Part shown: one piece after another, positions 1-64,000 of the stretch
Layout: every line of letters begins with the position of its first letter
How positions within the stretch are numbered: position 1 is the stretch's first letter
Notes under the pieces: model-generated
The model's database searches: none
The model's input: the letters and a program-made list of their open reading frames with translations, nothing else
Told to the model about the DNA's origin: nothing
Assembly: GCA_022511005.1 (NCBI GenBank)
Contig: JAFLSJ010000001.1
Span: 1 to 64,000, forward strand
Source of the DNA: Ruminococcus sp.
GTDB taxonomy: Bacteria; Bacillota; Clostridia; Oscillospirales; Acutalibacteraceae
Direction of reading: 5' to 3'
Length of the DNA stretch: 64,000 nucleotides
Program-made: the position numbers and the translations under genes

Positions 1-203
1 TTTTTCTTTTTCCCTTATTTTTCTATCACACCCTTAACAAGGTTTAAGCCTGATTTAGATTTTATATATTAAAAACAGCATATTGATAAATTTTTTCAAT
101 GCTGTATCTTTATCACACCTATCCGTTCTCTTTATCTTCTGTCTTGAACAATTCTAAGAAAAATGATAAAATAAAACAGGATAACCTAAAAAATATAGTA
201 TTA

Positions 204-234
204 ATTTTCGTGAATTTCGGTAATTCACGAAAAT
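204..234. repeat. Palindrome, inverted partner of 701-741
   Basis: Perfect 13-bp arms (ATTTTCGTGAATT and its complement) around a 5-nt loop. The core TTTCGTGAATT, the loop and the second arm reappear in reverse complement at 708-735, so the two palindromes form an inverted pair about 500 bp apart. Confidence 0.7.
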
Positions 235-286
235 AGGCTGAAAACCCGCATAGGAATGGGATTTTTAAAATTTTTGACCACATTTT

Positions 287-334
287 TGACCCCTTATTTT
301 TACCGCTTGAACTAAAAATAAGGGGTCATTTTTT
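287..334 (+). terminator. Terminator-like hairpin
   Basis: Arms TGACCCCTTATTTT (287-300) and AAAATAAGGGGTCA (315-328) pair perfectly and are followed by a run of six T. It could end a plus-strand transcript entering from left of the window. It could also simply be part of the TTTGACCCC repeat cluster. Confidence 0.5.
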
Positions 335-520
335 CAAATTTAATAATTTTATTTTTACTTTACCTAATGCGAAAAATGTTAATATCAACCTGTGTTGATA
401 CCCCCCTACAATCCGCATAAACAAGCCATTTCAAGTCAATTTACAGCCATAAAAACACTTGACATATTTTTCTGTTTATGATACTGAAAGTCAGAGAATT
501 TTCGTAAAATTTTTTCTGAA

Positions 521-563
521 TTTTGACCCCTTATTTGACCCCAAATTTTTTCATTTTGACCCC
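521..563. repeat. TTTGACCCC direct-repeat cluster
   Basis: TTTGACCCC occurs at 522-530, 534-542 and 555-563. The longer word TTTTGACCCCTTATTT is shared between 521-536 and 284-299. Short, closely spaced direct repeats like these can be recombinase arm sites, but no integrase gene is in the window, so that reading is only a guess. Confidence 0.4.
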
Positions 564-652
564 AAAATTGCTTATAAAAAGCCATTTTTAAGTCTATAAA
601 AGAATTTTAAAAAATTTTTTAAAATAAATTTTTGCCATTTTTGAAAAAAATA

Positions 653-684
653 TTGACTTTTGTGGTCGAATAGTGTATTATAAT
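653..684 (+). promoter_or_regulatory. Sigma-A-like promoter with no gene behind it
   Basis: TTGACT (653-658) and TATTAT (676-681) are separated by 17 bp, with an overlapping TATAAT at 679-684. Transcription would start near 690 and meet the perfect hairpin at 701-741 at once, giving a transcript of roughly 60 nt. Confidence 0.5.
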
Positions 685-700
685 GACGAAAATCAGCAAA

Positions 701-753
701 AAAAAGCTTTCGTGAATTACCGAAATTCACGAAAGCTTTTTCTCTTTTTACTA
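701..753. terminator. Strong terminator hairpin
   Basis: Perfect 18-bp arms, AAAAAGCTTTCGTGAATT (701-718) and its complement (724-741), surround a 5-nt loop and continue into TTTTTCTCTTTTT. The A-run on the left lets it work in both directions. Its core is the inverted copy of the palindrome at 204-234. Confidence 0.65.
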
Positions 754-810
754 AATTATGTGCTATTTTTAATTTTAAAAGTAAAAATAATTGGTTAAAC
801 CTAAGAATAA

Positions 811-966
811 AAAACATTTCTGCATAATTGTAAGGGCTGATGCCTTCATCAGCCCGTTTATGAAAACTTTTCGGGACGATGTGGGTACGGCAGTCGCCCA
901 AACCCCCTTAATCCCCCTATTAGGGGGCAAAAACATCGTCCCCTACAAACTTTAAGAAATGTTGTG
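811..966. repeat. Composite GTAGGGG-type repeat with nested 52-bp insert
   Basis: The element is framed by AAACATTTC and GAAATGTT in inverted orientation. Inside are hairpin A, GGGCTGATG-CCTT-CATCAGCCC (834-855), and hairpin B, whose arms GGGACGATG (873-881) and CATCGTCCC (934-942) are separated by a 52-nt insert (882-933) instead of the usual 4-nt loop. The element ends CCCCTACAA. The same insert, 49 of 52 positions identical in reverse complement, sits in the other hairpin type at 16808-16859. Confidence 0.85.
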
Positions 967-1006
967 ATTTATTTGTTTAAGATTCTCTTTTTATTTTCCG
1001 AAAGTC

Positions 1007-1657
1007 TTACATCTTATCAATAACCGTAGTTGCTTCGTCTAAATCCTTACACAAAGCAAAAATCATCGGTTTGATTTCTTCTGTGGGCTCTAATAAATCA
1101 GGTATCATAATAGGTTTCATCATTGCATTATATGCAGATTTTATTCCGTTAATACTGTCTTCAAAGGCTATACATTCCTCCGGATTTAATGAAAGCTCCC
1201 TTGCGGCTGTTAAAAATGTTTCAGGATGGGGTTTGCCGTTCTTAACCATATTACCGCACACAAACTTATCAAAATACTTCGTAATCTTAGCCCTATCAAG
1301 CAAGTCAAGTGCAGTTTTACTGCTTGTGGAGGTTGCAAGAGAAATTTTTATTCCCTTGTCTTTTAAACATTTTAACATATTTAAAAGTCCCTTTTTAACG
1401 GGAACTCCCTCTTTTTCTATATATTCATAAAAATATACATTCGCCTTTGCTCTCATATCCTGATAATCAAAATCTTCGCCGTAAAGGTCTTTATAATAAA
1501 TCTTTGTATCTGCTGTTCTTCTGCCCACAGTTTTTTTATAAATATCAAAACTGTATGCATATCCGTTTTCTTCCATTGTTCTTTGCCATACCTGATACAC
1601 CAGCTTTTCTGTGTCAAACATAAGACCGTCCATATCAAAAACTGCGCCCTTAATCAT
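1007..1657 (-). CDS. HAD-superfamily hydrolase, beta-phosphoglucomutase-like
   Basis: A 216-aa cytoplasmic haloacid-dehalogenase protein of the beta-phosphoglucomutase/phosphatase subgroup. Motif I is FDMDGLMFDTE near residue 7, where the first Asp is the family nucleophile. Motif II is LATSTSS near residue 108, the motif III Lys lies in GKPHPETF, and the metal-binding acidic motif is ECIAFEDSINGIKSA. The helical cap follows motif I as in cap-type C1 HADs. The start codon lies one base after the lexA stop, so it is almost certainly co-transcribed with lexA and may be SOS-linked. Its substrate (sugar phosphate, nucleotide or other) cannot be read from the sequence. Confidence 0.85.
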   Translation of the reverse strand: MIKGAVFDMDGLMFDTEKLVYQVWQRTMEENGYAYSFDIYKKTVGRRTADTKIYYKDLYGEDFDYQDMRAKANVYFYEYIEKEGVPVKKGLLNMLKCLKDKGIKISLATSTSSKTALDLLDRAKITKYFDKFVCGNMVKNGKPHPETFLTAARELSLNPEECIAFEDSINGIKSAYNAMMKPIMIPDLLEPTEEIKPMIFALCKDLDEATTVIDKM

Positions 1658-1658
1658 A

Positions 1659-2249
1659 TCAGTAATTCCTTACAAGTGTAATAACTTTGCCAAGCAGTAT
1701 GACCTCATCTACAATAATCGGCTCAAAATCGTCATTTTCAGGCTGTAGACGGAAATGTCCGTTTTCTTTATAAAAGCGTTTAACGGTTGCACTATCCTCA
1801 ACTAACGCAACAACTATATCTCCGTTATCTGCAACGGGAGTTCTATGAACCACTACAATATCACCGTTTAAAATGCCTGCGTTTATCATACTTTCACCCT
1901 GAATTCTCAGTGCAAAAAGCTCTCTGCCCCTTCTTACGCTTTCGGGAACAGGCACATAATCTTCAATATCCTCTACTGCAAGAATAGGCATACCTGCGGC
2001 AACCCTGCCCAAAACAGGTACATTTGTGCTTTTTTCGCCTTTTCCTACAACCTTGATACAGCGGTTTACTCCATGCTCACGCTGAATCAGACCTTTTTCC
2101 TCTAAGGTTTTTAAATGAAGATGAATTGTTGAGGTAGATTTTAATCCTGTTGCGTCGCAAATTTCTCTGACAGACGGAACTCTGCCCTCTTCCGAACATT
2201 CTACCAAATAATCATAAACTTTCTGCTGGCTTTTGCTTAAAGGTTTCAT
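1659..2249 (-). CDS. lexA: LexA SOS repressor
   Basis: A 196-aa LexA. The N-terminal winged-helix DNA-binding domain covers about residues 1-65, with the recognition helix around TGLKSTSTIHLHL. The C-terminal S24 autoprotease has the scissile Ala85-Gly86 in RVAAGMP, catalytic Ser120 in GESM and Lys157 in ATVKRF, so all residues needed for RecA-stimulated self-cleavage are present. It represses SOS genes until DNA damage. A LexA-box-like palindrome lies about 220 bp upstream, which would give autoregulation through an unusually long leader. The HAD phosphatase gene follows directly in the same operon. Confidence 0.95.
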   Translation of the reverse strand: MKPLSKSQQKVYDYLVECSEEGRVPSVREICDATGLKSTSTIHLHLKTLEEKGLIQREHGVNRCIKVVGKGEKSTNVPVLGRVAAGMPILAVEDIEDYVPVPESVRRGRELFALRIQGESMINAGILNGDIVVVHRTPVADNGDIVVALVEDSATVKRFYKENGHFRLQPENDDFEPIIVDEVILLGKVITLVRNY

Positions 2250-2311
2250 ATGTATCCCCCATAACGCAAATATAATATGTTAATAAATAATAATTACATA
2301 GATTTTTCAAA

Positions 2312-2396
2312 AAAGGGGTTTGCCCCGTTTTTAACTTGGCAAGGACGGCTGAAAGCCGTCTTTATTCAGTGGGAAATTGCACTTTCCACTGAATGT
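2312..2396 (-). other. Hairpin-rich lexA leader
   Basis: Between the candidate LexA box and lexA lie two clear stems: GACGGCT/AGCCGTC (2344-2360) and ATTCAGTGG-GAAA/TTTC-CACTGAAT (2364-2394). They may be small repeats or a folded leader. No open reading frame here looks real. Confidence 0.4.
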
Positions 2397-2471
2397 ATAA
2401 TGTTTCTAATCTCCTTAGAGACGAGGGACATCTTGCCTAAGTTACATTTTATCACAAACATTCAAAAAAAT

Positions 2472-2485
2472 CAAACATTTGTTTG
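2472..2485. promoter_or_regulatory. Candidate LexA box
   Basis: CAAACATTTGTTTG has complementary 6-bp arms (CAAACA/TGTTTG) and closely matches the Gram-positive SOS box CGAACRNRYGTTYG. It is the only such site noticed upstream of lexA. Confidence 0.6.
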
Positions 2486-2630
2486 CTAAAAATTTTTCAC
2501 AGTTATTACAATTTTGTCAATATTTCTATAAATTACCGTGTTTTTCTTTTAAAAATTTACTTTTTTCTCAAAATATCCTATTTTGTTCACACAATCATCA
2601 CATTCGTGTTGTTTAATACTATTATACTTT

Positions 2631-2775
2631 AGGGCGGAACCGCAACTGCCCGAGTATATTGTTCTACCCTCCTCAATGTAAATCGAATTAGAGATTTACG
2701 ATTGTACCCCTCATTTTTTTAAGAACAAAGGAAACACTAAGCCTTCCGCAAGGGCTTGGTGTTTTCCCTTTTTAT
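2631..2775 (+). ncRNA. Candidate structured small RNA
   Basis: This 618-bp lexA/histidine-kinase gap contains a gene-free block with RNA-like folding. A -10-like TATACT (2623-2628) precedes it. Stems include GGGC...GCCC (2632-2650), GTAAATC/GATTTAC near 2678-2699, and GTTCT/AGAAC (2671-2675 with 2722-2726) enclosing a largely unpaired middle. A terminator, AACACTAAGCC/GGCTTGGTGTT then TTTTCCCTTTTT, closes it near 2775. A long hairpin with a central bubble recalls 6S RNA, but I do not recognise a diagnostic 6S sequence. No -35 box is obvious. Confidence 0.35.
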
Positions 2776-2785
2776 AGAGAAATTT

Positions 2786-2832
2786 AACCCCGTTTGTCAG
2801 ATATTTTATCATATAATCTGACAAACGGGGTT
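2786..2832. terminator. Perfect palindrome beyond the histidine kinase gene
   Basis: AACCCCGTTTGTCAGAT (2786-2802) pairs perfectly over 17 bp with 2816-2832. It lies 37 bp past the histidine kinase stop and probably ends that minus-strand operon, although the T-tract is weak. Confidence 0.6.
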
Positions 2833-2868
2833 TAGCTTGAATTTTTAATTTTTTATAAATGATACTCT

Positions 2869-4416
2869 TTAAGGCAACAGTTTAGGTTCTTCTATTTTTA
2901 TATATTCCAGCTCAAACCAAAATGTACTGCCTTTATCTGGCTTACTGATTACCCCGTAATGAGAATGGTGCAAATCGAGAATATTTTTAACAATTGACAA
3001 GCCCAAACCCGTACCTATTACTGCACGCTTATGCTCTTTATCAACCTTATAATATCTGTCCCAGATGTATTCAAGCTTATCGGCGGGGATTCCGTCACCG
3101 TGGTCGGTAACCTCTATTCTTACCGTATCGCCTTTAACAATCTGGCTTACAATAATAGTTTTGTCTTCTCCTGCATAGTTTACGGCGTTATTCATAAGGT
3201 TATAAATTACCTGTGAAATTTTAAGCTCATCGCCTTTAACCAGCACATTTTCATTGCTTTCAAAAACAATATTATAGCCTTCCTGTTCTTTCAGCTTTGC
3301 ATATCGCTTAAAAATATCATTTATACTGTCTGTCAGGCTGAATACTTCTATATCCAAAGATAAAACTCCCGACTGAAGCTTTGACAAATCAAGCAAATCC
3401 GTTACAAGATTGCTCAGACGGCTTGCTTCATCAATAATAATCTGCACATTTTCAGGAGTATTTTCTCCCGGCAAATCTCTCATAACCTCGCCGTAGCCCT
3501 TTATCATGGTAAGAGGCGTACGCAAATCATGAGAAATATTCGCAATAAGCTCCTGTCTTAATTCATCTACCTTTGAAAGCTCTCTGCGGGTATAGTTGAG
3601 AGTATCGCTAAGCTCTTTTACCTCAAGATAACCGTTGCCTTTAAACTCAAAATCATAATTTTGCTTTGCAAGCTCTTTTGCAGTTTCGCTCATATCTGAC
3701 AAGGGCTTTGAAATTCTCCTTGAAGCATAAAAGGAAAGTCCGATTGCCAGTATAAACACAATTACAGAGACTATCATAAGCTGTACTCTTAAGGTATCTA
3801 CAACCGAGCTTACCGGTGTAATCATTGAATTTATCAGCATAAAGCACTGAGTATCTTCATCAATCTGAATTATTTCCGCATAAACTAAGCTCTCATATCT
3901 GGAATAATCATTGACTGTACCTGAATTTACGTTATTTTGTACGTCTTCCTGAGAGTCATTGGTAAATTTATACAGATTTTTTTGAAGCTCCTCTATATTC
4001 ATCATATCTGTTTCCACTGTTACAGTTTCCAGATATGTTCCCCCTGAGTTATATGCTTCTCTATAATATTTGTAAGCCTGATGCTCCTGATAATCCGTTC
4101 TCCAAACAGCGTTGTTGTAATCACGGGTATACATCTTTTTAAATATCGGCGTAGATGTATCATATATATACACAGACAGACTGTTATTGCGTGAAACAGA
4201 ATCAATTACCTCAGATATGTTGCTGTTATTTCTTACACTTACGGAAATCTGTTTTGCCCCTTGTTCTATTTGCGTTGTTTTTATGGATTTGTAAAAGCCT
4301 TCAAGAAAAACTATCTGAAAAAACCACAACAAAACTATGGTTGCAAAAACAATTGCAAGAAAATACTTTGCAAGCTTATATTTAAGGGGATGCAAATTCC
4401 ATTTAAATTGCTTCAA
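2869..4416 (-). CDS. Two-component sensor histidine kinase
   Basis: A 515-aa membrane kinase. The first transmembrane segment spans roughly residues 18-38. A poorly conserved extracellular sensor domain of about 170 residues follows, then a second transmembrane helix (about 210-232), a HAMP linker, and a HisKA domain with the phosphoacceptor His in ISHDLRTP. The HATPase_c domain has an N-box (NLMNNAVNYA), a G1 box (DHGDGIP) and a G2 box (GTGLGLSI). It should phosphorylate the response regulator encoded just upstream, whose gene overlaps this one by 14 bp. The signal sensed is unknown. The layout resembles PhoR/VanS/WalK-type kinases, but I cannot assign one. Confidence 0.92.
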   Translation of the reverse strand: MKQFKWNLHPLKYKLAKYFLAIVFATIVLLWFFQIVFLEGFYKSIKTTQIEQGAKQISVSVRNNSNISEVIDSVSRNNSLSVYIYDTSTPIFKKMYTRDYNNAVWRTDYQEHQAYKYYREAYNSGGTYLETVTVETDMMNIEELQKNLYKFTNDSQEDVQNNVNSGTVNDYSRYESLVYAEIIQIDEDTQCFMLINSMITPVSSVVDTLRVQLMIVSVIVFILAIGLSFYASRRISKPLSDMSETAKELAKQNYDFEFKGNGYLEVKELSDTLNYTRRELSKVDELRQELIANISHDLRTPLTMIKGYGEVMRDLPGENTPENVQIIIDEASRLSNLVTDLLDLSKLQSGVLSLDIEVFSLTDSINDIFKRYAKLKEQEGYNIVFESNENVLVKGDELKISQVIYNLMNNAVNYAGEDKTIIVSQIVKGDTVRIEVTDHGDGIPADKLEYIWDRYYKVDKEHKRAVIGTGLGLSIVKNILDLHHSHYGVISKPDKGSTFWFELEYIKIEEPKLLP

Positions 4417-5077
4417 AACGATAACCTACTCCTCGTAATGTTACAATACATCTACTGTATTCTCCAAGGCTTTTTCTTAAAAGCTTAATGTGGGTATCAA
4501 GAGTTCTTTCATCTCCGAAGAAATCGTAACCCCAGACCTCGCTTATCAGCTTTTCTCTTGTTAAGGCAATTCCCTTGTTTTTTACCATATAGAAGAAAAG
4601 CTCATATTCCTTTGGTGTCATTTCTATTCTTTGTCCGTCTATTGTAACGATTCTTGCGCTGAAATCTACTGATAAACCCTCATAGCTGAACACGTCGTTT
4701 ATTGTGTTTGAGTCGGTATTGCTTCTTTTTATTACCGCATTTACCCGCATCATAAGCTCTTTTGGAGAAAAAGGCTTTACCACATAGTCATCTGTTCCCA
4801 GCTCAAAACCGTGAATTTTATCGTATTCTTCTCCTCTTGCAGACAGCATTATAATTGGTGTGTTGCTGAATTTTCTGATTTCACGGCAAGCTGAAAATCC
4901 GTCAAGCTCAGGCATCATAACATCCATTATTATTATATCAAAGCTGTTTTGCCTGCATACATCAATTGCTTGCATTCCGTCTACTGCTTCTTCAACAGTG
5001 TGACCTTCAAATTCCGCATATTTTTTTATAATTTCTCTGATTCTTGACTCATCATCAACAACTAATATTTTACTCAT
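4403..5077 (-). CDS. OmpR/PhoB-family response regulator
   Basis: A 224-aa regulator. The receiver domain covers residues 1-118, with acidic pocket Asp8/Asp9, phosphorylation site Asp52 (IIMDVMMPE), Ser79 and Lys101 (VVKPFSP). The C-terminal winged helix (about 125-224) has the typical ending GVGYRFE. It is partnered with the overlapping histidine kinase. The start has a good site, GGAGG seven bases before ATG. The gene is divergent from the fumarase operon with a 200-bp AT-rich gap, which is where shared or self-regulatory promoters would lie. Target genes are unknown. Confidence 0.93.
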   Translation of the reverse strand: MSKILVVDDESRIREIIKKYAEFEGHTVEEAVDGMQAIDVCRQNSFDIIIMDVMMPELDGFSACREIRKFSNTPIIMLSARGEEYDKIHGFELGTDDYVVKPFSPKELMMRVNAVIKRSNTDSNTINDVFSYEGLSVDFSARIVTIDGQRIEMTPKEYELFFYMVKNKGIALTREKLISEVWGYDFFGDERTLDTHIKLLRKSLGEYSRCIVTLRGVGYRFEAI

Positions 5078-5279
5078 TTTTTAACCTCCACCGCAAAATT
5101 ACTTGTATTATGTATTTTAAAAATAATATTTGTATGTGATAAAATTATGTTCATTTTCTTAAATCTAATAAAATTCTACACTCTGTTCAAATAATATCAT
5201 ATTTTTTTAATTATTGAAATAGATTAAGAAATATTTTATAATTAATAAATCAAGATAATTTGTTTTACGGAGGTTTGTA

Positions 5280-6131
5280 ATGGAAATAAGAAGAATTAAG
5301 GCGGATATGGTTGTTCATACTGTTAAAAAGCTTTTTATGGACTGCAACTATTTTATCGGCGATGATATAATGAACGCTCTTAAAAACGCAGAGCAAACGG
5401 AAACCTCTCCTGTGGGAAAAAGCGTTTTAAATCAGATTATTAAAAATGACGAAATTGCAAATGAAGAACAGATTCCTCTTTGTCAGGATACAGGTATGGC
5501 AATTTTGTTTGTTGAATACGGGGACAAGGTTGTTATTGAGGACGGTTCATTTGAGGAGGCTGTAAATCAGGGTGTCAGAGAAGCATACGAGGAAGGTTAT
5601 TTGAGAAAAAGTATTGTTTCCGACCCTGTGTTTGACAGAATAAATACTAAGGATAACACACCGGCAGTTATCCACACCAAAATTGTAAGCGGAAATCAGA
5701 TTAAGATTCTTGCAGGAGGAAAAGGCTTCGGCAGTGAGAATATGTCTGCAATTAAAATGCTTACTCCATCCTATGGAGTTGAGGGAGTTAAACAGTTTGT
5801 GCTTGATACAGTGAGAAATGCAGGACCTAACCCCTGCCCGCCAATAGTTGTAGGCATTGGAATCGGCGGAGATTTTGAAGTATGTGCCAAACTTGCAAAG
5901 CAGGCAACATTCCGCTCTATTGATACACAAAACAGAGACGAAAGATACGCTTCTCTTGAAAAAGAACTGCTTGAAAATATTAACAAAATGGGCTTCGGCC
6001 CCGCAGGTCTTGGAGGAAACACAACTGCAATCGGCGTAAATATTGAAACTGCACCTACACATATTGCAGGTATGCCTGTGGCTGTTAATATTTGCTGTCA
6101 TGCGGCTCGCCATAAAAGTGCGGTAATTTAA
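5280..6131 (+). CDS. Fe-S fumarate hydratase, alpha subunit
   Basis: A 283-aa catalytic subunit of the class I (oxygen-sensitive, 4Fe-4S) fumarase/tartrate dehydratase family. Cysteines suited to ligate the cluster occur in LCQDTG (about residue 72), NPCPPIVVG (about 187) and NICCHAARH (about 270). It interconverts fumarate and malate in the cytoplasm, here probably in the reductive branch of an incomplete citric acid cycle. GGAGG precedes the ATG. The beta subunit begins 26 bp downstream, the usual split form in anaerobes. L-tartrate dehydratase is the alternative, and the sequence does not settle the substrate. Confidence 0.88.
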   Translation: MEIRRIKADMVVHTVKKLFMDCNYFIGDDIMNALKNAEQTETSPVGKSVLNQIIKNDEIANEEQIPLCQDTGMAILFVEYGDKVVIEDGSFEEAVNQGVREAYEEGYLRKSIVSDPVFDRINTKDNTPAVIHTKIVSGNQIKILAGGKGFGSENMSAIKMLTPSYGVEGVKQFVLDTVRNAGPNPCPPIVVGIGIGGDFEVCAKLAKQATFRSIDTQNRDERYASLEKELLENINKMGFGPAGLGGNTTAIGVNIETAPTHIAGMPVAVNICCHAARHKSAVI

Positions 6132-6157
6132 AAAAGCGGTAACTTAAGGAGGAAACT

Positions 6158-6712
6158 ATGAAAAAAATAACACTTCCCTTAAAAGATGAAGATATTAAAA
6201 ATTTAAAAGCAGGCGACAGCGTACTTTTAACAGGCTCAATGATTACAGGCAGAGATGCCGCTCATAAGCGTTTATATGAGCTTATTCAAAATGGTGAAAA
6301 TTTGCCTGTAGATATAAAAGGAGAAACCATTTATTATGTTGGCCCTGCTCCTGCAAAGCCGCCCTATGCGGTAGGTCCTGCAGGCCCTACATCAAGCTAC
6401 CGTATGGATAAATATGCTCCCTCACTTATGGATAACGGACTAAAGGGTATGATAGGAAAAGGTGCAAGAAATAAAGATGTTGTGGACGCAATCGTAAGAA
6501 ACGGCGGAGTTTATTTTGCCGCTATCGGCGGTGCGGCGGCTCTTATTGCAAAAAGTATAAAAAGCGAAGAGCTTTTATGTTATGAAGATTTAGGCACAGA
6601 AGCAATAAGAAAATATGAGGTTGAGGATTTTCCCTGTATAGTTGTAATTGACAGTCAGGGCAATAACATCTATGAAACCGAACCTCCAAAATATAATTGT
6701 GAAGATAAGTAA
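6158..6712 (+). CDS. Fe-S fumarate hydratase, beta subunit
   Basis: A 184-aa swivelling-domain subunit that completes the class I fumarase with the upstream alpha chain. It shows the family hallmarks DSVLLTGSMITGRDAAHKR near the N terminus, GPAPAKPPYAVGPAGPTSS (about residue 68) and KGMIGKGARN. Length matches the separate beta subunits of clostridia and archaea. AAGGAGG gives a strong ribosome site. The operon ends in the terminator at 6881-6917 after a composite repeat. Confidence 0.88.
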   Translation: MKKITLPLKDEDIKNLKAGDSVLLTGSMITGRDAAHKRLYELIQNGENLPVDIKGETIYYVGPAPAKPPYAVGPAGPTSSYRMDKYAPSLMDNGLKGMIGKGARNKDVVDAIVRNGGVYFAAIGGAAALIAKSIKSEELLCYEDLGTEAIRKYEVEDFPCIVVIDSQGNNIYETEPPKYNCEDK

Positions 6713-6732
6713 TTACATAAAAGCTAATATAA

Positions 6733-6830
6733 AAAAGTTTTCTGTATAATTGTAGGGGCTGATGCCCACATCAGCCCGCTATTTATGGGACGATGTAGGC
6801 ATCGTCCCCTACAACTTTGAAAAATGTTTT
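6733..6830. repeat. Composite GTAGGGG-type repeat
   Basis: Framed by AAAAGTTTTCTGTATAATTG and AAAAATGTTTT. Hairpin A (GGGCTGATG-CCCA-CATCAGCCC) is followed by hairpin B (GGGACGATG-TAGG-CATCGTCCC) and ends CCCCTACAA. Here the loop of A is CCCA rather than CCTT while the stem is unchanged. Confidence 0.85.
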
Positions 6831-6880
6831 ATTTAAACTGTTTACTAAAAAATGATTTTTACTGACTTTGTCCACACGCT

Positions 6881-6918
6881 AAAGCGGTACAGTTAAATTA
6901 CTGTACCGCTTTTTGTTG
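6881..6918. terminator. Bidirectional terminator
   Basis: AAAGCGGTACAGT (6881-6893) pairs perfectly with 6900-6912 and runs into TTTTTGTTGTT. It lies between the convergent fumarase operon and the C_GCAxxG_C_C gene and can serve both. Confidence 0.85.
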
Positions 6919-6927
6919 TTATAAAGT

Positions 6928-7383
6928 TTATTTCTGTTTTTTTATAAAATCGTCTGTTAAATCCGCCGCAAACTTTACAAGTTCACCGCAAGGGCGTTTC
7001 TTATAATATTCCGCTGTACGTTTTTCCGGAGTTGGCGTATTTTTTTCTTTTTCAGATAACCCTAAAAGCTCTCTGCAAATAATTGAACCGTTTTCTTTTT
7101 TAAATTCTTCTGCAAGCTCCTGAATTTTCTTATAAAGTTCCTTTTTTACCTCAAAATTCTTTGGATCGTCATATCCGTATTTTAACCCTATAACCATAAA
7201 CATTCCGCTTACTGCTCCGCAAACCTCTCTCATTCTTCCCATTCCACCGCCAAAACCCGAAGAAATCATAACCGCTGTTTTTTTGTCTATTCCAAAATTC
7301 TCTGCAAACGCCAGCAAAACTGCCTGAGAGCAGTTATATCCCTCTGAAAAATATTGTTTTGCCAACTCTCCCTTTGTACTCAT
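6928..7383 (-). CDS. C_GCAxxG_C_C family redox protein
   Basis: A 151-aa protein of the C_GCAxxG_C_C family (often called split-Soret cytochrome c-like, or putative redox protein). The conserved cysteines are in GYNCSQAV (about residue 18), VCGAVSGM (about 59), IICRELLG (about 102) and RPCGELV (about 133), and a glycine-rich GFGGGMGRM motif precedes the second. The spacing suggests a metal or redox site; no CxxCH heme motif is present. Biochemical function is not established for the family. The GAGGAG ribosome site is good. It appears to be a single-gene unit. Confidence 0.8.
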   Translation of the reverse strand: MSTKGELAKQYFSEGYNCSQAVLLAFAENFGIDKKTAVMISSGFGGGMGRMREVCGAVSGMFMVIGLKYGYDDPKNFEVKKELYKKIQELAEEFKKENGSIICRELLGLSEKEKNTPTPEKRTAEYYKKRPCGELVKFAADLTDDFIKKQK

Positions 7384-7461
7384 AGTTAAATCTCCTCTTC
7401 ATTAATAAAGTAATTATAACATTATATTATTTGTTTTCAAGATTTCTGCTTAACTTTCGTA

Positions 7462-7491
7462 TTGATTAAACAATAACTTTTATGCTATAAT
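7462..7491 (+). promoter_or_regulatory. Promoter of lepA
   Basis: TTGATT (7462-7467), 18-bp spacer, TATAAT (7486-7491), about 40 bp before the lepA start. Confidence 0.65.
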
Positions 7492-7532
7492 AGTTAGGTT
7501 AAAATATTCCAAAAATATAAAAGGTGATAACA

Positions 7533-9344
7533 TTGTCTTTTTCACAGGATAAAATAAGAAATTTCAGCATTATTGCTCATATTGACCACGGTAAATCCAC
7601 TTTGGCTGACAGAATTTTAGAGCATACCCAATCTGTTTCCAGCAGAGATATGGAAGCTCAGATTCTTGACGATATGGAGCTTGAGCGTGAAAGAGGAATT
7701 ACAATTAAAGCAAGGGCAGTTTCTGTTATTTACAAAGCAGACAACGGCGAGGACTATCTATTTAATTTAATAGACACTCCCGGTCATGTTGACTTTAACT
7801 ATGAGGTATCCCGATCCCTTGCCGCCTGCGAGGGTGCAGTACTTGTAGTTGACGCTTCTCAGGGAATTGAAGCCCAAACCCTTGCAAACACTTATCTTGC
7901 AGTTGACAACGGACTTGAAATCGTGCCTGTTGTAAACAAGATTGACCTTCCCAGTGCCGACCCTGACAGAGTAATTAATGAAATTGAAGACGTTATAGGT
8001 ATTCCTGCTCAGGACGCACCTAAAATTTCTGCAAAAGCAGGAATTAACATTCACGACGTGCTTGAAAAGATAGTTTCGGACATTCCTGCGCCCACAGGCG
8101 ATTTAAACGCACCGTTAAGGGCATTGATTTTTGACAGCTATTACGACAGCTACAAGGGTGTAATTATATATGTAAGATTAAAAGAAGGACAAATCCATCC
8201 CGGAGATGAGTTTAAACTGATGTCCACAGGCTCGGTATTCAATGTGGTTGAATGCGGATTTATGCACGCAACCTCAATGGAATCTACCGACGGACTTTAC
8301 GCAGGCGAGGTAGGATATATAGCAGGCTCAATTAAATCATTAAGCGATGCTCAGGTAGGCGACACCGTAACACTTACAAAAAATCCTGCAAAAGAACCTT
8401 TGCCGGGATATCGTGAGGCACAGTCTATGGTATTCTGCGGAATTTATCCTGTTGACGGTGCAAAGTACGGCGATTTAAAAGACGCTCTTGAAAAATTGCA
8501 GTTAAATGATGCCGCTTTAAGCTTTGAGCCTGAAACATCAATCGCCTTAGGCTTCGGTTTCAGATGCGGATTTTTAGGTCTTTTGCATATGGAGATTATT
8601 CAGGAAAGACTTGAACGTGAATATTCTCTTGACCTTATAACAACTGCTCCCAGCGTAATTTACAGAATTACAATGACAGACGGAACAGTCCAGATGATTG
8701 ACAACCCTACAAATTATCCCGACCCTGCCCTTATTGCAAAAGCAGAAGAGCCAATGACAGACGCGCATATTTATGCCCCCTCTGATTATGTAGGAAACAT
8801 TATGGAGCTTTGTCAGGATAGACGAGGTAATTTTGTAGGTATGACCTATATAGACGCTGACCGTGTTGATATTCACTATGAACTTCCTTTGGCGGAAATT
8901 ATATACGATTTCTTTGATACCTTAAAATCACGTACAAGAGGTTATGCATCCTTTGACTATGAGCTTAAGGAATACAAAGAAAGTAAGCTTGTTAAACTTG
9001 ATATTATGCTTAACGGTGACGTTGTAGACGCTTTATCCTTTATTATTCACGCTGATAAAGCCTACGGCAGAGCAAGAAAAATGGCGGAAAAGCTAAAGGA
9101 GAAAATCCCGAGACAGCTTTTTGAAGTGCCGATTCAGGCTTGTATCGGAGGAAAAATCATTGCAAGAGAAACCGTTAAGGCTATGCGCAAGGATGTACTT
9201 GCAAAGTGCTACGGCGGTGATATTTCCCGTAAAAAGAAGCTTCTTGAGAAACAAAAGGAAGGTAAAAAGCGTATGCGCCAGTTAGGCACAGTAGAAGTTC
9301 CGCAGGAAGCATTTATGGCGGTGCTGAAATTAGATACGGATTAA
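7533..9344 (+). CDS. lepA: Elongation factor 4 (LepA)
   Basis: A ribosome-associated GTPase of about 603 aa that can back-translocate or remodel stalled ribosomes. G1 is AHIDHGKST, the switch II region is DTPGHVDF and G4 is NKID. The EF-G-like domains II, III and V are followed by the LepA-specific C-terminal domain with [17 protein letters not shown]. The ORF track starts at GTG 7524, but the Shine-Dalgarno AAAGGTG covers 7520-7526, so the start is better placed at TTG 7533 (protein begins [11 protein letters not shown]). A good promoter sits upstream and fluC follows after 13 bp, so the two are probably co-transcribed. Confidence 0.95.
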
Positions 9345-9357
9345 GGCAGATGATTTT

Positions 9358-9744
9358 ATGCAGATTTTAAAGGATTGTCTTTTTGTAGGGCTGGGCGGAT
9401 TTACAGGCGCAATATTAAGATATTTAATCACCTTAATCCCCTTGAAAACCCAGTTTCCTCTAACTACCTTTTTTGTTAATATATCAGGTGCTGTGATTAT
9501 AGGATTTATTATTGGTGCGGCAGGTGCCTTGCCAAATATGAATCCTCAACTTATATTATTTCTCAAAACGGGATTATGCGGAGGTTATACAACCTTTTCC
9601 ACAATGTCCGTTGAGATTGTAGACCTTTTCAGAAACAACCACAGTATAATTTCGGTTGTGTATATTATTACAACCGTTGTCTTCTGTATTTTAGGCGTTA
9701 TTTTCGGCGGTTTTCTTGCTTCTTTAGTTTTCAGAAAAGTTTAA
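9358..9744 (+). CDS. crcB: Fluoride channel FluC/CrcB
   Basis: A 128-aa, four-helix inner-membrane channel that exports fluoride as an antiparallel dimer. Hallmarks are GGFTGAILRY near residue 14, the pore Asn in FFVNISGA (about 41), and GLCGGYTTFSTMSVE (about 73-87) containing the Phe-box and sodium-site region. Length matches the family. No fluoride riboswitch is visible before it, and the 13-bp gap to lepA implies constitutive expression from the lepA promoter. The terminator at 9775 follows. Confidence 0.93.
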   Translation: MQILKDCLFVGLGGFTGAILRYLITLIPLKTQFPLTTFFVNISGAVIIGFIIGAAGALPNMNPQLILFLKTGLCGGYTTFSTMSVEIVDLFRNNHSIISVVYIITTVVFCILGVIFGGFLASLVFRKV

Positions 9745-9774
9745 ATTTTCTATATTTTTATCGTTGCAAAAGAG

Positions 9775-9816
9775 AAGGACAAAAGTTATTTTTAAACTTT
9801 TGTCCTTTTATTTTTT
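9775..9816. terminator. Bidirectional terminator
   Basis: AAGGACAAAAGT (9775-9786) pairs with ACTTTTGTCCTT (9796-9807) and continues TTATTTTTTA. It lies between the convergent fluC and XRE genes and its right edge reaches the XRE stop codon. Confidence 0.85.
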
Positions 9817-10125
9817 ATATTTTAATTTTAAAAGTTTGGCATATTCCATAAGACTTTTCTGCCCTTTTTCATTAAGACTTTCAAGGCAGTCCGTAAGCTC
9901 GTTAGCTTCATTATCATTTTTTAGATTACTTAACCCAAAAAGATAATCAGCAGTTACATTAAAGTAATTTGCAATTTTTTCTATAATTTCTTCATTTTTA
10001 GGGTAATACTTTCCTGTTTCAATAAAAGATACTGTTCTTGCAGATATACCCAATGACTTTGCAAGTTGAGCTTGTGTCATTTTCTTTTCAATTCGTAATT
10101 GCCGTACTCTACTTCCAAATTTCAT
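9808..10125 (-). CDS. XRE-family HTH regulator
   Basis: A 105-aa cytoplasmic DNA-binding protein. The Cro/CI-type helix-turn-helix covers about residues 4-62 (MTQAQLAKSLGISARTVSFIE), followed by a short, charged helical tail with no ligand or protease domain. SD AAGAGGTG precedes the ATG. It faces away from two further XRE genes across a 280-bp gap holding a composite repeat. Its target is unknown; small solitary XRE proteins are often autoregulators or relics of mobile elements. Confidence 0.85.
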   Translation of the reverse strand: MKFGSRVRQLRIEKKMTQAQLAKSLGISARTVSFIETGKYYPKNEEIIEKIANYFNVTADYLFGLSNLKNDNEANELTDCLESLNEKGQKSLMEYAKLLKLKYKK

Positions 10126-10275
10126 AGAAACACCTCTTTTATAAATTATAATCTATTTGCTGAAAAAATCCACATTATAGAATGTTTTTATCCGAAAATT
10201 ATTGACATAGAAAGAATTTTACTATAATATATTATAAGAAGAAAGTTTTCTCTGACAAACAAAGTAGTTTTCAAA

Positions 10276-10386
10276 TAAATGTTTTTTTGATTAATTGTAG
10301 GGGCTGATGCCTTCATCAGCCCGTTGTATGAAACTTTTTTGGGACGATGTAGGCATCGTCCCCTACAAGCTTTAAGAAATGTTTTC
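10276..10386. repeat. Composite GTAGGGG-type repeat
   Basis: Left frame AAATGTTTTTTTGATTAATTG, hairpin A (GGGCTGATG-CCTT-CATCAGCCC), then hairpin B (GGGACGATG-TAGG-CATCGTCCC), CCCCTACAAGC and AAGAAATGTTTT. It ends about 10 bp before the Shine-Dalgarno of the XRE gene at 10409, so it must be part of that mRNA or of its promoter region. Confidence 0.85.
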
Positions 10387-10408
10387 CTTATTTTATGAGG
10401 TGATAAAA

Positions 10409-10687
10409 ATGTTAGGTGCAAATATAAGAAAATTACGCGAGGCAAGAAGATTAAGTCAAACCGAGCTGGCAAAAGCTTTGTCTGTTTCAAAACAGAGTGT
10501 ATCAAATTGGGAAAATAAAAATATTGTACCTTCTGTTGAAATGTTATTAAAAATTGCAAAGTATTTTTCAGTTACTCCTAATTTTTTGCTTGGTATATAT
10601 ACAAAAGAATATATTAATACAGAGGGATTAACTACGGAACAAATTACTTCTATAAAACTGGTTATAGATACTATGAAAAATAAATAA
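10409..10687 (+). CDS. XRE-family HTH regulator
   Basis: A 92-aa protein with a Cro/CI helix-turn-helix over about residues 3-58 (LSQTELAKALSVSKQSVSNWE). A short C-terminal helix then carries two likely dimerisation segments. The ORF track begins at 10379 inside a repeat element. The SD GAGGTGA (10397-10403) places the real start at ATG 10409. A second small XRE gene follows after 16 bp, so the pair is probably one transcript. DNA target unknown. Confidence 0.85.
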   Translation: MLGANIRKLREARRLSQTELAKALSVSKQSVSNWENKNIVPSVEMLLKIAKYFSVTPNFLLGIYTKEYINTEGLTTEQITSIKLVIDTMKNK

Positions 10688-10703
10688 GGAGAATTAAATA
10701 ATA

Positions 10704-10946
10704 ATGGCACGAAAAATTCGCAGTCAAGAAAATAATTTTATCGGACCTCAAGTAAAAAAGCTTCGCAAAGAGAAAAAAATGAGCCAGCAAGACTTATCTG
10801 ATAAATTAAGGCTTATGAAAATTTATGTATGCAGGGGCTCTGTGTCAAGAATTGAACAAGGACTGCGAACAGTAACCGATATGGAACTGTGGGGAATTGC
10901 AAAAGTACTTGACGTTTCAATGGACAGCTTTTTTCCAAAAGATTAA
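10704..10946 (+). CDS. Small XRE-family HTH protein
   Basis: An 80-aa protein that is almost entirely a Cro/CI helix-turn-helix (KKMSQQDLSDKL ... GSVSRIEQGLRTV), with an insertion of about nine residues between the second and recognition helices (LRLMKIYVCRG). AAGGAG lies 11 bp before the ATG. It is probably co-transcribed with the preceding XRE gene. It resembles the SinR-like single-domain regulators; function unknown. Confidence 0.8.
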   Translation: MARKIRSQENNFIGPQVKKLRKEKKMSQQDLSDKLRLMKIYVCRGSVSRIEQGLRTVTDMELWGIAKVLDVSMDSFFPKD

Positions 10947-11066
10947 TAAACATTTAGACATAGTGTAGTGACAACCCTTGCGGTTGTCCAAAAGATTAAA
11001 TTACACGTTTCTATTATTTGCGGGCGACCGCAAGGGTCGCCCCTACAAACTTCAATATACGTTTAT
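10947..11066. repeat. Two palindromes of the GTAGGGG family (C and D types)
   Basis: GACAACC-CTTGC-GGTTGTC (10970-10988) is followed by GGGCGACC-GCAA-GGGTCGCCC (11022-11042), ending CCCCTACAAAC. Imperfect AAACATTTA and ACGTTTA words frame the pair, parallel to the AAACATTTC frame of the composite elements. Confidence 0.8.
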
Positions 11067-11108
11067 TTTTACCATACATTAAAACAGAATATCAATTTGT
11101 AAAATATT

Positions 11109-11462
11109 TTACTTACTCTGGGGTTTAGTAATAAGGGCGGCTATGAGAGAGAACACAATTGCCGCTGTAATTCCTGCGGCGGCGGCAGTAAGACCGCCTG
11201 TTAAAATTCCCAATGCACCGTCTTTTACCATTGCTTCCTGAACACCATTTACCATTAAATATCCAAAGCCTGAAAGGGGTACGCTTGCACCTGCTCCTGC
11301 AAACTCAACCAGCGGTTCATATAGTCCCACCGCTCCTAAAACTACACCTGCAACTACATATCCGGTTAAAATCCTTGCAGGGGTAAGCTTTGTTTTATCA
11401 ATTAAAATCTGTCCCACAACGCAAATCAGTCCGCCTACTACAAACGCATTTAAATATTCCAT
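11109..11462 (-). CDS. spoVAE: Stage V sporulation protein AE (SpoVAE)
   Basis: A 117-aa membrane protein with four or so hydrophobic helices, glycine- and alanine-rich. It carries the SpoVAE/SpoVAEB features GGLICVVGQILIDKTKLTPAR at the N terminus and PLSGFGYLMVNGVQEA in the middle. SpoVA proteins form the channel that moves dipicolinic acid into the developing spore and out at germination. The usual partners spoVAC and spoVAD are not next to it, so this is a solitary copy. RBS AAGAGG. It may be expressed under a forespore sigma factor, but no promoter was recognised. Confidence 0.88.
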   Translation of the reverse strand: MEYLNAFVVGGLICVVGQILIDKTKLTPARILTGYVVAGVVLGAVGLYEPLVEFAGAGASVPLSGFGYLMVNGVQEAMVKDGALGILTGGLTAAAAGITAAIVFSLIAALITKPQSK

Positions 11463-11520
11463 AAAATCAACCTCTTTATACTAAACACCGATTGAAAACG
11501 AGATAAAATTTTAGAGCAGA

Positions 11521-11596
11521 TTTTGTGTCAGACAAGTGCCATACCACAGAAAGGCTGACGCCTTTCGAGGATAGGGAGCGATGTATGGCACAAAAT
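11521..11596. repeat. Long interrupted hairpin
   Basis: GTGCCATAC (11536-11544) pairs with GTATGGCAC (11583-11591) and encloses AAAGG/CCTTT. A second TTTTGTG just left of the first arm mirrors CACAAAA on the right, as if about 10 bp had been added to one arm. The rest of the 383-bp gap (11463-11845) is AT-rich; ORFs called in it have no coding character. A -10-like TATAAT at 11769-11774 may serve the ABC operon. Confidence 0.55.
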
Positions 11597-11845
11597 ATGC
11601 TTAAAAGGTATCCGTTTTTTAATTGGTGTTTAGTATTATTTTTACTTATTATTAGCTTATTTTGGCTTCTTATGCAAATAAACACTTTGTTTTGTGATGA
11701 ATATTTGAAATTTTGTGTATTTAAGTTGATTTTTTTTAATAATGTTTTCAATTTGCTTAATTTTATAGTATAATGAGCCTGTTATCTTATTGACACTAAT
11801 GCAAAAATTTAACTAAATTTTTTATTTACAAGGAGTGAAAACTCA

Positions 11846-12808
11846 ATGGTTGAGGTTAAAAACCTTACTAAACGCTACGGAGGAATTAAAGCGGTAAACG
11901 ATATTTCCTTCACAGTGGAGTCAGGAGAAATTCTGGGATTTCTCGGACCTAACGGTGCAGGAAAATCAACTACTATGAATATGATTACCGGCTATATTTC
12001 TTCTACAAGCGGAACTGTTACTATTGACGGCTACGACATTTTGGAAAATCCCAAGGAAGCAAAATCGAAAATCGGATATCTTCCGGAAATTCCGCCTCTA
12101 TACCTTGATATGACTGTCAGAAAATATCTTGAATTTATGTTTGACCTAAAAAGGGTATCTTTGCCTAAAAGAGAGCATATTTTAGAGATTATGAAGATTA
12201 TTAAAATTACGGACGTTCAGGACCGTATAATAAAAAATCTTTCAAAGGGTTATAAACAGCGTGTGGGCTTTGCACAGGCATTGCTTGGAAATCCGCCTGT
12301 TTTAATTCTGGACGAGCCGACGGTAGGTCTTGACCCAAAACAGATAATTGAAATCAGAAATTTAATCAAAAGCTTAGGCAAAAAGCATACGGTTATTTTT
12401 TCTTCTCACGTGCTTTCGGAAATTTCCGCAACCTGCGACAGAATCATCGTTATTTCAAACGGCAGTATTGTTGCAGACGCAAAAACCTCTGAGCTTTCAT
12501 CTTCTATCTCAGGCGAGCAAAAGCTTGCTCTTGAAATTGAGGGAAGCCAAAGCACAATTCTTAACAGCCTTAAAAACATTCCGGGCGTTATAAGAGTTAA
12601 AAAAATGAGAGATATAAACGACCAGTCAGGCAAGTACGTTATTGAATACCAAAACGGCTATGACATAAGACGTGATGTGTTTAACGCTATGTCAAGAAAT
12701 GACTGTCCGATACTTAATATGCAAAGCGGTAATGAAACTCTTGAGGAATCGTTCCTTAAGCTTATTTCACAGGATCAAACTAAGAAAAAAACGGGAGGGA
12801 ACTTATAA
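11846..12808 (+). CDS. ABC transporter ATPase, GldA-like
   Basis: A 320-aa ATPase. Walker A is GPNGAGKST (about residue 38), the Q-loop region is GYLPEIPPLY, the signature is NLSKGYKQRVGFAQA, Walker B is VLILDEPTVGLD and the H-loop is FSSHVLSE. A C-terminal extension of about 100 residues is typical of ABC-2 importers/exporters of the GldA/CcmA/NatA type. It energises the permease encoded next, whose ATG overlaps this stop codon (TAATG). Together with the two downstream auxiliary proteins it forms the GldA-GldF-GldG arrangement known from Bacteroidetes gliding loci and also found in non-gliding Firmicutes. Substrate unknown. Confidence 0.9.
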   Translation: MVEVKNLTKRYGGIKAVNDISFTVESGEILGFLGPNGAGKSTTMNMITGYISSTSGTVTIDGYDILENPKEAKSKIGYLPEIPPLYLDMTVRKYLEFMFDLKRVSLPKREHILEIMKIIKITDVQDRIIKNLSKGYKQRVGFAQALLGNPPVLILDEPTVGLDPKQIIEIRNLIKSLGKKHTVIFSSHVLSEISATCDRIIVISNGSIVADAKTSELSSSISGEQKLALEIEGSQSTILNSLKNIPGVIRVKKMRDINDQSGKYVIEYQNGYDIRRDVFNAMSRNDCPILNMQSGNETLEESFLKLISQDQTKKKTGGNL

Positions 12809-13512
12809 TGGGTGCAATATTAAAACGTGAGCTGGGTTCCTTTTTTAATTCGGCAATAGCCTATGTTGTAATGGCTGTATTCTTCTTTTTCTCCGGCTAT
12901 TTCTTTTATGTTTTTTGCCTCTCTTATGATTCGGCAAACTTAACATATGTTTACAGCAATATGTTCTTTATTATTTTATTTATAGTTCCTATTATTACAA
13001 TGAAAAGCTTTAGCGAGGAAAAACGCCAGAAAACCGATCAGGCTCTTTTAACCTCTCCTACAAGTCTGTTTCAGATTGTAATGGGTAAATTTTTAGGTGC
13101 GTTTGTACTTTATGCAATTTGCTGTGCGGTTTTTATTATATACGCACTTGTTATTTCTTTCTTTACCGCTCCCGACTGGTCGGTAATTTTATGCACAACA
13201 ATCGGCATTTTGCTCTTAGGCGGAGCCTTGATTGCCATTGACATTTTCATTTCTTCACTTACGGAAAGTCAGGTAATTTCCGCTGTTGCAGGCTTTGCAA
13301 TCGGAATCGTTATTTACCTTATGAGCAACTTTACTTCTTCAATTCCCTTTGCCTGGCTTGCTTCAATTCTTGAAACCGTAAACTTCTTAAACTATTACCA
13401 AAACTTTACCTACGGTGTTTTAAGATTATCAGACGTTGTATTTTTCTTAAGCATTATCGGATTGTTCTTATTCTTCACCATCCGTGTTTTTGAAAAGAAA
13501 CGCTGGAGTTAA
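12808..13512 (+). CDS. ABC-2 type permease, GldF-like
   Basis: A 234-aa integral membrane protein with about six transmembrane helices, starting with the family motif LKRELGSFFNSAIAYVVMA. The MKSFSEEKRQKTDQALLTSP loop between the second and third helices is typical of the GldF/YhaP ABC-2 permeases and probably couples to the ATPase. Translation is coupled to the ATPase gene by a 1-base overlap. The GldG-like gene begins 15 bp later. Confidence 0.88.
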   Translation: MGAILKRELGSFFNSAIAYVVMAVFFFFSGYFFYVFCLSYDSANLTYVYSNMFFIILFIVPIITMKSFSEEKRQKTDQALLTSPTSLFQIVMGKFLGAFVLYAICCAVFIIYALVISFFTAPDWSVILCTTIGILLLGGALIAIDIFISSLTESQVISAVAGFAIGIVIYLMSNFTSSIPFAWLASILETVNFLNYYQNFTYGVLRLSDVVFFLSIIGLFLFFTIRVFEKKRWS

Positions 13513-13527
13513 AGGAGGGAAAACACT

Positions 13528-15090
13528 ATGAGCTTTGATAAAAAAGATAAAAAGGATAACGAAATAAAGGATACTGCTCTGACTCCGGCTGAGAAATCGG
13601 CTAAGGAAACGAAAAAAAGTAAGAGCGGTTTAAAAGAATTTTTAAAATCCAGAAAAACCAAACACGGCTCAATTGCAGTTGCCATAGTTGCCGTTATTAT
13701 TGCGGTGACAATTCTTTTGAATGTGGTTTGCAACCTGCTTGTTGACCGTTTTTCTGTACTTTCTCTTGATTTGACATCTAATCAGGTGTTTGCCCTTCAG
13801 GAGGATACAACAGATTATGTATCACACCTTGAAAAGGACGTTACCATTTACGTTCTTACAGAAAAAGACAGCTTTGTTGCAAACGGAAGCTACTTTGTTC
13901 AGGCAGAAAAGTTCCTTAGCAGTATGGAAAAGCTTTCAAACCATATAAAGATTAAATATATTGATGTTTCCAAAAACCCTACATTTATAAGCAACTACTC
14001 CAATATTGACTGGTCAATATCAAGTCATGTATTCATTGTGGAATGCGGTGAGGAATACAGAGTTCTCGATATAGATGATTGCTTTGAATACGACGAGCAA
14101 ACCTACTACTATTATGGCACAATGAATTTTACTGCATCAACCGTTGAGCAGGCAATCGTTACGGCTATGCTTAATGTAACAACCGATGACAAGACAGTTG
14201 TTGACATAATTTCAGGAAATTCTGAAAAAGACAGCTCGGCAATTAAGGAATTACTTGAAAACAACGCATATCAGGTAAATGAAGTAAATCTTACAACCGC
14301 TGCTGAGCTTGATGAGGACGCAGAAGTTGCATTTCTGTTTGCTCCTTCCGTTGACCTTGATACATCCACCATTGAAAAAATTGAAAAATGGCTTAATAAC
14401 GGCGGACATTACGGAAAATCCTTGATTTATGTTGCAAACTATGAGCTTGAAAATACCCCTAACCTTGATGTTTTCCTTGAAAAATGGGGAATAAAAATGA
14501 GCAACGGCGTAATTTTTGAAACAGATGCCAATTATCTTGTTTCAAATACATTTTTAGTATCACTTACTAATTATAACGATGTGTTTACAACAGATCTTAA
14601 AAACCCTTCAATTCCTGTTATATCCTCTTATACAAGAGGTGTTGAAATTACAAATGAAGAACTTGCAGTTCCCGTTTTAACAACTTCAAACGCTGCCGCT
14701 ATTTTGCCTTATTCCGAAAAGTCCAACAGCGAATGGGATTACAGCAGTGCAATCACAGGCGAACCATTAAATATTGCAGTTAAGGGTACACAAGCTAACT
14801 CAGATAGCATTGAATCCAATGTTGTAGTATTCGGCTCATTTGAAATGTTCTCCGGCTCTTTTATGTCCTACAACAGCTTTAACAACTCGGCATTCCTTGT
14901 AAATACCGTAAATACTCTTGCAGACCGTGACAATATAGGCATTACCATTGAGAGCAAATCTATGGATAACCCTACATTAGGCATTGACCTTGCCGGTCAG
15001 AATGCATTAATGATTTTATTTGCTATCGTTGTTCCTATTGCCGTTCTTGTTGTCGGTCTTGTGATATGGATTCGCAGGAGGAACAGATAA
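13528..15090 (+). CDS. GldG-like ABC transporter auxiliary protein
   Basis: A 520-aa protein anchored at both ends. A lysine-rich cytoplasmic leader of about 50 residues precedes a transmembrane helix (about 51-73), then a large extracytoplasmic ABC_transp_aux/GldG domain with FSVLSLDLTSNQVFALQ and KITVY-like strands, and a C-terminal transmembrane helix (about 493-515) followed by RRRNR. GGAGG precedes the ATG. The family works with GldA/GldF; the bound substrate is unknown. The last base of its stop codon is the first base of the next start. Confidence 0.85.
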   Translation: MSFDKKDKKDNEIKDTALTPAEKSAKETKKSKSGLKEFLKSRKTKHGSIAVAIVAVIIAVTILLNVVCNLLVDRFSVLSLDLTSNQVFALQEDTTDYVSHLEKDVTIYVLTEKDSFVANGSYFVQAEKFLSSMEKLSNHIKIKYIDVSKNPTFISNYSNIDWSISSHVFIVECGEEYRVLDIDDCFEYDEQTYYYYGTMNFTASTVEQAIVTAMLNVTTDDKTVVDIISGNSEKDSSAIKELLENNAYQVNEVNLTTAAELDEDAEVAFLFAPSVDLDTSTIEKIEKWLNNGGHYGKSLIYVANYELENTPNLDVFLEKWGIKMSNGVIFETDANYLVSNTFLVSLTNYNDVFTTDLKNPSIPVISSYTRGVEITNEELAVPVLTTSNAAAILPYSEKSNSEWDYSSAITGEPLNIAVKGTQANSDSIESNVVVFGSFEMFSGSFMSYNSFNNSAFLVNTVNTLADRDNIGITIESKSMDNPTLGIDLAGQNALMILFAIVVPIAVLVVGLVIWIRRRNR

Positions 15091-16646
15091 TGAAGAAAAA
15101 TAAGAAGCTTCTTATTATTGTTGCTGCCTGTGCCGTAGTGCTTGTGGGCGTTTTGCTTACACTTTTGCTTTGGCCTCAAGAAACCGAGGATTTAAGCGAT
15201 ACTATTGACACGGGTACTCCCATTACTACCTCTGTTGACGAAGATGGCGTTCATCAGGCAAAACCGGAATTAAACGAAAAGGGTGAGCTTGATAACAACA
15301 GCTACGGAACTCTGATTAATTATGTACCGTCACAAATTTCAACTATCAAGATAGAAAATTTATCAGGAAGCTATGAAATAAAATCAACTACACCTACAAC
15401 AACTGATGAAGACGGCAATACTACCACCGAGGCTACTGTTTATACACTTGTAGGTTTTGAAGATTTTGAGCTTCAAGCAGGTCAGGCGGACAGTATTGCA
15501 AGCAATGCAGCCTCTCTTGATTTTACAAGCGTTGCAAGCATTGACGGAGCAAACGAAAAGAACTTTGGCTTTGAAAATCCAAGAGCTACTGCCACCGTAA
15601 CCTATACGGACGATACAACCGCCGTAATTATTGTGGGCGATAAAGCTCCTATGGAAGCAGGCACATATGTTAAGTTCGGCTCAGGCTCATCTATTTATCT
15701 TGTAGCTGATGATTCAATCTCCGCCCTGCTTTTCAGCGTAAACGATTTAATTTCCTTAACAATTAATGATGCGGCTGATTCTGACGATAATGCAACTCCC
15801 ACAAAGGTTACATTAAGCGGAACAAATTATCCCAAAGAGGTTGAATTTGTTCAGAATACAGATGACTCAAATTCCGCTCAATATATAATTCAAAAGCCTG
15901 AAACTCTTTTTGCTGACGATAACAAAACCAGCTTAATTACAGGTGCAATCAGAGGTCTTTATGCAGACAGCGTTGCCTATGCAAATCCCTCTGATAAACA
16001 AATCAGCGATTGCGGACTTAATAAGCCATTTGCACATATAGTGGGGGAATATCCTGACGAAACCTTTGATTTAATTGCTTCCGAGCTTGATTCAGAGGGT
16101 AATGTTTTCATAATGAAAAAGGGTGGAAATGTAATTTATAAGATGGCAAGTACAAAAGTCCCCTGGACAACATTAAAATATGAAGATTTAATATCAGCTT
16201 ATGTTTTAAATCCCACATTTACTGCCATTACTTCTATGACCTTAAACGACGGAAAAAATGATTATAAATTTGACCTTACTACAGAAACATCTACTTCAAC
16301 AGATAATGAAGGGTCGGAAACAACGACTCAGACCACAACAGTCAAATACGGTTCTGTAATTGTTTCTCAGGATAACTTTAATATTTTCTTCCAGAATGTT
16401 GCTTATACCGAAAGAGCAGATAAAACGGCATCAAGCCCGTCAGACTCACCTGTTTTAACTGTCACATATACCTATTCTACAAAGAACGATACCAATACAG
16501 TCAGCTTTTATAAATCAGGTTCGGGCAAATATATTGCCACATTAAACGGCAAGGCTGTGGGTACTGTATATGAAAGCAGAATTAAAAGTATTATTAAGCA
16601 GGCTTCAAAGGTTGCAAAGGACGAAACAGTTGATACTTTAAGTTAA
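15090..16646 (+). CDS. DUF4340 domain membrane-anchored protein
   Basis: A protein of about 518 aa with one N-terminal transmembrane segment (about residues 7-27) and a long extracytoplasmic part of the DUF4340 type, built from repeated beta-rich units (for example NFGFENPRATATVTYTDDT and CGLNKPFAHIVGEYPDET) with threonine-rich linkers. The ORF track starts at 15066, but AGGAGG eight bases before ATG 15090 decides the later start, which overlaps the previous stop. DUF4340 proteins accompany GldG-like operons, suggesting a fourth subunit of this transporter. Function is not established. A terminator follows at 16661. Confidence 0.82.
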   Translation: MKKNKKLLIIVAACAVVLVGVLLTLLLWPQETEDLSDTIDTGTPITTSVDEDGVHQAKPELNEKGELDNNSYGTLINYVPSQISTIKIENLSGSYEIKSTTPTTTDEDGNTTTEATVYTLVGFEDFELQAGQADSIASNAASLDFTSVASIDGANEKNFGFENPRATATVTYTDDTTAVIIVGDKAPMEAGTYVKFGSGSSIYLVADDSISALLFSVNDLISLTINDAADSDDNATPTKVTLSGTNYPKEVEFVQNTDDSNSAQYIIQKPETLFADDNKTSLITGAIRGLYADSVAYANPSDKQISDCGLNKPFAHIVGEYPDETFDLIASELDSEGNVFIMKKGGNVIYKMASTKVPWTTLKYEDLISAYVLNPTFTAITSMTLNDGKNDYKFDLTTETSTSTDNEGSETTTQTTTVKYGSVIVSQDNFNIFFQNVAYTERADKTASSPSDSPVLTVTYTYSTKNDTNTVSFYKSGSGKYIATLNGKAVGTVYESRIKSIIKQASKVAKDETVDTLS

Positions 16647-16660
16647 GCTTAATTAAAATG

Positions 16661-16706
16661 AATACCTGCCGAAAGGAGATAAAATCCTTATGGCAGGTAT
16701 TTTTTG
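16661..16706 (+). terminator. Terminator of the Gld-like ABC operon
   Basis: ATACCTGCC (16662-16670) pairs with GGCAGGTAT (16692-16700), with an inner AAGGA/TCCTT pairing and a TTTTTT tail. The hairpin has the same GCC-GAAAG...GGC design as the one at 40063-40100. Confidence 0.85.
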
Positions 16707-16731
16707 TAATAAATCAATATAAACATTACTT

Positions 16732-16931
16732 AATATATGTAGGGACAACCCTTGCGGTTGTCCGCAGGGTTATATTAATGTTTTTTACTTAATTGTAGGG
16801 GCTGATGTTTTTGCCCCCTAATAGGGGGATTAAGGGAGTCTGGGCGACTGCCGTACCCTCATCAGCCCATTTTACGTAACTTTTTTGGGACGATGTAGGC
16901 ATCGTCCCCTACATACTTTTGGAAATGTTCT
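16732..16931. repeat. Composite repeats with second copy of the 52-bp insert
   Basis: GTAGGGACAACC-CTTGC-GGTTGTCC (16739-16763) is followed by a full composite element. Its hairpin A arms GGGCTGATG (16799-16807) and CATCAGCCC (16860-16868) are separated by the 52-nt insert (16808-16859). Hairpin B (GGGACGATG-TAGG-CATCGTCCC) is intact. The element ends CCCCTACATACTTTTGGAAATGTTC. The insert is the reverse complement of the one at 882-933 with three differences. Confidence 0.85.
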
Positions 16932-17053
16932 GCTTATCTATTTTGAATTGTAAATATTTATTTGTTACTATACACTACAAACTTCATCTTTGTTTACTTT
17001 AATTTCGCTGTGCTTTTCTTCAAAGTTTAAATTCGTAATGATGATATTTAATA

Positions 17054-17079
17054 GCTCCCCTGATAGGGGAGCCTTTTAA
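17054..17079. repeat. Small GCTCCCCT hairpin
   Basis: GCTCCCCT-GAT-AGGGGAGC followed by CTTTTAAT. It resembles a cut-down relative of the GGCTCCCTC palindromes elsewhere in the window. The rest of 16932-17284 is AT-rich and holds only the operator-like site below. Confidence 0.5.
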
Positions 17080-17174
17080 TATTCTAAAACATTTTTTTGA
17101 ATAAATTGTAAGGGTCTCTTTTCATACTGTTTGGTTTTTAGATAGTCACTTTTTGTAGCTACTAATTAAAAAAT

Positions 17175-17197
17175 TTTTAGATAGAATTTATCTAAAA
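17175..17197. promoter_or_regulatory. Operator-like palindrome upstream of XRE gene
   Basis: TTTTAGATA (17175-17183) and TATCTAAAA (17189-17197) are perfect inverted arms around GAATT. A third half-site, TTTTTAGATAG, lies about 40 bp to the left. A TATAAT (17222-17227) follows 24 bp later, so the palindrome would cover the -35 region: the expected place for autorepression by the XRE protein encoded at 17285. Confidence 0.5.
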
Positions 17198-17284
17198 TAC
17201 AACATTACAAATTTTTTATTGTATAATGTATTTGGTAACAAAAATATTAGGAAAGAAAATAAAAACTAAAGGCAGGAATGTTTT

Positions 17285-17605
17285 ATGAATAGAGAAGAAT
17301 TAACAATTAATATAGGTATGAATATCAGAAAATACAGGCTTGAAGCTGATTTAAGCCAAGAAAGTCTTTCTTTTTCTGCAAATCTTTCACAAGCATACAT
17401 AGGCAAACTTGAACGAGGGGAAAGATGTCCTAATATTGAAACTCTTTATAAAATAAGCGAGGTTTTAAATGTTCCGGTTGGTAATTTGCTCGATTTTGAT
17501 AAGAAGCCTAAATGCGAGTCTGAAACTAAAATAAAACGGCTATCCCAAAAACAATTAAATATTCTTGCACAAGTTATGGATATTTTATCAGAGAATAATG
17601 AATAA
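17285..17605 (+). CDS. XRE-family HTH regulator
   Basis: A 106-aa protein with a Cro/CI helix-turn-helix at about residues 8-65 (LSQESLSFSANLSQAYIGKLERGERCP). The tail (KIKRLSQKQLNILAQVMDILSE) is a probable dimerisation helix. Its TATAAT-containing promoter overlaps a palindrome that is a plausible operator, so self-regulation is likely. No neighbour points to a target. AGGCAGGAATGTTTT precedes the ATG; the ribosome site is moderate. Confidence 0.83.
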   Translation: MNREELTINIGMNIRKYRLEADLSQESLSFSANLSQAYIGKLERGERCPNIETLYKISEVLNVPVGNLLDFDKKPKCESETKIKRLSQKQLNILAQVMDILSENNE

Positions 17606-17625
17606 AGTTAAAGGTATAACCCTTT

Positions 17626-17712
17626 TTTGGGCGACCGCAAGGGTTGCTCTACAATTATACGGGAACCCTATATACAAAAAGGGGATAACACTAAGTCATC
17701 CCCTACAATTTT
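17626..17712. repeat. Decayed GTAGGGG-family palindromes
   Basis: GGGCGACCGCAAGGGTTGCTCTACAATT is a worn D-type copy. It is followed by GGGGATAACACTAAGTCATCCCCTACAATT, whose arms still pair partly. Both keep the terminal CTACAATT. Confidence 0.65.
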
Positions 17713-17723
17713 AATTAATATAA

Positions 17724-18923
17724 TTATGAAAGCTTTGTTCCGCATTCAGGGCAGAAGTTTGCTCCCTCTTTAACTTCTTTTCCGCAATTTGTGCAGAATT
17801 TTTTGGCAGGTGCTTCAGGCCTTTTAGCACCACATTCAGGACAGAAATTACCTGTACTTGTTGCACCGCATACACAAGTCCAGCTGTTTGCGTCTGCTGA
17901 TGGGGCGGTTTCTTGCGGTTGTTTCGGCTGTAAATTACTGCCGTAACCTCCGAGAATATTTCCTCCCATATTCATACCCATTCCAACACCCATAAAACCT
18001 GCCATAGAGCCGCCACTGTTTGAGCCTGCATCCTTTAAGCCCTCTGCAAGATTGCCTGTTACATAGCCTTTCTGAACTGCATCGTCAGAAAGCATAGCGC
18101 CTTTATTACGCATATTGATAAGCTTCTGTGATTCTTCATCGTATGAAAGGCTGGCAATACCTACTGACTGTACCTCCATACCTCTTTGGCTGTTCCACTC
18201 TTCATCAAGAGTATCAGCCATATACTTTCCAAGCTCACGGCTTTTTGATGCAACAAATGAAATTCTTATACCGTCTGCCGACATCTGATTAATTGAGCTT
18301 GTAAGTGCTTCTAAGAATTCGCTTAAATACTGACGATTTACATCGTTAATATTAATTGATGTTTCGTTTGTTACAGCACTTTTGGGAATAACCTCAGAAT
18401 AAAACTTAAGAGGGTCTGTAACCTTAACTGAATAAGTACCGTGTGCTCTTAAGAAAAGCTCACTGTTATAAAATGTATCAAAATAGTTTACAGGATTAAC
18501 TGTGCCGAATTTAATTCCCTTAAGCTCCTGCAAATTAACATAAAAAACCTTTTGTGACTGAGGAGTAACCCCACCGTATTTAATACGGCTGAAGGTTTCC
18601 TTTAATGAGTCGCCGAACTGTCCGTTAAAAAGTGACGGCATTGAGCTGTTATCTACCTTGTAGTAGCCGGGCTCTGCTGTATAGTCAACAACCCTACCGC
18701 CGTCAATAAGCATCATAAACTGATTATCCATAACATGAATAACAGAGCCGTTTGATACTATATTTGATGAGCCTTTTTTATTTTGTGATTTGCCGTTCTG
18801 TGTAATAAGCTGACCCGGCGCAAAGCAGGTTGTATCGTCCATGGCAGTCGGCTCAATAACTTCAAGCCATGAATCTGCAAGACCGCCGCCGATTGCATTT
18901 AACGCAGCTTTAATAATACCCAT
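17724..18923 (-). CDS. SPFH/Band-7 protein with two C-terminal zinc ribbons
   Basis: A 399-aa protein of the YdjI-like SPFH group (often annotated virion core protein). Residues about 20-300 form the SPFH/prohibitin-like region, including FAPGQLITQNGK, GGVTPQSQKVFYVN and QSVGIASLSYDEES. A glycine- and methionine-rich linker (GFMGVGMGMNMGGN) leads to two zinc ribbons, CVCG...FCPECG and FCTNCG...FCPECG. There is no signal peptide. Such proteins probably assemble at the membrane under envelope stress, but their role is unproven. RBS GGAGAG. It stands alone between an XRE gene and aspS. Confidence 0.82.
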   Translation of the reverse strand: MGIIKAALNAIGGGLADSWLEVIEPTAMDDTTCFAPGQLITQNGKSQNKKGSSNIVSNGSVIHVMDNQFMMLIDGGRVVDYTAEPGYYKVDNSSMPSLFNGQFGDSLKETFSRIKYGGVTPQSQKVFYVNLQELKGIKFGTVNPVNYFDTFYNSELFLRAHGTYSVKVTDPLKFYSEVIPKSAVTNETSININDVNRQYLSEFLEALTSSINQMSADGIRISFVASKSRELGKYMADTLDEEWNSQRGMEVQSVGIASLSYDEESQKLINMRNKGAMLSDDAVQKGYVTGNLAEGLKDAGSNSGGSMAGFMGVGMGMNMGGNILGGYGSNLQPKQPQETAPSADANSWTCVCGATSTGNFCPECGAKRPEAPAKKFCTNCGKEVKEGANFCPECGTKLS

Positions 18924-18972
18924 AGTAATCTCTCCTAAAAATGTTTTTTAGTTTTTTACGTTTCTCTGAATT

Positions 18973-20754
18973 TTACTGATTACTTTCAGTTACTGCAATT
19001 CCTAAAACTTCAAGACTTTCATCATCAACAGTGGACGGGCAGGCAGACATAAGCTCGCTTGCGTTCTGTACCTTTGGAAAGGCTGTAACATCTCTTAGGT
19101 TGTCTGCATCACATAAAATCATTGCAACTCTGTCAAGACCTATTCCCATTCCCCCGTGAGGAGGAGCACCGTATTTATATGCTTCTACCAAAAAGCCGAA
19201 TTTTGCGTCAATTTCTTCGTCGGTCATTTTTAATGCTCTGAACATCTTTTGCTGAAGCTCAGAATCTGTAATTCTCATTGAACCGCTGGAAAGCTCAGTA
19301 CCGTTCAAGGTTAAGTCAAATGCCTTTGCAACAACCTTTCCCGGGTCGGTATCAAGATACTGCAAACACTCCTCTTTGGGCATTGTAAAGGGGTGGTGCA
19401 TAGCTACCCATTCTCCCGATTCATCATCATATTCAAAGAACGGAAAGTCAACTATCCATAAAAATTTAAATGTGTTTGGAATTATATCAAGCCTTCTGGC
19501 AACGGTAAGTCTTAATGCACCTAATGTTGAAAGCACAACTGAGGTTTTATCTGCAACAATAAACACAACGTCGCCTTTTTCAGCACCCAGAGTATTTAAA
19601 ATGTTTTCAAGCTCGCCCTCAGCCATAAACTTTTTAAATGAGCAAGCAGGTTCATCATCCACCCATCTTACATATGCAAGACCTTTTGCACCTATGCCCT
19701 TAACATATTCAGTAAGCTTGTCAATTTCTTTTCTTGTGTAAGTATCTGCGCTGTTTTTCGCAACAATTGCTCTGACCGAGCCGCCGTCTTTAATTGCATT
19801 TGCAAATACGCCGAAACCGCTGTCCTTTACAAGCTCTGAAATATTCTGAATTTTCATATCAAAACGAATATCAGGCTTGTCTGAACCGTAGTTTTCCATA
19901 GCCTCGTTATAGCTCATTCTTTCAAAAGGTGTTTCAAGATCCTGATTCATAATCTCTTTGAAAAGTCTTTTGAAAAGTCCTTCGTTAATTTCAAGAATAT
20001 CCTCCACATCAACAAAGGAAAGCTCCATATCTATCTGTGTAAATTCAGGCTGACGGTCTGCTCTTAAATCTTCATCTCTGAAGCATCTTGCAAGCTGAAT
20101 GTATCTGTCAAAGCCTGAAAGCATTAATAGCTGTTTATACATCTGAGGTGACTGGGGCAGAGCATAAAACTTACCCTTATGAACTCTTGAGGGAACAAGG
20201 TAATCTCTTGCACCCTCTGGAGTTGATTTAATCATCATAGGTGTTTCGATTTCTACAAAACCGTTTTCATCAAAATAATCTCTTGCAACCTTTGCAATTT
20301 TACTTCTCATAATAATATTTTTCTGTAAGGGTGCTCTTCTTAAATCAAGATAACGGTGTTTAAGTCTTAATTCTTCGTTTGTATCTGTTTTGTCGAGAAT
20401 TTCAAAGGGTGGCGTCTGAGCCTTTGAAAGAACTCTCAAATCAGTCACTTCAATTTCAATATCACCTGTTGAAATTTCGCTGTTTTTAGAGCTTCTTTCT
20501 CTTACAATACCCTTTGCGGCAAGTACAAATTCACTTCTGCAAGTAAATGCCTTGTCAAAAGTCTCTTTATCTGTACTGTCCGTAAAAGCAAGCTGAACAA
20601 TGCCTGTGCGGTCTCTTAAATCTATAAATATAAGCTGGCCTAAGTCACGCTGACGCTGTACCCAGCCGCAGACTGTAACCTCTTTGCCGCAGTCATCTAT
20701 TCTTAAATCACCGCAATAGTTTGTTCTTTTTAATCCTGTCATAAATTCTGCCAT
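18973..20754 (-). CDS. aspS: Aspartyl-tRNA synthetase
   Basis: A 593-aa class II synthetase that charges tRNA-Asp. It has an N-terminal OB-fold anticodon-binding domain (about 1-110, with CGWVQRQRDLGQLIFIDLRDR), motif 2 in ARCFRDEDLRADRQPEFTQID, the bacterial insertion (GAD) domain at about 290-420, and motif 3 GIGLDRVAM near the end. Full length for bacterial AspRS. It starts 17 bp after hisS with CGGAGG, the common hisS-aspS pair of Firmicutes. Whether it is the discriminating or non-discriminating form cannot be told here. Confidence 0.96.
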   Translation of the reverse strand: MAEFMTGLKRTNYCGDLRIDDCGKEVTVCGWVQRQRDLGQLIFIDLRDRTGIVQLAFTDSTDKETFDKAFTCRSEFVLAAKGIVRERSSKNSEISTGDIEIEVTDLRVLSKAQTPPFEILDKTDTNEELRLKHRYLDLRRAPLQKNIIMRSKIAKVARDYFDENGFVEIETPMMIKSTPEGARDYLVPSRVHKGKFYALPQSPQMYKQLLMLSGFDRYIQLARCFRDEDLRADRQPEFTQIDMELSFVDVEDILEINEGLFKRLFKEIMNQDLETPFERMSYNEAMENYGSDKPDIRFDMKIQNISELVKDSGFGVFANAIKDGGSVRAIVAKNSADTYTRKEIDKLTEYVKGIGAKGLAYVRWVDDEPACSFKKFMAEGELENILNTLGAEKGDVVFIVADKTSVVLSTLGALRLTVARRLDIIPNTFKFLWIVDFPFFEYDDESGEWVAMHHPFTMPKEECLQYLDTDPGKVVAKAFDLTLNGTELSSGSMRITDSELQQKMFRALKMTDEEIDAKFGFLVEAYKYGAPPHGGMGIGLDRVAMILCDADNLRDVTAFPKVQNASELMSACPSTVDDESLEVLGIAVTESNQ

Positions 20755-20771
20755 ATTTATTATTCCTCCGA

Positions 20772-22073
20772 TTAAACGCCTGCTATAAGCCGGTTTCTGT
20801 TTTGTGTATGCACTTCAAAAAATTCCTGTGCAAAGCTTTCCGTCAGGCTTATTTCAATTTGTTCGCCTGTTTCCATATTTTTTAGCTTTGCCTTGTTTTC
20901 TTCAATTTCATTATCGCCTAAAACCATACTGAACTTTGCGCCGATTTTATCTGCATATTTCATCTGCGCTCTTAAACCTCTGCCTACAACATCGGTTTCT
21001 CCCCGAAGTCCGCTTTCTCTGATTTGTTTAATGAGTTCAAAGGCTTTTAATTTTGCACTGTCTCCCAGACCTGCAATGTATAAATCACAGGTATCGGGTT
21101 TTGGAATTTCAATGCCCTGATTGTCCATAAGCATTATCAAACGCTCAAGACCCATTGCAAAACCCAAAGATGGAACATGCTGACCGCCTAATTCTTCAAT
21201 AAGACCGTCATATCTTCCTCCGCCGCAGACCGTTCCCTGAGCACCGATATAATCGGTTACAAATTCAAAAACGGTTTTTGTGTAATAATCAAGACCTCTT
21301 ACGATTGAGGGATTTACCGTATATTTAACCCCTGCACCGTCAAGATAAGATTTTACCTTATCAAAATGTTCATTACATTCTTCACATAAATAATCAATTA
21401 CCTTTGGTGCGTCTTCTGCTATTTTTTTATCCTCAGGACTTTTACAGTCAAGGATTCTCATAGGATTTTTTTCAAGTCTTGAAAGACAGGTATCACAAAG
21501 TTTGTCCCTATACTTTTCAAAATATTCTCTTAAGGCTTTGTGGTATTTTGCTCTGCACTTGGGACAGCCGATTGAGTTGATTTCCAGATGAAGCTCTTTT
21601 ATCTGAAGTCTGTCAAATATTGATTGTGCCGCACAAATAAGCTCTGCGTCAGCGATTGGGTCTGATGTACCGTATTCCTCTAATCCGAATTGGTGGAACT
21701 CTCTCAATCTTCCTGCCTGAGGTTTTTCATATCTGTAGCAGGAAACAAGGTATGATGCTTTAACCGGAAGTCCGTCGTTTAAAACAGAATGTTCAAGGAT
21801 TGCTCTTGCGGCACCTGCGGTACCCTCAGGGCGAAGTGTTACAGACTCTCCGCCTTTTGTATCAAAGGTATACATTTCCTTTTGAACAACATCTGTTGTC
21901 TGCCCCACACCCCTTGCAAAAAGCTCTGTATGTTCAAAAACAGGTGTGCGGATTTCTTTAAAGCCGTAATTTTCGGCTTCGCTCTTCATTATTTTTTCTA
22001 CAAACTGCCACTTGTAGCTTTCTTTAGGAAGTACGTCTTCCGTTCCTTTTATTTTTTTGGTAATAAGGCTCAT
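20772..22073 (-). CDS. hisS: Histidyl-tRNA synthetase
   Basis: A 433-aa class II synthetase that charges tRNA-His. Motif 1 lies around GFKEIRTPVFEH, motif 2 around CYRYEKPQAGRLREFHQFG, the HisA/B boxes in VRGLDYYTKTVFEF, and motif 3 in SLGFAMGLERL. The C-terminal anticodon-binding domain runs from about residue 330. AGGAGG precedes the ATG. First gene of hisS-aspS. No T-box is seen upstream; instead there is an inverted pair of GAGGGAG palindromes. Confidence 0.96.
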   Translation of the reverse strand: MSLITKKIKGTEDVLPKESYKWQFVEKIMKSEAENYGFKEIRTPVFEHTELFARGVGQTTDVVQKEMYTFDTKGGESVTLRPEGTAGAARAILEHSVLNDGLPVKASYLVSCYRYEKPQAGRLREFHQFGLEEYGTSDPIADAELICAAQSIFDRLQIKELHLEINSIGCPKCRAKYHKALREYFEKYRDKLCDTCLSRLEKNPMRILDCKSPEDKKIAEDAPKVIDYLCEECNEHFDKVKSYLDGAGVKYTVNPSIVRGLDYYTKTVFEFVTDYIGAQGTVCGGGRYDGLIEELGGQHVPSLGFAMGLERLIMLMDNQGIEIPKPDTCDLYIAGLGDSAKLKAFELIKQIRESGLRGETDVVGRGLRAQMKYADKIGAKFSMVLGDNEIEENKAKLKNMETGEQIEISLTESFAQEFFEVHTQNRNRLIAGV

Positions 22074-22139
22074 GCCATTCCTCCTATGCTTTATATCAAT
22101 AATATCTCATAACAATTAAATATATTTACTGGGTAAAAA

Positions 22140-22362
22140 CTTTCTGCAAAAGACTGCCTCCCTCTGACGAGGGAGGTGGCAAAGCGAAGCTTTGACGGAG
22201 GGAGAGACGCTGAGAGAATAGAAGTGCAGAATTATATTTATTTTTAAAGAGATAAAATAATAAAAGAATTATATAACATAAAGCGTTCTGCTTATCTCTC
22301 CCTCAGTCAGCTTACGCTGACAGCTCCCTCGTCAGAGGGAGCCTGCAAGTATGCAGAAAATT
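22140..22362. repeat. 225-bp inverted pair of GAGGGAG palindromes
   Basis: The left unit begins TTTCTGCAAAAGACTGCC and carries CCTCCCTC-TGAC-GAGGGAGG, then GGCAAAGC/GCTTTG and GGAGGGAGAGA. The right unit (TCTCTCCCTCAGTCAGC ... CTCCCTC-GTCA-GAGGGAG ... GCAGAAAA) is the same unit reversed. The whole block is thus a large inverted repeat with an AT-rich centre, like a small non-autonomous transposon. The same unit recurs at 34869-34918. Nothing else is seen in the 417-bp gap. Confidence 0.7.
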
Positions 22363-22490
22363 TTTATATCCATCTATCCAGTTTTAGTAGTTACTATGTA
22401 ATGTAAAACATTTTCCAGATATGCCATATTATTATACAATTATTGGGCAGCAAATGCCGCCCAATAGTTAAATATATTTTATTTATACTA

Positions 22491-22886
22491 TTATTTTAAA
22501 ATATTTCTCCAGTCAAGGTCGCCTCTTTCAAGGCCGTGGATTAAAACCTCCGCAGTTGCAATATTTGTTGCAACGGGAATATTATGCATATCGCAAAGTC
22601 TTAAAAGATTCATATCATTAGGCTCGTTTGGCTTCGAATTTAATGGATCTCTGAAGAAAAGAAGCATATCAACCTCGTTGCAGGCAATTCTTGCGGATAT
22701 CTGCTGACCGCCGCCCTGTGAGCCTGAAAGGAATTTTTGTATTGAAAGACCTGTTGCTTCTGAAATGATTTTACCTGTTGTACCTGTTGCGCAAAGAGTA
22801 TTTCTGCTTAAAATACCACAATAAGCGATACAAAACTGAACCATTAATTCCTTTTTCTCGTCATGTGCAATCAACGCAATGTTCAT
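22491..22886 (-). CDS. Methylglyoxal synthase-like protein, catalytic residues replaced
   Basis: A 131-aa MGS-fold protein clearly homologous to MgsA ([38 protein letters not shown]). In E. coli the catalytic base is Asp71 in GGDQQ; here the aligned residue is Gly60 (GGGQQ, codon GGT). The equivalents of His98 and Asp101 are Asn87 and Asn90 (KPNEPND). Asp9 and the phosphate-binding TGTTG are kept. The protein may be inactive in making methylglyoxal, have another substrate, or act as a phosphate-binding regulator. It lies 44 bp after minD at the end of the mre-minD cluster, with GGAGG as ribosome site. Confidence 0.8.
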
Positions 22887-22930
22887 AATATAAAACCTCC
22901 GTTAAAAAAACTTCTAAATCTATATAAAAA

Positions 22931-23680
22931 CTAAATTTTTTGCCCTTTATACGCAAGAGGAACATCTACACCCATTATTCTTAAAGCAAGACAATCAAAT
23001 ACATTTGAGCAGGCACTCCAGCAAACGCCTGCCTCACCTCTTTGCATTACAGAGGAAAGATGCAAATCATCGGGAACCAAGGCGATAAGCTGAGTCTGGG
23101 CTACATCAATTACCTGATCTAAATCCTTATAAAATCCAAGCTCGTTGAATTTTTTTCTATTAAACCTGTTTACAACTAATCTTATATTTTTTTTGTTAAG
23201 CTCTTCTAATTTTCTTCTTATTTTAATAACGCCCCTAAGACTTGTAGGCTCTGCATTGGCTACTATTAAAGCCATATCGGCAGGATAAGCGGCAGTTACA
23301 AAGCCGGAACCTATTCCTGCAGGGGAATCTATAATTATATAATCGTAATCATTTTTGAGGCTTTCAACAAGCTGGGCAAACACCGAGGGGCTGACTTCGT
23401 TTTCGGTATCAAAGGGAGCGGCAAGCATAAAGAGATCATCAATATGACGGCTTTTATAAACAGCGTCACTGTAATTACAATTTCCCGAAACAGCGTCGGA
23501 AGTATCAAACAAAACGCTTTCTTCAACATCAAGCATAATGTCAAGACCTCTCATACCGCAATCACAATCTATTAACAATACCTTTTTCTGTTGTTTAACA
23601 AGGGCAACCGCAAGGCATACACACACCGTAGATTTGCCTGTTCCGCCTTTTCCGGACGCCACAACTATAACTTTATTCAT
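22931..23680 (-). CDS. minD: MinD-like septum-site ATPase
   Basis: An ATPase of about 249 aa of the MinD/ParA family with the deviant Walker A KGGTGKST (about residue 10), DCDCGMRGLDIML and IIIDSPAGIG. Unlike typical MinD (about 265-270 aa) it stops at PLAYKGQKI without the usual C-terminal amphipathic membrane-targeting helix, and neither minC nor minE is beside it. The ORF track begins at 23698, but AATGAGG overlaps that ATG, so the second ATG (MNKVIVV) is preferred. It lies behind the mreBCD-pbp2 block, the normal place for minD in clostridia. Confidence 0.82.
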   Translation of the reverse strand: MNKVIVVASGKGGTGKSTVCVCLAVALVKQQKKVLLIDCDCGMRGLDIMLDVEESVLFDTSDAVSGNCNYSDAVYKSRHIDDLFMLAAPFDTENEVSPSVFAQLVESLKNDYDYIIIDSPAGIGSGFVTAAYPADMALIVANAEPTSLRGVIKIRRKLEELNKKNIRLVVNRFNRKKFNELGFYKDLDQVIDVAQTQLIALVPDDLHLSSVMQRGEAGVCWSACSNVFDCLALRIMGVDVPLAYKGQKI

Positions 23681-23933
23681 AACGCTTTTATACCTCATTA
23701 TTATTCTAACATAAAGATTTTAAAAGAGCAAATAAATTTCTATTGTTTAAGTGCCAAAAATAACTGATATATTTTAGTAATTATCAATAAATAACGGAGT
23801 AAAAATTACGGTTTTTCTAATAATGTGTATTATTTTTGTGAATTATGACACCTTTTCATGCTGACTTTTAATACTAAACATCTTTTGCTGATGACTGTAA
23901 AAAAGTTATAGTTTAAAACTTTTCTTTTCAATA

Positions 23934-23961
23934 GTAGGGGCGACCCTTGCGGTCGCCCGAA
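23934..23961. repeat. D-type GTAGGGG palindrome
   Basis: GTAGGGGCGACC-CTTGC-GGTCGCCC in the 332-bp gap between pbp2 and minD. A word TTTAAATGTTTGTAGGCTGAACA follows, probably the worn end of a composite element. The remainder of the gap shows no gene or promoter I can support. Confidence 0.75.
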
Positions 23962-24012
23962 AATTAATCTTCAACTTTTTAAATGTTTGTAGGCTGAACA
24001 CAGTCCTGCGAA

Positions 24013-26070
24013 TTATTTTTCAAAATAAGCGTCCAACATTTCTTTGGCAACATTCATTGAATAAACGCCTTTTGCACCGTGTTCAAGTACTACTGCAACT
24101 GCAACCTCAGGTTTTTCATAAGGTGCATAACAAATAAAGGTTGTATGGTCTGACCCTGCGTTTTCCGCCGTACCTGTTTTGGCGGCAATTGAAACACCGT
24201 AATTTCCGAAAACCGAGTAAGCCGTACCGTTGACGCTTTCGGCAACATTACGCATAGCACTTTGCACAAGCTTAAGGTTTTCTTTGGAAACGCTTACAGT
24301 ATCTATAACCTGGGGATTTTCAGGATCGTTAAATTCTATAATCTTTTCACGTTTATAATCTGTAATTTTGCTTACAACATGGGTTTTCAGCCTTGTTCCG
24401 TTGTTTGCAATAGTTGCAACGTAGGTTGCAAGCTGAACAGGCGTGAATGCGTTATCGCTCTGACCTATAGCCGCCTGAACCGTATTTCCGGGAGTCCATA
24501 TTTTTGAATCCCGTCCTGCAAGAAATCCCGTGCTTTCGGTTATCTCTACCCCTGTGTGCTCACCTAATCCAAATTTTTCCGCATATAGATACATCGTATT
24601 AATACCCAGTCGTCTGCCTGTTTCCGCAAAAAAGTAGTTGCAGGATTCTGTAACCGCTCCTGAAAGATTCAGATTTCCATGATAGTGCATACAGGCAACA
24701 GGGTCATTTTCGTAATAATTATAATACTTTGTGCAGTTTATAAGAGTATCTTTATTAATAACGCCCTCTTCTAATGCAGCGCTTGCTACACAAGGCTTAA
24801 AAATTGAACCGGGGGCAAAGCTTCCGTTAAATGCCCTGTCATATAAGGGTGCGTTTTTTTCGTCTGTTTCAAGCTTTACATAATAATCGCCGTATTCGCT
24901 GTATTTTTCCAAATCATATGTGGGGTAGCTTGCCGCCGCAAGAACGGAGAAATCCTTTACCGACAGCATTACCGCCGCTCCTGCACGGCAGTCTTCTCCA
25001 TAGCCTGAGTTTCCGTTTTGGGCAGATAAGCTTTGTCCGTTTTTTCGGGCGGCTGTAACATTTTCTTTAAGGGATTTATTTGCCGCATTTTGAATTTTGC
25101 TGTCTATTGTTAAATAAATTGTATTTCCCGGCTGTGCGTCAGTTTTTTTAATCTCATTTACAACTGTTCCGTCTGAATTTTTTTCAACAATTTTTGTGCC
25201 GGATTTACCTTTCAGTATATCTTCAAAGGCTTCTTCAATGCCGAATTTTCCTATTTTATCGTTATAAGTATACTCCTTGCCCTCGTCTGTTTTTTCATTG
25301 TACTCCTCTTCGCTGATAGAGCCTAACGCTCCCAAAAGATGAGGTGCAATATCCGGGTCGGGGTTATCCCTTACAAAATATGTTTCCACCTGAACGCCGC
25401 TTACATTCTGGAAATTTTCGCTGATAACAGAAACCATCTGCTCGCTTATATTAAGAGCAAAATCGTAAGGCGTAGTATTGGAAAAGCCTTTAAGCTCCAT
25501 ATTATATCTTACCGACAAAACATCTCTTAAAGTCTTTTGGTCTGCAATGTTTTCCGCATCATATCTTGCCGTAAGCTCTTCAATACATTTTGCGGCGTCT
25601 GCTTTATCGTCAAGATTTAAAAACTCTGCGGATTTTAATACATTTACCTGGTCATTGCTTTCGGGCTTAAAGGAATATTCATTGCTGTTTGCTATTTCTA
25701 TAGGCAAAACATCCTGCCATTTTTCACTTCTGACATCCATATAAGCAATAAGCTCAGAGATAATGTGGTTGATTTTTTCCATATCAATATAAAGCCTGTT
25801 GAGAGTAATTTTATAACAGGTTTTGTTTACGGTAAGACCGTTTCCGTCTTTATCGAGAATTTCTCCTCTGGCTGCATTGGTTTTTTCCGTATATGTCGTA
25901 CTGCTCAGAGCAATTTCTCTGTAATTTTCACCCTCTACAATCTGCCATATAAACAGCCTTGCAATAAATCCGCAGAAGATTACGGCAACAATTATTATGC
26001 ATATAAAGGTTCTGTGAGCAGGGTTATACTCTTTATCTTCTTTTTTCTTTTTTGTCCTTGGTTTAAACAT
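24013..26070 (-). CDS. mrdA: Penicillin-binding protein 2 (elongasome transpeptidase)
   Basis: A class B PBP of about 685 aa. A lysine-rich cytoplasmic leader (FKPRTKKKK) precedes one transmembrane anchor (about 22-42), a dimerisation domain with ARGEILDKDGN (about 67) and a transpeptidase domain. The active-site Ser422 lies in PGSIFK, the SxN motif is ESCNYFF, and the KTG motif is AAKTGTAEN. It cross-links peptidoglycan during cylindrical growth with MreBCD, encoded directly upstream. The ORF-track GTG lies inside the Shine-Dalgarno AAGGCGGTG, so the ATG nine bases later is taken as start. SpoVD-like function is possible but no PASTA domains are present. Confidence 0.9.
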   Translation of the reverse strand: MFKPRTKKKKEDKEYNPAHRTFICIIIVAVIFCGFIARLFIWQIVEGENYREIALSSTTYTEKTNAARGEILDKDGNGLTVNKTCYKITLNRLYIDMEKINHIISELIAYMDVRSEKWQDVLPIEIANSNEYSFKPESNDQVNVLKSAEFLNLDDKADAAKCIEELTARYDAENIADQKTLRDVLSVRYNMELKGFSNTTPYDFALNISEQMVSVISENFQNVSGVQVETYFVRDNPDPDIAPHLLGALGSISEEEYNEKTDEGKEYTYNDKIGKFGIEEAFEDILKGKSGTKIVEKNSDGTVVNEIKKTDAQPGNTIYLTIDSKIQNAANKSLKENVTAARKNGQSLSAQNGNSGYGEDCRAGAAVMLSVKDFSVLAAASYPTYDLEKYSEYGDYYVKLETDEKNAPLYDRAFNGSFAPGSIFKPCVASAALEEGVINKDTLINCTKYYNYYENDPVACMHYHGNLNLSGAVTESCNYFFAETGRRLGINTMYLYAEKFGLGEHTGVEITESTGFLAGRDSKIWTPGNTVQAAIGQSDNAFTPVQLATYVATIANNGTRLKTHVVSKITDYKREKIIEFNDPENPQVIDTVSVSKENLKLVQSAMRNVAESVNGTAYSVFGNYGVSIAAKTGTAENAGSDHTTFICYAPYEKPEVAVAVVLEHGAKGVYSMNVAKEMLDAYFEK

Positions 26071-26104
26071 AATTGTCACCGCCTTTCCGAAAAATAATTT
26101 AACT

Positions 26105-26617
26105 TTACTCCTTTTCCTTGGACTGTGTAAATATAAACATATTTAAAAAATATATTGGAAATACACAGACAAATGTATAAATAATCCTTGAAATGTAATG
26201 GTTTGTAAAATAATAAATTATGTCTGTGTAACCTTTAAATATAAAGAAAAATACAAAGTACAAGCCGATTACAAGCACACAGGAACAAAATGCATAAAGC
26301 ATAGTATTTAAAAAGTTTTTTACCATAACAGAGTTGAAAATAATCGCCTCTAAATAGCAGAGAGCTGTCAGTACTACCGCAAAGTAACCAATCGTATTTG
26401 ATATTGCAAGGTCGCATAAAACTCCGCACCCAAGCCCGAAAAACAATGCAGGTACTTCTTTTTCAAATGCCGCTATGGTTAAGGCAGTGCAGATTAAAAG
26501 CACAGGTTTTCCGCCGTAAATTTCGGGAATGAGATTGGGAGTACCCTGCAAAATATAAAGTATTAAAATTTCTATTCCATAGGAAAAATATCGTAAAACA
26601 GTTAATTTCTTTTGCAT
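26105..26617 (-). CDS. mreD: Rod shape-determining protein MreD
   Basis: A 170-aa integral membrane protein with about five transmembrane helices and little sequence signature besides the position and the pattern LFFGLGCGVLCDLAISNTIGYFAV, typical of Firmicute MreD. It links MreC to the rest of the elongasome at the inner membrane. It starts ten bases after mreC with AAGGGAT as ribosome site, and pbp2 follows closely. Confidence 0.85.
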   Translation of the reverse strand: MQKKLTVLRYFSYGIEILILYILQGTPNLIPEIYGGKPVLLICTALTIAAFEKEVPALFFGLGCGVLCDLAISNTIGYFAVVLTALCYLEAIIFNSVMVKNFLNTMLYAFCSCVLVIGLYFVFFFIFKGYTDIIYYFTNHYISRIIYTFVCVFPIYFLNMFIFTQSKEKE

Positions 26618-26626
26618 TTTTATCCC

Positions 26627-27565
26627 TTATTCGTATGTTGGCTCATCTGTTGTTTCTGCTGTCGGTTCATCAGTTGGTTTTTCTGTTGCAGAGGTTTCCT
26701 TTTCAGACTTTTTCGTATCAGAGGAATTATCCGATTTCTCCAGAGAAATCTGACCCTTTGTGTTAAAATCCGTAATTACAAGCACGCTTGAAACCTTGCG
26801 GATATCTTCATATGGCTCTATTACGGTATATTTTGATGCATCATAATCATCAAAGGAAAACTCCTTTACTTGTCCTATAATAATATCAGCAGGGAAAAGT
26901 CCGCCCACGCCTGAGGTTTTAATAATATCTCCCTCTGCGATTTTGTTTTCCGAAGAAATTTTTGTAAGCATTGTCAGGTTATCGTCGCAGTAACGGGAAC
27001 TGCCGGATATTACTCCGCTGTCCTTGGTTTTTGAATCCACCGCTCCGATTTTTATTTCAGGAGATAAAATGGTTTTTACCTTGCTTGATGACCCGTCACA
27101 TTCCGAGACAATACCCACAAGTCCGTTTTCGGTAATAACAGGGTCGTTTACACTGATACCCAAGGAGGTGCCTGCATCTATTGTAAAAGAGTAAAAATCA
27201 GCGTTTGAATCCCGTCTTATAACGGTTGAGGGAACATAAGTATAGGTTGGATTTTCTTTTTTTATGTCGTAAAACTTCCAGAGTCGCTGGTTTTCTTCCT
27301 TTAAATCATAGTAATCTGCCACCTGCTCACGCAATTTTGCGTTTTCTTCCGCAAGCTTTTGGTTTTCTTCCAAAAGCTCATCATAGGAGGATTTGTTAAG
27401 ATTTTCGGAAACCTCTGCAGAAACCTGTGACAACCCATTTGTAAGTATGTTTATTCCGCTTGACAAAAAAGGATAGCAAAAAAAGCATACGATTGCCAAG
27501 ACGCACACTGCCGCTATTGTTACGGCAAAAATTTTAAAACTCTTTCTGCGATATAATTTTTTCAT
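26627..27565 (-). CDS. mreC: Rod shape-determining protein MreC
   Basis: A 312-aa bitopic protein. One transmembrane helix (about 12-33) is followed by a coiled coil (about 60-95, ENQKLAEENAKLREQ), then the MreC beta domains with VPSTVIRRD, VSVNDPVITENGLVGIV-like and ILSPEIKIGAV elements. The end is a Ser/Thr/Glu-rich, probably disordered tail of about 45 residues. MreC organises PBP2 and MreB along the cell side wall. AAGGAGG gives a strong start 79 bp after mreB. Confidence 0.92.
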   Translation of the reverse strand: MKKLYRRKSFKIFAVTIAAVCVLAIVCFFCYPFLSSGINILTNGLSQVSAEVSENLNKSSYDELLEENQKLAEENAKLREQVADYYDLKEENQRLWKFYDIKKENPTYTYVPSTVIRRDSNADFYSFTIDAGTSLGISVNDPVITENGLVGIVSECDGSSSKVKTILSPEIKIGAVDSKTKDSGVISGSSRYCDDNLTMLTKISSENKIAEGDIIKTSGVGGLFPADIIIGQVKEFSFDDYDASKYTVIEPYEDIRKVSSVLVITDFNTKGQISLEKSDNSSDTKKSEKETSATEKPTDEPTAETTDEPTYE

Positions 27566-27644
27566 CTAAACCCTCCTTAGATAAATTAAGGGAACAAAGT
27601 CTTTTTAACTAACTCTGCTCCCTGCAATAACGCATAAATAATAG

Positions 27645-28655
27645 TTACTTTCTTCTTGAGGAAACCCTGTCGTCAATACTGAAACCAAGTCTTTTTCCTG
27701 CGCCCACTGCAACGCACTCAAGAGGCTTTGTCGCTATATGAACAGGCATACCGGTTTGCTGCATAACAAGCATATCTATTCCTCTTAATAACGCTCCGCC
27801 GCCTGTGAGCATTATGCCCGAATCTATAATATCAGCGGCAAGCTCGGGAGGGGTGTTTTCCAATGTGGATTTAATAGCTTCTACAATAGTCATTAAAGGC
27901 TCTGCAAGTGCGTCTCTGACCTCTTCGGCGGAAATTGTAACGTCCTTTGGCAAGCCGTCTACTATGTTTCTGCCCTTAACAAGCATACTTTTTTCGTCCT
28001 CATAAGGAAATGCCGAGCCGATTGAAATTTTTATTGTTTCAGCCGTTCTTTCACCGATTATTAAATTGTATTCTCTTTTTACAAAATTAATTATTGCTTC
28101 GTCAAATTTATCGCCTGCAACCCTTACAGAGCAGGAGGTTACAATATCTCCCAAAGAAATTACCGCAACCTCTGATGTTCCTCCGCCGATATCCACAACA
28201 AGACTTCCCACAGGCTCATCTACCGGAAGTCCTGCACCTATTGCCGCCGCCATAGGCTCTTCTATTAACTGAACTTGCTTTCCGCCGGCTTGAACGGCCG
28301 CGTCCTCTACGGCGTTTCTTTCAACCTCTGTTACCCCTGAGGGCATACAGATAATAATTCTCGGCTTTGAAAAAAGTCCGGACTTTACGGCTCTGCGTAT
28401 AAAATGCTTAAGCATTGCAGCGGTAACATCAAAATCCGCAATTACGCCGTCCTTTAAAGGTCTTACGGCTCTTATTGAATCGGGCGTTCTGCCTATCATA
28501 TCCTTAGCTTCCTTACCAACCGCAATTACCGATTCCGACTGTGAATCAAGAGCAACCACCGAAGGTTCTCTCATAACAATGCCTTTTCCCTTTACGCAGA
28601 CGAGGGTGTTTGCCGTTCCTAAATCTATTGCCACATCTTTTGAAAATGAAAACAT
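27645..28655 (-). CDS. mreB: Rod shape-determining protein MreB (actin homologue)
   Basis: A 336-aa actin-like ATPase of standard length. Phosphate 1 is [15 protein letters not shown], the connect 1 region is [12 protein letters not shown], phosphate 2 is [15 protein letters not shown] and the adenosine motif is [13 protein letters not shown]. It polymerises under the membrane and positions wall synthesis. First gene of mreB-mreC-mreD-pbp2-minD-mgsA-like, with AAAGGAG as ribosome site. The dut gene upstream on the same strand may be part of the transcript (74-bp gap). Confidence 0.95.
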
Positions 28656-28729
28656 CTGATTCTACTCCTTTAGAGCTAAATAATTGTTCCTTTAATTATA
28701 TATTATTTCACATTTTATTTCAATAATTA

Positions 28730-29176
28730 TTATACTTTTCCTGTGGAACCGAAACCGCCGATTCCCCGTTGTGTTTCGTCAAGAGTTTCGCACAGCTCAA
28801 GCTCGGGTATGAAAACAGGGGCAATAACCATTTGTGCCACTCTTTCAAAGGGTTCAATGATATAGTCTTTTTTTGAAACATTGCAAAGACCAACGCAGAT
28901 TTCACCTCTGTAATCGCTGTCTATAACACCAACCCCGTTAGAAAGACAGATACCGTGCTTTACGCCCAGTCCCGACCTTGCATAGAGAAACGCCGCAGAA
29001 TTTTTATCTTCTAACGCAATTGCAATTCCCGTGGGAATTATTTTCAGCTCGCCGTGCTTAATGGTTACAGGTTCGTTGATACATGCGTATAGATCCATAC
29101 CCGCCGAGCCTTCTGTTGCCCGTGTAGGCAATTTTGCGTTATCCTTTACTTTCATAATTTTCAGAACAGATTTCAT
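28730..29176 (-). CDS. dut: dUTP diphosphatase
   Basis: A trimeric dUTPase of about 148 aa converting dUTP to dUMP and pyrophosphate, which keeps uracil out of DNA and feeds dTMP synthesis. The five family motifs are visible: GSAGMDLYA (1), ARSGLGVKHGI (2), GVIDSDYRGEI (3, with catalytic Asp), RVAQMVI (4) and RGIGGFGSTG (5). The ORF-track start adds 14 residues without homology. The ATG of MKSVLKIMKVK, behind AGGAAATGGGG, fits the family better. Confidence 0.93.
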   Translation of the reverse strand: MKSVLKIMKVKDNAKLPTRATEGSAGMDLYACINEPVTIKHGELKIIPTGIAIALEDKNSAAFLYARSGLGVKHGICLSNGVGVIDSDYRGEICVGLCNVSKKDYIIEPFERVAQMVIAPVFIPELELCETLDETQRGIGGFGSTGKV

Positions 29177-29349
29177 TTGAACCCCATTTCCTGCAAGTTT
29201 TAAAAATAAATCCTGCAAAAATATTTTATTATTCTTGTAAAAAATTATTATAAAGAATGTAAAAATAATTTTTGTTTTCTTATTGGAATTTTAATATTTA
29301 TGTTAATTTCTTTTAAATAATTCCCAAAAAGATTTTTAACATTTTTTGC

Positions 29350-31422
29350 TTATTTTACTCCTCTGAAATACAATCCTCTTGTAAATTTTTCAGAAAACAG
29401 TAAATTGCTGTTAAAATCAAGATGTTTTTCCACAGTTTCCACATAGTTTTCCACAGTAAAGTTGAAAGTGTGGAAAGTTAAATTTTTAAACTCAGTTTCT
29501 TTATCAACTACTTTTAAAGGAACACAATTTAAAATTTCCGTGGTTTGTCCATCACATTTTAAAATGAATTTTTTACCCAACCTGTCCTGCAAAACTGATT
29601 TGCCGCCGCATTCCCTACAGCTTATATTTCTGCTCTTGACAGGGCAGTTGCGGGTAATCATCAACGGCAGATATCCATAGCTTACAATGCCTGTTTTAAT
29701 TTTTCCGCCTAAATTTGCAATCTGTTCTAAAGTAAGCTCAATGCTAAGCTCCGTATCTTCAAAGCCAAATTCCTCCGCCCACAACAAATCAAGAGTGTTG
29801 GTAAAATTAAGCCTGAATCCGCCGTGGATTTTCATTTGTGCCTGCTTTGCAAGATATACTGCACCGATATTTCCGCAGTACACATCTTTAACGCCGATTG
29901 CTTTAAGCTCACTTAGCCTTTTTGATATTTTGCTGTCCTCTCCAAAAACAACTGGAGGAATTTCAACTCCGATTTTAAAGCCGTCGGATAAAAGCTTTTC
30001 TATTTCCTCATTATGGGAATAAAAAGGAACAAAAACTATATCAAATTCTTTAAAGGCATTACCAAGTCTTGCTGTTTTTGTTTTTGCGTATTTCCTGCTT
30101 AAAAATCTTTCCGATTTTTCAAAATTTAAATCCGCCTTATCTTCAAAAATTCTGTATGATTTTCTCTTTTTGCGAACAGCCGATAGCTCTTCAAGGGCAT
30201 CACGCCTTAGCTTATTTATTGCAGCCAAGGGCATTGTTACGTCATTTTCAAGATGACAGCTTATATTTTTTGCAAAATACGGGGTCGAACCTGTTTTTTC
30301 AAGCTGTGCTATGCACCTTTCCTTAGATAAAGGTTTGTTTAATGCTTTTTCACAAACAGTTTCTCCCTTTATTGTAACCTTATTTTTGCCGTCTGATACT
30401 GTCAGAATTGGATTTTTATTTATTTCTGCCGTAAATTCAAAAGAAATTTCTGTTTTTGGCACTTCATCCTTATAAATATTTCTTATTTTTGCCAAAAGCT
30501 TTTCACTTGCGGATATAACATCGCCCTTTTGTCGGGTTCCGAACATTTTATATCCACGCTGATTTTTATAATATCCGTCTGTAAAGCCTGTTCTTGAAAA
30601 AACAGCACTTAGATATTCTCTTGTTTCATCAGTAATAAAGCCGTTATCTCTGCTCTCTTTGCAGGCCCTTACCGCGGCGGCAACATACTCGGGCCGTTTC
30701 ATTCTGCCCTCAATTTTTGCAGAAGTTACTCCTAAATCTTCAAGCTCCTTCATATAATGTACAAGACTGTTGTCCTTTAAGCTTAAGGCATAGCCGTCTT
30801 TGAAATTACCCACGGAAAAGGGAAGTCTGCAAGGCTGTGCACAGGCACCTCGGCTGCCGCTTCTTGAACCAAGCATTGCAGAAAAATAGCATTGTCCCGA
30901 CATACACATACACAACGCACCGTGGACGAAAATCTCCAGTTCTATAGGGCAATTATCCGCAATTTCCTTAATTTCTTCCTTGGTCATTTCTCTTGCAAGG
31001 ACAACTCTTTTAAAGCCCATTTCATAAAGAGCCCTTGCGCCGCTTAATGAATGAACGCTCATTTGCGTTGAAGCGTGGAGGGGCAAATCGGGAGCGATTT
31101 TTTTAATCATTTGCGCAACCCCTATACTCTGCACAATTACTGCGTCTATATGAGCTTTACAGGCATTTATTATTAAATTCTTAACACGGGGAAGCTCCTC
31201 GTCAAAAATAACGGTGTTTACCGTTAAATAAACAAGAACATCTCTTTCGTGGCAATATTCTGCGGCTTTTATAAGCTCATCATTGTCAAAATTCTGTGCC
31301 GACGCTCTTGCGGAAAATTCCTTTGCTCCCAAATATACTGCATCTGCACCGCATCTCACCGCCGCAACAACACTTTCAAAGCCGCCGCATGGAGCTAAAA
31401 TTTCTATTTTATCTGTTTTCAT
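29350..31422 (-). CDS. U32-family peptidase/RlhA-like protein with DUF3656
   Basis: A 690-aa protein. The N-terminal U32 TIM-barrel begins EILAPCGGFESVVAAVRCGADAVYLG. The cysteine cluster CMCMSGQCYFSAMLGSRSGSRGACAQPCRLPF (about 172-203) probably binds an Fe-S cluster. The DUF3656 region follows, and a second, distant barrel-like portion ends with cysteines in NCPVKSRNISCRECGG. Family members include RlhA, which hydroxylates 23S rRNA C2501, and collagenase-like proteins, so rRNA modification is the more likely role. No Shine-Dalgarno is visible before the ATG; a repeat element begins 13 bp upstream. Confidence 0.85.
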   Translation of the reverse strand: MKTDKIEILAPCGGFESVVAAVRCGADAVYLGAKEFSARASAQNFDNDELIKAAEYCHERDVLVYLTVNTVIFDEELPRVKNLIINACKAHIDAVIVQSIGVAQMIKKIAPDLPLHASTQMSVHSLSGARALYEMGFKRVVLAREMTKEEIKEIADNCPIELEIFVHGALCMCMSGQCYFSAMLGSRSGSRGACAQPCRLPFSVGNFKDGYALSLKDNSLVHYMKELEDLGVTSAKIEGRMKRPEYVAAAVRACKESRDNGFITDETREYLSAVFSRTGFTDGYYKNQRGYKMFGTRQKGDVISASEKLLAKIRNIYKDEVPKTEISFEFTAEINKNPILTVSDGKNKVTIKGETVCEKALNKPLSKERCIAQLEKTGSTPYFAKNISCHLENDVTMPLAAINKLRRDALEELSAVRKKRKSYRIFEDKADLNFEKSERFLSRKYAKTKTARLGNAFKEFDIVFVPFYSHNEEIEKLLSDGFKIGVEIPPVVFGEDSKISKRLSELKAIGVKDVYCGNIGAVYLAKQAQMKIHGGFRLNFTNTLDLLWAEEFGFEDTELSIELTLEQIANLGGKIKTGIVSYGYLPLMITRNCPVKSRNISCRECGGKSVLQDRLGKKFILKCDGQTTEILNCVPLKVVDKETEFKNLTFHTFNFTVENYVETVEKHLDFNSNLLFSEKFTRGLYFRGVK

Positions 31423-31434
31423 CTTATTTTGGTA

Positions 31435-31565
31435 TTGATACTAATATCTAACTAAAAGCTTTAATATCTGTTGCGTTAAATTTCACATAGTGGCGTTATC
31501 GTCCTTGCTCTGCAAATTTTTCCGCTAACATCTATTAAAAGCTTTTAACCAGAAATTAGTATTAC
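31435..31565. mobile_element. MITE-like inverted-repeat element
   Basis: About 130 bp with imperfect terminal inverted repeats of about 40 bp. Left GATACTAATATCTAACTAAA plus AGCTTTAATATCTGTTGCG matches the reverse of right GCTAACATCTATTAAAAGC plus TTTTAACCAGAAATTAGTAT. The ends are ATACTAAT/ATTAGTAT. There is no coding capacity. It fills the space between the zapA-like gene and the U32 gene. Confidence 0.65.
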
Positions 31566-31595
31566 ATTATTTTCATATTTATTTATTTTTGGATT

Positions 31596-32366
31596 TTATT
31601 TATTTTCGTCGTCAAAAAGAGAATACTGTCTCAGAGGAACATATCCCTTTTTTATAACATCTGCCGCTGTTTCAGGCTTAATAATATTATCTTTTATATT
31701 TTTATCAGGTTTATTTGCGTTGTTTTTGCCGAAAACAAATTGATTTTTATTCTGAAAGTTGTTTTCTGCTTTTTCTTTTTTATTATTTTCTTTGTTTCCG
31801 AAGGCAATCGGTTTTTTATTATATCCCTTATTTTCGGCTTTCTCCGGATTTTTCTCAGTAGTCTTGCCGTTTTCCCGCTCTTTTGCGGAATTTTCCGATT
31901 TTGAAGCCTCAGCCTTTTTTTCAGCTTCTCTTTTATTTTGTGCGGAAATGCTTATCTGCTTATCAAGAAACTTTTTAAGCTCATTATACTGTGCAGTAAG
32001 ATTTGAGTTTTTCTTTCTCAAATCTTCAAACTTTTCCAAAAGCTCATCATATTTTTTATCAAGCTCGGCATTTTGATTTTTTAACTCTATAATCTGCTTG
32101 CTTTGCTTATCTGCCTGCCTTAAAACCTTGTTTGCCTGCTCTACAAGCTCCGCTTTTTTACCCAGTGCTTTTCTCTCGTCATCTGCATAATCAAGCGCTG
32201 TCATTACCGCACAGCCTCTTGCGTCAAGCTGTGGATACGCTTTTGCAACTGTATCTATTCTGTCGTTTACCTTTTGGGCAATTTCCTTGATGTATTCTTC
32301 GTTTTCAGATGATACAAGCATAAGTCTTCTGCCGCCAACATAAACAGTTACTTTATTCTTATTCAT
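31596..32366 (-). CDS. zapA: ZapA-like cell division protein with long tail
   Basis: A 256-aa protein. Residues about 1-85 form a ZapA domain (VTVYVGGRRLMLVSSENEEYIKEIA ... DARGCAVMTALDYADD). A coiled coil follows (about 88-150), then a Lys/Asn/Glu-rich, probably disordered stretch of about 90 residues with FGNKENNKKE/FGKNNANKPD pseudo-repeats, ending in VPLRQYSLFDD. Canonical ZapA (about 85-110 aa) bundles FtsZ filaments; the long tail is an extension seen in clostridia and may recruit partners. GGAGG precedes the ATG. It lies head-to-head with the amylase gene. Confidence 0.83.
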   Translation of the reverse strand: MNKNKVTVYVGGRRLMLVSSENEEYIKEIAQKVNDRIDTVAKAYPQLDARGCAVMTALDYADDERKALGKKAELVEQANKVLRQADKQSKQIIELKNQNAELDKKYDELLEKFEDLRKKNSNLTAQYNELKKFLDKQISISAQNKREAEKKAEASKSENSAKERENGKTTEKNPEKAENKGYNKKPIAFGNKENNKKEKAENNFQNKNQFVFGKNNANKPDKNIKDNIIKPETAADVIKKGYVPLRQYSLFDDENK

Positions 32367-32483
32367 AGCAAGCCTCCGTTCATACCGTACTACACTAATT
32401 ATACTACAAAAACATAGAATAAAAAAGAGTTATTTAAAATTTATAATATTTTAACCGAGATTTAATAAAAACCGAAACTTGGT

Positions 32484-32532
32484 AAATATAAATGTTTTCC
32501 TTATATATTGTAGTAGCTTGAGAAATGTTCTT
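32484..32532. repeat. Composite repeat lacking its hairpins (remnant)
   Basis: AAATGTTTTCCTTATATATTGTAG is followed at once by TAGCTTGAGAAATGTTC. These are the outer frames of the composite GTAGGGG element with both hairpins gone. The rest of the 366-bp divergent gap is AT-rich apart from the amylase promoter. Confidence 0.5.
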
Positions 32533-32620
32533 ATTCGCTATTTTCCTACATTTTAAACATTTACCAAGCATAATTTGCAAAACACTCCATAATGTTACAG
32601 AAAAAAATCGACTTTTTTAG

Positions 32621-32649
32621 TTGAAAATAACTATCTTGTATGATAAAAT
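32621..32649 (+). promoter_or_regulatory. Promoter of the GH13 gene
   Basis: TTGAAA (32621-32626), 17-bp spacer, TAAAAT (32644-32649), 84 bp before the start codon. No clear CcpA (cre) site was found. Confidence 0.55.
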
Positions 32650-32732
32650 TAATATATGTGACTTTATACTAATCTCAGTCTAAGAAAAGTTTATTAAACT
32701 GACAAATTTTTCATTTTTTAGGATGTGTATTT

Positions 32733-34595
32733 ATGCCAATTCCATTTGACTCAAGAAAAGATTATTATCGCTCCCCGTTTGGCGCAGTAGAACAGGGTAC
32801 AAGTATTCATCTTAGAGTATTAATTCCGCATAATTTAAGCACTTCAAGTGTTGAGATGTGCGTAAAATATGATGACGATTATAACTGGAACTTTTATAAT
32901 ATGTTCTGGCACGGCTATTTTGACGACCAGACTGAAATCTGGGAATGTGACTTTACTCCCGATAGAATAGGACTGTACTGGTACAGCTTTAAATTAAATA
33001 CAAACGATGGAGTAAGATATATTATTCCCTCTGACCCGTATCAGGTCAGCACTATTGAACGCTCACCGGGCAGAAGCTGGCAGATTACCTGCTATAAGAA
33101 AGGGTTTGAAACTCCCTCATGGCCTGTGGGCGGTGTAATGTATCAGATTTTCCCCGACAGATTCAACTTCAGCGGCGAGAAAAAGGATTTTCAAAGAACA
33201 GACTTATCCATAAATCACGATTGGTATGCTCTTCCTCAATGGTGGCCTAACGAGCACGGTGAAATCACCAACACAGACTTCTTTATGGGCGACTTAAAGG
33301 GTATTGAGCAAAAGCTGGATTACTTAGAGGGTTTAGGCGTTACTTGTATTTATTTAAATCCTATCACAAGGGCATATTCAAACCACCGTTATGATACAGG
33401 TGATTATAGTCAGGTAGACCCTATTTTAGGTACTGAAGAGGATTTTGTAAGCCTTTGTGCCGAAGCAAAAAAACACGGTATTCACGTTATTAACGACGGC
33501 GTTTTCTCTCATACAGGAAGCGACAGTAAGTACTTTAACAGAAGCGGAAGATACGGCAGCGGCGGAGCTTACAGAGATCAGAACAGTCCGTATTCAAGCT
33601 GGTATAAATTTAATCATTGGCCTGATAATTACAATTCCTGGTGGGGATTCTATACTCTTCCTGAGGTTAATGAAAACGACCCGTCTTTTAATGAATATAT
33701 TAACGGCGAAAACGGTATTGTAAGAAAATGGATGAAATGCGGTAACTCAGGCTGGCGACTTGACGTTGCAGACGAGCTTCCCAACGAATTTCTTGAAAAT
33801 TTAAGAAAAGCCGTTAAAGCGGAAGACCCTCAGGGAATTATTATAGGAGAGGTTTGGGAAGACGCTTCAAATAAAGAAAGCTATGGTGCAAGAAGAAAAT
33901 TCCTGCTGGGCGAAGAGCTTGACAGCGTAATGAACTATGTATTCCGCAACGCTATTCTCGACTTTGTTAAAGGCGGAGACGCAAAATACGTTATGGATAC
34001 GATTATGTCCGTTGTTGAAAACTATCCCAGACCCGTACTGAGAGTTTTAATGAACTTACTTTCAACCCACGATACAGAGCGTGCTTTAACCGTAATTGCA
34101 GGAGAACCGCTGAACGGCCGTGACCGTCATTGGCAGGCACATACAAGGCTATCTGATGACCAGAGAAATTACGGATTGAAGATGATGAAAATTGCTTCTG
34201 CAATTCAGTATACTTTGCCCGGTTTCCCATGTGTTTATTACGGTGATGAAGCAGGAATGGAGGGTTACCGTGACCCGTTTAACCGTTGCTGTTATCCATG
34301 GGGCAGGGAAAACAAAGAGCTTATTGATTGGCATACAAAGCTTGGCAATCTTCGTAAATCATGCAGTGCATTGTGGGACGGAGATATCATAGCTGTTCAA
34401 TGCCACGGTAGACTTCTCTCTTATATGAGAATTGACAATAACAGTTCACTGTTCTGTGCATTTAACGCAGGCGAAACACAAATGGTAATCAGTATGCCTC
34501 CGGGATATGCAAACAGTAAGCCGTTATTCGACACAAGAGTTGAAAACAGCGGTTTGATAATTCCTGCACACGGCTGTGCATTCTTGCTGAAATAA
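32733..34595 (+). CDS. GH13 alpha-amylase/neopullulanase-type glycosidase
   Basis: A 620-aa glycoside hydrolase. The N-terminal beta-sandwich (about 1-120) is of the CBM34-like type found in neopullulanases and cyclomaltodextrinases. The (beta/alpha)8 barrel follows, starting VMYQIFPDRF. Catalytic residues are Asp344 (GWRLDVAD, nucleophile), Glu373 (IIGEVWE, acid/base) and Asp447 (STHDTER). A C-terminal beta domain ends the protein. No signal peptide is present, so it acts in the cytoplasm on imported maltodextrins or cyclodextrins. It is monocistronic, with its own promoter and a weak ribosome site (AGGATG). Confidence 0.9.
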   Translation: MPIPFDSRKDYYRSPFGAVEQGTSIHLRVLIPHNLSTSSVEMCVKYDDDYNWNFYNMFWHGYFDDQTEIWECDFTPDRIGLYWYSFKLNTNDGVRYIIPSDPYQVSTIERSPGRSWQITCYKKGFETPSWPVGGVMYQIFPDRFNFSGEKKDFQRTDLSINHDWYALPQWWPNEHGEITNTDFFMGDLKGIEQKLDYLEGLGVTCIYLNPITRAYSNHRYDTGDYSQVDPILGTEEDFVSLCAEAKKHGIHVINDGVFSHTGSDSKYFNRSGRYGSGGAYRDQNSPYSSWYKFNHWPDNYNSWWGFYTLPEVNENDPSFNEYINGENGIVRKWMKCGNSGWRLDVADELPNEFLENLRKAVKAEDPQGIIIGEVWEDASNKESYGARRKFLLGEELDSVMNYVFRNAILDFVKGGDAKYVMDTIMSVVENYPRPVLRVLMNLLSTHDTERALTVIAGEPLNGRDRHWQAHTRLSDDQRNYGLKMMKIASAIQYTLPGFPCVYYGDEAGMEGYRDPFNRCCYPWGRENKELIDWHTKLGNLRKSCSALWDGDIIAVQCHGRLLSYMRIDNNSSLFCAFNAGETQMVISMPPGYANSKPLFDTRVENSGLIIPAHGCAFLLK

Positions 34596-34627
34596 TGAAT
34601 TTTTAATAAGGTAAATATTCTATTTAA

Positions 34628-34970
34628 ATCGGCTCCCTCGTTAGAGGGAGCTATTTTGTTTGCAAATGCTTTGTTTTAATTAATCTCGTAGGGGTAGTCC
34701 TTGCGGTTGTCCGAAATAAAAGGAATCATTTCTCAGTGTTTGTAGGGGACGATACCTACATCGTCCAAAAAAGGTTACATAAAACGGGCTGATGAAGGCA
34801 TCAGCCCCTACTATTATAAGGAAAACCTTTGAGAAAAAGTTTTGTAAGTTAAGCTTTCCTTTACAATTTCTCTCCCTCAGTCAGCTATCGCTGACAGCTC
34901 CCTCATCAGAGGGAGCCGTTAAATAAAATTAAGTTTGTAGGGGACGATGCCTACATCGTCCCCTTACTTT
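34628..34970. repeat. Array of five GTAGGGG/GAGGGAG palindromes
   Basis: The whole 468-bp gap is palindromes. GGCTCCCTC-GTTA-GAGGGAGC (34631-34651) comes first, then a worn C-type GTAGTCCTTGCGGTTGTCC (34694-34712). Next is an inverted composite with B (GGGGACGAT..ATCGTCC, 34745-34766) then A (GGGCTGATG-AAGG-CATCAGCCCC, 34787-34809). A GAGGGAG unit (34869-34918) and a B palindrome GTAGGGGACGATG-CCTA-CATCGTCCCC (34937-34963) complete it. A -10-like TATAAT at 35029-35034 probably belongs to the ABC operon. Confidence 0.85.
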
Positions 34971-35063
34971 TATATGAAAATTTTTCCTAATTTTTACTTA
35001 ATTATCTTTTAAATTGTTTATACTGTGGTATAATTTAATTATTAAACACAATCAGGCGGTTTT

Positions 35064-36797
35064 ATGGTTAAATTATTAAAAGGTTATTTAAAAGATTATA
35101 AATTTCAGCTTATTGTCGGTCCGCTGTGTAAGCTGTTTGAAGCAATTTTAGAGCTTATTGTACCCCTTGTTATGGCAAACATTATTGATGTTGGTGTTGC
35201 TAATAAAGATACGGGGTATATTCTGAAAATGGGCGGAGTAATGGTATTGTTGGGCATTATAGGACTTTGCAGTGCCCTTGTGTGCCAATACAGTGCATCA
35301 ATTGCCTCTCAGGGATGCGGAACAAAAATGAGAAACGATTTATTCAGGCATATTAATTCTCTTTCTCACAAAGAGCTTGACGAAATCGGAACACCCTCTC
35401 TCATAACGAGAATGACCAACGACATCAACCAAATGCAAAATGCCGTTGCAATGCTTATTCGACTTGTTTTAAGAGCACCGTTTCTTGTAATAGGTGCAAT
35501 GGTTATGGCTATGATTATAGACATAAAAATGTCTGTTATCTTTTTCATTGCGGCAATTCTAATTGCACTTGTGCTGTATTTTGTTATGTCTAAAAGCGTT
35601 CCCTTTTTTAAGGCAATTCAGAAAAAGCTTGACAGGGTTTCTCTTATATCAAGAGAAAATTTATCAGGCAACAGGGTTATAAGAGCCTTTTCAAAGCAAA
35701 AACAGGAGCAAAAAAGATTTGAGGAAATCTCAGATGATTTATCCTATACTTCAATTAAAGTAGGCAAGCTGTCTGCTCTGCTTTCTCCTGCTACATTTGC
35801 AATCACAAACCTTGCAATTGTGCTGATTGTATGGTTCGGCTCGCAGGGTGCAAATACAGGCGAAATTATGTCGGGTGATATTATTGCACTTGTAAACTAT
35901 ATGACTCTGATTTTGCTTGCAATGGTAGTTGTTGCAAATCTTGTTGTACTTTTTACAAAGGCGTCTGCATCCGCTCAAAGAATAAATCAGGTTTTTGAAA
36001 CAGAAAGCTCTGTAAAAGAAAATGAAAACACAAAAATTAACCCTAATAAATCAGCCCCGAAAATTGAATTTGAAAATGTTTATTTCTCTTATTCAGATGG
36101 TGAAAACGCTCTTTCTGATATAAGTTTTAAAATTAACAAAGGCGATACTGTGGGAATTATCGGCGGAACAGGAAGCGGTAAATCCACATTAATAAACTTA
36201 ATCCCCAGATTTTATGATGTAAACAGCGGTAAAATTTTGTTTGACGGAGTAAATGTTAAGGATTATTCTTTTTCAGATTTACGAAGACAAATCGGAATTG
36301 TTCCTCAGCAGTCGATTTTATTCAGCGGAACAGTAAGGGAAAATATGAAATGGCAAAATCCCGAATCAACCGATGAAGAAATATTAAAGGCTCTTGAAAT
36401 TGCACAGGCAAAAGATTTCATTCTTGAAAAGCCCTACGGGCTTGATACTATGGTCGTTCAGGGAGGAAAAAACCTCTCCGGAGGACAACGTCAAAGGCTT
36501 TGCATAGCAAGGGCAATTGTATCTATGCCGAAAGTTTTAATTCTTGACGACAGCTTTTCCGCTCTTGATTTTGCAACAGACGCCGCTTTAAGAAAAGCCT
36601 TAAAAGAGCAAACAGAAAATATGACGGTTATTATAGTTTCTCAAAGATGCTCAACAATTAAGAATTCAGATTTAATACTTGTTCTTGAAGACGGCGAGCT
36701 TGCAGGCAAGGGCAAACACAAGGAGCTTCTTGAAAGTTGTCCTTTATATAAAGAAATCTGCCTTTCTCAGCTTGAAAAAGAGGAGGTTCTGAGATAA
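35064..36797 (+). CDS. ABC exporter half-transporter (first of pair)
   Basis: A 577-aa type I ABC exporter. The six-helix membrane domain covers about residues 1-300 and the ATPase about 340-577. Walker A is GGTGSGKST, the Q-loop IVPQQSILF, the signature NLSGGQRQRL, Walker B VLILDDS. The residue after Walker B is Asp-Ser instead of the catalytic Glu, and the H-loop region reads VSQRCS, so the expected His is missing. The nucleotide site built on this chain's Walker motifs is therefore degenerate, as in heterodimeric exporters such as BmrCD and TM287/288. It must pair with the next gene, overlapping by one base. Drug or lipid export is likely; substrate unknown. Confidence 0.9.
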   Translation: MVKLLKGYLKDYKFQLIVGPLCKLFEAILELIVPLVMANIIDVGVANKDTGYILKMGGVMVLLGIIGLCSALVCQYSASIASQGCGTKMRNDLFRHINSLSHKELDEIGTPSLITRMTNDINQMQNAVAMLIRLVLRAPFLVIGAMVMAMIIDIKMSVIFFIAAILIALVLYFVMSKSVPFFKAIQKKLDRVSLISRENLSGNRVIRAFSKQKQEQKRFEEISDDLSYTSIKVGKLSALLSPATFAITNLAIVLIVWFGSQGANTGEIMSGDIIALVNYMTLILLAMVVVANLVVLFTKASASAQRINQVFETESSVKENENTKINPNKSAPKIEFENVYFSYSDGENALSDISFKINKGDTVGIIGGTGSGKSTLINLIPRFYDVNSGKILFDGVNVKDYSFSDLRRQIGIVPQQSILFSGTVRENMKWQNPESTDEEILKALEIAQAKDFILEKPYGLDTMVVQGGKNLSGGQRQRLCIARAIVSMPKVLILDDSFSALDFATDAALRKALKEQTENMTVIIVSQRCSTIKNSDLILVLEDGELAGKGKHKELLESCPLYKEICLSQLEKEEVLR

Positions 36798-38536
36798 TGA
36801 AAAAAACCTCCGTAGTAAAAAAGGTTCTGACATATTCAAAAACCTATTTGCCTTACTTTATTTTTGCACTCATATTTGCAATAATCAGCGTTTCTCTGAC
36901 GTTGTATATCCCTGTTTTGGTCGGTCAGGCGATTGATAACATTATTGCGCAGGGCGAAGTGCATTTTGAAAATATTTTTCAGATTTTAATGTATATATTA
37001 GTTGCCATTGCAGGTGTTGTTATATTTCAATGGGCAATGAATTTCTGCACAAACTCCATAAGCTATAAAACCGTAAGGGATTTACGCAGAGATATTTTTA
37101 AAAAGTTTAATACTACTCCTTTAGCCTATATAGACTCTCACCCCCACGGGGATTTGATAAGCCGAATGGTAAATGATGTTGATGCAATCGGAGACGGATT
37201 AATTCAGATGATTACCCAGCTTTTTTCCGGTGTTGTTACAATTGCAGGCACAATTATTTTTATGATTTCAATTGATTTAAAAATCGCTCTTGTGGTTGTG
37301 TTTGTTACTCCTCTTTCTTTGTTTGTTGCGGCATTTATAGGCAAGCTTTCAAGCAAAAGATTCAGAAAACAACAGGAATTGCAGGGTACTATAAGCGGTT
37401 ATGTTGAAGAACTTATCGGAAATCAGCAGATTGTTAAGTCTTTTTCTTATGAAGACAGGTCTTTTAAAAACTTTAAAAAATATAATGACGAGCTTTATAC
37501 TGTAGGCTTAAAGGCACAAATTGCAGGCGCTTTGGCAAATCCAAGTACAAGGTTTGTCAATGCTCTTGTATATGCTTCTGTAGGAATTTTCGGCGCAATA
37601 ACTGCCGTATCGGGAGGAATTACAGTAGGCGGTCTTTCCTGCTTTTTAACCTATGCTAACCAATATACAAAGCCATTTAATGAAGTTACAGGAGTTTTAA
37701 CACAGCTTCAAACTGCTATTGCGGCGGCAAAAAGGGTATTTGAGGTTCTGGAGGAGGAGTCTGAAACTCCCGATAAAGTTCCAAGCGATACGCTCTCACC
37801 TCAAAAAGGCACAGTTGAATTTAAAAACGTTTTCTTCTCTTATACAAAGGAAAAAAGCTTGATTGAAAACTTTTCCTTAAAAGTAGAAAAAGGTCAGCAT
37901 ATTGCTATTGTTGGCCCTACCGGCTGTGGAAAAACCACAATGATAAATCTGCTTATGCGTTTTTATGATGTTACCGGCGGAGAAATTCTTGTGGACGGCG
38001 TAAATGTTAAAGATTTAAACAGAAATGAGCTGAGAAGTAAGTTCGGTATGGTATTGCAGGACAGCTGGCTTTTTAACGGTACTATAAGAGAAAATTTGAT
38101 GTACGGCAACGAAAACGCCACAGAGGAACAGATGATAAATTCTGCAAAGCAAGCATACGCTCACAGCTTTATCAGGCGTATGCCGAAAGGCTATGACACC
38201 GTAATATCCGAGGATGGTTCAAACCTATCGCAGGGACAAAGACAGCTTTTGTGTATTGCAAGGGCAATGCTTTCAAATCCGTCTATGCTTATTCTTGACG
38301 AAGCAACAAGCTCTATAGATATTTTGACGGAACAGCGTGTTCAGAAAGCCTTTGCAAAAATTATGGAGGGCAGAACAAGCTTTGTTGTAGCCCACAGACT
38401 TTCTACAATTAAAGAAAGCGATTTAATCCTTGTTATGAACGACGGAAACATTGTAGAACAAGGCAACCACGAAACTCTCCTTGCCAAAAACGGCTTTTAC
38501 GCAAACCTGTATAACAGCCAGTTTGCAAAACAGTAA
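36797..38536 (+). CDS. ABC exporter half-transporter (second of pair)
   Basis: A 579-aa type I ABC exporter. The membrane domain covers about residues 1-320 and the ATPase about 340-579, with Walker A GPTGCGKTT, Q-loop MVLQDSWLF, signature NLSQGQRQLL (Gln instead of the second Gly), Walker B MLILDEATSSID with the catalytic Glu, and H-loop VVAHRLST. It carries the canonical catalytic residues that the partner lacks. Its start overlaps the first gene's stop (TAATG) behind GAGGAGG, giving coupled translation and equal amounts of both halves. A terminator follows at 38565. Confidence 0.92.
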   Translation: MKKTSVVKKVLTYSKTYLPYFIFALIFAIISVSLTLYIPVLVGQAIDNIIAQGEVHFENIFQILMYILVAIAGVVIFQWAMNFCTNSISYKTVRDLRRDIFKKFNTTPLAYIDSHPHGDLISRMVNDVDAIGDGLIQMITQLFSGVVTIAGTIIFMISIDLKIALVVVFVTPLSLFVAAFIGKLSSKRFRKQQELQGTISGYVEELIGNQQIVKSFSYEDRSFKNFKKYNDELYTVGLKAQIAGALANPSTRFVNALVYASVGIFGAITAVSGGITVGGLSCFLTYANQYTKPFNEVTGVLTQLQTAIAAAKRVFEVLEEESETPDKVPSDTLSPQKGTVEFKNVFFSYTKEKSLIENFSLKVEKGQHIAIVGPTGCGKTTMINLLMRFYDVTGGEILVDGVNVKDLNRNELRSKFGMVLQDSWLFNGTIRENLMYGNENATEEQMINSAKQAYAHSFIRRMPKGYDTVISEDGSNLSQGQRQLLCIARAMLSNPSMLILDEATSSIDILTEQRVQKAFAKIMEGRTSFVVAHRLSTIKESDLILVMNDGNIVEQGNHETLLAKNGFYANLYNSQFAKQ

Positions 38537-38564
38537 GGCAATAGGAAAACATTGTTGTATAATC

Positions 38565-38600
38565 AAAACTGCCCCACATAGCGTGAGGCAGTTTTTCTAT
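38565..38600. terminator. Bidirectional terminator
   Basis: AAAACTGCC...GGCAGTTTTT (38565-38573 with 38587-38596), inner CAC/GTG pairing and a T-run on both strands, between the convergent ABC operon and the LRR-dockerin gene. Confidence 0.85.
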
Positions 38601-38632
38601 TTCTATACTATTTTTAAAAATTCAAATTGAAA

Positions 38633-39943
38633 TTATAGCAAATTTGCAATTTGAAGCTGAATATATGTAGCGTCCTTAACATTAATTTCTCCGTCATTAT
38701 CAACATCGCAAACGGTTAAATCAATATTATCCTCGCTTAATAAGTTTGCTAAATAAAGCTGAATGTATGTTACGTCTTTAACGGTAACTTCTCCGTCACC
38801 GTCAGCATCACCGATAAGCTTCTGCGGAGGCTGTGTGGTTTCAGTTGCAGGCGGATCTATAGGATTTGTTGTAGGAGGCTCAGTTTCAGGCTTATTTAAC
38901 GGTAAAAACTCAAATCCGTTTTCATTTGCATAAGCTTCTGCGGCCGTATCTGCGTAACCTGTAATAGTGAAGTTTTCAACCTTGGTTTTTTCACCTGAAT
39001 TATTATAATATCCAAAGGAATAAACTCCTATCTCGGTAACGCTGTAGGGAATTGTTACATCGGTAAGACCTGTGCAATTATAAAATGCACTGTCTCCGAT
39101 ATTTGTAACACTATCGGCAATCGTTATACCTTTTAGATTGCTATTATTTTCAAACGCACTGTCTGTAATACTTTTTGTTCCCTCTTGTAATGTTACAGAG
39201 GTGTTTTCAGGCATTTCTCCCTTATATTTGTAGGCAACCTTTCCTACATAAATTATGCCGTCAGGCTGACTGTTATACCACCCTGTATTATTAAATGCAT
39301 TAATACCAACACTTGTAATGCTGTTAGGAATTGTTATACTTGAAAGACCTGTGCAACCGTTAAAAGCATTTTTTCCTATATTCGTTACACTGTCGGGAAT
39401 TGATATACCTGAAAGTTTTGTAAAACCGGCAAACGCATTATCTGTAATGCTTTTTATTCCCTGTTCTAATGCTATATATGCGTTTTGCGGCATTTCACCC
39501 TTAAATTTATAGGCGGACTTACCTGCATAAACTACACCGTTCATCTGGCTGTCATACCATGCCGTATTATCAAATGCACCGAAACCGACAATGGTAACGC
39601 TGTTTGGAATGGTTATATTTTTAAGTTTCTTATTATTATAAAATGCATAATCACTTATTTTTGTAACGCTGTTGGGAATTGTTATGCTTACAAGGGTTGA
39701 ACAATTATAAAACGCTTCTTTGCCAATGCTTGTAACAGAATATCCGGCAATTTCTGTGGGAACAGTTAAATCTGATGCAGAGCCGGTATATTTTGTTATT
39801 TCTGCTGTTCCGTTTTTAAGCACTTCATATTCAAAATCCCCGCTTGTTACAGCCGATACGGTAAAAGAATACACAGCAACAGAGCTTAATAATATAAGCA
39901 ACGCAAGCACGGGTGCAATAACTTGTTTTATTGTTTGTTTCAT
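38633..39943 (-). CDS. Secreted BspA-type leucine-rich-repeat protein with dockerin
   Basis: An exported protein of about 436 aa. The Sec signal peptide (MKQTIKQVIAPVLALLILLS) ends near VSA. BspA/LRR_5 repeats follow (units like ITIPNSVTKISDYAFYNC), including two blocks of about 90 residues that each start NT.WY.SQ..G..Y.GK.AYK.KGEMP. After a Pro/Thr-rich linker comes a type I dockerin with two calcium-binding segments (DADGDGEVTVKDV and DVDNDGEINVKDA), each with a helix carrying YIQL. The dockerin would attach it to a cohesin scaffold on the cell surface. Start chosen at the GGGAGGAAAAGGAT-ATG. No cohesin gene is in this window. Confidence 0.9.
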   Translation of the reverse strand: MKQTIKQVIAPVLALLILLSSVAVYSFTVSAVTSGDFEYEVLKNGTAEITKYTGSASDLTVPTEIAGYSVTSIGKEAFYNCSTLVSITIPNSVTKISDYAFYNNKKLKNITIPNSVTIVGFGAFDNTAWYDSQMNGVVYAGKSAYKFKGEMPQNAYIALEQGIKSITDNAFAGFTKLSGISIPDSVTNIGKNAFNGCTGLSSITIPNSITSVGINAFNNTGWYNSQPDGIIYVGKVAYKYKGEMPENTSVTLQEGTKSITDSAFENNSNLKGITIADSVTNIGDSAFYNCTGLTDVTIPYSVTEIGVYSFGYYNNSGEKTKVENFTITGYADTAAEAYANENGFEFLPLNKPETEPPTTNPIDPPATETTQPPQKLIGDADGDGEVTVKDVTYIQLYLANLLSEDNIDLTVCDVDNDGEINVKDATYIQLQIANLL

Positions 39944-40062
39944 ATCCTTTTCCTCCCTAAAAACTAATATAATTGCCGATTTCATTTTACATCAAAAGAT
40001 TTTTCAAGTCAATATTATGAGCAAAGACACCTTATTCCATATAGTACTAAATACCAAACAAA

Positions 40063-40101
40063 ACACCTGCCGAAAGAAATTATTTCCTTTTGGCAGGTGT
40101 T
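40063..40101. terminator. Terminator of valS
   Basis: ACACCTGCC (40063-40071) pairs with GGCAGGTGT (40092-40100), with AAAG/CTTT inside. It lies just past the valS stop. Confidence 0.75.
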
Positions 40102-40121
40102 GCTTTTATCTTATTCTATTA

Positions 40122-42743
40122 TTAATTCAATGCCTCGATTGCGGCTTTAATAAGAGCAATTTTTTCTCTTTCTTTTTCTGCCTGTCCTTTAACCTTTTCT
40201 ATAACATCGGCAGGTGCTTTTGAAACAAAGCCTTGATTATTTAGCTTGCCCTCGCTTTGTGCAAGGCGTTTTTCAACCTGTGCAAGCTCTTTATTAAGTC
40301 TTTCAAGCTCTGCCTTTTTGTCTACAAGCTCATCCATAGGAATATAAATCTTTGCACTGCCTGTTACTATTGTAACTGCTCCCTCAAGGTTAAAGCTGTC
40401 GCCCAGTTCAACCTCGCTTGCCGAAGCCATTTTGCAAATGAATTTTTCACCTTGTTTAAAGGTATCCTTAAATTCTGTTGCAATATAAACCTTCGCTTTC
40501 TTTGACGGAGGAACATTCATCTCCTGACGTCTGTTGCGGATAGCCTTAATTGCTTCAATTACCTTTTCCATTTGAGCAGTTGCATCTGCAAAATTCAATT
40601 CCTCTTTATATTCAGGATATTTTGCAAGCATTACTGTTTCGCCTGTATGGGGAATCGTCTGCCAGATTTCTTCTGTAATATACGGCATAAAGGGATGGAG
40701 CAAACGCAAAGTCCGGTCAAGAACCCAAACAAGTACCTGACGGGCGTTTTCAGCGTCTTTACCCTCTCCCTGCAATCTTGGTTTTGTAAACTCAATATAC
40801 CAATCGCAGTAATAATCCCAAGTAAAATCATAAATCTTTTGAACTGCAATACCAAGCTCAAATTTATCAAGATTTTCGTTGATTTCCTTAGCAACATTAT
40901 TAATTGTTGATATGATCCACTTATCCTCTGTTGTAAGCTCATCGGGAAGCTGATTTTTAACATCAAAATCATCTATATTCATATGAACAAAGCGGGACGC
41001 ATTCCACAGCTTATTTGCAAAGTTTCTGCAAGATTCAACCTTTTTATCTGAGAAACGCATATCATTTCCCGGAGAGTTACCTGTTGCAAGGAAAAGTCTT
41101 AATGCGTCTGCACCGTAGTCCTTTATAATTTCAAGAGGGTCAATACCGTTACCCAAAGATTTAGACATTTTAATGCCCTTTTCATCTCGCACAATACCGT
41201 GAATGAATACCGTATCAAAGGGCTGACTTTCTGTATGCTCACAAGCTGAGAAAATCATTCTTGCAACCCAGAAGAAAATAATATCATAACCTGTTACAAG
41301 GGTATTGGTGGGGTAGAAATACTCAAGCTCTTTAGTCTTTTCAGGCCAGCCGAGGGTACTGAACGGCCATAAAGCAGATGAGAACCAAGTATCAAGAGTA
41401 TCTTCATCTTGTTTTAGGTTTGTGCTGTTACATTTCGGGCAGGTATGAGGAGTATCAGCAGATACAATAATCTCTCCGCAATCCTGACAATACCATGCAG
41501 GTATTCTGTGTCCCCACCATAACTGACGGGAAATACACCAGTCCTTAATATTTTCCATCCAATGGAAGTATACCTTTTCAAATCTTTCGGGAATAAACTT
41601 TGTTTTGCCTGTTTTAACACAGTCAATGGCAGGCTTGGCCAAAGGCTCCATTTTAACAAACCACTGCTTTGAAACTCTCGGCTCAACTGTTGTTTTACAG
41701 CGGTAGCAGGTTCCTACATTATGCTTTAAAGGTTCAATCTTTACTAAAAATCCGCCTTCTTCAAGGTCTTTAACGATAGCTTTTCTGCACTCGTATCTGT
41801 CCATACCCTGATATTTACCTGCATTTTCATTCATAACGGCAGTATCGTCCATTACATTTATTACAGGCAGGTTGTGTCTTAATCCAACCTCAAAGTCGTT
41901 AGGGTCATGTGCAGGAGTGATTTTTACAACACCTGTTCCGAAATCCTGTTCAACATAATCATCTGCAACAACAGGAATTTCTCTGCCTACGATAGGTAGA
42001 GTTACTGTTTTTCCTACAAAATCTTTGTATCTTTCATCATCAGGATGAACGGCAACTGCCGTATCGCCTAAAAGTGTTTCAGGTCTTGTTGTTGCAAGCT
42101 CAACATAGCCTGAACCGTCTGTAAGAGGATATCTTAAATGCCAGAATGAACCCTCCTGTTCGGCAAAATCTACCTCAGCGTCGGAAATAGATGTACAGCA
42201 ATGAGGACACCAGTTGATAATACGCTCTCCTCTGTAAATAAGACCCTTTTCATACAGCTTTATGAATACTTCCTTTACAGCCTTTGAACAGCCCTCATCC
42301 ATTGTAAAGCGTTCACGTTCCCAGTCACAGCTTGAACCTAATTTTTTAAGCTGGTCTGTAATTCTTCCTCCGTACTCTTTTTTCCAATCCCACGCACGCT
42401 CAAGGAATTTTTCTCTGCCTAAATCTTCTTTGGTTACGCCCTCTTTTCGCATAGCCTCAACAATTTTTGCCTCTGTTGCTATTGAAGCGTGGTCTGTTCC
42501 GGGAAGCCAGAGTGCAGAATATCCCTGCATTCTTCTCCAACGGATAAGAATGTCCTGCAAGGTTTCATCAAGAGCGTGACCCATATGGAGCTGACCTGTA
42601 ATATTCGGCGGGGGCATCACTATTGTGTATGGTTTTTTATCTTCATCAACTTCTGCGTGAAAATAGTTACCTTTCAGCCAGAAATCATAAATTCTGTCTT
42701 CAAATTCACTTGGATTATAGGATTTTGCCAATTCCTTTGCCAT
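40122..42743 (-). CDS. valS: Valyl-tRNA synthetase
   Basis: An 873-aa class I synthetase that charges tRNA-Val and edits threonine. It has the HIGH motif in [17 protein letters not shown] (about residue 46), the CP1 editing domain (about 190-340, with [13 protein letters not shown]), zinc-type cysteines in [25 protein letters not shown] in [10 protein letters not shown], an anticodon-binding helical domain and a C-terminal coiled-coil arm from about 805. RBS GGAAG. Expression is controlled by the T-box leader at 42990-43282, with a repeat element between leader and start codon. Confidence 0.97.
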
Positions 42744-42818
42744 AAAATTTTCTTCCTTTCTTTATTGCAATGTCGTCAACTAAATGGATACTTCCACAAA
42801 GCAGAACTTTTATCAAAA

Positions 42819-42891
42819 TTTGTAGGGGTCGATGCCTTCATCGACCCGCTCAGCAAACTCTTTTGGGACGATGTGGGCATCGTCCCCTACT
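42819..42891. repeat. Composite GTAGGGG repeat inside the valS leader
   Basis: GTAGGGGTCGATG-CCTT-CATCGACCC (A-type stem with TC in place of CT, and GA in place of AG on the other arm), then GGGACGATG-TGGG-CATCGTCCCCTAC. It lies between the T-box terminator and the valS start and is therefore transcribed whenever valS is on. Confidence 0.85.
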
Positions 42892-42989
42892 CATTGTCTC
42901 AATCGTTTTGCTTAAGTTAATGACATTGTCTATTATTGGAGTTTGACTTTATATTTCATTTGTTACCTGCGTGTTTTAGATTTTCTGCA

Positions 42990-43282
42990 ATAAAAAACAC
43001 CCTAAGCCTTATTAAAAGCTTAGGGCGAATTAAATCCGTGGTACCACCTAAATTCAGAAAAATCTGCACTTTACAATACGAGTGTTAGACTTATATTGCG
43101 TCCCCTGTAACGGTGGGCATCCGTTGGAATCTACTGAGATTATTATTAATTAAAAATCTGTTCAGTCCAATGCTCAAGGGCTACTTCCTCCGCCGATTTT
43201 ACGAAGACTTACACCAACCGTCTTCTCTCTTTGCCAAAGCCTGCGGGTACTCCTCCCTGTCAACGCCTGTAACATATTCTTG
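42990..43282 (-). promoter_or_regulatory. T-box riboswitch controlling valS
   Basis: On the minus strand the leader shows an AGAGAG-type loop E after a GGAGGAG-containing stem I, then the T-box core AGGTGGTACCACGGA (43036-43050). The intrinsic terminator follows: CCCTAAGC/GCTTAGGG (43000-43025) and T-run 42991-42997. Uncharged tRNA-Val would stabilise the antiterminator formed by the TGGTACCA region. A GTA triplet in GGAAGTAGCCC (43182-43184) is the likely Val specifier codon, which I infer from position only. All parts are on the valS strand. Confidence 0.92.
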
Positions 43283-43288
43283 ATAAAA

Positions 43289-43317
43289 ATTATAGCAAAC
43301 ATAATTTAAGATGTCAA
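43289..43317 (-). promoter_or_regulatory. Promoter of the valS T-box leader
   Basis: Minus-strand TTGACA (43312-43317), 17-bp spacer, TATAAT (43289-43294): a consensus sigma-A promoter starting the leader near 43282. Confidence 0.85.
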
Positions 43318-43459
43318 CATTTAATAATCTATAATTAAACTAATTGACAAATATGTTAAAGGATAACGGAGTTGCAGAAATCTTAAAAAATAAATTTTTA
43401 TAGTATAGACAGCTTGCCTTAGTAAATAATAACTGTAAAAGTTATAATGAGGTGAGCTT

Positions 43460-43675
43460 ATGAAAAAGCAATATGAATATGACGACAGTTACCCAATTAA
43501 CGACGATTTAGAGTCAGCTTCCATTTCGGCACATGAATGTACAGGCTTAATCCCCTCTGCAATAAAAGACGCTGTTGAGGAAGAATCCTATGAGGACATA
43601 TATCCATATGCACCGCCGATGGTAAGACCTGATAAACACACGAAAAATTTCAAGGATATAGAAACAAATAATTAA
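43460..43675 (+). CDS. Small acidic hypothetical protein
   Basis: A 71-aa, highly acidic and tyrosine-rich soluble protein (DDSYPINDDLESASISAHECTGLIPS, then EESYEDIYPYAPP). I do not recognise the family. The segment AHECTGLIPSAIKDAVEEESYEDIY looks conserved-like because of its Pro and Gly placement, but this is only an impression. A good ribosome site (GAGGTGAG) and a dedicated terminator at 43685 support a real gene. No membrane segment or signal. Confidence 0.65.
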   Translation: MKKQYEYDDSYPINDDLESASISAHECTGLIPSAIKDAVEEESYEDIYPYAPPMVRPDKHTKNFKDIETNN

Positions 43676-43684
43676 TTAAAAATA

Positions 43685-43721
43685 CCGCTGTTTCCAGATA
43701 AAATCGGAAACGGCGGTTTTT
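43685..43721 (+). terminator. Terminator
   Basis: CCGCTGTTTCC (43685-43695) pairs with GGAAACGGCGG (43706-43716) and is followed by TTTTTAATTT. Confidence 0.85.
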
Positions 43722-43766
43722 AATTTATGCATAAAATTCCCTCTCTATAAAATATTTATAAAAATA

Positions 43767-43834
43767 TTGACAAGTAAATTTTTGTATGCTATTTTATATA
43801 CATAGATAATCTATGTATAGTAATTCTATGTATA
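43767..43834 (+). promoter_or_regulatory. Promoter and PadR-type operator
   Basis: TTGACA (43767-43772) with TATTTT at a 17-bp spacing (43790-43795) is followed at once by a perfect palindrome, TATACATAGAT-A-ATCTATGTATA (43797-43819). A third half-site CTATGTATA follows (43826-43834), just before the Shine-Dalgarno. PadR proteins bind ATGT/ACAT-type inverted repeats, so the downstream PadR gene probably represses this operon here. Confidence 0.65.
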
Positions 43835-43845
43835 GGAGGGATATA

Positions 43846-45288
43846 ATGAATAATAAATTTATTGATGAGGTTAAAAAGCATATAAAAAGCAAAACTGCAA
43901 AGCAAAATATTGAAGATGAGCTATCCTCACATATCCTTGATAAAATTGACTATTATGTTGAAATCGGCTATACAAGAAAGCAGGCAGAAGAAATGGCAAC
44001 CGAAGATATGGGCGACCCTGAACAAACCGCCGTTCCCCTTAACAGCCTGCACAATATAAAATGGTATAAAAAAAGAGAAAATATTATTTCAATAATATTA
44101 AATGCAATTTTAATTATTGCTGTTTGTTATTTACATACTGCATTATTATATGACAATTCATTTTTATCACTTTTTTCTCTTATATATTCTCCTGTGCCTT
44201 TTAACGCCATTCATTATTTATATATTGACTTAATATCTCTTGCGGTATTTGTTTTAACTATAGTTACTGTTATTTCAGCAAGAAACAACCGCAACAAATT
44301 CATTGCAGGATTAACGGCAGTATCGGTATTTATGCAAATTATTTTTCCGCCATATCAGCCTATGTTTTATTCCGTTGCAAAGGTTATAACAAGCGGTTTT
44401 AGCGGATATACTGACAGTATATTTTCATACGCATTTATTGAAGAAAATATTAAAACCTTTTTAAGTATCGGCTCATTTGTAATTGCCTTGGTATTATTGG
44501 GGATGTGTATTTACATATTTAGGGGCATTTATCTTCAGGAGCGTGGAAAATCATCCAAACGTCTTTGGACCCCTTACAAAATATTCAAAAAAATTCTAAT
44601 CTGTTTCCTGTCTTTAAATATAGTTCTTATATCTGTTTCAACGGCTGTTGCTTATGCAAATATTGATGAAAAAATTGCTGAGAACAACCAAATGAAAAAG
44701 CGTGAAATTGAATTTGTTGTAAATACTCCTATTGCTGAAAAAGGAATAGTCGAGCTTAGAGAAGATGTTGAAAACGAAGGCTTTGCACCTTTAAATTCAA
44801 CGGACCTTTATGCAAATTATCAATCCCATGCTGACAGTTCTTATATTTATGCTTATTGTGAACCTGACTCGGACGTTGGACTTTTAGCTTTTGCAGTAAC
44901 AATAACATCAAAGCTTGTTCCCGTTAACAGAGATATCTATCTAAATGAACCCCGGTTTGATATATTCAAAGAAAAAATGATTTTACAGGATTTTGGTGAG
45001 GACGAGGATATATATGACAGCACAATAAATATGTTGACGTTATGGACATCTACCCTTAAAACACCTGAAATGTCACTAACTAATTTTATGAACGGCGAAT
45101 TATATCAAAAAGCTGTGTCTGTTGATAAGACAACTCAAAACGGATTTAACGAGCCTCTATACAATGAAAGCGGAATCAACTATGAAGATATAAGATTTCA
45201 CTTTCTATTGGAAAGCAACGAATATTGGTCTGTAACAGTGGTATTTACAGACGGCTATTTAACAAATTTACAGTTCTGGAAAAAATAA
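43846..45288 (+). CDS. PadR-associated membrane protein
   Basis: A protein of about 480 aa. The N-terminal 70 residues (EVKKHIKSKTAKQNIEDELSSHILDKIDYYVEIGYTRKQAEEMA) form the helical prefix found in DUF1700 and permease-prefix proteins encoded beside PadR regulators. About five transmembrane helices follow (to about 265), then an extracytoplasmic domain of about 200 residues of unknown fold. The ORF-track start lies inside the operator; TAGGAGGG before ATG 43846 decides the start. It is probably co-repressed with the PadR gene. It may be an envelope-stress protein; function unknown. Confidence 0.78.
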   Translation: MNNKFIDEVKKHIKSKTAKQNIEDELSSHILDKIDYYVEIGYTRKQAEEMATEDMGDPEQTAVPLNSLHNIKWYKKRENIISIILNAILIIAVCYLHTALLYDNSFLSLFSLIYSPVPFNAIHYLYIDLISLAVFVLTIVTVISARNNRNKFIAGLTAVSVFMQIIFPPYQPMFYSVAKVITSGFSGYTDSIFSYAFIEENIKTFLSIGSFVIALVLLGMCIYIFRGIYLQERGKSSKRLWTPYKIFKKILICFLSLNIVLISVSTAVAYANIDEKIAENNQMKKREIEFVVNTPIAEKGIVELREDVENEGFAPLNSTDLYANYQSHADSSYIYAYCEPDSDVGLLAFAVTITSKLVPVNRDIYLNEPRFDIFKEKMILQDFGEDEDIYDSTINMLTLWTSTLKTPEMSLTNFMNGELYQKAVSVDKTTQNGFNEPLYNESGINYEDIRFHFLLESNEYWSVTVVFTDGYLTNLQFWKK

Positions 45289-45300
45289 GGAGTGATTAAT

Positions 45301-45633
45301 ATGAAAGTAAGCAAAGAATTAATTAAAGGAAGTACATCGCTTTTGGTGTTAAGTGTTTTAAAAGAAAACGATTTGTACGGATACAAAATTATCAAAGAAA
45401 TTGAAAAGCAAAGCGAGGATGTTTTTGTACTTAAAGAGGGTACCCTTTACCCTATTTTACATGCACTTGAAGAGGAAAATTTCCTTGAAAGCTACTGGGA
45501 AGATACCGAGGGCAGAAAACGCAAGTACTATCATATTACAAAAAAGGGGATTAAATGCCTTAAAGAAAAACAGCAGGAGTGGCAGGTATTTTCAACTTCT
45601 GTAAATAAGGTTCTGGGTACAGCCTTGAGTTAG
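45301..45633 (+). CDS. PadR-family transcriptional regulator
   Basis: A 110-aa winged-helix repressor of the short PadR-s2 type: LIKGSTSLLVLSVLKENDLYGYKIIKEIE, the family wing VLKEGTLYPILHALEEENFLE, then RKRKYYHITKKGIKCL and a C-terminal dimerisation helix. The GTG at 45292 in the ORF track overlaps AAGGAG, so ATG 45301 is the start, 12 bases after the membrane gene. In most clostridial pairs the PadR gene comes first; here it is second. Likely autorepressor acting at 43797-43834; the inducer is unknown. Confidence 0.9.
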   Translation: MKVSKELIKGSTSLLVLSVLKENDLYGYKIIKEIEKQSEDVFVLKEGTLYPILHALEEENFLESYWEDTEGRKRKYYHITKKGIKCLKEKQQEWQVFSTSVNKVLGTALS

Positions 45634-45716
45634 CAAAAATCCTGATATTGACAAATTATTTTGTTTGTATTACTCTAATAGTGTATTATAAGTAATATAC
45701 CTTAGGAGGAATAATT

Positions 45717-46031
45717 ATGTTAATAACAACAAGCGACACTATTTCAGGCAAAAAATATCAGGAGCTGGGTATTGCTCAGGGCAATACAGTTCAGAGCGTG
45801 CATATGGGTAAAGACATTATGGCAAGCTTTAAAACCTTAGTAGGCGGAGAGCTAAAATCATATAATGAAATGATGACAAAGGCAAGAACTCTTGCAATGG
45901 AAAGAATGATTGAAAGCGCTCAGAGCATGGGAGCAGATGCAATTATTTGTATGCGTTATGCTTCAAGCTCAATCACACAGGGCGCCTCAGAAATTTTGGC
46001 TTACGGAACCGCAGTAAAATTTGTAGATTAA
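45717..46031 (+). CDS. YbjQ/UPF0145 family protein
   Basis: A 104-aa protein of the YbjQ (DUF74) family, which folds as a pentameric beta/alpha barrel. Typical features are LITTSDTISGKKYQELG at the start, GGELKSYNEMMTKARTLAMERM in the middle, and MGADAIICMRYASS followed by EILAYGTAV at the end. Function is not known; heavy-metal binding has been suggested for relatives. Ribosome site AGGAGG. Candidate promoter TTGTTT-17-TATTAT (45661-45689). Confidence 0.9.
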   Translation: MLITTSDTISGKKYQELGIAQGNTVQSVHMGKDIMASFKTLVGGELKSYNEMMTKARTLAMERMIESAQSMGADAIICMRYASSSITQGASEILAYGTAVKFVD

Positions 46032-46055
46032 TACATAATATTTTCAAATAAAGTT

Positions 46056-46097
46056 AAAGAGCTGCCTCAAAACTAATTCATTTTAAGACAGCCCTTT
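46056..46097. terminator. Imperfect terminator after ybjQ-like gene
   Basis: AAAGAGCTGCCTCAAAAC and TTTTAAGACAGCCCTTT pair with a few mismatches. The sequence resembles the stronger hairpin at 50500-50541, so this is a recurrent terminator type here. Confidence 0.6.
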
Positions 46098-46141
46098 AAG
46101 CTTGTTTATTGATTATCACGTTTAATTTTTCCCATTTTTTA

Positions 46142-46170
46142 TTGACAAACTGTATGTATCGTGCTATTAT
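46142..46170 (+). promoter_or_regulatory. Promoter of candidate antitoxin RNA
   Basis: TTGACA (46142-46147), 17-bp spacer, TATTAT (46165-46170). No start codon with a ribosome site follows before the hairpin at 46230. Confidence 0.75.
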
Positions 46171-46176
46171 TTAGAT

Positions 46177-46270
46177 AGTAAAAGAACAGTTTGGGCTGTT
46201 TCACTTGATGATTTTTTATATTTTTAAAAAACCGCTCTGTAGTGCGAATACAGGGCGGTTATTTCTTTAT
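46177..46270 (+). ncRNA. Candidate antisense antitoxin RNA
   Basis: A short RNA of about 90 nt running from the promoter at 46142 into the hairpin AACCGCTCTGTA/TACAGGGCGGTT (46230-46260), convergent with the toxin mRNA and complementary to its 3' end. Its leader (AGTAAAAGAACAG...GGGCTGTTTCA...ATGATT) closely copies the toxin mRNA leader (AGTAAAGGAACGG...GGCTGTTTCA...ATGATT), so the locus is an imperfect inverted repeat. Type I antitoxins work by pairing with toxin mRNA. That role is inferred from the layout. Confidence 0.5.
46230..46260. terminator. Shared bidirectional terminator of toxin and antitoxin RNAs
   Basis: AACCGCTCTGTA and TACAGGGCGGTT form a 12-bp stem. The minus strand continues TTTTTTAAAAAT and the plus strand ATTTCTTTATAA, so it is stronger for the toxin mRNA. 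Confidence 0.75.
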
Positions 46271-46321
46271 AATTAAAACAATAATTGTTACTAACAAAGT
46301 AAAACAGATTATGTATTCCAC
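46259..46321 (-). CDS. 20-aa hydrophobic peptide, candidate type I toxin
   Basis: GTG-initiated reading frame of 20 residues, MEYIICFTLLVTIIVLIIKK if GTG is read as Met: one transmembrane helix followed by two lysines, the usual design of Fst/TxpA/holin-like type I toxins. GGGGGTG lies about six bases before the GTG. The consensus promoter at 46381-46409 drives it through a leader of about 50 nt containing the hairpin GGCTG-TTT-CAGCC. The ORF track missed it (below cut-off) and instead shows a spurious 68-aa frame. I do not recognise an exact family match. Confidence 0.55.
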   Translation of the reverse strand: MEYIICFTLLVTIIVLIIKK

Positions 46322-46380
46322 TATAACACCCCCAATCATTAGGGGCTGAAACAGCCGCCGCCGTTCCTTTACTGTATCGT

Positions 46381-46409
46381 ATTATAACATATAATATTAG
46401 GTTGTACAA
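46381..46409 (-). promoter_or_regulatory. Promoter of candidate toxin mRNA
   Basis: Minus-strand TTGTAC (46404-46409), 17-bp spacer, TATAAT (46381-46386). Predicted start near 46374. Confidence 0.75.
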
Positions 46410-46430
46410 GTAGTATAATATATATGCCAA

Positions 46431-46467
46431 AAAGACCGGCTCATCTCTGAGCCGGTCTTTTTTTATT
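46431..46467. terminator. Terminator of the PFOR gene
   Basis: AAAGACCGGCTC (46431-46442) pairs perfectly with GAGCCGGTCTTT (46449-46460), with T-runs on both sides, 28 bp beyond the nifJ-type stop. Confidence 0.9.
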
Positions 46468-46494
46468 CATCTTATATTCGCTTTTTGCTGAAAT

Positions 46495-49400
46495 TTATTT
46501 TGCATCGTCAAAGCTTGCAAGTTTAGCAAGATGCTCATACTTCTTCTCTGCAAGATCTTCAGCCTGTGCAAAGAGTTTTTCTGCTCTTTCAGGGTTAGAG
46601 CGAGCAAGTCTGTTATAACGAACTTCGCTCATAATGAAGTCACGATAGGAAGCACTTGGAGCTTTACTATCCAGCATAAACGGATTTTTACCTTCGTCTG
46701 CAAGGCGTGGGTCAAATCTGAAGCAGTTCCAATAACCTGCCTGAACAGCCTTCTCCTCTTCTTTCTGAGCAACGCCCATACCACCCTTAATTCCGTGGTT
46801 GATACATGGAGCATAGCAGATAACGATTGAAGGACCGTTGTAGCTTTCAGCCTCTACCATAGCTTTAATGCACTGGTTATAGTCAGCACCCATAGCAACC
46901 TGAGCAACATATACATAGCCGTAACTCATAGCAATAGCGGCAAGATCTTTCTTCTTCATAGATTTACCTGCAGCAGCAAACTGAGCAACTGAACCTACAG
47001 GTGTAGCTTTTGAAGCCTGACCGCCTGTATTTGAGTAAACCTCTGTATCGAATACGAGGATATTTACATTTTCGCCTGATGCGATTACATGGTCAAGACC
47101 GCCGAAACCGATGTCATAAGCCCAACCGTCGCCGCCGAGAATCCATACTGACTTTTTAGCAAGCTCATCTTTATCAACGAGTGTTTTCTTAGCAAGCTCT
47201 GCAACTTCTCCGCTTTCGCCTGCGAGAACCTCTAATTTTTCAATTAATGCATCTGTTGCAGGACGGTTTGCTTTTGAATCTGTTGTTGTGTTGAGATAAT
47301 CTGCACAAGCATCTTTAACATCCTGTTTATCTGTTAAATCAGCGATATTCTTAACATACTCTGCAAGTCTGTCACGAATAGCCTTTTGACCTAAAGCCAT
47401 ACCATAACCGAACTCTGCGTTATCCTCAAACAAGCTGTTCTGCCAAGCAGGACCGAAGCCTTTCTTATTAACTGTATAAGGAGTTGCAGGAGCAGAAGCA
47501 CCCCAGATTGAAGAACAACCTGTTGCATTTGCAATGAACATTCTGTCACCGAAGAGCTGTGTTATAAGCTTAGCGTAAGGTGTTTCACCACAGCCTGCGC
47601 AAGCGCCTGAGAATTCAAGCAATGGTTGTTTAAACTGACTGCCTTTAACTGTTGTTTCTTTAAACTTCTCTGTAACAGCAGGTTTATCCTCAAGGTCTTT
47701 TGCGTAGTTGAATACTTCCTGACTCTTAAGCTGTGAGTCGATTGGCTTCATAACAAGAGCCTTCTCGCCCTTCTTACCGGGGCAAACCTGTGCGCAAGAG
47801 CCGCAGCCTGTACAGTCAAGAGTAGAAACTGTCATTGTAAATTTATAATCAGCCATTCCTGTCATAGGAATTGTCTGAACATCTAAAGGAGCATTTGCAA
47901 TTTCGTCATCTGTTAAAGCAACAGGACGGATTACAGCGTGAGGACATACATAAGCACATCTGTTACACTGAATACAATTTTCAGGAACCCATTCAGGAAC
48001 GTCTACTGCAATACCTCTCTTTTCATAAGCAGAAGATCCGTTTGGAGCAGTACCGTCAACGTGATCCATAAACGCAGAAACAGGAAGCTGATTACCCTTA
48101 TAAGCATTAACAGGGTTTAAGATTTCGTTAACATATTTAACTACTTCTTCTCTGCCCTCTGTTACCTTTTCTACAGCTGAATCGTCTGCTGCGTTAAGCC
48201 ATTCAGCAGGAACATCAACCTTTTTAAGGTCTGACATACCTCTGTCAATAGCGGCATGGTTCATATCAACAATAGCCTGACCTTTTTTGCTGTAAGACTG
48301 AGTAGCCTTTTCTTTCATATATTCTTTAGCCTGATCAGCAGGAATAATATCAGCAATTTTAAAGAAAGCAGACTGTAAAATAGTATTAATTCTGCCGCCT
48401 AAGCCGATTTCTTTACCGATTGAGATACCGTCGATTGTATAGAAGTTGATCTTCTTTTCAGCAAGAAGTCTCTTCATTTTACCCGGTAAACGCTTATCTA
48501 ATTCTTCAACATCCCAAGGGCAGTTAAGGAGGAATGAACCGCCTTCTTTAAGGTCGTCAACCATATCATATTTATCAACATATGATGGGTTATGACAAGC
48601 AACGAAGTCTGCCTTGCTGATATAGTAAGTTGATTTAATAGGAGTATTACCGAAACGCAGGTGGGAAACTGTCAAGCCGCCTGATTTCTTTGAGTCATAA
48701 GCAAAGTAACCCTGAGCGTACATATCAGTATAGTCACCGATAATTTTAATTGAGTTTTTATTTGCACCAACTGTACCGTCTGCACCAAGACCCCAGAATT
48801 TACATGAGCTTGTGCCGGCAGGAGTTGTGTCGGGATTTTCTTTAATTTCAAGTGAAAGATTTGTAACATCGTCAACAATGCCGATTGTAAATCTCTTCTT
48901 AGGAGTTGCACTCTCAGCGTTTCTGTAAACGGCAACGATATCGGCAGGTGTTGTATCCTTTGAACCAAGACCGTAACGACCCGTATAAACCTTAACATCA
49001 GAGAAATCTGAACCGTTGATAGCTGCAAGAACATCAAGGTAAAGAGGTTCGCCGATTGAGCCTGGTTCTTTTGTTCTGTCGAGAACTGAAATAGATTTAA
49101 CTGTTTTAGGAAGCTCGCTTAAAAGATAATCTGCAACGAAAGGTCTGTAAAGTCTTACTTTAACAAGGCCTACTTTTTCGCCTGCTGCATTTAAATAATC
49201 AACAACTTCCTCTGCACAGTCGCATACTGAACCCATAGCAACGATTACGTGCTCTGCATCTTCTGCACCGTAGTAGTTAAAGGGCTTGTAGTCTGTACCT
49301 GCTTTTGCGTTTACTTTGTTCATATATTCAACTACAACTTCAGGGACTGCATCGTAATATTTATTACAAGCCTCTCTTGCCTGGAAGAAGATATCGTCGT

Positions 49401-50061
49401 TCTGAGCTGTACCTCTGATTACAGGATGCTCAGGGTTTAAGCTTCTTCTTCTGTATGCTTCAACAGCATCCCAGTCAAGCATATCGCCTAAATCGTCATA
49501 ATCCCAAGTTTCGATTTTCTGAACCTCGTGAGATGTTCTGAAACCGTCAAAGAAATGAAGGAAAGGAACTCTGCCCTTAATTGCAGAAAGGTGAGCAACT
49601 GCTGCAAGGTCCATAACCTCTTGAGGGTTATTTGAGCAAAGCATTGCATAACCTGTCTGACGGCATGCATAAATATCTGAATGATCGCCGAAAATTGAAA
49701 GTGCGTGGCTTGTTAATGCACGAGCTGATACGTGAATAACGCTTGGCAAAAGCTCGCCTGCCATTTTATACATATTAGGAATCATCAGGAGTAAGCCCTG
49801 TGAAGCTGTGTAAGTAGTTGTTAAGGCACCTGCTGCCAAGGAACCGTGAACTGCACCTGAAGCACCTCCCTCAGACTGCATTTCAGTAACCTGAACTTCT
49901 CTGCCGAATAAATTCTTTTTACCCTGAACTGCATACTGGTCTGTTAAGTCAGCCATTACAGAAGAAGGGGTAATTGGGTAAATTGCTGCCACATCAGTAA
50001 AAGCATAAGAAACATGAGCAGCGGCACTGTTACCATCCATTGTTTTCATTTGTCTTGCCAT
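46495..50061 (-). CDS. nifJ: Pyruvate:ferredoxin (flavodoxin) oxidoreductase
   Basis: An 1188-aa single-chain PFOR converting pyruvate and CoA to acetyl-CoA, CO2 and reduced ferredoxin, the central step of anaerobic energy metabolism. The N-terminal alpha domain starts MDGNSAAAHVSYAFTDVAAIYPITPSS, followed by the gamma and CoA-binding domains. Two 4Fe-4S clusters are carried by CIQCNRCAYVCPHA and CTGCGSCAQVCPGKK (about 690-760). The C-terminal TPP domain has GACAGCGETPY (extra cluster ligand) and GGDGWAYDIGFGGLDHV with NVNILVFDTEVYSNTGGQ. Standard length. AAGGAGG start, own promoter and terminator. Confidence 0.97.
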   Translation of the reverse strand: MARQMKTMDGNSAAAHVSYAFTDVAAIYPITPSSVMADLTDQYAVQGKKNLFGREVQVTEMQSEGGASGAVHGSLAAGALTTTYTASQGLLLMIPNMYKMAGELLPSVIHVSARALTSHALSIFGDHSDIYACRQTGYAMLCSNNPQEVMDLAAVAHLSAIKGRVPFLHFFDGFRTSHEVQKIETWDYDDLGDMLDWDAVEAYRRRSLNPEHPVIRGTAQNDDIFFQAREACNKYYDAVPEVVVEYMNKVNAKAGTDYKPFNYYGAEDAEHVIVAMGSVCDCAEEVVDYLNAAGEKVGLVKVRLYRPFVADYLLSELPKTVKSISVLDRTKEPGSIGEPLYLDVLAAINGSDFSDVKVYTGRYGLGSKDTTPADIVAVYRNAESATPKKRFTIGIVDDVTNLSLEIKENPDTTPAGTSSCKFWGLGADGTVGANKNSIKIIGDYTDMYAQGYFAYDSKKSGGLTVSHLRFGNTPIKSTYYISKADFVACHNPSYVDKYDMVDDLKEGGSFLLNCPWDVEELDKRLPGKMKRLLAEKKINFYTIDGISIGKEIGLGGRINTILQSAFFKIADIIPADQAKEYMKEKATQSYSKKGQAIVDMNHAAIDRGMSDLKKVDVPAEWLNAADDSAVEKVTEGREEVVKYVNEILNPVNAYKGNQLPVSAFMDHVDGTAPNGSSAYEKRGIAVDVPEWVPENCIQCNRCAYVCPHAVIRPVALTDDEIANAPLDVQTIPMTGMADYKFTMTVSTLDCTGCGSCAQVCPGKKGEKALVMKPIDSQLKSQEVFNYAKDLEDKPAVTEKFKETTVKGSQFKQPLLEFSGACAGCGETPYAKLITQLFGDRMFIANATGCSSIWGASAPATPYTVNKKGFGPAWQNSLFEDNAEFGYGMALGQKAIRDRLAEYVKNIADLTDKQDVKDACADYLNTTTDSKANRPATDALIEKLEVLAGESGEVAELAKKTLVDKDELAKKSVWILGGDGWAYDIGFGGLDHVIASGENVNILVFDTEVYSNTGGQASKATPVGSVAQFAAAGKSMKKKDLAAIAMSYGYVYVAQVAMGADYNQCIKAMVEAESYNGPSIVICYAPCINHGIKGGMGVAQKEEEKAVQAGYWNCFRFDPRLADEGKNPFMLDSKAPSASYRDFIMSEVRYNRLARSNPERAEKLFAQAEDLAEKKYEHLAKLASFDDAK

Positions 50062-50149
50062 TGGATTTGACCTCCTTAAATATTAAATGCAGAAACATAA
50101 ATTGTTATCTGCAATATTCTGCTATTGATACAAATGCGTACCTTATAAG

Positions 50150-50178
50150 ATTTTAACACTTTTGCAGTTAAAAGTAAA
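50150..50178 (-). promoter_or_regulatory. Likely promoter of the PFOR gene
   Basis: Minus-strand TTTACT (50173-50178), 17-bp spacer, TAAAAT (50150-50155), about 90 bp before the start codon. Confidence 0.5.
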
Positions 50179-50263
50179 GTAATTATCCCATAAAAAATCA
50201 GATTTTTTAAGAAAATCCTTGTTTTCGGTTTTTTATAATTAGCGTAGAATGAAGGAATATAAA

Positions 50264-50462
50264 AAGCTCCCTCGTAAGAGGAAGCTAAATTTCTACAGAT
50301 AACTATTCTGTATAATCCCAGGGACAACCCTTGCGGTTGTCCAAAAATCAAATTTCAACTTTTCTAAATGTTTGTAGGGGAGGATGCCTACATCCTCCCA
50401 AAAAAGTTTCAAATAATGGGTCGATGTAGGCATCGACCCCTACAATTATGCAGGAAACCTTT
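50264..50462. repeat. Cluster of four intergenic palindromes
   Basis: AGCTCCCTC-GTAA-GAGGAAGCT (50265-50286) is followed by GGGACAACC-CTTGC-GGTTGTCC (50320-50342). Then come GTAGGGGAGGATG-CCTA-CATCCTCCC (50373-50399) and GGGTCGATG-TAGG-CATCGACCCCTAC (50418-50442). The last two form an inverted-order composite with new, still perfectly paired stem sequences. The gap 50062-50549 holds no gene. Confidence 0.85.
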
Positions 50463-50499
50463 ATATCCATCTATCAAGTTTTAGTCATCACAAAATAGC

Positions 50500-50541
50500 A
50501 AGGGCTGTCTCAAAACACAATGCGTTTTGAGACAGCCTCTT
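50500..50541. terminator. Terminator of the acyltransferase gene
   Basis: GGGCTGTCTCAAAAC pairs with GTTTTGAGACAGCC (50524-50537), just past the acyltransferase stop on the minus strand. Confidence 0.75.
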
Positions 50542-50549
50542 ATCTTTAC

Positions 50550-51788
50550 TTATTTATTTTCAATTGCTTTTATCGGAGTTTTTTCCTTTTTACTTTTAAA
50601 AAAGTCACTGATACTGTGATTCATCATAAATTTCATAAGCGGTCTGCTTATAAGCTTTATAAGAACGCCTACAATATAAGCCGCTAAAATACTTAAAACA
50701 AGATTGAGAGGTACAACCTTTAAGAACGCTACAAAATAATCGCCGAAACCTGTAAGGGTTGGACTGAATATTTCACCGAATTTATGATGTAAAATCTGGT
50801 CGCCAAACCATGAGAGAAGATAAACTGAAAGGGTCAGGCTTGAAAGAGAAGCAAAAATACTTCTTATCGTCTTATTTTTTGTATTGACGTTATAAACCAT
50901 CAGGAAGAAACAAACTGCTGTAATCATTGTTATAAGATCGCTGTTATCTGCATAAAGAGAACTGTAAAATGTTTTTCCCTGACCTCCCAGATAAACCTTA
51001 ATTGCCTGATAAATCAAGCACAGAACCATAAGCATACCAATTAAAACACGGTTTATCTTAAAGCTGAATTCTCTTATATATTTACCTATTACATAATAAG
51101 TTGCAGGCCACAAAAGAGCAGCAAAATAGCTGGGCATTACACCAAGGCTCTGATCTTCAATCTTTATTTGGTTTAATGCTTTAGGGAGAAATGTAATAAC
51201 AATAAACACTATCATCATACAGGTTTTCTTTTTTTGAGTGTCAAGAGAATTATAGGCAATATCTATAATGGGCATAAACACAAACAGCGTAACATACATA
51301 TTCACGTACCAGCCGTAGGAAGGCAATGTTGCACTCCACAAGCCCTGAAGCAAGCGGTAAGGGGTAAGTGCCGGATCTTCTACCCCCGGAGTTGCATTTG
51401 CAAGCTTATAAATTATTACAAAAGCACCAATAATTAGGCTGTTTACAATAATAGGCGTTATTTTTACAAAATGCTTTTTTGATAAATCTGCAGGATGATA
51501 ATAGCTTAACGCACCTGAAACCAATAAAAACAACGGTACACAAATAAAGAATAAATCTCTTACGATCGTTGTTAAAATAAAATCTGTTGCTTGATTGGGT
51601 CCGATTATGTAGCTGTAATAATGTCCGTTATACAGAAAAAAATGAACGCTTAATACAAACACCATTGCTATAACTTTAACAACATCAAGTCCGAAATCCC
51701 TTGATTCAACATTTCTTATGTTAAGAACATACTCTTTAAAAGAAAACTTTTTCTCTTTCTTTTGTTTTACAGCCGTGCTTTCAGCCAT
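50550..51788 (-). CDS. Membrane acyltransferase (acyltransferase 3 family)
   Basis: A 412-aa integral membrane protein with about ten transmembrane helices after a lysine-rich cytoplasmic leader of about 35 residues. It shows the family start RDFGLDVVKVIAMVFVLSVHFF, where the His in SVHFF is the usual conserved residue, then FFICVPLFLLVSGAL and YGWYVNMYVTLFVFMPI. Such proteins (OafA/WecH type) transfer acetyl, succinyl or other acyl groups to surface sugars or peptidoglycan from the cytoplasmic side. The acceptor cannot be told. It starts 15 bp after the Mrp gene with AAGGAGG, so the two are probably co-transcribed. Confidence 0.88.
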   Translation of the reverse strand: MAESTAVKQKKEKKFSFKEYVLNIRNVESRDFGLDVVKVIAMVFVLSVHFFLYNGHYYSYIIGPNQATDFILTTIVRDLFFICVPLFLLVSGALSYYHPADLSKKHFVKITPIIVNSLIIGAFVIIYKLANATPGVEDPALTPYRLLQGLWSATLPSYGWYVNMYVTLFVFMPIIDIAYNSLDTQKKKTCMMIVFIVITFLPKALNQIKIEDQSLGVMPSYFAALLWPATYYVIGKYIREFSFKINRVLIGMLMVLCLIYQAIKVYLGGQGKTFYSSLYADNSDLITMITAVCFFLMVYNVNTKNKTIRSIFASLSSLTLSVYLLSWFGDQILHHKFGEIFSPTLTGFGDYFVAFLKVVPLNLVLSILAAYIVGVLIKLISRPLMKFMMNHSISDFFKSKKEKTPIKAIENK

Positions 51789-51802
51789 AAATAATTCCTC
51801 CT

Positions 51803-52630
51803 TTATTCTAAGTCTTTTTTAATTATCAAGGCTGCCTCTGCAAGATAGTTTCCGTTAAAGGCTTCTGTTTTGCCTTTATCAGTAAAGCTTGCCATCTCGC
51901 TGTCTATGGGAATTTCCGCAAGAACCTTTGTTCCTATTTCATCAGCCGTTTCTCGAACCTTGCTCTCGCCAAAAATTTTATGAACCTTTCCGCAGTCGGG
52001 ACATTTGAAGCTGCTCATATTTTCAACAATACCGAGAATAGGTATATTCATCATTTTTGCCATTTTAACTGCCTTTTCAACAATCATTGATACAAGCTCC
52101 TGAGGAGATGTTACAATGACGATTCCGTCAACGGGAATACTTTGGAAAACAGTAAGGGCAACATCTCCTGTACCCGGAGGCATATCAACAAACATATAGT
52201 CAATATCCTGCCAGATAACATCGCTCCAGAATTGTTTTACTGTTCCTGCAATAATCGGGCCTCGCCATACAACGGGGTCTGTTTCGTTTGGCAAAAGTAG
52301 ATTAACAGACATAATATCAATACCTGTTTCTGTTGTTACAGGGAAAAGTCCGTTGTCATTTCCTTTGCATTTTTCCTTTATGCCAAAGGCTTTGGGAATG
52401 GACGGTCCTGTAATATCTGCGTCTAACACAGCAGTTTTATAACCCATTCTGTTAAAGGCTACTGCAAGTCCTGCGGTTACAAGACTTTTGCCTACACCAC
52501 CCTTGCCTGATACTACGCCAATAACTTTCTTAACACTGCTCAAAGGATTCAGTTTTTCGTGAAGATCCTGTTTTTCTGTTCTTTCATTGCAGGTTTCCCC
52601 GCAACTTGAACAATTATGAGAACATCCCAT
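51803..52630 (-). CDS. Mrp/NBP35-type Fe-S cluster carrier ATPase
   Basis: A 275-aa P-loop ATPase of the Mrp/ApbC family that binds and delivers Fe-S clusters. The N terminus is cysteine-rich (GCSHNCSSCGETCNE). The deviant Walker A is SGKGGVGKS (about 41), followed by VLDADITGPSIPKAFG, VDMPPGTGDV, and the CxxC dimer motif FKCPDCGKVH (about 215) that holds the bridging cluster. The short N terminus without a DUF59 domain is the usual form in anaerobic clostridia. GGAGG precedes the ATG. Confidence 0.93.
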   Translation of the reverse strand: MGCSHNCSSCGETCNERTEKQDLHEKLNPLSSVKKVIGVVSGKGGVGKSLVTAGLAVAFNRMGYKTAVLDADITGPSIPKAFGIKEKCKGNDNGLFPVTTETGIDIMSVNLLLPNETDPVVWRGPIIAGTVKQFWSDVIWQDIDYMFVDMPPGTGDVALTVFQSIPVDGIVIVTSPQELVSMIVEKAVKMAKMMNIPILGIVENMSSFKCPDCGKVHKIFGESKVRETADEIGTKVLAEIPIDSEMASFTDKGKTEAFNGNYLAEAALIIKKDLE

Positions 52631-52696
52631 TATTAACGCCTCCGAATTTTTGCTACATTACATATAGATATTATATCACAGGCTGTATAAAAATAA

Positions 52697-52748
52697 AAGA
52701 CCGGTTGATATTTAATTTAAGCTTTATTATTTTTAACCGGCTTTTTCG
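52697..52748. terminator. Terminator-like hairpin between divergent genes
   Basis: GACCGGTT (52699-52706) and AACCGGC (52735-52741) pair around an AT-rich loop with T-runs on both sides. It lies in the 227-bp gap between two genes that point away from each other, so it is not needed to end either. Confidence 0.5.
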
Positions 52749-52857
52749 TAATTTCCCCTGCTTTTAATTATTAAGAATTTTTGGCATATATATTGGCAAA
52801 ATACATTTTAGAGACAAATGGGTTTGAATTTTATTTTCTATGAATTTTGGAGGAACA

Positions 52858-54444
52858 ATGAACGGAAAAAAATTAGCCAGAGTATTGAACAGGACTTTTA
52901 ATATTATTTTTCTTATTAGTTTCGGATGTATGTTTTTTACTATTATTTTTATGGGTTACGGCAATAAAAATAATAAATATTCCGAAATAGAACGTCCATG
53001 GATAGTTCTGACATTTCTTTTACTTCTCGTAATTTTTACAGCTGTTTATATTTTCATTCAGAAATATAACAGTAGTACAAAGTACAGAAGATTAAAGACT
53101 ACACAAAATCTTACAGACAGAAATATTAAAAAAATAATTTTCACTGTTGCAGGAATTATGCTGGTTATTCAGTTGATTGCAGGTTATCTGCTTGAAATGA
53201 CGCCTGTTTCAGACCTGAAAAATCTAAATAAATATGCACTTGATTTTGCTCAAAACGGAAATTTTAACTTAATTCAAAAGGATTATCAAAACAACTATGC
53301 TTATCTTATCAGATATCCTAACAATTTAGCTCTTGTTTTCTTTTTATCGTTTCTTTACAGACTTGCCTATTTAAACTATGGGTATGTTCCTATGTATATA
53401 CCAATTGTGGTTAATGCTTTAGCAATAAATGTTTCGGTGCTTCTGACGGTATTTATTGCAAGAAAAATATTCGGCAACAGAAAAGCCCTTATGGTACTGA
53501 TTTTATCCTTTTTATTTGCTCCATATTATACCTATGTATCCTATTACTACACAGATTCAATTTCAATGCCCTTTTGTGTGGGTGCGATTTACCTGTTTAT
53601 CTGCGCAATTAAATCAGACCAAAGGTATAAAAAGTATCTTATGCTTGTAATATGCGGTGTATTGGTTTTCTGCGGTTATAAAATAAAGGGCAGCGTTATC
53701 TTGATTTTAGCAGCTGCAATTATTTTCTTAATTTTAAAATTTAAAGTAAAAAAAACGGCTTGTCTGCTTCTTGCGCTTATTGCAGGGTTCGGTTTTGTCA
53801 GAACAGTTTACACCACTGTATATAATAGTTCGGAAATTATCACACAAAAGCAATCGGATAAATATGAGTATCCTTACACACATTGGGTTATGATGGGTCT
53901 TAAAAATAACGGTTCCTATGATAAAGAAGATGATGCATACACTCGTAAATTTCCCGATAAAAACGCAAAGCAAGAAGCAAATATAGATGAAATTAAAAAT
54001 AGATTAACGAATTACGGTATTGTGGGTTTAGCAAAACACATTGCTTACAAATCCGTTTGGACGTGGGAGGACGGAACCTATTATATATCAAACCATATTA
54101 AAAATCCCATAAGAGAAAACTTCTTACATTCAATTGTTATTGATAAAAATGAGTATCAACCTATTTTCTTTGTTTACAGCAGCGGCTTTCAGCTTTTTCT
54201 TATTTTTATGATTTGTATGTCTGTTCTTAAAGGATGTATTAAGCCGGAAATTAACTTTCAGACATTTTTAAGAGGAATTGTATTTGCCGTATTTATTTTC
54301 TTTATTATATGGGAAACACGGTCACGATATCTTTATAATTTTACTCCTATCTTTATTCTGTTGGCCGTTGACGGTCTGGATTTTTTTACAGAAAAAATAA
54401 AGCCTTTAAAGTATTTTTGGGAAGCAAGAAACAAGAAAACTTAA
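52858..54444 (+). CDS. Multi-pass membrane protein, GT39-like glycosyltransferase
   Basis: A protein of about 528 aa with some eleven or twelve transmembrane helices. An acidic loop after the third helix (LLEMTPVSDLKNLNKYALDFAQNG) and YIRYPNN-like text (YLIRYPNNLALVFFLSFL) resemble the first loop of lipid-linked-sugar glycosyltransferases (GT39/ArnT/PMT). A large extracytoplasmic region at about 320-430 and WETRSRYLYNFTPIFILLA near the end fit the same group. Acceptor and sugar are unknown. The ORF-track start is six residues too early; GGAGGAACA-ATG 52858 is the start. It is followed by a CCCCGAC hairpin. Confidence 0.7.
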   Translation: MNGKKLARVLNRTFNIIFLISFGCMFFTIIFMGYGNKNNKYSEIERPWIVLTFLLLLVIFTAVYIFIQKYNSSTKYRRLKTTQNLTDRNIKKIIFTVAGIMLVIQLIAGYLLEMTPVSDLKNLNKYALDFAQNGNFNLIQKDYQNNYAYLIRYPNNLALVFFLSFLYRLAYLNYGYVPMYIPIVVNALAINVSVLLTVFIARKIFGNRKALMVLILSFLFAPYYTYVSYYYTDSISMPFCVGAIYLFICAIKSDQRYKKYLMLVICGVLVFCGYKIKGSVILILAAAIIFLILKFKVKKTACLLLALIAGFGFVRTVYTTVYNSSEIITQKQSDKYEYPYTHWVMMGLKNNGSYDKEDDAYTRKFPDKNAKQEANIDEIKNRLTNYGIVGLAKHIAYKSVWTWEDGTYYISNHIKNPIRENFLHSIVIDKNEYQPIFFVYSSGFQLFLIFMICMSVLKGCIKPEINFQTFLRGIVFAVFIFFIIWETRSRYLYNFTPIFILLAVDGLDFFTEKIKPLKYFWEARNKKT

Positions 54445-54463
54445 AAATATGAAAGCAAAAGTA

Positions 54464-54702
54464 AACCCCGACCTAAAGTCGGGGGTCAGCGTGTCGATAA
54501 AGTCGGCAAAGACTAATTTTTAGTAAACAATTGCAATAGAACATTTCTCAAAGTTTGTAGGGGACGATGCCTACATCGTCCCAAAATAGCGGGCTGATGA
54601 AGGCATCAGCCCCTACAATTATACAGAAAACTTTTTTACGAAAACTGCTTTCTTTGTCAAAGAGAACCTTTTTTACAGTCTAACCCCGACCTGATGGTCG
54701 GG
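54464..54702. repeat. Repeat cluster with two CCCCGAC hairpins
   Basis: CCCCGAC-CTAAA-GTCGGGG (54467-54485) and CCCCGACC-TGAT-GGTCGGGG (54683-54702) flank an inverted-order composite: GTAGGGGACGATG-CCTA-CATCGTCCC (54557-54582) and GGGCTGATG-AAGG-CATCAGCCCCTAC (54591-54616). The first CCCCGAC hairpin may also terminate the upstream gene. The 341-bp gap has no gene. Confidence 0.8.
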
Positions 54703-54739
54703 GGCAATTTATCTTGTTTGTCAAAATCAAAATTTTTAA

Positions 54740-54767
54740 TAAAAACGGCAGTATATTAATACTGCCG
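54740..54767 (-). terminator. Terminator of 54786-55412
   Basis: CGGCAGTAT (54746-54754) pairs with ATACTGCCG (54759-54767); the minus strand continues TTTTTATTAAAAATTTT. Confidence 0.85.
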
Positions 54768-54785
54768 CTAAAATTTTATGATTAA

Positions 54786-55412
54786 TTATTCTTGGGTTTC
54801 TTCTGATTCTTCCGATTCCTCTGTTTCCTCGGATACCGCCTCATCAATTGATTTGACTTCAACATCAGGGTCATTTTCGGGAATAATATTTGTTCCCTCT
54901 ACAACAATTTCTTCCTCATCATTTGCAGGTGTGTATGTTGTTTCTGCCTCGGGAGTAAATTCAACATCCTCTTTAACTCCGCCTTCAACCTCAGGCATAT
55001 CTGTAATGATTTCTTCTGTAACAAGCTCAAATCCGCTTAAGAATGTATACGGGATACCGTAACCTAAGGCAACGCTTGCAAGCAATACCATTGGGTGTAA
55101 GCCGCTTTCAACAACTAACATATCATGCAACGGCAGACCCTCTGCAAATGAAGCGATAATAATGTAAAGTGCAGGTAAATCAAGAATTATAAGGGTCAAC
55201 AGGCTGAATCTTTTTACAGCTTTTCCCTCGCCCACTCTTGTTGCATAAAATACAAGTAAACCGAATATAACGAATATCAGCGCATTAACAACAGTGTCAA
55301 AGGGACTTGAAAGTCCTGCGGCAAAGCCTGAGAAGAAATAACTGCAAATAATATATGCAGTAATCAGAAATGCTGAAAATAACAGATTGACTGTATCTCT
55401 TTTGTTTTTCAT
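54786..55412 (-). CDS. Hypothetical membrane protein with acidic tail
   Basis: A 208-aa protein I do not recognise. Four hydrophobic helices (about 9-30, 38-58, 70-92, 105-130) carry no signal peptide pattern. They are followed by a very acidic Glu/Thr/Ser-rich tail of about 75 residues ending EETEESEESEETQE, probably cytoplasmic and disordered. GGAGG precedes the ATG and a good terminator follows, so it is expressed. It lies just after the heat-shock operon on the same strand but 108 bp away, so it is likely a separate unit. Confidence 0.7.
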   Translation of the reverse strand: MKNKRDTVNLLFSAFLITAYIICSYFFSGFAAGLSSPFDTVVNALIFVIFGLLVFYATRVGEGKAVKRFSLLTLIILDLPALYIIIASFAEGLPLHDMLVVESGLHPMVLLASVALGYGIPYTFLSGFELVTEEIITDMPEVEGGVKEDVEFTPEAETTYTPANDEEEIVVEGTNIIPENDPDVEVKSIDEAVSEETEESEESEETQE

Positions 55413-55520
55413 TATTAAACCTCCAAGTTATAATAATTTATAATTATCAGGGCTTGTTAAATATTTTTCAGATACGCCCTTATTATTTTATAACCTTAAT
55501 GTGACAATTTTGTGACAATA

Positions 55521-56447
55521 TCAATGGTTTTTAGCTTTTGCCGCCAGACAAACCCAGCCGTTTTCACGGTGTTCTTCAATTATGTCAAAATCGGAATGTA
55601 AGGAATTTATTACTTCTTCTGCACGTAAATCGATAATTCCGCTCATTATATAAACGGTGTTATCTGTCATAAAATTTTTAACACCTTTAGACAGCATTAT
55701 AATTGCATCTGCAACAATATTTGCGGCAATTAGATTGTACTTTCCGCTTACCTTTTCTGTTAAATCTCCGCAGATAACCTGAAACTTTTCTGAAACATTA
55801 TTTATTTTTGCATTTTCCTCTGCGGTAGTAACGGCAATGGGGTCAATATCTACACCTACTGCACTTTCCGCACCTAAAAGCAATGCACCGATTGCAAGTA
55901 TTCCGCTTCCGCAACCAACATCAAGCACCGTATCTCCTTTATTTATGTATTTTTCTATCATTTCAAGGCACAGGCGTGTAGTTTCATGGTTGCCTGTTCC
56001 GAAAGCAAGACCGGGGTCTATGTTTAAAACGGTTCTGCCCTGAGGGTCATAATCGTCTCTCCATGACGGGCGGATAAGGAGCTTTTCTCCTACGGGAGTG
56101 GGATTAAAATACTGCTTCCAGTTATTTCTCCAGTCCTCCTCTGCACAGTCTGAAGTCTCTATTTTATGCTCTATACCTTCGCTTGTAAATCTTTCCGACA
56201 AAAAGGCAACTGATTCCATTGGATTTACATCAGGCTCAAGATAAATATGTACAAAAGCTTTATTTTTATCTTTTTGCAAAAGTTCCTCGTCAATTAAATC
56301 AATATGAGCTATTTCCTGCACCTCTTCTTCAAGAAGAGAATAGTCCTCAATATAAATTCCGTAAGGAACTACCATATTTGCAATATCAGAAGCCTTATCA
56401 ACATCTTTTGAATTTATGGAAATTCTGATTTCTGTCCATTGTGCCAT
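55521..56447 (-). CDS. prmA: Ribosomal protein L11 methyltransferase
   Basis: A 308-aa SAM-dependent methyltransferase that trimethylates ribosomal protein L11. The N-terminal substrate-recognition domain (about 1-95) includes MAQWTEIRISINSKDVDKASDIA. The Rossmann domain has FGTGNHETTRLCLEMIE, motif I LDVGCGSGILAIGALLLGA, and the NPPY-like post-II motif NLIAANIVADAI typical of PrmA. It follows dnaJ by 25 bp as the last gene of the hrcA-grpE-dnaK-dnaJ operon, the usual position in Firmicutes. AAAGGAT start. Confidence 0.94.
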   Translation of the reverse strand: MAQWTEIRISINSKDVDKASDIANMVVPYGIYIEDYSLLEEEVQEIAHIDLIDEELLQKDKNKAFVHIYLEPDVNPMESVAFLSERFTSEGIEHKIETSDCAEEDWRNNWKQYFNPTPVGEKLLIRPSWRDDYDPQGRTVLNIDPGLAFGTGNHETTRLCLEMIEKYINKGDTVLDVGCGSGILAIGALLLGAESAVGVDIDPIAVTTAEENAKINNVSEKFQVICGDLTEKVSGKYNLIAANIVADAIIMLSKGVKNFMTDNTVYIMSGIIDLRAEEVINSLHSDFDIIEEHRENGWVCLAAKAKNH

Positions 56448-56472
56448 AAGTAAATCCTTTCATTTAAAACGA

Positions 56473-57615
56473 TTATTCACCAAACATATCCTTTATTTTA
56501 TCACGAAATGTTTTTCTTTTTGCGTAGTTTTTGTCGGTTGCTGTTTCATCAAGTTTTTTAATAAGCTCTTTTTGCTCCTTTGAAAGATTTTTCGGAACTT
56601 CTATTGAAACTCTTACATATTGGTCGCCTTTACCTCTGCCGTTTATGTTCTGAATACCTTTGCCTTTAAGCTTAAAAATATCTCCCGGCTGAGTACCTTC
56701 ATGGACTGTATAGCTTACCTTGCCGTCAAGAGTAGGCACAACAATTTCTGCACCTAATGCCGCCTGAGCAAAGGTTATAGGCATATCGCACCAAACATCA
56801 TTGCCTTTTCTCTCAAATACAGGGTGAGGACGAACGTTAACATAAACATGCAAATCCCCTGAGGGACCTCCGTTTACGCCGTTATTTCCTCTGCCGCCCA
56901 CATTTAAAATCTGCGTATCGCTGATACCCGCAGGAACAGTAACCTCAACATTCTTTCTGACACGGACTCTGCCGTTTCCGTTACATTTTCTGCAAGGTTT
57001 TTCAACAATTTTACCTTTGCCCTTACAAGCGTCACAGGTTCTCTGAGTTTGAACAACGCCAAAGGGCGTTCTCTGGTTAATTGTTACTCTGCCCGAACCT
57101 CCGCATGCAGAGCAGGTTTTGGGGGTTGAGCCTTTATCCGCACCTGTTCCGTGACAATCGGAGCAGGTTTCTATATTCTGATATGTTACGGTTTTTTTAC
57201 AACCCTTTGCGGCTTCTTCAAATTCAATAAAAAGATTAGCTTCAACGTCTGCTCCTCGTCTTGGAGCGTTCGGATTTGAGTTTCTTCTTCCGCCAAAGCC
57301 GCCGAAACCGCCGAAAAAGCTATTGAAAATATCGCCGATATCCATATCCGCACCGAAGGGACTTCCGCCGCCTGCGCCGAAGTTAGGGTCAACTCCTGCG
57401 TGACCGAACTGGTCATATCTTGCACGCTTTTCGCTGTCTGATAAAACCTCATAGGCTTCATTAACCTCTTTAAACTTTTCTTCACAGGTTTTATCTCCCG
57501 GATGAAGGTCAGGGTGATATTTTTTTGCACTCTGCCTGAATGCCTTTTTTATTTCATCATCAGAGGCACCCTTTGAAACTCCAAGCACCTCGTAATAATC
57601 TCGTTTATCTGCCAA
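56473..57615 (-). CDS. dnaJ: Chaperone DnaJ (Hsp40)
   Basis: A co-chaperone of about 380 aa that stimulates DnaK ATPase and presents unfolded clients. The J domain carries HPD in [10 protein letters not shown], followed by a Gly/Phe-rich region with [11 protein letters not shown]. Four zinc-binding repeats are [24 protein letters not shown] and CRKCNGNG, and the C-terminal substrate domains end the protein. The GTG of the ORF track is part of the Shine-Dalgarno GAGAGGTG, so TTG 57615 ([12 protein letters not shown]) is the better start. It is separated from dnaK by about 310 bp of palindromic repeats. Confidence 0.95.
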
Positions 57616-57648
57616 TTTATTCACCTCTCACAACGCCGTAAAATTTAC

Positions 57649-57876
57649 TAAAACATTTCTACATAATTGTAGGGGCTGATGCCTTCATCAGCCCTTTCAT
57701 CTAACCTTTTTGGGACGATGTAGGCATCGTCCCCTACAATTTTTGAGAAATGTTTTATGTATATTTGTCCGTTCTTTTGTGGGCGGATATTGAATCCGCC
57801 CCTACAAAGTTTTTGATATGTTCTGCTTTTCGGGCGACCGCAAGGGTCGCCCCTACGGTGTTTAAGAAATGTTCTG
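57649..57876. repeat. Palindromic repeats inside the dnaK-dnaJ interval
   Basis: A complete composite lies at 57649-57756 (AAAACATTTCTACATAATTG, hairpin A, hairpin B, CCCCTACAATTTTTGAGAAATGTTTT). It is followed by GGGCGGATAT-TGA-ATCCGCCCCTACA (57781-57806) and GGGCGACC-GCAA-GGGTCGCCCCTAC (57832-57856), each ending with a worn GATATGTTC or GAAATGTTC frame. Four hairpins therefore lie in what should be one operon. Confidence 0.9.
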
Positions 57877-57932
57877 TTTCACTTTTTTATTTTGAGACAG
57901 TCACCGCAATATATCCTTATTTTACAGCATTA

Positions 57933-59783
57933 TCAGTTATTGTCAACATCTGTAAAATCAGCGTCATATACATTTCCGTCAGGACCGCCTTGAGCTGAGC
58001 CGTTTGCTCCGCCCATATCCGGTCCGGGCTGACCCGGCTGTCCCTGAGGAGCTGCCTGCTGGTAAAGCTTTGTTGATACTTCGTAAAGAGCTTTCTGCAA
58101 GTCATCTTTTGCTGCATTCATCATTTCAACATCATTTTTAGAAATAGCTTCTTTTAATGCTGCTGTTTTTGTGTTAAGTGTATTTTTATCTTCGTCAGCT
58201 AATTTATCGCCGTTTTCATTAACAAGCTTTTCTGCCTGATATGCAAGGTTTTCTGCCTCGTTTTTAGCGTCGATTTCTTCTCTGCGTTTTTTATCTTCTG
58301 CGGCATACTGCTCTGCTTCTTTAACCGCCTTGTCAATATCGTCTTTAGACATATTTGTTGATGAGCTGATTGTGATTTTCTGCTCTTTGCCTGTTCCTAA
58401 ATCCTTTGCAGATACATTAACAATACCGTTTGCGTCAATATCAAAGGTAACTTCGATTTGAGGGATTCCTCTTGGAGCAGGAGCAATACCAGTTAATGCA
58501 AACAAACCAAGCTGTTTGTTATCTCTTGCAAATTCACGCTCACCCTGAAGAACATTGATTTCTACCTGTGTCTGATTATCAGCGGCAGTTGAGAAAACCT
58601 GACTCTTTTTAGTTGGGATGGTTGTGTTTCTTTCAATAATTTTTGTCATTACGCCGCCCATCGTTTCAACACCAAGTGAAAGAGGAGTAACGTCAAGAAG
58701 GAGAAGTCCGTCAACCTCGCCGCCTAATACACCTGCCTGAATTGCCGCACCGATAGCAACACATTCGTCAGGGTTAATACCCTTAAACGGGTCTTTGCCG
58801 ATAAGCTTTTTAACTGCTTCCTGTACAGCAGGAATTCTTGAAGATCCGCCAACCATAAGAACCTTATCAATTTCGCCGATCTGCAAGCCTGAATCGTTTA
58901 ATGCTGTTCTTACAGGACCCATTGTGTTTTCAACAAGGTCTGCTGTAAGCTCGTCAAATTTAGCTCTTGTCAATGTTAAATCCATATGCTTTGGACCTGT
59001 AGCGTCTGCTGTGATAAAGGGCAGGTTGATTGCTGTTGTTGTAACGCCTGAAAGCTCGATTTTTGCTTTTTCTGCGGCTTCCTTTAATCTCTGCATTGCC
59101 ATTTTATCTGCTGTTAAATCAACGCCTGTTTCAGCCTTAAAGCTTGAAACCATCCAGTCGATAATTCTCTTATCAAAGTCATCGCCGCCTAAACGGTTGT
59201 TACCTGCTGTTGCAAGTACTTCCTGAACGCCGTCGCCCATTTCAATAATAGATACGTCGAATGTACCGCCGCCTAAGTCATATACCATAACCTTCTGATC
59301 TTTTTCTTTATCAATACCGTAAGAAAGTGCGGCCGCTGTAGGTTCGTTTATAATTCTCTTTACGTCAAGTCCTGCAATTTTACCTGCATCCTTTGTTGCC
59401 TGACGCTGTGCGTCTGTAAAATAAGCGGGAACTGTAATAACTGCCTGTGAAACTGTCTCGCCTAAGTAAGCCTCTGCATCAGCCTTTAATTTCTGTAAAA
59501 CCATTGCTGAAATTTCCTGAGGTGTGTAGTTTTTATTATCAATTGCTACTTTATATGCTGTACCCATTTCTCTTTTAATGGATGAAACTGTACGATCAGG
59601 GTTTGTAATTGCCTGTCTTTTTGCAACCTGACCTACCATTCTTTCGCCTGTTTTTGAAAATGCTACAACAGACGGTGTTGTTCTTGCACCTTCTGCGTTT
59701 GCAATAACTACCGGCTCACCGCCTTCGATTACTGCTACGCATGAGTTTGTTGTACCTAAGTCAATACCTATTGTTTTTGCCAT
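57933..59783 (-). CDS. dnaK: Chaperone DnaK (Hsp70)
   Basis: A 616-aa Hsp70. The ATPase domain (about 1-365) has [43 protein letters not shown] and [12 protein letters not shown]. The linker [13 protein letters not shown] leads to the substrate-binding domain and helical lid, and the tail is Gly/Gln/Pro-rich, ending [10 protein letters not shown]. The 24-residue deletion in the N-terminal domain is as in other Gram-positives. Third gene of the CIRCE-controlled operon, with AGGAGG start. Confidence 0.97.
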
Positions 59784-59850
59784 ATTAATTCCTCCTGAGA
59801 ACTTAAATGTTTAAGTTTTTATTTTTACATTATATATAAATATATGTTCA

Positions 59851-60444
59851 TTAATCGCAGTTTGCAACCTGTACCATTGCATGGCGTATAACTTTATCGC
59901 CGATTTTATAACCCTTTTGGAAAACCTGTGCAATTTGATTTTCCGAAAGTTCTTCGCTTTCTATTTTTGAAACAGCGTTGTGAATTTCAGGATTAAAATC
60001 ATCTCCGATTTCTCCGAAAGCTTCTATTTTCAGCTTTTCAAAAGATTTATCAAGCTGTTGGCTTACAAGCTCAATTCCTTTTTTCACTTCGTCGGGAGCA
60101 TCCTTTAAGCTTTGCAACGCCATTTGCATACTGTCTGCAACGGGTAAAAGTTCCCCTACTGCTTTTGCGGTTGCGTCGTTGTATATTGATAATTTTTCAT
60201 TGGCTGTTCTTTTTCTGTAATTATCATATTCCGCCGCAAGCCTCATATAGCTGTCTTTCTGAGCATCCAGCTTTTCCTGAAGCTCTTTGATTTCATTTGC
60301 TTTTTTGTCTTTTTTCTCTTTCTTTTCTTTCCTTTTGGAAGTTTCCTTTTCTTCCTTACCTGATTCTTCTTCAACTGAGGAAGCTTCTTCTTTTACAACT
60401 TCCTCTTCCTGCTGAGCTTCCTGATTTTTTTCCTTTTCGCTCAT
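59851..60444 (-). CDS. grpE: Nucleotide exchange factor GrpE
   Basis: A 197-aa GrpE. The long, charged, disordered leader (about 1-50, Glu/Lys repeats) precedes the coiled-coil dimerisation helix (LQEKLDAQKDSYMRLAAEYDNYRKRT). The C-terminal beta domain has FNPEIHNAVSKIES and VFQKGYKIGDKVIRHAMVQVA. It releases ADP from DnaK and acts as thermosensor in some species. AAGGAG start, 14 bp after hrcA. Confidence 0.95.
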   Translation of the reverse strand: MSEKEKNQEAQQEEEVVKEEASSVEEESGKEEKETSKRKEKKEKKDKKANEIKELQEKLDAQKDSYMRLAAEYDNYRKRTANEKLSIYNDATAKAVGELLPVADSMQMALQSLKDAPDEVKKGIELVSQQLDKSFEKLKIEAFGEIGDDFNPEIHNAVSKIESEELSENQIAQVFQKGYKIGDKVIRHAMVQVANCD

Positions 60445-60458
60445 TTATATTCATCTCC

Positions 60459-61487
60459 TTAAATTCTGATGATTTCGCTTAAATATTCACTTACTGCTCC
60501 CGCAGTATATTCAAGGATTGAGTAAACTGTTTTATAGTTCATTCTTATTGGTCCCATCACGGCAAGCACTCCTGCCGGCCGGTTTTCTATTTCATATCTT
60601 GTGGCTACAACCGAGCTGTTAAAAAGCTGAGGAACGATATTTTCTCTGCCGATTATGCTATGAATACCTGTTCCCACATTTTCAAACAGCTTTGAGATAT
60701 TTTCTTCAACGCTTAAAAACGCCACAAGGTTTCTTGCTGTGTCAAAATCTATGCCGGGGGTAAAAAGCAATTTTATCTGACCGCTTACTGTTGTACTCAC
60801 ATTTGCAAGGGTTTCGGCGGCCTCTTTAATTGCTGTTAAAAAGCCGGGCATTAAAAGGGATAGCTCTCCGAATGAAGCGGCGATAGTCTGAATAACAGGC
60901 TGTGTAAGCTGTGCCGTTTCAAATCCTGCAAGCTTTTCATTTAAAGCCTTTTCAAATACTGACAGAATTTCGTCATTTAAAATATATTCACACCTGAACA
61001 GTCTGTTTTTCACCATTCCTGTTGAGGTTACAATAACTGCCATTGCGGTGTGTCTGCCTGTTTGAACAAATTTTATCCGCATTATTCTACTGTCTGTTTC
61101 AGAGGGTGCAGTTGTTACTGCGGCTAAATCCGTCAATTCGGATATAATTTTACAGGCGGTATTTAATATATTTTCAGGGTCTTTTGCTTTTGCCTCAAGG
61201 TTTGTATCTATATATTCTCTGATTCTCTCATTAAGGCTTTGGGGTTTGAGAAAATTATCAATATAAAACCGATACCCCATTTGTGAGGGAATTCTGCCTG
61301 CCGAGGTGTGGGGCTGAAGAAGATAACCGCTGTTTGTAAGGTCCGCCATTTCATTGCGGATAGTTGCAGAGGATACAGAAATATCCATTTGGTCTAAAAG
61401 AGTTTTAGAACCTACAGGCTCTCCTGTTTCAATATAATTTTCAACTATTGCGGCAAGAACCTTTTGCTTTCGTGAAGCTAAATCCAT
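60459..61487 (-). CDS. hrcA: Heat-shock repressor HrcA
   Basis: A repressor of about 342 aa that binds the CIRCE palindrome and needs GroEL for activity. The N-terminal winged helix (about 1-75) has LASRKQKVLAAIVENYIETGEPVGSKTL and SSATIRNEMADLTNSGYL. It is followed by the GAF-like domain, the HrcA-specific insert and the C-terminal dimer region with VIGPIRMNY-like text (VMGPIRMNYKTVYSILEY). The GTG of the ORF track sits in the Shine-Dalgarno GAGGTG; ATG 61487 is taken. First gene of the operon, with a CIRCE element and consensus promoter upstream. Confidence 0.95.
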   Translation of the reverse strand: MDLASRKQKVLAAIVENYIETGEPVGSKTLLDQMDISVSSATIRNEMADLTNSGYLLQPHTSAGRIPSQMGYRFYIDNFLKPQSLNERIREYIDTNLEAKAKDPENILNTACKIISELTDLAAVTTAPSETDSRIMRIKFVQTGRHTAMAVIVTSTGMVKNRLFRCEYILNDEILSVFEKALNEKLAGFETAQLTQPVIQTIAASFGELSLLMPGFLTAIKEAAETLANVSTTVSGQIKLLFTPGIDFDTARNLVAFLSVEENISKLFENVGTGIHSIIGRENIVPQLFNSSVVATRYEIENRPAGVLAVMGPIRMNYKTVYSILEYTAGAVSEYLSEIIRI

Positions 61488-61503
61488 ATCTCTCACCTCT
61501 CTT

Positions 61504-61536
61504 ATACTAATCTTCTATAGGACAGGCGATTAGTAT
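61504..61536 (-). other. Hairpin just before the hrcA ribosome site
   Basis: ATACTAATC (61504-61512) and GATTAGTAT (61528-61536) pair perfectly over 9 bp. In the mRNA the hairpin ends a few bases before the Shine-Dalgarno. The arms match the ends of the MITE-like element at 31435-31565 (ATACTAAT/ATTAGTAT). Confidence 0.6.
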
Positions 61537-61540
61537 TAAA

Positions 61541-61567
61541 TTAGCACTCTAAAGCTTTGAGTGCTAA
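61541..61567. promoter_or_regulatory. CIRCE operator (HrcA binding site)
   Basis: TTAGCACTC-N9-GAGTGCTAA, a perfect match to the CIRCE consensus, placed directly after the transcription start of the hrcA operon. Confidence 0.97.
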
Positions 61568-61578
61568 CCTGTAATTAT

Positions 61579-61607
61579 ATTGTAGTATTAAAGTCAGTAA
61601 AAGTCAA
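61579..61607 (-). promoter_or_regulatory. Promoter of the hrcA-grpE-dnaK operon
   Basis: Minus-strand TTGACT (61602-61607), 17-bp spacer, TACAAT (61579-61584). The CIRCE element follows about 12 bp later, so bound HrcA would block transcription. Confidence 0.88.
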
Positions 61608-61759
61608 GTATTATTTTGTAAATTTTGTATTTATAAAAATATTTTTCCTTAATTACAGGGATTTTATGGCTTGTATATTATTAGTTTTTGGTAAAAGGGT
61701 ATGGGTTTATGCAGGTTTTAATTAATTTTCATTTTGAATTGTATTGATACCTCTGCCAA

Positions 61760-61794
61760 TAATGTAGGCATCCTCCCCTACAAAAATAAATGTT
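61760..61794. repeat. Half of a GTAGGGG composite (remnant)
   Basis: ATGTAGGCATCCTCCCCTACAAAAATAAATGTT is the right half of a B-type hairpin and its frame; the left arm is lost. Confidence 0.65.
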
Positions 61795-61802
61795 AATTCT
61801 AA

Positions 61803-61840
61803 AAATAAAAAAGCATCTGCCAAAACAGCAGATGCCTTAA
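61803..61840 (-). terminator. Terminator of the 49-aa gene
   Basis: GCATCTGC (61813-61820) pairs with GCAGATGC (61828-61835); the minus strand continues TTTTTTATTTTT. Confidence 0.88.
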
Positions 61841-61855
61841 AACTTAAAATTTTAC

Positions 61856-62005
61856 TTATTCAATGGAACAGTCAAGATATTCCATAAGCTCTTCATCATC
61901 TTTTTTCTTTTTGTCTCTTACGATAAAGAACGCTGTAAGTGCCGCAGTTGTAGCCACAACAAAAGAAACAAGTGCAATTAAAAAACCTAATTTACATTTT
62001 TTCAT
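61856..62005 (-). CDS. 49-aa single-pass membrane protein
   Basis: A short gene below the ORF-track cut-off. The predicted peptide starts MKKCKLGFLIALVSFVVATT, has one transmembrane helix (about residues 6-28), then a basic-acidic stretch RDKKKKDDEELMEYLD ending in CSIE. The AAGGAGG eight bases before the ATG and the strong terminator behind the stop make it convincing. The design (short N terminus, membrane helix, KKKK, acidic cytoplasmic tail) resembles small clostridial membrane proteins of unknown role. It lies between hrcA and rpsT. Confidence 0.75.
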   Translation of the reverse strand: MKKCKLGFLIALVSFVVATTAALTAFFIVRDKKKKDDEELMEYLDCSIE

Positions 62006-62100
62006 ATAAAGCGCCTCCTTGAAATCTCTATATGTAAATTATTATACTCATCTTATATGATTATATAATAACATTTATTTCAAAAAAGTCAATATGAAAA

Positions 62101-62131
62101 CAAAAAAGCAGAGTAAAATCTCTGCTCTTAA
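62101..62131 (-). terminator. Terminator of rpsT
   Basis: AGCAGAG (62107-62113) pairs with CTCTGCT (62120-62126); the minus strand continues TTTTTTG, just past the rpsT stop. Confidence 0.85.
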
Positions 62132-62164
62132 AGTCATGTTAAATTTTAAGCTGATTTTAGCTTA

Positions 62165-62425
62165 TTATGCAGAAGCGTTAAGTCTTTTAGCAAGATTTGA
62201 TTTGCTTCTTGAAGCTGTGTTTTTATGCATGATACCTTTAGCCTGAGCCTGATCGATCTTCTTGATAGCAAGACGAACTGCCTCAGCCTTGTTGTCTGCA
62301 TTATTATCAATAGCAATATAAGCCTTTTTAACAGCAGTCTTTAAAGCTGACTTTGTAGCCTTATTACGAGCTGTTTTTGTAGCGATAACTTTAACACGCT
62401 TTTTAGCTGATTTAATGTTTGGCAT
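62165..62425 (-). CDS. rpsT: Ribosomal protein S20
   Basis: An 86-aa, lysine- and alanine-rich 30S subunit protein that binds 16S rRNA helices and folds as a three-helix bundle. Typical start PNIKSAKKRVKVIATKTARNKATKS and end HKNTASRSKSNLAKRLNA. AAGGAGG start. Monocistronic, with its own terminator. Standard length and context (near hrcA in many Firmicutes). Confidence 0.96.
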   Translation of the reverse strand: MPNIKSAKKRVKVIATKTARNKATKSALKTAVKKAYIAIDNNADNKAEAVRLAIKKIDQAQAKGIMHKNTASRSKSNLAKRLNASA

Positions 62426-62600
62426 TGTCTCACCTCCTTAAAATTACATATCACGTGACTTTAATCATAACATTTTTGTAATAAAAATGCAAGTGTTTTA
62501 CTTGATTTTTCTAAAATATTTTATTTTTAGGGAATTTTTTAAAAAAACATACAATATATTGTGTCTATAATTTTTTGTTCAACTATTTTTTAAGAAATTA

Positions 62601-62861
62601 TTAATTGCCGGAACCCTTTTTCTTGGAAATAACATAAAAAATTATAAATAATGCAAGCACAATTCCCATAACAACTCTGAAAATTATTCCGTACATTCCG
62701 TCAAATAGATTTACATTTATAAGCTCATTTACAAGCCACCATACCGCCATAAATGTAAAAAGACCTGCACCTAAAAAAAGTATTTTATTTACCCTTATTG
62801 CAACTGCAAAAAGATAAATTGCTATTACCGCCCAAAGGGCGGCATAAACATATACTAACAA
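62601..62861 (-). CDS. Small membrane protein, three helices
   Basis: An 86-aa hydrophobic protein with three transmembrane helices (about 3-22, 28-47, 57-79) and a short basic tail (SKKKGSGN). I do not recognise a family. It begins with TTG, behind AGGTG, and the ribosome site lies in the end of the preceding 99-aa gene, only a few bases away, so translation is probably coupled. The pair may form a small membrane complex; function unknown. Confidence 0.6.
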   Translation of the reverse strand: MLVYVYAALWAVIAIYLFAVAIRVNKILFLGAGLFTFMAVWWLVNELINVNLFDGMYGIIFRVVMGIVLALFIIFYVISKKKGSGN

Positions 62862-62864
62862 ATT

Positions 62865-63164
62865 TTACACCTGTCTTTCCGCTTTTTCCTGCTTTTTACT
62901 TGTTTTTGCCGCTTTAAGGTGCGCTTTTACAAGCAGGAAAATGTAAAATCCTATAATCAGGATCGTTCCCATATAATTTATATTTGCAATAAAGCCGTTT
63001 GTAGGGTCTAATTGTAAAATTATATAAGACAGCAACTGCCACGCACCCTCAAAAAACAGGTAATATGCAAGGGGTCTTAGCAAAGATATTTTTCTTAAAT
63101 GCGGTGTAAAAATCAAAACTGACGCCGCAAAACAAACAACAGCCGATATAATTGCAAGAATCAT
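62865..63164 (-). CDS. Small membrane protein, three helices
   Basis: A 99-aa protein with three transmembrane helices (about 2-18, 28-50, 62-80) and a strongly basic cytoplasmic tail (KAHLKAAKTSKKQEKAERQV). No family recognised. Good start (AAAGGAG). It is the first gene of the two-gene unit with the 86-aa membrane protein, three bases apart. Confidence 0.65.
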   Translation of the reverse strand: MILAIISAVVCFAASVLIFTPHLRKISLLRPLAYYLFFEGAWQLLSYIILQLDPTNGFIANINYMGTILIIGFYIFLLVKAHLKAAKTSKKQEKAERQV

Positions 63165-63233
63165 ATTATTTACTCCTTTAGTCTTTTTTTCATTATATAA
63201 AGAATTTTCAGTGATGTCAAATAAATGTTTTAT

Positions 63234-63263
63234 AACGGGCAGATATTGAATTCGTCCCTACGA
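63234..63263. repeat. Worn E-type palindrome
   Basis: ACGGGCAGATATTGAATTCGTCCCTACGATTATA is a mutated copy of GGGCGGATATTGAATCCGCCCCTACA at 57781, with the arms no longer fully paired. Confidence 0.6.
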
Positions 63264-63270
63264 TTATATA

Positions 63271-63304
63271 AAAATCCCGCTGTGAGGTTAATATCACAGC
63301 GGTG
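63271..63304 (-). terminator. Terminator of the right-end gene
   Basis: CCGCTGTGA (63277-63285) pairs with TCACAGCGG (63294-63302); the minus strand continues GATTTTTATATAA. Confidence 0.8.
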
Positions 63305-63308
63305 TTGT

Positions 63309-64000
63309 TTAATTTGTTTCTTGTGTTGTTTCTTCTGCTGAACTTGTTTCAGTTTCCTGTTGTACCTCAAGAACAGGGATTGTTGTTTCTTCCTGTAAAA
63401 TCTGAGGAGTTGTGTCCTCTTCCTTATATGTTTTGTAGTTAACAAGATTCCAGTCTTTTTCTATATTATCTGATGCGGCAACAATTCTGAAAAGCATTGT
63501 GGACTCATCATCTGTTTCGCCTTCTTCAACATTTAAAAGATAAATGCAGTTATTATACCAAAAGCTGTTATTATTTTCTGTAATCGTATCAACAAAAAGA
63601 TTGGAAAAGAAGGTTACATTATCAACGGGATAATTGCCTGCAACACACGCCATAATTCCTGTCATTGCCAAAATAACAGTCTGATACTGTGCATTTTCTT
63701 CGTTTATAAACACAGAAACTGTTGTTCCGCAGCCTAAGTTCATAATTTTATCTGTATCTTGTTCAACGGTTGCAGTAAGTACTACCATATCGTCCGCATA
63801 GTAGTAATAGTCATAGGCAACGCCATTTTCATCAAGCTGACCTTCACTTTGCAATTGCCACTGGGAAAAATCAATCTGCTGACTTCCTCCGCCTAAGGAA
63901 TTATACATTTCATTGAACTTTTCCGTATATTCCTTTAAGGTCATATCAAACCTTGCCCCTGTGGCATTATTGCTTTCTTCCCAGTTTTGTACTATGGGAT
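63309..64000 (-). CDS. Hypothetical protein, 5' end outside window
   Basis: The ORF-track start at 63944 is not the true one: the frame stays open to the window edge (PIVQNWEESNNATGARFD precedes it) and no ribosome site lies before that ATG, so at least 230 residues are present and the start is missing. The visible part is a soluble alpha/beta-looking domain with MTLKEYTEKFNEMYNSLGG, then a Thr/Glu-rich tail of about 45 residues (TTPQILQEETTIPVLEV...EETTQETN). Similar proteins are exported or lipoproteins, but the signal region is not visible. Family not recognised. Confidence 0.65.
   Translation of the reverse strand, partial: PIVQNWEESNNATGARFDMTLKEYTEKFNEMYNSLGGGSQQIDFSQWQLQSEGQLDENGVAYDYYYYADDMVVLTATVEQDTDKIMNLGCGTTVSVFINEENAQYQTVILAMTGIMACVAGNYPVDNVTFFSNLFVDTITENNNSFWYNNCIYLLNVEEGETDDESTMLFRIVAASDNIEKDWNLVNYKTYKEEDTTPQILQEETTIPVLEVQQETETSSAEETTQETN

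Follow-up and report, generated by a model that had tools for sequence, protein, structure and literature searches.

PATE-type elements are small and non-coding, with a hairpin near each end and a fixed 5' target motif; they lack terminal inverted repeats and do not duplicate the target. An insertion of the IS200/IS605 type should leave the bases of the target unreplaced. Miniature elements of the PATE type, derived from IS200/IS605, are discussed for Haloquadratum walsbyi (PMC3119063). The insertion sequences known to target REPs include IS1397 and ISPsy8 of the IS3 family and IS621, ISPpu9, ISPpu10 and ISPa11 of the IS110 family (PMC1525189). REPs have also been found within other palindromes, namely T. 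roseum GTAG-23, A. variabilis GTAG-15 and H. neapolitanus CGTC-1 (PMC3733652), and an in-frame REP inside the gene was reported earlier for TnpAREP subclass 2.4 (PMC6006769). Insertion sequences that target REPs, miniature elements of the IS605 type and REPs placed within palindromes or within RAYT genes are each already known singly. The open-access papers searched gave no description of the 48-bp element reported here, nor of a non-coding element with REP tips as its main target.

We analysed a 64,000-nt stretch of a Ruminococcus genome, called the window below, in which a 48-bp block occupies two REP hairpins. The block is probably a real, site-specific insert of hairpin tips, a confidence that covers the element and not the enzyme. 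It resembles PATE-type elements of the IS200/IS605 family in the traits given above; however, no parent or matching TnpA ends were found, one target base is apparently replaced, and hairpin tips are strongly preferred. Like the REP-targeting insertion sequences (PMC1525189), it behaves as a mobile element whose target is a fixed point in a REP palindrome. Those elements are autonomous and carry a transposase, whereas the insert has 48 bp, is non-coding, lacks repeats and occurs in several REP classes and at a few other sites. The host hairpins fit the GTAG-foot REPs of the REP/REPIN and RAYT (TnpAREP) systems (PMC6006769, PMC3116915, PMC8266576), and the RAYT genes here also hold an in-frame REP. 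The insert itself differs from a REP, since it is without a GTAG foot or a REP-like stem and resides inside REPs rather than alone. The nesting of a hairpin in a palindrome is common to the cases of PMC3733652 and to the insert, but there the REP is the inserted part and here it is the host.

Results

The outer hairpins are intergenic, repeated GTAG-foot palindromes of 20-40 bp, in most of which a stem of 9 bp closes a loop of 4 nt, and they agree with published REPs (PMC2817692, PMC3733652, PMC3116915). A pattern search of the window gave 23 matches, 22 of REP type and one, at 50498, of another type; 20 shuffled windows gave none. The window REPs lie in inverted pairs at fixed spacing with the GTAG feet outward, i.e. 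as REPINs, and nine such pairs were counted, including two filled ones. When the source genome was searched for the empty hairpin, 53 matches were obtained, with a loop of 4 nt in 52 and of 5 nt in one; loops of 6-33 nt were absent among them.

The earlier note had described a 52-bp block at 882-933, set between two hairpin arms, and its reverse complement at 16808-16859. Both were confirmed, with 49 of the 52 positions identical, and the inverted-repeat listing of the window joins them as family I3; the arms that bound each block are given in Table 1. Internal segments of the block had no other match in the window, and a chance occurrence is not expected. The block had been said to replace the usual 4-nt loop, which proved wrong, for the loop is kept. 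Empty hairpins of the source genome have the loops CCTA, CCTT, CCCA, CCCT and similar ones, and the first bases of the block, TGGG (copy A), AGGG (copy B) or AAGG, are the reverse complements of loops occurring in empty hairpins. Since these four bases are an ordinary host loop, the insert proper has 48 bp and not 52, with the sequence TACGGCAGTCGCCCA(A/G)AC(C/T)CCCTTAATCCCCCTATTAGGGGGCAAAAA. The opposite orientation of the two window copies, also pointed out in that note, only follows the orientation of their hairpins, and relative to the GTAG foot both run in the same direction.

The source genome has five copies, two in the window and three on other contigs. All five lie in GATG/CATC hairpins and share one direction relative to the GTAG/CTAC foot. 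At the copy B locus the entire REPIN is absent from the nearest relatives, G216 and G008, hence they offer no orthologous empty site. No known RNA family was matched at the insert site.

Table 1. Coordinates of the two filled hairpins and their partners in the window
Feature	Position	Strand	Basis
Insert copy A, 48 bp (TACGGCAGTCGCCCAAACCCCCTTAATCCCCCTATTAGGGGGCAAAAA)	886..933	+	borders set from empty hairpins
Retained 4-nt host-REP loop of copy A, TGGG (CCCA, a common loop of empty hairpins, in reverse complement)	882..885	+	
Host REP 5' arm of copy A, GGGACGATG	873..881	+	sequence and fold
Host REP 3' arm of copy A, CATCGTCCC, with CTAC (GTAG foot on the - strand)	934..946	+	sequence and fold
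Empty partner REP of copy A's inverted pair (GTAAGGGCTGATGCCTTCATCAGCCC)	830..855	+	
Insert copy B, 48 bp	16808..16855	-	
Retained loop of copy B, AGGG on the - strand (the genome also has empty hairpins with CCCT)	16856..16859	-	
GTAG foot and 5' arm of copy B host REP, GGGCTGATG	16795..16807	+	
3' arm of copy B host REP, CATCAGCCC	16860..16868	+	
Empty partner REP of copy B (GTAGGGGACGATGCCTACATCGTCCC)	16887..16912	-	

When 161 genomes of the genus were searched by pattern, 13 proved to have the insert, with an element length of 46-50 nt. About 85,000 species genomes were also scanned; they gave 39 matching stretches, 37 of which belong to MAGs titled uncultured Ruminococcus, Clostridia, Clostridiales or uncultured bacterium. 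The remaining two, one in Thermus and one in Streptomyces (L267, L273), are probably chance matches, and the viral contigs searched had no match. The insert was found only in one group of gut and rumen bacteria.

The counts of junctions and contexts rest on 58 complete, distinct copies. Of these, 55 lie in GTAG-foot hairpins, among which at least four sequence classes can be told apart: CAAGACC-type REPs 28, GATG/CATC hairpins 11, GAG.CCCTTGC-type REPs 11, CTTG/CAAG hairpins 4 and a GGAACGG-type hairpin 1. The other three are at non-REP sites, and the one in G198 would be a small hairpin, GGGCTTGAAAGCCC, if empty. The earlier note had taken GATG/CATC as the target rule and had held that copies lying mostly outside such hairpins would speak against insertion into them. 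The rule fails, as most copies of the sister species lie in other REP hairpins and some in the arm; the majority is indeed outside GATG/CATC across the genus, yet nearly all copies remain in GTAG-foot hairpins. Because these belong to several classes and the insert is at or near the loop in each, the target is the hairpin tip and not GATG/CATC as such.

The non-REP copies are at L054 and L080 (G060:C48, G023:C37) and L105 (G198:C34). A tRNA-like sequence lies just upstream of the G060 copy, and the upstream flank of the G023 copy is similar. A AACAGTCC..GGACTGTT repeat is near the copies of G023 and G198.

At the junctions, GG precedes the insert in 57/58 copies and C follows it in 58/58. Insertions in REPs lie either exactly at the loop edge or no more than about 2 bp from it, and in the G198 hairpin the distance is 3 bp. 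No target duplication or direct repeat was found at the junctions among the complete copies compared. The ends of the insert are asymmetric and have no terminal inverted repeats. The orientation of the insert relative to the GTAG foot varies between hairpin classes, and therefore it is set by the local GG and C, not by the REP. The left end has a hairpin GGC-N(3-4)-GCC and the right end a hairpin CCCCC-N5-GGGGG. Folded alone, the insert is only slightly better than its shuffles (z -1.2 and -1.65). In copy A, an internal ACCC of the insert is paired in the fold with the target GGG and the first T, a predicted pairing that could be the reason for the GG requirement.

An exact 48-bp insertion between GG and C, with all G supplied by the target, was tried as a model and rejected. 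It agrees with the GATG-type, GGAACGG-type and G086 hairpins, but it is contradicted by those of type 2, of G060 and of G051. For type-2 REPs, 90 of 90 empty matches from five species have T directly before CAAGACC, and the filled copies have G there. The empty type-3 REPs have C (15/17) or T (2/17) in G060 and A (5/5) in G051, and the filled ones again have G. Judged from these sequences, one target base seems to be replaced in the two hairpin classes, with a net change from GNC to G[GTACGGC...CAGAAA]C. Alternatively, the filled copies of type 2 and type 3 may have begun from rare G variants; the G variant is common among the empty hairpins of G086.

RAYT-like proteins are present in the sister species, and six aligned members all had NCBIfam NF047646 as their best match, the member displayed falling below the curated cut-off. 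In the four genomes whose RAYT DNA was examined (G042, G060, G023 and G086), the RAYT gene contains an in-frame GTAG-foot hairpin, and in G086 and G060 this hairpin matches the dispersed REPs of the same genome. The RAYT protein of G050 reads as though its internal REP likewise matches the dispersed REPs of its genome. In G087, whose RAYT gene stands beside a glutaminyl-tRNA synthetase-like gene, the insert lies within the internal REP, with CGTAGGGGAGG before and CCCTTGCGGTCTCCC after the 48 bp. The reading frame is unbroken and gains 16 residues; since 48 bp are 16 codons, open in the frame used, the coding REP was entered without breaking the gene. Orthologous RAYT genes with an empty internal REP were found in G086 (GTAGGGGAGGCCCTTGCGGCCTCCC) and G060 (GTAGGGGAGCCCCTTGCGGGCTCCC). 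With several hairpin classes, several species and this filled/empty pair of orthologs, the central proposal of the earlier note, an oriented and site-specific insertion of one element into the hairpins of another repeat, is borne out.

The source genome gave only a RAYT remnant, of which the middle part is missing. This remnant (G000:C42:11493-11799, L314) adjoins a glutaminyl-tRNA synthetase-like gene and keeps its N- and C-terminal parts; the portion absent is the region that holds the internal REP in relatives. The RAYT genes of G042, G060, G023 and G086 (L225, L232, L233, L235, L236) are within conserved neighbourhoods, beside argC-like or glnS-like genes, and have different in-frame REPs at about the same protein position.

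The genome G042 has about 17-20 complete copies and several truncated ones in one common REPIN. All of its filled copies that kept a REP flank belong to REP2. The tip of REP1, GGTCAAGACC, is identical, yet no filled REP1 was seen. Thus, most copies there are a multiplied filled REPIN and not repeated insertions. Furthermore, a filled hairpin of G050 (L229, G050:C91) has unmatched arms, CTTG on the left and CATCCCGCC on the right, and is apparently, from its sequence, a recombinant between two filled REPs. Independent insertions are thus far fewer than copies. From the distinct hairpin classes and the non-REP sites, we estimated a minimum of five or six. One ancestral insertion could be common to several species, and the events may perhaps be only about five or six.

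Discussion

The 48-bp block is probably a non-autonomous mobile element that enters, in one orientation, between GG and C at or very near a hairpin tip, chiefly that of GTAG-foot REPs. The primary insertion would involve single-stranded hairpin DNA and a Y1/HUH nuclease supplied in trans, either IS200/IS605-like or RAYT-like. The filled REPIN may then multiply as a unit, presumably via the REPIN multiplier (RAYT), which would explain the high copy number in some genomes.

Single-strand Y1/HUH chemistry is the leading guess for what moves the insert, and it is held tentatively. The subterminal hairpins and the fixed 5' motif are as in IS200/IS605, and REP tips are natural single-strand targets. 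The absence of terminal inverted repeats and of target duplication is also as in that family and argues against DDE enzymes. Two further traits of the family, unchanged target bases and ends in common with an autonomous TnpA element, were not observed. The single-strand mechanism of RAYT or TnpA type put forward by the earlier note is consistent with the RAYTs and REPs present here, but no enzyme has been tied to the insert and the source genome has only the RAYT remnant. Searches of the 13 positive genomes with the left or the right end alone gave nothing but complete short copies, truncated ones and chance matches, and no autonomous parent element was found. No Y1 match was obtained in G074 and G198, insert-carrying genomes that are 97-98% complete.

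An IS200 TnpA element was rejected as the parent, as the ends at 30 TnpA loci of the genus are unrelated to the insert. The IS200-type TnpA elements of the genus (L180-L203) often adjoin terminator-like hairpins.

Template switching by microhomology at stalled hairpins is the strongest rival, albeit an unlikely one. A nascent strand ending in G would copy the 48 bp from a filled hairpin, rejoin at C and skip one base, with no transposase required. This would account for the G and C at the flanks, for the loss of the tip base N, for the missing target duplication and for the fact that no enzyme was identified. However, the same donor and the same limits would be demanded each time, across several hairpin classes and species, and first jumps into hairpins that have no common arm sequence are hard to square with it.

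It is somewhat less probable that the filled hairpin is a REP variant with a long loop, which originated on one or a few occasions and is spread solely within REPINs, so that no separate 48-bp mobile unit exists. Spread within one REPIN is clear in G042, arms have been exchanged between filled copies (L229), and several species may have one ancestral event in common. Against this stand the unrelated stems that hold the insert, its positions in both loop and arm, its two orientations relative to the GTAG foot and the three non-REP sites.

We give about the same low weight to the insert being a second-order parasite of the RAYT/REP machinery, i.e. a REP-like guide variant whose target has become the hairpin tip, also that of the REP in the RAYT gene. 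Counting the replaced base, the left end of the insert reads GTAC exactly at the hairpin foot, where REPs read GTAG, and in one studied TnpAREP a GTAC variant redirects cleavage to GA and GT (PMC8266576). The junction falls between G and T in type-2 targets and between G and A in type-3 targets of the A type; the targets with G and C or with G and G are at odds with it.

Another recombinase, unrecognised so far (IS110-like or of the tyrosine or serine type) and with REPs as its chance target, is improbable as well: IS3 and IS110 elements with REP targets are documented (PMC1525189) and IS110 is present in G060 and G074, but these are just two of the 13 positive genomes with IS110 (PF01548), ISPpu9 and ISPpu10 leave 2-bp repeats (PMC1525189) while the junctions of the insert have no direct repeat of 2-4 bp as in IS3/IS110-type insertion, and the inverted repeats of a DDE element are absent. 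The IS200, IS110 and DDE models all fit poorly.

Under the preferred reading of a site-specific insert of hairpin tips, the element looks like a miniature parasite whose host, the repeat, is mobile in its own right. Should it be a real mobile unit, it would rank with the smallest known to us, and its specificity would lie almost wholly in DNA shape. The exact borders, the several hairpin targets and the filled/empty RAYT pair together document, in compact natural form, the exchange of strands at hairpin tips. Three layers are nested here: the RAYT gene holds its REP, which in turn holds the insert.

Two other features of the window were observed. A T-box leader (RF00230, E 2.9e-24) lies at 43018-43272 on the - strand. 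Moreover, a second dispersed repeat, TCTCTCCCTCAGTCAGCT..GCTGACAGCTCCCTC..GAGGGAGCC, is present at 22295-22343 and 34869-34917, and its two copies are 94% identical.
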